Shown here one piece after another: positions 1 to 23,030 of a stretch of 23,030 bases of DNA. A model generated the notes under the pieces. The model saw only the letters and a list, made by a program, of their open reading frames with translations. It ran no database searches and was not told the origin of the DNA. Position 1 is the first letter of the stretch. Every line of letters starts with the position of its first letter. The stretch covers positions 1 through 23,030 of the forward strand of contig CABWZL010000012.1 in assembly GCA_902509805.1 (NCBI GenBank). Direction: 5' to 3'. A program made the position numbers and the translations under genes. This stretch comes from an uncultured Bacteroidota bacterium. Its GTDB lineage: Bacteria > Bacteroidota > Bacteroidia > Flavobacteriales > Flavobacteriaceae.

Positions 1-1555
1 TTTTATCAAAACATATAAATGACAACTCCATGCCAGATTGATCCTTAATTTTTGATTTAACTATTTGTGCTTCCTTTCCAATGAACTTTAATTTGTAGTC
101 TAAAAAACAATTGTTAGTTCTAAATACAGGCTTATTATTTCCTGAACCAAATGGAGCCATTCTTGAAATAATTTTAATGTTTTCATATGTAATTTCAGAA
201 AAGTCAATTAAAATATCATAAGAAAAAGTTTTTCTGAACATTTCTTCATCAACAGATTTTCTAACAGAATTTTCAAATTGAACTTTAAAGTTTTCAAAAT
301 TAGACTTCTTTACTTTTAATCCGGCAGCATATTTATGTCCTCCAAATTGAAAAATATTATCCTCACATTTTGAAAGAGCTTCATGTACATCAAAACCTGA
401 AACTGATCTTACCGAACCCGTTAAAAGCTCTTCATCTGAATCAGTCATTACAATTGTTGGTTTATATGACTGCTCAATAAGTCTAGATGCTACAATTCCT
501 AGTACTCCTTGACTCCAGTTTTCAGAATAGACAATATTTGTAAAGCTGGCATGATCTACTTGCTTTATTGCTTGATTAAATACTTCTTTTTCTGTAGCTC
601 TTCGGTTTTGATTTAAAAGTTCTACTTCATTAGACATAATACTAGCTTTTTCTCTGTCTTCTTGAACTAACAAATCAACAATAACCTTTCCGTTTTTCAT
701 TCGTCCAGCAGCATTTATTCTTGGCCCAATATTAAATGAAACTTTAGATTCATCTATTTTACTGTTTATTGATTTTAAAAAGTTTCTTAGGCCTATTCGT
801 GGATTTTCATTTATTCTCTTTAAACCATAAAACACCAATAGCCTATTTTCCCTTACTAAAGGCATCATATCAGAAATTGTTGCAAGTGCCACAAAATCAA
901 TAAATTCAAAAATATTACAAGGATCATTTGAAATTAAATTATGAGCGGTTATTAATTTGAAAGCTATACCACAGCCACATAAATCTTTAAAAGGATATTT
1001 GCAGTTTAACTGTTTGGGATTAACTATTCCGTATGCTTTTGGCAACTCTTCGCCTGGAAGATGATGATCACAAATAATGATATCAATGCCTTTTGATCTA
1101 GCTAAATCAACTTGACTAAGAGCTTTAATTCCACAATCTACAGTTACAATTAAAGAAAAATTATTTTTTTCAGCATATTCTATAGATTCTAAAGACACCC
1201 CATAGCCCTCCTTATATCTATCAGGAATATAATAAGAAACATTAAACCCTTTATTGTCAAAATATTTGAAAAGCATAGCTGTAGAGGTGGTTCCATCAAC
1301 ATCATAGTCACCCAAAATCATTATTTTTTTTGTTTTTGAAGCTTCAATCATTTCGACAACCTTCAACATGTCTTTCATCAAGAATGGGTCATGCAGTAAA
1401 TCAAGATTTGGTCGAAAAAATTGTTTTGCTTTTTCTAATGAATTTATATTTCTCTGAAGTAACAAGGAGCATATAAATTCTGGAATTTTTAATATTTCAT
1501 TGAGACTTTGAATATCGTCTTTAGAGGGTTGTTGTTTCTCAATCCAATTTTTCAT
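1..1555 (-). CDS. recJ: Single-stranded-DNA-specific exonuclease RecJ (3' end outside window)
   Basis: RecJ degrades single-stranded DNA 5' to 3' in recombination and mismatch or base-excision repair in the cytoplasm. The reading frame is open from an ATG at 1553-1555 to the window edge, giving about 518 residues; the C-terminal end is missing. The DHH phosphoesterase motifs are intact. Motif I is GDYDVDGTTS with D83, D85 and D87, followed by VDCG near 139-142 and the DHH triad CDHHLPGEELP with D163, H164 and H165. Further on is INAAGRM, then FGGHKYAAG of the DHHA1 domain, which binds the DNA strand. The order and spacing match full-length RecJ. It lies 7 bases downstream of rsmI on the same strand, so the two are probably co-transcribed. 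Identification is firm; only the end is unseen. Confidence 0.96.
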   Translation of the reverse strand, partial: MKNWIEKQQPSKDDIQSLNEILKIPEFICSLLLQRNINSLEKAKQFFRPNLDLLHDPFLMKDMLKVVEMIEASKTKKIMILGDYDVDGTTSTAMLFKYFDNKGFNVSYYIPDRYKEGYGVSLESIEYAEKNNFSLIVTVDCGIKALSQVDLARSKGIDIIICDHHLPGEELPKAYGIVNPKQLNCKYPFKDLCGCGIAFKLITAHNLISNDPCNIFEFIDFVALATISDMMPLVRENRLLVFYGLKRINENPRIGLRNFLKSINSKIDESKVSFNIGPRINAAGRMKNGKVIVDLLVQEDREKASIMSNEVELLNQNRRATEKEVFNQAIKQVDHASFTNIVYSENWSQGVLGIVASRLIEQSYKPTIVMTDSDEELLTGSVRSVSGFDVHEALSKCEDNIFQFGGHKYAAGLKVKKSNFENFKVQFENSVRKSVDEEMFRKTFSYDILIDFSEITYENIKIISRMAPFGSGNNKPVFRTNNCFLDYKLKFIGKEAQIVKSKIKDQSGMELSFICFDK

Positions 1556-1562
1556 TAATAAT

Positions 1563-2243
1563 CTATTGCTTTTTATCAATACATATTACAAACTCGCCTT
1601 TTATTTTCTTATTTGAAAAATATTTGATGGCCTCAACTACAGTTCCCCTGAAAGTCTCCTCATATATTTTTGAAATTTCTCGACTCAAACTAATCTGCCT
1701 CTCTTCACCAAAATATTCTAAGAACTCTGTTAGTGTCTTGACTACCCTATATGGAGATTCATATATAATTGTAGTACTAGTATTTTCAGCAATATCTAAG
1801 AGCTTAGTTTTTCTTCCTTTTTTACGTGGTAAAAACCCCTCAAATATAAAATTTTCACTTGGCAGTCCACTCATAACTAATGCGGGAATTAAAGCAGTTG
1901 GCCCTGGTAAACATGTGATTATTATATCATTTTTAATGGCCTCGCGTATTAATAAAAATCCAGGATCTGAAATGCAGGGAGTCCCAGCGTCAGTTATTAA
2001 AGAAATTTGCTTACCTGAAACCATTAACTCAATATAATCGTTGACTTTTTTATGTTCATTATTCAAATGATAACTGTTCACTTTAGTTGAAATTTTATAT
2101 TCAATAAGTAGTTTTTTTGCATGTCTAGTGTCCTCTGCTAAAATTAAATCTGAATTTTTTAAAGTTTCAATTGCTCTTATAGTGATATCTCCCAGATTGC
2201 CAATTGGAGTTGGTACTACAAAAAGTTGAGGATTAATTACCAT
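1563..2243 (-). CDS. rsmI: 16S rRNA (cytidine-1402-2'-O)-methyltransferase RsmI
   Basis: RsmI methylates the 2'-OH of C1402 in the decoding centre of 16S rRNA, using S-adenosylmethionine. The 226-residue protein has the tetrapyrrole-methylase fold signature: VVPTPIGNLGDIT at 9-21, AEDTRHAKKLL at 36-46, TDAGTPCISDPG at 84-95 and CLPGPTALIPALVMSGLP at 111-128, then YESPYR at 161-166. It lacks the C-terminal extension of the roughly 286-residue E. coli enzyme, which appears usual for Bacteroidota. The ATG at 2241-2243 has GGAG immediately in front of it, and the N-terminus fits the family. It is the first gene of the rsmI-recJ unit and diverges from tdk across 157 bases. A short upstream reading frame overlaps its start codon (see 2233-2334). 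Confidence 0.95.
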   Translation of the reverse strand: MVINPQLFVVPTPIGNLGDITIRAIETLKNSDLILAEDTRHAKKLLIEYKISTKVNSYHLNNEHKKVNDYIELMVSGKQISLITDAGTPCISDPGFLLIREAIKNDIIITCLPGPTALIPALVMSGLPSENFIFEGFLPRKKGRKTKLLDIAENTSTTIIYESPYRVVKTLTEFLEYFGEERQISLSREISKIYEETFRGTVVEAIKYFSNKKIKGEFVICIDKKQ

Positions 2244-2334
2244 CTCCAGAATTTAGTTTTTTGATTGCTAAATCAATAATTGCTTTAATTAATAGCGCAA
2301 TTTCTTTTCTTTTATTTTCTATTTTCTTAAACAC
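2233..2334 (-). CDS. Possible 33-residue leader peptide overlapping the rsmI start
   Basis: A GTG-initiated frame of 33 codons plus TAA fills the leader of rsmI and ends 11 bases inside it, so its stop lies just past the rsmI ATG. The peptide is Lys- and Ile-rich, with a predicted amphipathic helix (for example KEIALLIKAIIDLAIKK), and is not recognised as any family. There is no convincing ribosome-binding site before the GTG and no in-frame ATG. The overlap could allow translational coupling to rsmI, but in such AT-rich DNA an open frame of this size can arise by chance. Treat it as a candidate only. Confidence 0.2.
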   Translation of the reverse strand: MFKKIENKRKEIALLIKAIIDLAIKKLNSGDGN

Positions 2335-2367
2335 TCTAGTTTATTATTATAATGAATTACTTTTTGA

Positions 2368-2375
2368 TAAATTTG
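2368..2375 (+). promoter_or_regulatory. Predicted promoter -7 box for tdk-asd
   Basis: TAAATTTG matches the Bacteroidota -7 consensus TANNTTTG exactly and ends 25 bases before the tdk ATG, giving an expected leader of roughly 20 bases. No good TTTG -33 box is seen at the usual distance; only TTTA lies near 2340. The call rests on motif and position alone. Confidence 0.5.
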
Positions 2376-2400
2376 CCTTAACTGTAAATCAAATTACAAA

Positions 2401-2982
2401 ATGTTTTTAGAAAACCCTGCATATAATAACGAACAATTCGGCTGGATTGAGGTAATCTGTGGATCAATGTTTTCAGGTAAAACCGAGGAGCTTATACGAA
2501 GGATAAAAAGAGTTAAAATTGCAAATCAAAAATTCAAAGTCTTTAAGCCTACACTTGACTCCAGAAGTAAAAATTATATTGAATCACATGACGAAAGTAA
2601 ACTAAAGTCAACTGAAGTAAAACATTCATCTGATATTCTAAATAACATTGAAGGCTGTGCTGTTGTAGCTATTGACGAAGCTCAATTTTTTGATAATGAA
2701 ATAGTCAGTGTTTGTAATCAGCTTGCTAATAAGGGTATAAGGGTCATCGTTGCAGGCTTAGATATGGATTATCTTGGAAATCCTTTTGGACCTATACCAA
2801 ATTTAATGGCAATTGCTGAATATGTTACAAAAGTTCACGCTGTTTGTAAAAAATCAGGAAATATTGCTAATTACAGTTTTAGAAAAAACAAAAAAACTGA
2901 TATTGTTGTGATTGGCGAAAAGGATAAATATGAACCTTTAAGTCGAGCTGTATTTAATAAAAAAATGAAAAAAGACAAATAA
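2401..2982 (+). CDS. tdk: Thymidine kinase, type II
   Basis: Phosphorylates thymidine to dTMP with ATP in the pyrimidine salvage pathway. The 193-residue protein carries the P-loop GSMFSGKT at 21-28, the DEAQFF motif at 92-97 with E93 as the likely catalytic base, and the thymidine lasso region around GLDMDYLGNPFGPIPNLMAIAE at 119-140. The zinc-ribbon part is degenerate: C149 remains, but the partner is S152, and the second pair is replaced by S181 and V184 in YEPLSRAVF. Similar loss is, as far as I recall, common among flavobacterial homologues, so the enzyme is probably active without structural zinc. The stop is separated from asd by one base, so the two form an operon although their pathways differ. 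Confidence 0.95.
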   Translation: MFLENPAYNNEQFGWIEVICGSMFSGKTEELIRRIKRVKIANQKFKVFKPTLDSRSKNYIESHDESKLKSTEVKHSSDILNNIEGCAVVAIDEAQFFDNEIVSVCNQLANKGIRVIVAGLDMDYLGNPFGPIPNLMAIAEYVTKVHAVCKKSGNIANYSFRKNKKTDIVVIGEKDKYEPLSRAVFNKKMKKDK

Positions 2983-2983
2983 T

Positions 2984-3973
2984 ATGAAAGTAGCTGTTGT
3001 TGGTGCAACTGGAGTTGTAGGTTCTGTATTGCTTGATCTCCTAGAAAAAAGAAAATTTCCTCTAACCGAAATCATTCCTGTTGCCTCCGAAAAGTCTGTA
3101 GGAAACAAAATTTCGTATAAAGGTCAAGAATATAGTATTGTTTCCTTAGCTGATGCTGTTAAAATGAAACCCGATATTGCTTTGTTTTCTGCTGGTGGTT
3201 CAACGTCTTTAGAATGGGCTCCTAAGTTTGCTGAGGTTGGTACAAGAGTTGTTGATAATTCTTCCGCCTGGAGAATGGATTCAACAAAAAAATTAGTTGT
3301 TAGTGAAGTAAATTCAAATGTTTTAACAAAGGGTGACTATATAATAGCAAATCCAAACTGTTCAACAATGCAAATGCTAGTAGTATTAGCTCCACTTCAT
3401 AGAAAATATAAAATTAAAAGACTTGTAGTTTCAACCTATCAATCTGTTTCTGGTACAGGAAAAAATGCTATAGACCAGCTAAATAATGAAAGAAAAGGAC
3501 GAGATAGCTCAAAAGTATATCCATATTCTATTGACCAAAACCTTTTACCTCACTGTGATGTTTTTGAAGAAGATGGCTATACTAAAGAAGAAAACAAACT
3601 GATTAATGAAACTAGGAAAATTTTAAATGATAATAGCATTCAAATAACCTCTACAGCAGTAAGAGTACCTATTGAAATATGTCATGGTGAGTCTGTTAAT
3701 ATAGAGTTTGAAAATGAATTTGAAATTGATTCCATTTTTGAAATTTTAAAAAAGGCACCAGGCTTGATTGTTGAAGATGATCCTGAAAAAAATAAATACC
3801 CTATGCCTATTAATTCTGCAAACAAAGATGAAGTTTTTGTTGGGAGAATAAGAAGAGATTTTAGTATTGCTAGTGGTTTAAATCTATGGATTGTTGCAGA
3901 TAACCTAAGAAAAGGGGCGGCAACAAATACTATTCAAATAGCAGAGAAATTAATTGAAATGGAGCTTATTTAA
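2984..3973 (+). CDS. asd: Aspartate-semialdehyde dehydrogenase
   Basis: Reduces aspartyl-4-phosphate to aspartate semialdehyde with NADPH, the branch point toward lysine and diaminopimelate, threonine, methionine and isoleucine. The 329-residue protein has the nucleotide-binding loop VGATGVVGSVLL at 6-17, the catalytic cysteine C126 in NPNCSTMQM, QSVSGTGK at 153-160 and the active-site VRVPIEICHGES with H234. Length and motif spacing are normal for the family. It is co-transcribed with tdk, one base downstream. Its stop codon faces that of accC with only two bases between, so no separate terminator fits between the convergent genes. Confidence 0.96.
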   Translation: MKVAVVGATGVVGSVLLDLLEKRKFPLTEIIPVASEKSVGNKISYKGQEYSIVSLADAVKMKPDIALFSAGGSTSLEWAPKFAEVGTRVVDNSSAWRMDSTKKLVVSEVNSNVLTKGDYIIANPNCSTMQMLVVLAPLHRKYKIKRLVVSTYQSVSGTGKNAIDQLNNERKGRDSSKVYPYSIDQNLLPHCDVFEEDGYTKEENKLINETRKILNDNSIQITSTAVRVPIEICHGESVNIEFENEFEIDSIFEILKKAPGLIVEDDPEKNKYPMPINSANKDEVFVGRIRRDFSIASGLNLWIVADNLRKGAATNTIQIAEKLIEMELI

Positions 3974-3975
3974 AG

Positions 3976-5310
3976 CTACATCTCAAATGATTCCATAAAC
4001 TTTGTAGTATAGTTGCCTGTAAGGAAATCTTGATTTTCTAATAACTTTTGATGGAATGGAATTGTCGTTTTTACTCCTTCTATCACAAACTCATCTAAAG
4101 CTCTTTTCATCTTGTTTATTGCTTCTTCTCTTGTTTGTGCTGTAGTGATTAATTTGGCAATCATAGAATCATAATATGGTGGTATTAAGTATCCACTATA
4201 AACATGAGTGTCAATACGAACACCATGGCCACCGGGAAAATGAAGTGTTAAGATTTTACCTGGGTTTGGCATAAAGTCATTGTGAGGATCTTCAGCATTA
4301 ATTCTACACTCTATAGAGCAGAGCTTTGGGAAATAGTTCTTTCCTGAGATCGGTTTACCAGAAGCAACTAAAATTTGCTCACGTATTAAATCATAATCAA
4401 TGACTTGTTCAGTAATTGGGTGTTCAACTTGAATTCTGGTATTCATTTCCATAAAGTAAAAATTCTTATGTTTATCAACCAAAAATTCTATTGTTCCAGC
4501 TCCTTCATATTTAATAGATTCAGCAGCTTTAACAGCAGCTTCGCCCATAGACTTTCTTAGAGGTTTCGTCATAAAAGGAGAAGGTGTTTCTTCAATTAGT
4601 TTCTGATGACGTCTTTGAATAGAACAGTCTCTTTCTGATAAATGGCATGCTTTTCCATAAGAATCGCCGATAATTTGAATTTCAATATGTCTAGGGTCTT
4701 CAATAAATTTTTCTAGATACATGTCGTCATTATCAAAAGCCAGTTTTGATTCTTTTCTAGCTAATTCCCAAGCACTTGCTAAATCTTTTGGACTTTTGGC
4801 TATTCTCATTCCCTTTCCACCTCCTCCAGCTGTAGCTTTAAGCATTACAGGGTAACCTATTTCAAGAGCTATATTTTGAGCATCTTCTAGAGTTGGAACA
4901 AGCCCTTCAGAACCAGGTATGGTTGGAACGCCAGCTTTTTTCATGGTTTCTTTGGCTGATGACTTATCTCCCATTTTATCAATCATATCTGGTGAAGCTC
5001 CAATAAACTTTATTTTATGATCGTGGCATATTTTAGAAAATTTACTGTTTTCAGACAAAAAACCATATCCTGGATGGATTGCATCTGCATTAGTTATTTC
5101 TGCTGCTGCAATTATATTGGCGGGTTTTAAATATGATTCTGCGCTAGCTGAAGGTCCAATACAAACTGCTTCGTCAGCAAACCTTACATGAAGGCTTTCC
5201 TCGTCTGCTTTTGAATATACGGCTACGGTTTTAATACCCATTTCTTTGCATGTTCTAATAACACGCATAGCTATTTCTCCTCTATTGGCAATTAGTATTT
5301 TATTAAACAT
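3976..5310 (-). CDS. accC: Acetyl-CoA carboxylase, biotin carboxylase subunit
   Basis: Carboxylates the biotin of the carrier protein AccB using ATP and bicarbonate, the first half-reaction of acetyl-CoA carboxylase at the entry to fatty acid synthesis. The 444-residue length matches the stand-alone subunit rather than a fused pyruvate or propionyl carboxylase. It starts with the N-terminal domain [19 protein letters not shown], has the ATP-grasp glycine loop GGGGKGM at 162-168, [15 protein letters not shown] at 223-237 and the active-site [12 protein letters not shown] at 287-298. It is the last gene of the pdxA-accC operon, two bases after accB, which fits equimolar production of the two subunits. 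Confidence 0.97.
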
Positions 5311-5312
5311 TT

Positions 5313-5798
5313 TTATGATGGGTCAATAATAAATAGTGGTTGGTCAAACTCCACGGGGCTTTGGTCCTCCGCAAGTATTTTAACAATTTTTCCTGATAAC
5401 TCAGACTCTATTTCATTGAATAATTTCATTGCTTCTATTACACATAATACATCTCCTTCTACTATACTCTTTCCCACCTCAACAAAGGATGGTTTGTCTG
5501 GCGATGGTTTTCTGTAAAAAGTTCCAATTATTGGTGATTTCACAACTATATGGTTTTCATTTTCTAATTCTACGCCAGAAGAATTAGAAGTAGTTTCTTG
5601 AACAATTTCTTGTTGAGCAGATGAAACAGGTTGAGCAGAAATAACATTGTTTGAAGGAATGTCCTCAACTAGTACTTGTTTAGTAATATTTTTCTTTGTT
5701 TTAATTGTAATTTTAAAATCTTCTCTTTCAATTTTAACTTCCTCAACACCAGATTTAGAGACAAATTTTATTAAATTTTGTATTTCTTTTATATTCAT
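5313..5798 (-). CDS. accB: Acetyl-CoA carboxylase, biotin carboxyl carrier protein
   Basis: Carries biotin between the biotin carboxylase and carboxyltransferase halves of acetyl-CoA carboxylase. The 161-residue protein has a short N-terminal helical region ([17 protein letters not shown]), a flexible Gln/Ser/Val-rich linker around 45-80, and a C-terminal biotinyl domain. The biotinylation motif EAMK lies at 122-125, with K125 as the acceptor. The thumb loop before it, [19 protein letters not shown] (88-106), is typical of AccB and not of other biotinyl domains. It sits between fabH (10 bases away) and accC (2 bases away) in the same operon. Confidence 0.96.
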
Positions 5799-5808
5799 AG
5801 TAAATAGT

Positions 5809-6816
5809 TTAATTATATGCCCATGTTAAATATGCTGCACCCCATGTTAATCCAGCTCCAAAAGCTGCAAGTATTAATTTATCCCCTTTTTTAAATTCTT
5901 TTTCATAATCATACATTAATAGAGGTATGGTTGCTGCAGTAGTATTTCCATAGTTTTCTATATTCATTAAAACTTTATTTTTATCTAAATTAATCTTTTC
6001 TGCGGTAGCATCAATAATTCTTTTATTAGCTTGATGAGGTAATAAATATTTAATTTCTTCAGGATCCAGATTGTTTCTTTTGATAATCTGTTCTGTAGCA
6101 TTTGCCATTTCTGAAACAGCTGACTTAAAAACTGTTTTACCGTCTTGAGTTATGAAATGCCATTTATTATCAATTGATTCTTGTGATGTAGGATGTAGTG
6201 ATCCTCCTGATTTTACTTTTAACCATTCTGCCCCAACCCCATCTGACCTTAAATATTCATCCTCCCAGCCAAAATCGTTAGTGCTGGGCTCTACCAAAAC
6301 TGCACCAGCTCCGTCTCCAAAAAGAATACTAGTTGATCTATCCGTATAATCTACAATAGAAGACATCATGTCTGCTCCTATTAAAAGGACTTTTTTATAC
6401 CTACCTGACTCAATGTAGCTAGTCGCTGTTGACATTCCATATAAAAAACCTGAGCAAGCTGCGTTTATGTCAAAAGCATAAGCATTAGTTGCGTTTATTT
6501 CAGACGCTACTGTTGGCGCGGTAGAAGCAACATGAAAATCTGGTGTTATTGTTGCAACAATTACCAAATCTATGGTGCTGGGATCAACCATCTTCTTGTT
6601 AATTAAGTCCTTTGCAGCACTTGCAGCTAAAAATGAAGTTGCTTTATCTTTTTCTTTAAGTATTCTTCTTTTTTTGATTCCAGTTCTGGCAGTAATCCAT
6701 TCATCATTGGTGTCAACCATTTTTTCTAAATCTTTATTGGAAATAAAGTCTTCTGGAATGTAACCTCCAACAGCAGTTATGGCGGCTTTTATTTTGTTTG
6801 TTTTGTTAGATACCAT
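5809..6816 (-). CDS. fabH: Beta-ketoacyl-ACP synthase III
   Basis: Condenses acetyl-CoA with malonyl-ACP to start fatty acid chains. The 335-residue thiolase-fold protein has all three catalytic residues: C121 in DINAACSGFLYGM, H261 in LLPHQANKRII and N291 in ENYGNTTAA. The N-terminal DTNDEWITARTGIKKR at 35-50 and the C-terminal LAAFGAGLTWGA at 316-327 are also characteristic. It has a short N-terminal extension (MVSNKTNK) relative to many homologues, but the ATG at 6816 is the only good start. It lies 48 bases downstream of rpmF, the widest gap inside this operon, so an internal promoter there cannot be excluded. Confidence 0.96.
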   Translation of the reverse strand: MVSNKTNKIKAAITAVGGYIPEDFISNKDLEKMVDTNDEWITARTGIKKRRILKEKDKATSFLAASAAKDLINKKMVDPSTIDLVIVATITPDFHVASTAPTVASEINATNAYAFDINAACSGFLYGMSTATSYIESGRYKKVLLIGADMMSSIVDYTDRSTSILFGDGAGAVLVEPSTNDFGWEDEYLRSDGVGAEWLKVKSGGSLHPTSQESIDNKWHFITQDGKTVFKSAVSEMANATEQIIKRNNLDPEEIKYLLPHQANKRIIDATAEKINLDKNKVLMNIENYGNTTAATIPLLMYDYEKEFKKGDKLILAAFGAGLTWGAAYLTWAYN

Positions 6817-6864
6817 ACTAACATCAATTATGCCTTTAAACAGATAAATTGATAATTTAAGATA

Positions 6865-7062
6865 CTAGTTTTTTTCTGATTCTAGTGAATCAACTAAAAC
6901 TTTTCCTCTGTAATAAAGTTTTCCTTCATGCCAGTGGGCTCTGTGATATAGGTGTGACTCACCTGTAGTTTGACATGTAGATATTTGCTGATTAGCAGCT
7001 TTAATATGAGTTCTACGTTTGTCTCTTCTTGTTTTAGATATTTTACGTTTAGGATGTGCCAT
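6865..7062 (-). CDS. rpmF: 50S ribosomal protein L32
   Basis: Small basic protein of the large ribosomal subunit. The 65-residue sequence begins [19 protein letters not shown], the standard Bacteroidota L32 start, and ends with the conserved [17 protein letters not shown]. Only one cysteine (C30, in STCQTTGE) is present, so this is a form without a zinc ribbon. It starts directly after the DUF177 gene, stop and start abutting. The pairing of DUF177 with rpmF, followed by fabH, is conserved across many bacteria and links ribosome and fatty acid supply. Confidence 0.96.
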
Positions 7063-7581
7063 TTATAATAAATCTTTTAATTTGTCCCACCTAGGGTCAG
7101 TTTTTTCTTTAAAATTTTTTTTAGGTTTAAATTCTTTTAATTTTTCTGCTATTTCTGATTTTAATGATCCGTTTTCTATTCCAGGATGAACCTTTTTTTG
7201 TGGAACAGCTAAAATGATACTTTCATAAATCATATGAGAGACATCAATGCTATGAGATCCTGATGATAAAAAAACAACCTTATCATCTGTTGATTTAATG
7301 TTATCCTTGAATTTCACTACTACAGCGTAGTTTGTGTTTAATTCAAGATTAAAATTTTCCATAGAAACATCACATTGAACTTCAATTTCTCCACTAAATG
7401 AAAACTTTAAATTTAGTAGTGTTGGTTTCTTTTCTAATTCAAGGTTTACCGAAATATTAGAATCAAGAAAATCGTAATAGTCAAAACTTTTAAAGAACTT
7501 ATTTCCTAGTTCATAGTTGAGGTGATGTATGCCCTCTTTCAAGCCTGAAAATTTAATCAAATATGGCGAAAGCGATTTCAT
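7063..7581 (-). CDS. yceD: DUF177/YceD-family protein, L32-associated
   Basis: Member of the DUF177 (YceD/YlbN) family. Its exact role is unsettled; the family is encoded next to rpmF and has been linked to 23S rRNA accumulation or ribosome assembly. The protein has 172 residues from the ATG at 7579-7581; a GTG one codon upstream is possible but less likely. Visible features are the central QCDVSMENF segment, typical of the family core, and the C-terminal KTDPRWDKLKDLL, which is characteristic of Bacteroidota members. It is adjacent to rpmF with no spacing and 47 bases downstream of pdxA. Assignment relies on both sequence and gene order. Confidence 0.9.
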   Translation of the reverse strand: MKSLSPYLIKFSGLKEGIHHLNYELGNKFFKSFDYYDFLDSNISVNLELEKKPTLLNLKFSFSGEIEVQCDVSMENFNLELNTNYAVVVKFKDNIKSTDDKVVFLSSGSHSIDVSHMIYESIILAVPQKKVHPGIENGSLKSEIAEKLKEFKPKKNFKEKTDPRWDKLKDLL

Positions 7582-7628
7582 CACTCAACTATTGAGCGGC
7601 AAATTTATAAAAATTTATCTATTTAATG

Positions 7629-8624
7629 TCAAACTATCGTATTTCTTGAGTTGTATATGTTTATGCCAACTTTTATTGCTTGCAAGAATGAGGTTGGGCT
7701 AGCTATACCTTTTCCCGCTATATCAAACCCTGTTCCGTGATCCGGAGACGTTCTAATAATTGGTAAACCCGCGCTATAATTAACGCCTTTTCCAAAACTC
7801 ATTGTTTTAAACGGAATTAATCCTTGATCATGATAAACCGCTATAACACCATCATATTTCTTGAAATTTTCATTACAAAAAAAAGTGTCTGCGGAAAATG
7901 GCCCAAAAATTAAATTTTTATTCTTTTTAATAGCGGGCAATAATATTTCTTGATCGTCACTTCCTATTACTCCATTGTCTCCAACATGAGGATTAATAGC
8001 AAGAACTGCAATCCTAGGCTCACTTATTAAAAAATCCTTAATTAAAGTCTCGTTTAACATTTTTATTTTTTCGCCTACTTTAGCTACCGTTAGTTCTTTA
8101 ACTACATCTTTTAATGGTATGTGTTCTGTAAACAAGCCTAGTTTTAAATTATCGGAAATCATCAACATCATTGGATCTTTTTTGAGTGTTTGTTTTAAAT
8201 AATCCGTATGACCTGAAAATTTAAATGAACTTGAGTAAGATAGGTTCTTGTTAATGGGTGCTGTAATTAAAATGTCTATTTTTTTTTGGACAGCATCTTT
8301 TACGGCTTCTTTAAAAGATATTATTCCATTGGCTGAAACTTGTTTGTCAGGGTTGCCAAAATCAAATTTAGAAGAAGAAAAAACTTCTTTTATATTAATA
8401 AAGCCAGTGGACGCTTCATCTAATGAGTATATTTTTTTTAGAGAAAGTGTTTTAATCTTCAAATCATCTTTTTGTTTCTCAACTAAATCATAAGAAGAAT
8501 AAACTATATAATTATAATGTCCTTGAAGAGAGTCTTCAGACAGTGCTTTTAGAATGATTTCAATTCCTATACCGTTAGGATCTCCAATTGAAATTCCAAT
8601 ATTTATTTTTTTTGCGTTTACCAC
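7629..8624 (-). CDS. pdxA: 4-hydroxythreonine-4-phosphate dehydrogenase
   Basis: Oxidises 4-phosphohydroxy-L-threonine to an aminoketone that PdxJ condenses into pyridoxine 5'-phosphate, in the DXP-dependent vitamin B6 pathway. The 331-residue protein has GISIGDPNGIGIEIILK at 10-26, TAPINK at 121-126, SGHTDYL at 137-143, and the three metal-binding histidines H168 (TEHIP), H213 (NPHVGDNG) and H265 (VYHDQGLIPFK). The C-terminal RTSPDHGTGFDIAGKG is diagnostic. Translation most likely starts at the GTG at 8622-8624, because a stop codon lies two codons upstream in frame and no suitable ATG exists nearby. It is the first gene of the six-gene operon ending in accC. Confidence 0.95.
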   Translation of the reverse strand: MVNAKKINIGISIGDPNGIGIEIILKALSEDSLQGHYNYIVYSSYDLVEKQKDDLKIKTLSLKKIYSLDEASTGFINIKEVFSSSKFDFGNPDKQVSANGIISFKEAVKDAVQKKIDILITAPINKNLSYSSSFKFSGHTDYLKQTLKKDPMMLMISDNLKLGLFTEHIPLKDVVKELTVAKVGEKIKMLNETLIKDFLISEPRIAVLAINPHVGDNGVIGSDDQEILLPAIKKNKNLIFGPFSADTFFCNENFKKYDGVIAVYHDQGLIPFKTMSFGKGVNYSAGLPIIRTSPDHGTGFDIAGKGIASPTSFLQAIKVGINIYNSRNTIV

Positions 8625-8651
8625 TAGTTAATAATTGCTAATTTTACACAT

Positions 8652-8659
8652 CAAAAATA
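8652..8659 (-). promoter_or_regulatory. Predicted promoter -7 box for the pdxA-accC operon
   Basis: On the minus strand this reads TATTTTTG, an exact match to TANNTTTG, 27 bases before the pdxA GTG start. It lies in the 44-base gap shared with the divergent ribE. No clear -33 box is visible upstream, where the sequence runs into ribE. Confidence 0.45.
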
Positions 8660-8668
8660 AAGATAATA

Positions 8669-9250
8669 ATGTTCACTGGTATAATAGAATGCACTGCAAC
8701 TGTTGAGAAAATAGAAAAAGATAGGGGTAATCTGAATATTTCACTAAAATCATCAATAACTAAGGAACTTAAAGTTGATCAAAGTCTTTGTCATAATGGT
8801 GTTTGTCTTACCGTAGTTAAACTTAATGATGATACATATACCGTTACAGTAATAGCAGAAAGTCTAAAAAAAACAAATCTTGGAGAGTTGAAGCCTGGAG
8901 ACATTGTTAACCTTGAAAGGTCGATGTCTGTTAATTCAAGATTCGACGGCCATATCGTTCAAGGCCATGTTGATGAGGTGGCTATGTGCTCAGAGTCATT
9001 AGAGACTAACGGTAGCTGGAAATATGTTTTTAAACATTCTGAACAAAACATAACTGTAGAAAAAGGTTCAATAACTATAAACGGGGTTAGCCTCACAATT
9101 GTTGACTCAACTAACTGTTCTTTTTCTGTAGCAATTATTCCCTACACTTACGAAAACACAAATTTTAAAAAGATTATTTTAGGAAGCAAAGTCAATCTTG
9201 AGTTTGACATCCTGGGAAAGTATATTTCTAAATTAAATAAAAAACACTGA
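8669..9250 (+). CDS. ribE: Riboflavin synthase, alpha chain
   Basis: Converts two molecules of 6,7-dimethyl-8-ribityllumazine to riboflavin and a pyrimidinedione. The 193-residue protein shows the two tandem lumazine-binding barrels of the family. The first opens with MFTGIIECTATVEKIE and contains NGVCLTVVKL; the second begins after the linker SMSVNSRFDGHIVQGHVDE and contains the matching NGVSLTIVD. Length is normal. It stands alone on the plus strand, divergent from pdxA by 44 bases. A weak -7-like box, TAATTTTA (8639-8646), lies 22 bases upstream of the ATG. Confidence 0.96.
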   Translation: MFTGIIECTATVEKIEKDRGNLNISLKSSITKELKVDQSLCHNGVCLTVVKLNDDTYTVTVIAESLKKTNLGELKPGDIVNLERSMSVNSRFDGHIVQGHVDEVAMCSESLETNGSWKYVFKHSEQNITVEKGSITINGVSLTIVDSTNCSFSVAIIPYTYENTNFKKIILGSKVNLEFDILGKYISKLNKKH

Positions 9251-9265
9251 TGCTTCTAAAAGCAT
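9250..9265 (+). terminator. Weak hairpin after ribE
   Basis: A perfect 6-base stem ATGCTT/AAGCAT with a CTAA loop begins at the last base of the ribE stop codon. There is no T-run behind it, so it may be only a weak terminator or a 3'-end stabilising hairpin. Confidence 0.25.
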
Positions 9266-9323
9266 AGTTGTCATTTATCATAATCTCTAATCATCTGCCA
9301 ACATTATCTTTATCAACATTTTG

Positions 9324-9331
9324 TATATTTG
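9324..9331 (+). promoter_or_regulatory. Predicted promoter -7 box for the oxygenase-phosphorylase operon
   Basis: TATATTTG matches TANNTTTG exactly and ends 23 bases before the ATG at 9355. Sequence upstream lacks a convincing TTTG -33 box. Confidence 0.5.
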
Positions 9332-9354
9332 CAAAATACTAATAAAACTTTTTC

Positions 9355-10305
9355 ATGAACAAGATACCATCGTTAGATCTTAGAGATTTTTTAAGTGAAG
9401 ACCCTCAACGTAAGGCAGAGTTTATTCAATTAATAGGTAAAGCTTTTCAAGAGATAGGGTTTTGTGCCGTGAAAGGCCATCTTTTGTCTGATGAGCTTGT
9501 TGAAAGGCTTTACAAACAAATTAAATTATTTTTTGATCTACCAGATGAAGTGAAAACTAAATATGAATTCCCTGAATATTCAGGTCAAAGAGGGTATGTT
9601 TCTTTCGGAAAGGAAAGTGCTAAAGGAAGTAAACACGGAGATCTAAAAGAATTCTGGCATTTTGGCCAATATGTTGAAGAAGAAGAGAAGGGTAATTATA
9701 ATTATTTTCCTAACATTAATGTTGATGAATTACCTGAATTTAATAAAGTTGGCAAGGAAGTTTATGCCTCGTTAGAAAACACTGCAAAATACATTCTTAG
9801 AGCTTTAGCATTGTATTTAGATATTGAGGAAAATTACTTTGATCAATATATTAAAAATGGAAACTCAATATTAAGACCTATCCACTACCCTCCTATTCTA
9901 GATGATCCTAAAGAAGCTGTTCGTGCTTCTGCTCATGGAGATATAAATCTTATTACTTTACTTATGGGTGCGCATGGTAAGGGATTACAGGTTAAACATT
10001 CAAATGGTGAATGGATTGATGCGGTAGCTGGTAAGGATGAGTTAATGATAAATATTGGAGATATGTTGTCAAGGCATACTAATAACCTATTAAAATCAAC
10101 AGTTCATAGGGTTGTAAATCCAGACAGGGAATTGTTAAAAAAATCTAGATATTCTATTCCATTTTTCATGCATCCAGTAAGTGAAATGAAGTTAAATGTT
10201 TTAGAGTCGTGTATTAATGAAGACAATCCTAAATCTTTTAAAGACATTACTGCTGGCCATTTCTTAAATGAAAGATTAGTAGAATTAGGTCTACTTAAAA
10301 AGTAA
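9355..10305 (+). CDS. Fe(II)/2-oxoglutarate-dependent oxygenase, isopenicillin N synthase-like
   Basis: A cytosolic non-heme iron dioxygenase of the isopenicillin-N-synthase/DIOX superfamily; the substrate is unknown. The 316-residue protein has the N-terminal DIOX domain (IPSLDLRDF at 4-12, IGKAFQEIGFCAVKGH at 27-42, FFDLPDEVKTKYE at 59-71) and a C-terminal jelly roll. The facial triad is visible as H194 and D196 in AHGDINLITLL plus H251 in TVHRVVNP. The 2-oxoglutarate-binding R265-x-S267 in SRYSIPFF is also present, so it should use 2-oxoglutarate like most of the superfamily. It overlaps the next gene by one base (TAATG). Nothing here suggests antibiotic synthesis; similar genes are common in marine Bacteroidota. 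Confidence 0.88.
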   Translation: MNKIPSLDLRDFLSEDPQRKAEFIQLIGKAFQEIGFCAVKGHLLSDELVERLYKQIKLFFDLPDEVKTKYEFPEYSGQRGYVSFGKESAKGSKHGDLKEFWHFGQYVEEEEKGNYNYFPNINVDELPEFNKVGKEVYASLENTAKYILRALALYLDIEENYFDQYIKNGNSILRPIHYPPILDDPKEAVRASAHGDINLITLLMGAHGKGLQVKHSNGEWIDAVAGKDELMINIGDMLSRHTNNLLKSTVHRVVNPDRELLKKSRYSIPFFMHPVSEMKLNVLESCINEDNPKSFKDITAGHFLNERLVELGLLKK

Positions 10306-11153
10306 TGGATAGATCAGAATTAATACTAAATAAAGATGGTTCGGTATATCATTTAAAACTCAAGCCAGAAAATTTATCTTCAACTATTATCTTAGTGGGT
10401 GACCCGTTTCGGGTAGACAAAGTCACTAGACATTTTAATAATATTGAATTTAGTACTCAGAATAGAGAGTTTAAATCTGTTACCGGTAGTTTTAAATCAA
10501 AAAGAATTACTGTTATTTCAACTGGAATTGGTTCTTCTAATATAGATATTGTTTTAAATGAACTCGATGCTTTAGCTAATATAAACTTAGAAACAGGAGA
10601 AGTTTTAAGTTCAAGAAAATCTCTTGATTTAATCAGGATTGGTACTTCAGGCGCAATTCAAGATGATGTTTCTGTTGATTCCTTCTTGTTAAGTAAAATG
10701 GCAATCGACATTGATGGTTTTATGTTAAATTATGATTTGTCAAAAATAGATAACAAAAACTTCAAAAAATATATATCTGAAAATCATCAAATTCAAGATC
10801 AATTATATTGCTATGATTGCTCCGGTGAATTATATGATAAATTTATTTCAAATGATGTAAATAGTGGGATAACCATAACATGTGGAGGATTCTATGGTTC
10901 ACAGGGAAGATCCATACGTTTAAGCACCTCTCATAAGAACAAGCTAAGTGAAATTAAGAAAATTAAGTACAAAAATTATAATGCTACAAATCTTGAAATG
11001 GAAACTGCAATTATTTATGCAATGTCCAAGCTTTTAGGGCATAATGCAATATCCTTAAACGCAATACTTGCCAACAGAAATCTAGAAGAATATAGCGTGA
11101 AACCCGAAAACACTGTTGAGAACTTAATAGAGTATACACTTACCAGGCTTTAG
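10305..11153 (+). CDS. Nucleoside phosphorylase, PNP/UDP family
   Basis: Phosphorolysis of a nucleoside to base and ribose-1-phosphate, or a related N-glycosidic reaction. The 282-residue protein has the family signatures VGDPFRVDKV (31-40, phosphate loop), ISTGIGSSNIDIV (71-83), IRIGTSGAIQ (110-119) and the ribose-binding NLEMETA with E231, M232 and E233. It resembles uridine phosphorylase more than hexameric purine enzymes, but the base-recognition segment is not diagnostic, so the substrate is left open. The ATG overlaps the stop of the oxygenase by one base, so translation is coupled. No clear terminator follows in the 54 bases before the convergent serine hydrolase gene. Confidence 0.88.
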   Translation: MDRSELILNKDGSVYHLKLKPENLSSTIILVGDPFRVDKVTRHFNNIEFSTQNREFKSVTGSFKSKRITVISTGIGSSNIDIVLNELDALANINLETGEVLSSRKSLDLIRIGTSGAIQDDVSVDSFLLSKMAIDIDGFMLNYDLSKIDNKNFKKYISENHQIQDQLYCYDCSGELYDKFISNDVNSGITITCGGFYGSQGRSIRLSTSHKNKLSEIKKIKYKNYNATNLEMETAIIYAMSKLLGHNAISLNAILANRNLEEYSVKPENTVENLIEYTLTRL

Positions 11154-11207
11154 TTACAACAGTTAATTCTTCTGCTCTTTTTAATTATTTTGGTTAATTA
11201 TTATGTC

Positions 11208-12368
11208 TTATTTTGACAACCTCGAGTATATTGATTTTGATAATTTTGAAAGAAAGGGTATGGCTGTTTGATTATACTCATATACATTATCATTAATTGT
11301 TTTATTCTTGTTCGTGTAAATAGTTGCTGTTAGAAAAAACTCAACATCATCCTGATAATTTTTTATATATGCATTGTCTACTGAAGTTCCAAAAGCCTGA
11401 CCAATTTTATTGTATACTCTAATGTTTCTATCGTTTACAATTGTATCCTCTCCATGAATAAAAAACTTATTATAAGAGTCAAAATATTTTTTTTCAGTTT
11501 TAAATTTATCTCCAATATCTTCATAGGTAAACCTACTCATCCAATATCTTAAAAAATCATAGTCCTCAACGTTAAGATTAAAAGTCTTGTCTTTATCAAA
11601 CTTTAAAGGAAAGATTATTCTTTTTAAAATATTGTGCATGTCGGTTATTGATGATCGATTTTTTTGAGAAAAATCAATTGCTCCAGGAACCACCTTTCCG
11701 CTTTGAAATCTATTTTTTCCTTTTTTTAATCCTAAAGTATTCTGTTCGGCAGTAATTATTATTTGATCCTCATTTGATGATATTATTTCATTTTTGACTG
11801 TCTTTATTTGCCAATTATTCTTAACATATGGATCTGGATTAAACTTATGATTTAAATATGTGTTTTTAAATCCTACTTTCGCCATTTTAGCATTAAAATT
11901 ATTATATCCTATAAAATCAATTAGCACATTTGAGGCTGAATTATCGCTAACTAAAAAAACATCTGCAATCAAATTTTGAAAAGAAGTTATACTGTCTTTT
12001 TGAACTTGATTATTCTCTTCATGGATTGATGAAATTAAGATTTTTGATTTAGGTGTAATATCAATACCTGTTGCCCTAAGCTCGTTTATTTTATCAAGAG
12101 TTAAAACTATTATGGGTAACTTAATTGTGCTTGCTGGATAAAAATATTTTTCTTCATCAACTTGAAATTCAAAATCTCTAAATACTGGCTTGCCGTCTTT
12201 ATCTCTTGTAATTTCTGTATAGGCTATCTGGATTTCATATTCCTCTTTATTTTTAAGGATTTCAGTTAAAAAATTATCATTTTTCATAGATGTCTTTATA
12301 GGATTCTCACTTAAAAAACATCCTTGTAATAAAAAAAGAAATAAAATGGATAATGATAACTGTCTCAT
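11208..12368 (-). CDS. Lipoprotein serine hydrolase, class A beta-lactamase-like fold
   Basis: Predicted outer- or inner-membrane lipoprotein: the signal peptide ends in the lipobox LQGC with C17. The 386-residue protein has the SxxK motif S80-T-I-K83 in YPASTIKLP and the SDN motif S141-D-N143 in FLVSDNSASNVL. A KIG at 321-323 (VYNKIGQAFG) stands in the position of the usual KTG triad. These mark the penicillin-binding-protein/class A serine hydrolase fold (beta-lactamase2 family). It is about 100 residues longer than a class A beta-lactamase, and no Glu166-type omega loop is recognisable, so a peptidase or esterase role is as likely as beta-lactam hydrolysis. The start lies only 14 bases beyond the terminator of the preceding gene, with a -7 box in between. 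Confidence 0.85.
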   Translation of the reverse strand: MRQLSLSILFLFLLQGCFLSENPIKTSMKNDNFLTEILKNKEEYEIQIAYTEITRDKDGKPVFRDFEFQVDEEKYFYPASTIKLPIIVLTLDKINELRATGIDITPKSKILISSIHEENNQVQKDSITSFQNLIADVFLVSDNSASNVLIDFIGYNNFNAKMAKVGFKNTYLNHKFNPDPYVKNNWQIKTVKNEIISSNEDQIIITAEQNTLGLKKGKNRFQSGKVVPGAIDFSQKNRSSITDMHNILKRIIFPLKFDKDKTFNLNVEDYDFLRYWMSRFTYEDIGDKFKTEKKYFDSYNKFFIHGEDTIVNDRNIRVYNKIGQAFGTSVDNAYIKNYQDDVEFFLTATIYTNKNKTINDNVYEYNQTAIPFLSKLSKSIYSRLSK

Positions 12369-12373
12369 AAAGT

Positions 12374-12381
12374 CAAAAATA
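12374..12381 (-). promoter_or_regulatory. Predicted promoter -7 box for the serine hydrolase, nearly leaderless
   Basis: The minus strand reads TATTTTTG, an exact TANNTTTG match, only 5 bases before the ATG of the serine hydrolase. If used, transcription would start at or within a few bases of the start codon. The box directly abuts the terminator of the upstream gene, and its T-run is part of the terminator's U-tract. Confidence 0.4.
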
Positions 12382-12382
12382 A

Positions 12383-12410
12383 AAAAACCCCTCTAAAAAG
12401 AGGGGTTTTT
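12383..12410 (-). terminator. Rho-independent terminator of the 12430-13179 gene
   Basis: A 12-base stem (AAAAACCCCTCT paired with AGAGGGGTTTTT) and an AAAA loop, followed on the minus strand by a T-run. It begins 19 bases after the stop codon. The hairpin is symmetric and could in principle act in both directions, but only minus-strand genes flank it. Confidence 0.9.
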
Positions 12411-12429
12411 ATAATGTAAAGAAGATTTA

Positions 12430-13179
12430 TTATTCTTTAGGTCGAACTTGTATAGCGAGCCAAAGTGGAACACTTTGCTGATGAGTTCTAAGATCAAGAA
12501 TACTTTGAAGTCCCTTTGAGATTTTTCCTGTTGCCTCTCTTGTAGACATCATTGTTTTCCAGTCTTCATAAAAATCTATAGTCATGTAATCATAATATAC
12601 ATCTTCTCCTGCAGCATCAAGTCTTTTTAATAATCCCCATCCTAGTCTTGAGCCAAGATCTCCTGAATTAAGATTGTTTTCTGCTTTTTCGTATTCGTAT
12701 GCATTTGCATAACCTACTTTCATTAAATTCATAACTGCAACCTGAGGAGCAACAGGTGTTTCTCCTTCATTTCCAGCAAAATTTAACCCCTTGTTAACTA
12801 ATGTTTGATCCCAAACTATTGTTCTAGCTTTGACATTTTTTTCAGAAAAAATCTCAACATCCATCTCTGTGTAATCTGGTCTCATTTTAAGAACACCAGC
12901 GTTAGCTCCTAAGCTATCTGGATCTTTAGCGATTGTAACAATAAGCATGTTCCAGTCTGAAGCCTCAGTAGATCCTGGTCTCCACCAAACATCCCATCCT
13001 GTAATGGTTCCTTCATCAGCTCTCATTTGAGCTAACTCTTTCCATTTTTCGTTTAGAATTGTTCCGTAGTCTTCTCCGGGAGTAGTTTTAACAAAAGTCA
13101 TATTTACATAATCTCCATTACCTTGAGCAGATAAAAATCCACCAACAAATAGAGTAAAAATTAAAAGTATTTTTTTCAT
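12430..13179 (-). CDS. Secreted protein of unknown function, likely two dimeric-barrel-like domains
   Basis: No named family is recognised with confidence. The 249-residue protein starts with a Sec signal peptide (MKKILLIFTLFVGGFLSAQ, cleavage near 19) and has no membrane segment, so it is periplasmic or secreted. It appears to contain two similar halves: YVNMTFVKTTPG... to WNMLIVTIAKD (about 24-87) and VAVMNLMKVG... to YYDYMTIDFYEDWKTM (about 147-211). This beta-alpha-beta pattern, with Trp-rich strands, is what a tandem ferredoxin-like (dimeric alpha-beta barrel) fold would give. The neighbouring gene at 13266-14042 has the same plan, and both end in near-identical terminators, which suggests an old duplication. 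It is probably expressed as a single-gene unit. Confidence 0.75.
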   Translation of the reverse strand: MKKILLIFTLFVGGFLSAQGNGDYVNMTFVKTTPGEDYGTILNEKWKELAQMRADEGTITGWDVWWRPGSTEASDWNMLIVTIAKDPDSLGANAGVLKMRPDYTEMDVEIFSEKNVKARTIVWDQTLVNKGLNFAGNEGETPVAPQVAVMNLMKVGYANAYEYEKAENNLNSGDLGSRLGWGLLKRLDAAGEDVYYDYMTIDFYEDWKTMMSTREATGKISKGLQSILDLRTHQQSVPLWLAIQVRPKE

Positions 13180-13218
13180 TTTAAATTGATTTTAAATTAA
13201 TTTAAAAACTAATATAAA

Positions 13219-13245
13219 AAAACCCCTCATAAAAGGAGGGGTTTT
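13219..13245 (-). terminator. Rho-independent terminator of the 13266-14042 gene
   Basis: A 10-base stem (AAAACCCCTC paired with GAGGGGTTTT) with a 7-base loop, followed on the minus strand by T-rich sequence. Its CCCCTC/GAGGGG core is identical to that of the terminator at 12383-12410. Confidence 0.88.
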
Positions 13246-13265
13246 ATTTTATTAAATCTTAAAAA

Positions 13266-14042
13266 CTAATTAGAGCTAGCTCTAACAAATTTTCCGTCCA
13301 CTATATGTCCTTGATGGATATATATTTGATCTTCGTGATCTCCTTCAACTAAACTCCAAAACTTTTGTCTAGCTTCAGCAGGCCCAGATGTTGCATTTTC
13401 AAGGCTAGTTGCAAATTCATGCATGCTTTTGTATCCATTAGCTACCATTAAATCTGATCCAGATCCTGTAAGGTGATAGCTGTGGTTACCAAACATAGCA
13501 ACTCCTGATTCAACTGCAGGAACCGTTACCCAGTCATGATATGCTTGTCCCATATCTCCTTGATTACCTGATGTGTTATATTTTCCAATAACAAGAATAA
13601 AGTTCCCTGACACATCAGCGTCTTCATTGAAAACATGATCGTTTTGCCAGTCAATCCTTCTCATTTCGTCAGTGTGACCATTCCAAAATGATTGATACTC
13701 GCTAACCATGACCCCAATTTCTTCTCTTTCTTCCTCACTTGCTGCTTGCCATTTTTCTCTAAAATGAACCCAAGGGTCATCATTGATAGCGTCGTTAGCA
13801 TTCATGTAGTTATCCTGAACAACAACAGATGGTCCGGAGCCATAATAATGACTTGTAACCCATTGTCCTTGAAGAGTTCTTTTTTCTCCTAATTGCATGT
13901 TTGTTACTTGTTCGTGTAACTCCATAAATCTTCCTATTTTCTGAATAGGTATGTCTAAATAAGACAAGTTCATTACAGTCTCAGCTTGAGCTGTTACTGA
14001 TAATGAAATAAATAAAGCTAAAATTGTTTTTAAAATTTTCAT
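13266..14042 (-). CDS. Secreted protein of unknown function, related to its neighbour at 12430-13179
   Basis: Not assigned to a known family. The 258-residue protein has a Sec signal peptide (MKILKTILALFISLSVTAQA, cleavage near 20) and is otherwise soluble. Two halves are visible: TVMNLSYLDIPIQKIGRFMELHEQ onward (about 22-90), and NFILVIGKYNTSGNQGDMGQ onward to YKSMHEFATSLE (about 146-214). Both fit a beta-alpha-beta plan and align in outline with the neighbour: an Asn-Leu strand, a helix rich in Glu/Gln, then a Trp-bearing strand. There are many His, Asp and Trp residues (FWNGHTDEMRRIDWQNDHVFNEDAD), suggesting ligand binding. Each of the two genes has its own terminator, so they can be expressed separately. 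Function is unknown. Confidence 0.75.
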   Translation of the reverse strand: MKILKTILALFISLSVTAQAETVMNLSYLDIPIQKIGRFMELHEQVTNMQLGEKRTLQGQWVTSHYYGSGPSVVVQDNYMNANDAINDDPWVHFREKWQAASEEEREEIGVMVSEYQSFWNGHTDEMRRIDWQNDHVFNEDADVSGNFILVIGKYNTSGNQGDMGQAYHDWVTVPAVESGVAMFGNHSYHLTGSGSDLMVANGYKSMHEFATSLENATSGPAEARQKFWSLVEGDHEDQIYIHQGHIVDGKFVRASSN

Positions 14043-14113
14043 ATTATTTTTTTTGTTAGATTAATTTAAAGTTTGAATTCTTAAATTACAATAAAATAAA
14101 TAAAACCTTTAAG

Positions 14114-15088
14114 ATGAAAAGAAGATCCGTACTGAAATCAATCACTGCCGCTACGCTTGGTGCCCCATTAATTGGATGCTCCAATATAAATTCTACTGAA
14201 AAAAGTAGTCTTATAAATATTAAACATAACCCTATTGGGGTTTCTACATACTCTTTTTGGCAATTCAATGGAAGGGAGACTCCTATTGAATATTGTATTG
14301 ATAAGGCATCAGAGTTTGGATTTGATGGAATAGAGTTATTGTTAATTCAAATGGAATCTGAGGAAAACAGTTATTTACAAAAAATTAAAAAAAGAGCATT
14401 TGATTCAGGGTTAGACATCATGGGTCTTTCTACTCATCAAAGTTTTGTTAACCCCGATGCTTCAAAAAGAAAAGAAAATGTTGAGTTAACTAAACATCAA
14501 ATTGAAGTTGCATATTCACTTGGAATTCCCACCATTAGAATTAACACTGGAAGGTGGGGGACAACAAAGCCAATAGGTGAGAAGTCAGAATTTGATGTTT
14601 TAATGGAGAACAAAGGCGTAGAGTCTGTTCTTGAAGGTTATACTGAAGAAGAAGGGTTTAAGTGGGTTATAGACTCTATAGAGAAGTGTCTTCCAACTGC
14701 TGAAAAATGTGGAGTTGTTCTTGGATTAGAAAATCACTGGGGTCTTGGATTAACTTCAAAAGGTGTAATGAGAATTGTTAATGCTATTAATTCTCCGTGG
14801 CTAAGTGTAACTTTAGATACTGGAAACTTTTTTGATAATCGAAAAAAACAACTTGCCGAGCTTGCCCCACACACCTGTTTAATTCAGGCTAAAACATATT
14901 TTGGAGGTGCAAAATGGCCAGCATTTAATCAGGTTAACATTGATTATGAATCAATTGGAAAGCTTATGAGGAAAAATAATTATAAAGGGTATATCTCCCT
15001 AGAGTTTGAAGGAAATGAAGATGCTAATACAGCCGTTCCAAAAAGTCTTGATCTTTTGAGAAAGTCTTTCTACTATAACCTTAGTTAA
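14114..15088 (+). CDS. Tat-exported lipoprotein, sugar phosphate isomerase/epimerase-like TIM barrel
   Basis: The 324-residue protein carries a twin-arginine signal (R3-R4 in MKRRSVLKS) joined to a lipobox LIGC with C22, so it is predicted to be exported folded and lipid-anchored. The rest is a xylose-isomerase-like TIM barrel (AP endonuclease 2 family): NPIGVSTYSFWQF at 39-51, FGFDGIELLL at 69-78, GLENHWGLGLT at 204-214, VTLDTGNFF at 232-240 and KGYISLEFEGNED at 291-303. Likely metal ligands or catalytic acids are E206, H208, D235 and E297. Such exported isomerases are common in Bacteroidota carbohydrate loci, but the sugar is unknown here. It heads a four-gene plus-strand run. Confidence 0.88.
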   Translation: MKRRSVLKSITAATLGAPLIGCSNINSTEKSSLINIKHNPIGVSTYSFWQFNGRETPIEYCIDKASEFGFDGIELLLIQMESEENSYLQKIKKRAFDSGLDIMGLSTHQSFVNPDASKRKENVELTKHQIEVAYSLGIPTIRINTGRWGTTKPIGEKSEFDVLMENKGVESVLEGYTEEEGFKWVIDSIEKCLPTAEKCGVVLGLENHWGLGLTSKGVMRIVNAINSPWLSVTLDTGNFFDNRKKQLAELAPHTCLIQAKTYFGGAKWPAFNQVNIDYESIGKLMRKNNYKGYISLEFEGNEDANTAVPKSLDLLRKSFYYNLS

Positions 15089-15098
15089 ATAGTTTTTA

Positions 15099-15106
15099 TA
15101 CATTTG
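15099..15106 (+). promoter_or_regulatory. Possible internal promoter -7 box before ywaF
   Basis: TACATTTG is an exact TANNTTTG match, 16 bases before the ATG at 15123 in the 34-base gap after the isomerase gene. No clear -33 box is seen. Confidence 0.3.
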
Positions 15107-15122
15107 AAAAAACCTCTCTTTG

Positions 15123-15827
15123 ATGGAAGACAATCCAATCCCTATTTATGTTATTGAATTTATGTCTGATGAGTGGAAGACATGGGCGTTGTTTTCTCTT
15201 GTTTTTATTTCAGTTCCATTAATCATTGGCAGGTTTCTAAATAGGTCCCAAAAAATAAAGGTTACTTACGCAATTGGTGGAATAATGATTCTTGATTTTA
15301 TCGCAGAACATTTGTTTCCAATAATGAATGGAACCTGGGATCTTCAATATAGTATTCCTCTTCATCTTTGTGGTATTTCTTCACTTATATGTTGTGTTCT
15401 TCCTTTTGTCAAGAAAAAAGAAAGATTGTTTCAGTTTGTGTATTATACAGGTATCATTGGGGGTATAATGGCAATTTTAACTCCTCAGCTTAACTATTTT
15501 GACGGAACTTTAAGGTACTATCTTAACTTTTTTGTCTCACATAGCTTAATAATTGCCCTCCCAATATTCATGTTTCTTCATCTTGGAATGAAACTTCCAA
15601 AGTTATCATGGTTTAAGATTTGGGTACATCTAAACATTCTTATGGCCATAATTATGCCGATAAATTTCTTGCTTGGATCAAACTATATGTATGTAAATGC
15701 TCCACCAGAAGTTAGCAACCCTTTAGTGATTGGTGAGTGGCCATACTATCTTTTAATTTGGGAGCCACTAGTTATTATAATTGCTTACCTGATATACATA
15801 ATAAGTAGAAGAAAAATAATACTGTGA
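15123..15827 (+). CDS. YwaF/TIGR02206-family integral membrane protein
   Basis: Inner-membrane protein of the YwaF (TIGR02206) family, function unknown. From the ATG at 15123 it has 234 residues; a TTG one codon upstream is a poorer start. About seven hydrophobic segments are visible, near 21-37, 46-62, 82-97, 106-121, 134-155, 166-185 and 207-227. The signature PLHLCGIS at 79-86 opens the third segment, and acidic or aromatic loops lie between segments. The last four bases overlap the next gene (GTGA), so the two are translationally coupled. The family is widespread in Firmicutes and Bacteroidota. Confidence 0.83.
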   Translation: MEDNPIPIYVIEFMSDEWKTWALFSLVFISVPLIIGRFLNRSQKIKVTYAIGGIMILDFIAEHLFPIMNGTWDLQYSIPLHLCGISSLICCVLPFVKKKERLFQFVYYTGIIGGIMAILTPQLNYFDGTLRYYLNFFVSHSLIIALPIFMFLHLGMKLPKLSWFKIWVHLNILMAIIMPINFLLGSNYMYVNAPPEVSNPLVIGEWPYYLLIWEPLVIIIAYLIYIISRRKIIL

Positions 15828-16318
15828 TTCTTTTAAAAACATTATTGTTGATGTCTTTTTTATTAGGTGAGGTTTCGCACGAAAATTGCTCAACTTTTTA
15901 TCTTATTCGACATGCAGAAAAGATTCGTGTTGATAAGTCTGAATCAAATCCTGATTTAAACAAAAAAGGCTTACTAAGAGCTGAGGGTTGGAAAAATTAC
16001 TTTTTAGATAAAGGTGTCTCCAAAATTTACTCTACTAATTACAAGAGGACATTTAATACGGTTAAGCCTTTTGCTAACGAAAAAAATATTGAAATTATTT
16101 TTTATTCCCCGTCTGATATTGAATATGATGAATTTGTAAAATCAAATATCGGCGAGACTGCTCTTGTTGTAGGCCACAGCAATACAATTCCAGGCTTTGT
16201 AAATGAGCTTATTGAGAATGAATACTACCAACAAATTGATGATTTAAATAATTCTAATTTATATGTTGTTTCAATATGCGGATCCAGTTTAACTCATAAA
16301 TTAATTAAAGTAGATTAA
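15824..16318 (+). CDS. Exported histidine phosphatase-family protein
   Basis: Phosphoglycerate-mutase/SixA-like histidine phosphatase of 164 residues. It has the catalytic R29-H30 in YLIRHAEKIR, K74-R75 in the SxxxRT region (STNYKRTFNT) and the second histidine H118 in VVGHSNTIPG. A hydrophobic stretch at 2-15 before the domain suggests a signal peptide and a periplasmic enzyme; cleavage would be near 18-21. The start is taken as the GTG at 15824, overlapping the TGA of the membrane-protein gene. The ATG at 15851 would remove most of the signal peptide, which makes it less likely. The substrate cannot be inferred. The methyltransferase gene follows one base later. Confidence 0.85.
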   Translation: MILLKTLLLMSFLLGEVSHENCSTFYLIRHAEKIRVDKSESNPDLNKKGLLRAEGWKNYFLDKGVSKIYSTNYKRTFNTVKPFANEKNIEIIFYSPSDIEYDEFVKSNIGETALVVGHSNTIPGFVNELIENEYYQQIDDLNNSNLYVVSICGSSLTHKLIKVD

Positions 16319-16319
16319 A

Positions 16320-16928
16320 ATGCAGTCTCCTATAAAAGTTTTTAGTGATTGGGTAATAAGTGGAAAAGATGAGGGTATGCAAAAAGGTCATTCTCCAGCT
16401 GTAAAAAACATGATTGAGTATTCAACTAAAGAATTAAATGATTATAGTTTTATAGATGCTGGGTGTGGTAATGGTTGGGTTATAAGAAATATAGGTTCAG
16501 ACCCTAAATGTAATAAAGCAATTGGAGTAGATGGTTCTTCTAATATGATTGAAAAAGCCAAAAAACTTGATAGAAAAAACCAATATTTCTGTACTGACCT
16601 GATGAATTGGAGTCCAAATAAAAAAGTTAATATAGTTCATTCAATGGAAGTCTTCTATTATTTTGAAAAACCTGATAAACTCATCCAACATGTCTATGAC
16701 AGCTGGATACTTGAAGGAGGAAGGCTAATAATGGGCATTGATTATTACCACGAAAATAAGCCTTCACATACGTGGAAAGAAGATTGCTGTATTACTACCA
16801 TGAAGATGTTTGAAAAAAATGATTGGGTAAGTTTTTTTAAAACAGCAGGTTTTAAAAATCTAGAATCATGGTGTCATGGAAAAGATGGTGAATGGAATGG
16901 TACTTTAATTGTTTCTGGAATCAAGTAG
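16320..16928 (+). CDS. Class I SAM-dependent methyltransferase
   Basis: A 202-residue Rossmann-fold methyltransferase. Motif I, FIDAGCGNGW, lies at 44-53 and the acidic ribose-binding motif AIGVDGSSNMIEKA at 67-80; the post-II segment VHSMEVFYYFEKP follows. The N-terminal part (VFSDWVISGKDEGMQKGHSPAVKNMI) recalls small uncharacterised methyltransferases rather than UbiE or rRNA enzymes. The substrate is unknown. It is the last gene of the 14114-16928 run, one base after the phosphatase. Its final 24 bases overlap the 3' end of the convergent FMN reductase gene, so both coding ends are constrained by the same DNA. Confidence 0.88.
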   Translation: MQSPIKVFSDWVISGKDEGMQKGHSPAVKNMIEYSTKELNDYSFIDAGCGNGWVIRNIGSDPKCNKAIGVDGSSNMIEKAKKLDRKNQYFCTDLMNWSPNKKVNIVHSMEVFYYFEKPDKLIQHVYDSWILEGGRLIMGIDYYHENKPSHTWKEDCCITTMKMFEKNDWVSFFKTAGFKNLESWCHGKDGEWNGTLIVSGIK

Positions 16929-17468
16929 CGCTATCCCTACTTGTTTTTTAAACTCTAAAATTTGTTTGTCAAGTTCCGTGTCTAATTTTTGATTGATAAT
17001 GCCTAATTCTTCAGAAAAATTTTCATAAAAACTTGGGAGAATAAAATGCGGAATATCAAAATTGCTTTGTCTTGAAAAACGAGGCAAGGCTGTTTCAAGT
17101 ACACTTTGTCCTCCGCGTGCACCATCACTTGTAGACATCAATAAAATAGGTTTATTACTCCAGACAATTTTTTCAATAACTGATATCCAGTCATAAATAT
17201 TTTTGAAGGCTGAAGTATACGATCCATTGTGTTCTGCTAGCGAGATAACTAAGCCTGAACAATCATTTACAATTTTCTTAAACTCTAGTGCTTTTTGTGG
17301 AACGCCCTCTTCAGAGTGCCTGTCTTCACTATAAATAGGCATTTCAAAGTCGTTAAGATCAAGAATAATTGCTTCTTGAGCAGTAATTTTATTTGCTACA
17401 AAAGAAGCAAGTCTCTTGTTAATGGAATTTTTTGAGGACGAGCCCCCAAAGGCTATAATTTTATTCAT
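16905..17468 (-). CDS. NAD(P)H-dependent FMN reductase, flavodoxin-like
   Basis: A 187-residue protein of the NADPH-dependent FMN reductase/azoreductase family (PF03358). The flavin phosphate loop is GGSSSKNSINKRLA at 8-21, the middle part has AEHNGSYTSAFKNIYDWIS at 78-96, where the flavin ring docks, and STSDGARGGQSVLE at 112-125 completes the site. It should transfer electrons from NAD(P)H through FMN to quinones, iron or another small acceptor in the cytoplasm. Its ATG shares a base with the stop of the upstream CDGSH gene (TAATG), so it is probably translated with it. It is the third gene of the yceI - CDGSH - reductase unit, which hints that the iron-sulfur peptide and the reductase may exchange electrons. 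Confidence 0.88.
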   Translation of the reverse strand: MNKIIAFGGSSSKNSINKRLASFVANKITAQEAIILDLNDFEMPIYSEDRHSEEGVPQKALEFKKIVNDCSGLVISLAEHNGSYTSAFKNIYDWISVIEKIVWSNKPILLMSTSDGARGGQSVLETALPRFSRQSNFDIPHFILPSFYENFSEELGIINQKLDTELDKQILEFKKQVGIALLDSRNN

Positions 17469-17551
17469 TATTTATTTAAATGTGATCCGTCACAGTATCC
17501 ATCAGGATTCTGTGTATTACCACATCCACATTTTGGTCTCTTTGAATTCAT
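17468..17551 (-). CDS. 27-residue CDGSH-type iron-sulfur peptide
   Basis: A very small gene missed by ordinary length cut-offs. The peptide starts MNSKRPKCGCGNTQNPD and ends GYCDGSHLNK. It contains the CDGSH motif: C8-x-C10, T13, P16, C20-D-G-S-H24. These three cysteines and one histidine are the [2Fe-2S] ligands in mitoNEET-type proteins. Compared with the usual C-x-C-x2-(S/T)-x3-P-x-C-D-G-(S/A/T)-H, the C10-C20 spacing is one residue longer. Outside the motif almost nothing remains, so it would have to bind its cluster as a dimer or with a partner. Position supports a real gene: it starts one base after the yceI stop, and its TAA overlaps the reductase ATG. Homologues are usually 40 to 80 residues. 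Function is unknown; an electron-transfer or cluster-sensing role is inference. Confidence 0.85.
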   Translation of the reverse strand: MNSKRPKCGCGNTQNPDGYCDGSHLNK

Positions 17552-17552
17552 A

Positions 17553-18164
17553 TTACAAGGTTTTTAAGTTTATTGCAAGTTCTATATCGTCGTAAATTAA
17601 TTTGTCACCAAGATTTTCAAAAAATGTTCCTGATCTAAACTTTACTTCATATTTAGATCTGTCAAAAACCAGATTTGCTTTCCATCCATCATTAGAATTT
17701 AACATTTCAAATTCAACTGGATGGGTAAAAGTTTTAATGGTTAACTCTCCTGAAACCATCCATTTACCTTCAGATACAGATTCTGAGCTAATGATTGATA
17801 GTAAAGCTGTCGGATGTGATTCAACAGAAAAGAAATCATCTGATTTTAAATGAGCTTCTAATCTTGGTCTGCGCTCTTCTGGTAAATCTTGATTATCAAT
17901 TGTTGTCATATCTACAACAAATTCACCGCCAGAAATCAAGCCACTCTTTACTTCAAATTGGCCAGAGGCAAAGTAAATATTACCAAAGTGTAAAGAAGTT
18001 GTGATTTCTCTTCCTGTCCACACAATTAAGCTTTTATCTGTATTTACAGTATATGTAGCATCTGAAGCTTGTTGAACAGTGTCTGTAGAAATCTCTGATT
18101 GACTTGTATTTAAATTACAAGAGGCAAGAGCAGTAAACATTAATAAAGCGAATATTTTTTTCAT
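17553..18164 (-). CDS. YceI-like lipoprotein
   Basis: Member of the YceI family, beta-barrel lipocalin-like proteins that bind isoprenoid or other hydrophobic ligands in the periplasm. The 203-residue protein has a lipoprotein signal with lipobox LASC (C16). The domain runs from ADATYTVNTDKSLIVWTGRE to the C-terminus and includes GGEFVVDMTTIDNQDL (79-94) and HLKSDDFFSVESHPTALLSI, both typical of the family. Many Bacteroidota encode several paralogues. It is the first gene of the operon with the CDGSH peptide and the FMN reductase, and diverges from the HTH regulator across an operator-rich region. A half-palindrome of the operator type lies 15 bases upstream of its ATG, so repression by that regulator is plausible. 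Confidence 0.9.
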   Translation of the reverse strand: MKKIFALLMFTALASCNLNTSQSEISTDTVQQASDATYTVNTDKSLIVWTGREITTSLHFGNIYFASGQFEVKSGLISGGEFVVDMTTIDNQDLPEERRPRLEAHLKSDDFFSVESHPTALLSIISSESVSEGKWMVSGELTIKTFTHPVEFEMLNSNDGWKANLVFDRSKYEVKFRSGTFFENLGDKLIYDDIELAINLKTL

Positions 18165-18179
18165 TTAATTTAAAATTTA

Positions 18180-18193
18180 TGTAAAACTATACA
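18180..18193. promoter_or_regulatory. Operator-like element upstream of yceI
   Basis: TGTAAA-AC-TATACA: the same half-sites as in the 18-base operators upstream of the HTH gene, but with a 2-base instead of 6-base spacer. It lies 15 bases before the yceI start, where a promoter would be. The changed spacer makes it a weaker candidate. Confidence 0.35.
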
Positions 18194-18215
18194 AATCAAT
18201 AAGTGAGATTGATTA

Positions 18216-18229
18216 TAAAACTAGTTTTA
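18216..18229. repeat. 14-base perfect palindrome in the yceI-HTH intergenic region
   Basis: TAAAACTAGTTTTA reads the same on both strands. It sits between the two divergent genes, outside the TGTAAA operator set, and has a different core. It could bind another dimeric regulator or be chance in AT-rich DNA. Confidence 0.4.
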
Positions 18230-18280
18230 ATGATTATTTAACATCTATTTGATATATAGTTAAAGGCTATTTTTAATAAA

Positions 18281-18397
18281 TGTAAAATAAACTATACATT
18301 TATAATGTAAAGTTAGTTTAACATTAATGTAAATTATTAAACAATGTAAAGTTTCTTTTACAAAATAATTTATTATATTTGTAAAGTTAATTTTACA
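18281..18397. promoter_or_regulatory. Cluster of TGTAAA-N6-TTTACA operators
   Basis: Four 18-base inverted repeats and one half-site. They lie at 18281-18298 (second half TATACA), 18306-18323 (second half TTAACA), 18345-18362 (perfect, spacer GTTTCT) and 18380-18397 (perfect, spacer GTTAAT). A lone half-site TGTAAA is at 18328-18333. The last copy ends one base before the regulator's ATG and overlaps its predicted promoter. This is the arrangement expected for autorepression by a small dimeric XRE-type protein. Rest of the 234-base gap: the palindrome at 18216 and no further gene. Confidence 0.75.
18374..18381 (+). promoter_or_regulatory. Predicted promoter -7 box for the HTH-Stealth operon
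   Basis: TATATTTG matches TANNTTTG exactly, 17 bases before the ATG. Its last two bases are the first two of the operator at 18380-18397, so a bound regulator would block it. A second perfect operator covers the -33 region (18345-18362). Confidence 0.6.
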
Positions 18398-18398
18398 T

Positions 18399-18593
18399 AT
18401 GCTGGTAAATAGAGTTAAAGATTTCAGAAAAGGCATCAATCTAACCCAAGAAGAACTTGCTGCCAGAGCAGGCGTAAGTAGGCAAACTATTATTTCGATT
18501 GAAAAAAATAAATTTGTGCCTGGTTTAGATGTTGCAATGAAAATATCAAAATCACTAAATACGCCTATTGATAAACTTTTTTATTTTGTTTAA
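18399..18593 (+). CDS. Small XRE/Cro-family transcriptional regulator
   Basis: A 64-residue protein consisting almost entirely of one helix-turn-helix domain of the XRE type. The scaffold is LTQEELAARAGV at 15-26 and the recognition helix SRQTIISIEKNKF at 27-39, followed by PGLDVAMKISKSLNTPIDKLFYF. It matches the short YgzD-like regulators that act as dimers and often repress their own gene. The ATG at 18399 lies right after a perfect operator. In many bacteria such a gene is followed by a membrane-protein gene; here its TAA is followed directly (no gap) by a Stealth-type transferase gene, which should therefore share its control. Confidence 0.93.
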   Translation: MLVNRVKDFRKGINLTQEELAARAGVSRQTIISIEKNKFVPGLDVAMKISKSLNTPIDKLFYFV

Positions 18594-19541
18594 ATGGAAA
18601 AAATAGACGCTGTCATAACCTGGGTTGATGGATTGGACCCTAAGTATCAACTAAAATACCAGAGCCTTCTTAAAAACCACGGTGATTTTAAAAAACAGTA
18701 TATGCAGGCTGACGAGATTGATTTTTGCGTCTTATCCATTATAAAAAATGCTCCTTTTATAAGAAAAATATTTATCGTAACTGATAGCCAATCTCCTGCC
18801 CTCGATGAAACAAAGAGGCTAGCATCGTTAGATAAGGTTGAAATTATAGACCACAAAGAAATTTTTTCTGGACTTGAAGGTTTTTTACCAACATTTAACA
18901 TTAGATCAATCGATGCTGTTCTATACAGAATAAAGGATCTTTCAGAAAAATTCATATACTTTAATGACGATATGTTTTTAATAAAAGAAAGCAATCCAGG
19001 CGACTGGTTCATAAACAACAATGCTGTTTTAACGGGAAACTGGGCCAAAACATATAATATTCAGCCGTTAAAGAAAATAGCAAAATTGCTCAAAAGAATT
19101 CTTAAAAGCAGACCTAGCTATAATCACGCGCAGTCAAAAGCAGCAAACATAGTCGGGTTTGATAAAAAATATTTCAAATCTTACCATAGCGGAAGGCCTC
19201 AGGTGAAATCTGTTATTAAAAAATTTTACGACAATAATCCTAAAATACTTAAAAGACAATTGAGCTATAAGTTTAGAAACGACAAGCAATATATGCCCTA
19301 CAGCCTTTGTTGGCATCTTTTAATTAAAGCGGAGCAATATGAAGCCGCAAACAAAAACAGGCTAATAGAGATTGAAAAAATACGGAATCTAGGGCCGGGA
19401 AAACTTAAAAAGATTTTGCTTGATATTGACCACAACACAAAAGCTCAGTTTTTAAATGTTCAAGATCTGAATTATGCCTCAAAAGAAACAGCTAAAGTTT
19501 TTAAAGATTGGCTAAGAAATAAACTAGCCGGAAAAAATTAG
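18594..19541 (+). CDS. Stealth-family hexose-phosphate transferase
   Basis: The 315-residue protein belongs to the Stealth family (capsular-polysaccharide phosphotransferases related to GlcNAc-1-phosphotransferase), which transfers sugar-1-phosphate from a nucleotide sugar to build phosphodiester-linked glycans. Region CR1 is DAVITWVDGLDP at 5-16. CR2 runs from FLPTFNIRSIDAVLYRI to the acidic FNDDMF (97-128), and CR3 includes NHAQSKAANIVGFDKKYF and YHSGRP near 177-202. No membrane segment or signal peptide is visible, as expected for a cytosolic surface-glycan enzyme. No other glycan genes are nearby, so its acceptor is unknown. The last 4 bases overlap the convergent aminotransferase gene. 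Confidence 0.9.
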   Translation: MEKIDAVITWVDGLDPKYQLKYQSLLKNHGDFKKQYMQADEIDFCVLSIIKNAPFIRKIFIVTDSQSPALDETKRLASLDKVEIIDHKEIFSGLEGFLPTFNIRSIDAVLYRIKDLSEKFIYFNDDMFLIKESNPGDWFINNNAVLTGNWAKTYNIQPLKKIAKLLKRILKSRPSYNHAQSKAANIVGFDKKYFKSYHSGRPQVKSVIKKFYDNNPKILKRQLSYKFRNDKQYMPYSLCWHLLIKAEQYEAANKNRLIEIEKIRNLGPGKLKKILLDIDHNTKAQFLNVQDLNYASKETAKVFKDWLRNKLAGKN

Positions 19542-20752
19542 ATTGATTTTATCACCTCGATTACCCTGTTAATTTCCTGTTTAGTGTTATACAATGAAAT
19601 ACCAAGCCTAGTAACCCCTCCTTTGCTCTCCAAGCCTAGTTTTTGTATTGCTTTAAGTGCATAAAAATGACCATCCCAGGCACATATGTTTTTGCTGGCT
19701 AGCTTTTTACAAACTTCTTGAGCAGAGAAATCGTTATGAACAAACGAAACTGTTGGTGTTCTTTTTTTGCTTGAAAAATCAGGCCCAATCACAGTTATTT
19801 TTTCAAGATTTCGGAGCGAAGTATAAAGGTGTTTTGCAAGCTCAAATTCATGACTACTAATTTTTTGATATGCACTTTCAAGCTTTTCTCTTAAAGAGGC
19901 TCCTTCTCCGATAGATGATATAAAGTCAATTGCAGAGGCTACACCTGAACAAGCGGCATGATTTAGGGTTCCAGTCTCTATAATATATGGAGCTGCCTGA
20001 TCCTGAACTATAAGCCTGTCTGTCTTTAAGGTTTCCAGAAGGCCTGGCCTAGAATATAGAAAGCTAACGTGTGGGCCATAAAACTTATATGCAGAGCACA
20101 ACATGAAATCACAACCAAGCTCTTGAACATTTATTGAAAAATGTGGTGCATAATGAACAGCGTCTAAAAGAAACAGACAGCTCTTATCCGCTAAGTATTT
20201 TCCAATCTTAATAAAATCATTGAGCGTGCCAAGAGCGTTGGAGGACATTCCCATGCACACCATTACTGTTTTTTCGTTTATTTTGTTTTTAAAGTCTGAA
20301 TAATCCAGAACACCGGTGTCTAAAAGCTCAACCTCAACCAGCTTGACGCCCACCTCTTCTAAAACCCTCCAGGGACCTCTGTTTGCCTCGTGGTCTAGCT
20401 CGGTGATTATAACCTCGTCCCCTTTTTTAAATTTTCTCGACAAAGCTCTAGCTAAACTATAATTTAAAGTTGTCATGTTTTGCCCAATAGATATTGTGCT
20501 TGGTCCTTCAGATCCAAATAAATCGGAGACTCTTTCTCTTAGACCGTCCATCATGAAGTCAGTTTCTTTACTTGTAGCAAATTCACCATGTGTGTTTGCG
20601 TTTGACCTAATGTAGTACTGTGAAACTCCTTCTATTACTTGAATTGGAACCTGAGTGCCTCCTGGACCATCTAGATATATAATTTGATTTGTGTTTTTAT
20701 CCACCCTGCTTAATGAAGGAAAATAATCTCTAATTTTTTCTGAATTTATCAT
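19538..20752 (-). CDS. Class V aminotransferase, cysteine desulfurase-like (VC1184 type)
   Basis: PLP-dependent enzyme of aminotransferase class V, closest by signature to the cysteine-desulfurase-like subfamily TIGR01976. The 404-residue protein begins IIYLDGPGGTQVP (24-36), and has TELDHEANRGPW (117-128, with H121 stacking on PLP), LLDAVHYAPH (195-204, with D197 contacting the PLP nitrogen) and the Schiff-base lysine K223 in CSAYKFYGPHVS. No catalytic cysteine loop typical of IscS or SufS is obvious, and no suf genes are nearby, so housekeeping Fe-S assembly is unlikely. The real reaction is unknown. It is the last gene of a minus-strand operon, 22 bases after the YqaA-type gene. Confidence 0.87.
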   Translation of the reverse strand: MINSEKIRDYFPSLSRVDKNTNQIIYLDGPGGTQVPIQVIEGVSQYYIRSNANTHGEFATSKETDFMMDGLRERVSDLFGSEGPSTISIGQNMTTLNYSLARALSRKFKKGDEVIITELDHEANRGPWRVLEEVGVKLVEVELLDTGVLDYSDFKNKINEKTVMVCMGMSSNALGTLNDFIKIGKYLADKSCLFLLDAVHYAPHFSINVQELGCDFMLCSAYKFYGPHVSFLYSRPGLLETLKTDRLIVQDQAAPYIIETGTLNHAACSGVASAIDFISSIGEGASLREKLESAYQKISSHEFELAKHLYTSLRNLEKITVIGPDFSSKKRTPTVSFVHNDFSAQEVCKKLASKNICAWDGHFYALKAIQKLGLESKGGVTRLGISLYNTKQEINRVIEVIKSI

Positions 20753-20774
20753 ATTATAAATTTAATATAGTTTT

Positions 20775-21236
20775 TTATAAACTATTGTAAAAGCTCATTC
20801 CAGAAAAGGTAACGTAGGTCCAGACTAAATATCTGGTCCCTTTTCCTATTAACATCCATACCGCAACACTTATTGGGTTGGTTTTAAAAATCCCAAGACC
20901 AACAGCAAGGGGGTCTCCAATAAAAGGAATCCAACAAAAAAAGGCAAGAGGGGCGCCCCAACTATCAACTTTAGGTTTAAGCCTTTCGAGTGTTGCAGTT
21001 TTAATTTTTAAGTGTTTCTCAATTAAACTCCATTTTCCAAGCCAGCCCATATAGAAACAGGAAAGACCACCAAACCAATTTCCAATTGTTGCAACCAGCA
21101 ACACTGATCCAAGATTATATTGATTAACTATCATTAAGCTTAAAAGAGCTTCGGAAGAAAGAAAGGGAGTGATGGTAGCAGCAAGAAAGCTAGCAAAAAA
21201 AAGCCCTAGATATCCCCATTCTGCAAAACTTTCCAT
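20775..21236 (-). CDS. YqaA/DedA-family membrane protein
   Basis: Small integral membrane protein (153 residues) of the YqaA branch of the DedA/VTT (SNARE-associated) superfamily. The family is linked to membrane lipid or undecaprenyl-phosphate handling and membrane potential; this member's job is unknown. Hydrophobic segments lie near 7-33, 40-62, about 95-115 and 122-148. Between them sits the signature WIPFIGDPLAVGLGIF at 102-117, and a positively charged loop (EKHLKIKTATLERLKPKVDSW) at about 73-93. It lies 6 bases after the propeller gene and 22 before the aminotransferase gene. Confidence 0.85.
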   Translation of the reverse strand: MESFAEWGYLGLFFASFLAATITPFLSSEALLSLMIVNQYNLGSVLLVATIGNWFGGLSCFYMGWLGKWSLIEKHLKIKTATLERLKPKVDSWGAPLAFFCWIPFIGDPLAVGLGIFKTNPISVAVWMLIGKGTRYLVWTYVTFSGMSFYNSL

Positions 21237-21242
21237 AAAAAA

Positions 21243-22292
21243 TTATTCTTCAATTTTCCAAAAAGCTATTCCTCCAGCTTGTTTTCCAATTTTTAAAGAG
21301 CTAACTACCTTGGCTTTTTTTAAATCTATTGCGTCTATAATTCCTGGCTCGCCCCCAACACCCTCAACAGTAACAAACGCATACTTGCTGTCTGGCGAAA
21401 TTACAACCCCATGAGTAACGCTAGAGTTGTTTGAAACAATAGAGGGGGTTTTTTTGTCAATCTCCCAGACTAAAGTTTTTGCATCTCCTTTTAATGTTGC
21501 TACTAAGAATTTACCATTTGAAGAAATATCAATATTATAGGGTCCCTTTCCCGTATCAATTCTGTTCGTGATTTTCCATGAGTCTGTATCAATTTCAATG
21601 ATTTCATTAGAACCGTTTCCAGCTACATAAACCTTAGGCTTTGTTGGGTGTGGTGTAACCCAAGTTGGTTTAACAGGAGAGTGGTGCATTCCTTTATGAT
21701 TCATCTTGCCTCCTTTATCAAGACTTAAAGTTCTGTTTACCTCGAGGGTCAAGGCGTCTACCTCAAAAAGCTCGCCAGACATCATAGCAACAGAGTATTG
21801 AAACCTGCCATTTGGTGACAACCTAGAGCCGTGGGGCATTACTCCAGTTTGAATTTGCTTAATCTCAGTCATTGTTTCAGGGTCAACGACAGAAACAGTG
21901 CTTGGCTTCATTTTTCCGTGTAAATTAAAGTTTACACAATACAATAAGCCTGTTAGACTAGATATTTGCATTGAAGCAGGAAACATGCCCAAGGTAGTCT
22001 TGTCTACTGGCCTATTTGTAGCAGTTGAGTATTTCACAAGAGATCCATATGGATTTCCATGGGCTAAAGATAAATACCAATATTTTCCAGATGGATCGAC
22101 TGTTAATCCGTGGGGACCTTCAATCTCTGTTTTCATAATACCAACAGGAATTCTCTCTTCCTCAGTTATTGTTTTTCCATCAAAGCTTAATAGCGAAACC
22201 GTATCATCAGATTCTGCTGCTGCATAAAAATAGTATTCTTGACTATAGCCTATTGAGGCGGTAAATAAAAATAATAATAGAAGTAGTCTCAT
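21243..22292 (-). CDS. Secreted YVTN-type beta-propeller protein
   Basis: A 349-residue secreted protein with a Sec signal (MRLLLLLFLFTASIGYSQ, cleavage near 18) followed by repeats of about 40-50 residues of the YVTN/YncE propeller kind. Blade-start signatures include GPHGLTVDPSGKYWY (59-73), MPHGSRLSPNGRFQY (152-166), KPTWVTPHPTKPKVYV (208-223), GPYNIDISSNGKFLV (250-264) and VTHGVVISPDSKYAF (292-306). About seven blades fit the length. Histidines recur at the same spot in several blades (H61, H154, H215, H294), and a Met/His-rich loop MNHKGMHHSP lies at 197-206, which could bind metal. Stop of the LVIVD gene and this ATG abut (TAAATG). Function is unknown. Confidence 0.85.
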   Translation of the reverse strand: MRLLLLLFLFTASIGYSQEYYFYAAAESDDTVSLLSFDGKTITEEERIPVGIMKTEIEGPHGLTVDPSGKYWYLSLAHGNPYGSLVKYSTATNRPVDKTTLGMFPASMQISSLTGLLYCVNFNLHGKMKPSTVSVVDPETMTEIKQIQTGVMPHGSRLSPNGRFQYSVAMMSGELFEVDALTLEVNRTLSLDKGGKMNHKGMHHSPVKPTWVTPHPTKPKVYVAGNGSNEIIEIDTDSWKITNRIDTGKGPYNIDISSNGKFLVATLKGDAKTLVWEIDKKTPSIVSNNSSVTHGVVISPDSKYAFVTVEGVGGEPGIIDAIDLKKAKVVSSLKIGKQAGGIAFWKIEE

Positions 22293-23030
22293 TTAATCAA
22301 TTATAGGCGTTTTATTTATATACTGGTTTGCTTTGGAGTTGTCCGGTTTTAATTCGGATACTTTTGACGAGCCTAAACCGCTATTCCAGTCAGAATAAAA
22401 TACATAACCTTTATATAGCTGTGCGCCCCAAGACATGGTTGCGTTAGGAATATATCCATTTGCAGTTCCTGTCATTATATAGCCTATTTCTCTTCCTTGC
22501 CTGTATAAGTCTCCTAAAAGATCTCCACTTATGTCTACTATTCTTACTCCTCCTCCATACATCGCTACATAAAGAATGTCATCTTCAATCCAGTAGTTGT
22601 GAGAGCCTTGTCCTGGGAGCTCATATTTTGCTACCTCTACAGGGTTGTCTAAGTCTGAGAAATCAACAAAGTGTAAAAACCCAGCTGTTATGTTTGGATT
22701 GTTTTCGTCTACTCCGTCAGGAAAAATTTCATCACCTAAAACTGTGTAGAATTTTCCTGTTGATTTACTTTTAAACGGAAAAGTTGCGTGATGAGCTCCT
22801 GTTGCATAATCATAATTTGCAAATGCCACAGGGTTTGACGGCGAACCATCTGCTATTCCATTTCCAACGTCAACTAAGTATACTCCGTCTCTCCAGTTAG
22901 AAGAATATGCAATCCCATCTTCAATCCAAACATCATGAATAGACTGACCTTCTTTTCCAACTTCAAACATTCCAACCTCAACTGGATTTTTTGGATCTTT
23001 AATATTTATGATATAATATCTCTGACTTCC
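22293..23030 (-). CDS. LVIVD-repeat protein (5' end outside window)
   Basis: The reading frame stays open from the right edge, so the N-terminus and any signal peptide are missing; 245 residues are visible. Repeats of the LVIVD type are clear: YYIINIKDPKNPVEVGMFEV, then VWIEDGIAYSSNWRDGVYLVDVGNG, FLHFVDFSDLDNPVEVAKYEL, and IEDDILYVAMYGGGVRIVDISG. LVIVD repeats fold into a beta-propeller and are usual in exported bacterial proteins. A His-rich turn (ATGAHHATFPF) and several acidic loops are present. An internal ATG at 22970 could look like a start, but repeat sequence continues upstream of it in frame. It forms a pair with the YVTN propeller directly downstream, both probably working outside the cytoplasm. 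Confidence 0.85.
   Translation of the reverse strand, partial: GSQRYYIINIKDPKNPVEVGMFEVGKEGQSIHDVWIEDGIAYSSNWRDGVYLVDVGNGIADGSPSNPVAFANYDYATGAHHATFPFKSKSTGKFYTVLGDEIFPDGVDENNPNITAGFLHFVDFSDLDNPVEVAKYELPGQGSHNYWIEDDILYVAMYGGGVRIVDISGDLLGDLYRQGREIGYIMTGTANGYIPNATMSWGAQLYKGYVFYSDWNSGLGSSKVSELKPDNSKANQYINKTPIID

What the first reader, a model, noticed from the sequence alone, without database searches (positions are those of the whole stretch)
17468..17551. A 27-residue CDGSH iron-sulfur peptide coupled between a YceI lipoprotein and an FMN reductase
The frame holds the three cysteines and one histidine of a CDGSH [2Fe-2S] site in a peptide with almost nothing else, well below the usual domain size. 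The gene starts one base after yceI and its stop overlaps the reductase start (TAATG), so all three are likely made together. A minimal cluster-binding peptide beside a flavin reductase suggests a small redox relay. The C10-C20 spacing is one residue longer than the family consensus, which may affect cluster binding.
Basis: partly seen in the sequence, partly recalled or inferred. Interest (0 to 1): 0.72.

Follow-up and report, generated by a model that had tools for sequence, protein, structure and literature searches.

The report
Tiny CDGSH metal-binding peptide family
A 27-residue peptide carrying the metal-gripping part of an iron-sulfur protein is a real, conserved gene in a flavobacterium-like bacterium, sits in a likely stress operon, and belongs to an overlooked family of very small peptides that also occurs in many uncultured phages.

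Summary
Window 17468-17551 (-) encodes MNSKRPKCGCGNTQNPDGYCDGSHLNK between a YceI lipoprotein and an FMN (quinone-type) reductase. Over 18 distinct operon copies pN/pS is 0.15, against 0.32 and 0.35 for its neighbours. The "one residue too long" spacing marks a separate mini-CDGSH group, C-x-C-G-x-[TS]-x4-G-x-C-D-G-[ST]-H: in the bacterial loci then held, 55 distinct DNAs have this nine-residue gap and 18 canonical ones have eight. Of 58 loci mapped, 24 have a separate YceI gene next to it, 11 have it fused to the YceI N-terminus (one with an in-frame stop), 6 carry it as the tail of a RicT-like PSP1 protein; 12 have none of the tested neighbours. An XRE gene with palindromic repeats (19 of 20 loci), HxlR and pirin recur. 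A viral-contig scan found 193 relatives; the 80 kept share the gap. No mini sequence scanned reached the Pfam cut-off. Best reading: a metal site, probably a labile [2Fe-2S], acting as redox partner or sensor in an electrophile/oxidative envelope-stress operon. Metal and electron transfer are unproven. A new variant of CDGSH, not a member of the seven published types.

The parts
17468..17551 (-). mini-CDGSH peptide, 27 aa, ligands C8, C10, C20, H24
   Evidence: conserved in relatives; pN/pS 0.153 over 18 distinct copies
17553..18164 (-). YceI-family lipoprotein (lipobox-like LASC read by eye)
   Evidence: PF04264 77.6 bits; sequence
16905..17468 (-). NAD(P)H-dependent FMN reductase of the YieF/chromate reductase/azoreductase kind
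   Evidence: PF03358 98.8 bits; profile of its family finds yieF 3svl, chromate reductases, azoreductases and a quinone reductase
18399..18593 (+). divergent 64-aa XRE-type regulator
   Evidence: HTH_3 55.8 bits; found on the opposite strand upstream of YceI in 19 of 57 other loci
18345..18362 (.). operator-like palindrome TGTAAA-N6-TTTACA
18380..18397 (.). operator-like palindrome TGTAAA-N6-TTTACA just before the XRE start
   Evidence: at least one perfect copy upstream of XRE in 19 of 20 loci incl. the window (not L099)

Best explanation
The peptide is a translated microprotein made of little more than a metal site held by three cysteines and one histidine. It belongs to a distinct mini-CDGSH group. 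Shown here by sequence: it is conserved, has a low pN/pS, and is co-encoded with a YceI protein and a flavin/quinone-type reductase, beside an XRE gene with palindromic repeats. The same motif is also fused to YceI and to RicT-like proteins. Inferred: that it is translated and that the site holds a labile [2Fe-2S] cluster. The operon answers quinone/electrophile or oxidative stress of the envelope. The peptide takes electrons from the FMN enzyme and passes them to a quinone or oxygen, as mitoNEET does in vitro with flavin reductase, or it senses redox state or iron for the same set of proteins.
For: Conservation and coupling. YceI link in two layouts (separate gene upstream 24, fused 11), 35 of 58 loci. 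YceI lies near the reductase in 10 of 13 loci with the peptide and 1 of 67 without (Fisher p 1.8e-9, related loci not corrected for). In L159 and L160 no ATG/GTG/TTG occurs in the 20 codons after the motif, so YceI is very probably made as a fusion there. HxlR in 17 of 58 and pirin in 12 of 58 loci. RicT-like fusion partners keep two C-x4-CC pairs; in B. subtilis RicT such cysteines hold a [4Fe-4S] cluster (PMC6751060, passages). hhalign of mini peptides against seven canonical CDGSH proteins: 96.3% probability over 21 columns, with a one-residue insertion. mitoNEET with flavin reductase and NADH moves electrons from FMNH2 to O2 or ubiquinone (PMC9490426, passages). YceI proteins bind isoprenoid quinones, and one protects against lipid peroxidation (PMC9113575, abstract and passages).
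Against: No cluster, metal or electron transfer was measured. The parts thought essential to CISD folds (Phi1, P11 in place, N-strand, P motif) are missing, and Lin 2011 argues that the module needs them. AlphaFold2 gives a 30-aa relative pLDDT 66.5 with no helix or strand of length, and 62-63 for the motif part of the fusion. Some copies lack a ligand: two of ten database peptides lack the His (P0127, P0128), one fused protein has R for the first Cys (P0132), and two loci have a stop inside the motif. YceI is exported while the peptide has no signal sequence, so direct contact with mature YceI is unlikely. Of 58 loci, 12 have none of the tested neighbours, and the phage copies sit in unrelated contexts.
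Confidence: 0.5

Rival explanations
1. The mini motif is a mononuclear Zn or Fe knuckle that mediates binding to a protein or nucleic acid, not a redox cluster.
For: Very small size; the beta-sandwich parts of CISDs are missing; copies in several unrelated phage proteins look like a general plug-in module; AlphaFold2 shows no fold without a metal.
Against: The CDG[ST]H end and the T of the motif are those of [2Fe-2S] CISDs. Many of its bacterial neighbours are redox proteins. One fusion partner is of an Fe-S protein family.
Confidence: 0.3
2. The ORF is a regulatory leader or coupling ORF whose translation matters, not its product.
For: Tight junctions: exactly one base after yceI in 16 of 18 distinct copies and a one-base TAATG overlap with the reductase in 15 of 18.
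Against: Codons vary while residues stay (differences by codon position 325/204/1219). The same motif is fused into YceI and PSP1 proteins and occurs in phages.
Confidence: 0.05
3. The peptide is a phage-derived gene kept for a phage-related role such as defence or superinfection control.
For: 193 confirmed viral-contig relatives. L184 encodes a peptide very close to that of bacterial locus L100.
Against: Stable synteny with YceI, reductase and XRE across relatives. No phage hallmark is apparent to me among the listed window ORFs (they were not scanned for phage families).
Confidence: 0.1

Closest known systems
CDGSH iron-sulfur domains (CISD types 1-7, Pfam PF09360; mitoNEET, MmCISD 3tbn)
   Same: C-x-C ... 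C-D-G-S-H with 3 Cys and 1 His, and a T at the (S/T)7 place; profile match 96.3% to canonical Bacteroidota CDGSH proteins; best PDB profile hit is 3tbn, not significant at E 0.31 (that 3tbn is the type 6 MmCISD is recalled)
   Different: Nine instead of eight residues between C2 and C3; the P11-Phi12 place is x-G-x; no N-strand, no P motif; free bacterial forms mostly 26-39 aa; below the Pfam cut-off
mitoNEET/flavin reductase/quinone electron transfer (PMC9490426, passages)
   Same: CDGSH site next to a flavin enzyme and quinone chemistry
   Different: Separate tiny peptide without signal sequence, bacterial operon, activity not tested
BcnA-LcoA YceI envelope antioxidant system (PMC9113575, abstract and passages)
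   Same: YceI lipocalin with a redox partner gene
   Different: Cytochrome b561 partner there; mini-CDGSH plus FMN reductase or pirin here
RicT/PSP1 [4Fe-4S] protein (PMC6751060, passages)
   Same: Six of 58 loci carry the mini motif as the C-terminal tail of a PSP1 protein; the three sequences printed keep the C-x4-CC pairs
   Different: The passages seen of the B. subtilis paper mention no CDGSH tail; role here unknown

Membership tests
CISD / PF09360 | Three Cys and one His as C-x-C ... C-x3-H | tested here: met
   window peptide; invariant in the 31 rows of A5, from which P0127 and P0128, lacking the His, had been left out
CISD / PF09360 | Motif spacing C-X-C-X8-C (consensus in Lin 2011) | tested here: not met
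   nine residues in all 55 distinct mini DNAs; the 18 canonical ones have eight
CISD / PF09360 | (S/T)7 | tested here: met
   T13 in the window; T invariant in A5
CISD / PF09360 | Phi1, P11, Phi12 | tested here: not met
   K precedes C8 and position 11 is not P; Y precedes C20 here but N in most fused forms
CISD / PF09360 | N-strand and P motif with lid proline | tested here: not met
   no GP-Phi-x-Phi and hardly room in 27 aa; no strand of length in the model of a relative
CISD / PF09360 | Pfam gathering score 29.5 bits | tested here: not met
   13.2 bits; P0124 12.9, P0122 18.1, P0130 no match
CISD / PF09360 | Binds [2Fe-2S], paired modules | not testable with these tools
   needs protein
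FMN_red PF03358 (reductase) | Pfam cut-off | tested here: met
   98.8 bits against 24
YceI PF04264 (lipoprotein) | Pfam cut-off | tested here: met
   77.6 bits against 23.7
SEC-C zinc motif (recalled) | Last two ligands adjacent (C-C or C-H) | tested here: not met
   C-x3-H here; definition recalled, from no call

The most novel reading that the evidence does not exclude
Mini-CDGSH peptides are a widespread, unannotated family of near-minimal [2Fe-2S] microproteins (about 25-40 aa) shared by Flavobacteriales-type bacteria and uncultured phages. They fold around one cluster without the beta-sandwich thought obligatory, and are used as plug-in redox modules: free, fused to the cytoplasmic end of membrane-anchored YceI, or as tails of RicT-like Fe-S proteins.
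Probability: 0.35. Interest if true: 0.85.

Novelty: new variant of a known kind. Interest (0 to 1): 0.68.

Why it matters
If the peptide binds [2Fe-2S], it would be among the smallest natural Fe-S proteins (a recalled comparison) and would contradict the view that the CDGSH module needs a beta-sandwich and pairing (Lin 2011). It links a CDGSH site to a flavin reductase and a YceI protein by gene order and by fusion, which makes the FMNH2-to-quinone role proposed for mitoNEET testable in bacteria. Frequent phage copies raise a new question about redox or metal microproteins in infection. Such peptides are easily missed by gene callers: a 40-aa query found only 10 predicted relatives in a database of 5.8 billion proteins, a lower bound because that search needs shared 5-residue words.

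Tried and rejected
Chance ORF: rejected. Separate genes rather than fusion in the CDGSH-YceI loci: very unlikely for L159 and L160, which have no ATG/GTG/TTG in the 20 codons after the motif; in the other 8 of 10 loci checked at least one such codon is there, so a second start cannot be excluded (G143 was not in that check). In-frame stops as recoding: most '1 TAA' flags are the ordinary stop after the motif. Two loci (L017, and G143 = L111/L131/L165) have a real TAA inside the motif, read as decay or assembly error. Structure: AlphaFold2 of a 30-aa relative gave nothing useful; PDB profile search not significant. Isolated phages: 0 matches for two peptides, only noise for a 108-aa viral protein. 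Plasmids: one weak Halorussus hit, E 2. Literature, open-access PMC only: CDGSH with YceI 0 papers; HxlR, quinone and pirin 0; CDGSH with phage 10, none relevant by the listing; CDGSH with Flavobacteri 2; CDGSH with small protein 11; CDGSH with molecular evolution 12. Of PMC5859297 I saw the abstract and one passage. Phyla other than that of G001 were not sampled in genomes.

Full report
Observation. The frame at 17468-17551 (-) is as described. YceI ends one base before it and the reductase ATG shares the last base of its stop, TAATG. Pfam confirms both neighbours. The peptide itself scores 13.2 bits against zf-CDGSH, far below the cut-off of 29.5. The nearest relative of the reductase that bears an organism name is 83% identical and from a Flavobacteriaceae MAG; no whole genome is held for the window.

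Conservation. In 12 an intact peptide of the same motif ends within two bases of the reductase start; a thirteenth, L017, has an in-frame stop inside the motif. YceI lies upstream in 10 of these 13 and is found in 1 of the other 67 (Fisher p 1.8e-9, relatedness not corrected, some flanks short). From 22 chosen loci 18 distinct copies remained. Over the 19 codons compared, peptide pN/pS is 0.153; the whole reductase gives 0.321 and YceI 0.346; differences by codon position in the peptide are 325/204/1219. Synonymous change is near saturation (pS about 0.6), so these ratios are rough. Exactly one base lies between yceI and the peptide in 16 of 18, and the one-base TAATG overlap is present in 15 of 18. 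Ligand losses exist: two of ten database peptides lack the His, one of five database fusions has R for the first Cys.

A distinct group. Over the loci then held (L001-L178 and the window), 55 distinct DNAs have nine residues between C2 and C3. They lie in free peptides, in YceI or PSP1 fusions, or in a few 41-90 aa frames. The 18 with eight residues are canonical motifs in frames of 80 aa or more; no other gap from 5 to 14 turned up. Mini peptides and seven canonical proteins align with a one-residue insertion, probability 96.3%: where canonical forms have P-Phi before the third cysteine, mini forms have x-G-x. By the published definition (Lin 2011, PMC3174974: introduction, conserved features, phylogenetic profile and discussion read) several defining features of CISDs are missing, so I do not file it under types 1-7.

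Distribution. These draws overlap. The split is mine and rough: a second mini copy in G001 scored only 2e-5 with A2; of the weaker hits whose locus I read most were canonical, while L117, L120 and L139 showed no motif by my pattern. Thirteen of 54 mini-bearing genomes also hold a PF09360 hit over its cut-off. Many records in this group are metagenome or other uncultured-cell assemblies by title, so absences are weak evidence.

Context. Further copies in G010, G013, G026, G758 and G766 were not counted. Separate YceI 24, fused YceI 11, reductase 23, XRE 20, HxlR 17, pirin 12, PSP1 tail 6, none of the tested neighbours 12 (many flanks are only 1.5 kb). In G028 and G016 (window-like operons; reductase 83% and 75% identical) an HxlR gene sits between XRE and YceI, joining the two kinds of locus. 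Pfam on one example each: HxlR 97 bits, pirin 114 bits, PSP1 99 bits, window XRE HTH_3 56 bits. At least one perfect TGTAAA-N6-TTTACA palindrome lies within 240 bases upstream of XRE in 19 of 20 loci, window included.

Fusions. The CDGSH part precedes a hydrophobic helix (27-51 in the model) and the YceI barrel. The barrel matches polyisoprenoid-binding 1wub and BcnA 5ixh. L159 and L160 have no ATG/GTG/TTG in the 20 codons after the motif, so YceI is very probably made as a fusion there; the other 8 of 10 checked have some possible second start. A sequence search also returned five fused proteins of 222-225 aa carrying only the YceI Pfam label. The three PSP1 fusions printed keep C-x4-CC twice, the pattern whose cysteines hold a [4Fe-4S] cluster in B. 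subtilis RicT (PMC6751060, passages).

Phages. A viral-contig scan with the mini alignment gave 193 confirmed relatives of 222 stretches, of which the best 80 were kept. All 80 have the nine-residue gap, 50 distinct DNAs; 48 lie in ORFs of 25-48 aa and 32 in ORFs of 82-122 aa. The tblastn ranking favours like spacing, so 80 of 80 is partly built in. The same kind of scan with canonical CDGSH gave 7 of 27; the two scans use different patterns. In 20 loci taken at even steps I scanned one large ORF each (the longest in 17): 15 matched PHROGs, two of these only families of unknown function, the rest including terminase, primase/helicase, UvsX, tail and head proteins and GroEL; 5 had no match. A further 10 proteins chosen by eye matched in 7. 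None was found among isolated phages.

Mechanism. Shown by sequence: a conserved peptide-coding gene, a redox/quinone-type neighbourhood, and fusion to YceI and to RicT-like proteins. Inferred: metal binding (likely), [2Fe-2S] (more likely than Zn), electron transfer from the flavin enzyme or redox sensing (open). The precedent is mitoNEET with flavin reductase and NADH (PMC9490426, passages) and YceI as an envelope antioxidant partner (PMC9113575, abstract and passages). The reductase family profile finds YieF, chromate reductases, azoreductases and a quinone reductase in the PDB, so it may act on quinones rather than free FMN. That HxlR regulators sense quinones or electrophiles and that pirins are iron-dependent redox proteins is recalled, from no call. 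Because YceI is exported, a link from the peptide to YceI would have to run through membrane quinone, or the peptide may act only with the reductase.

Verdict. A real feature and more interesting than first described. The redox relay is plausible, not shown.

Noticed in passing
L179-L258 (viral contigs): Mini-CDGSH peptides and modules in many uncultured phages, three of them on contigs with a phage GroEL gene (L179, L181, L243).
   Followed up: partly
L178:4955-6136, L135, L146, L152, L156, L158: Mini-CDGSH as the C-terminal tail of RicT-like PSP1 proteins upstream of a GldH-like gene (name recalled).
   Followed up: partly
L086:1453-1569: A second, separate mini-CDGSH ORF (38 aa from its first ATG) in G001, with like hits in G010, G013 and G026; context unknown.
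   Followed up: no
L017 near 4939; L165 near 6024: In-frame TAA inside the mini motif in two loci (one free peptide, one fused form); decay or assembly error.
   Followed up: no
window 18594-19541 +: Stealth-family (CR1/CR2) protein directly after the XRE gene.
   Followed up: no
window 18281-18397: Two perfect palindromes and, by eye, two imperfect ones of the TGTAAA/TTTACA kind between XRE and YceI.
   Followed up: partly
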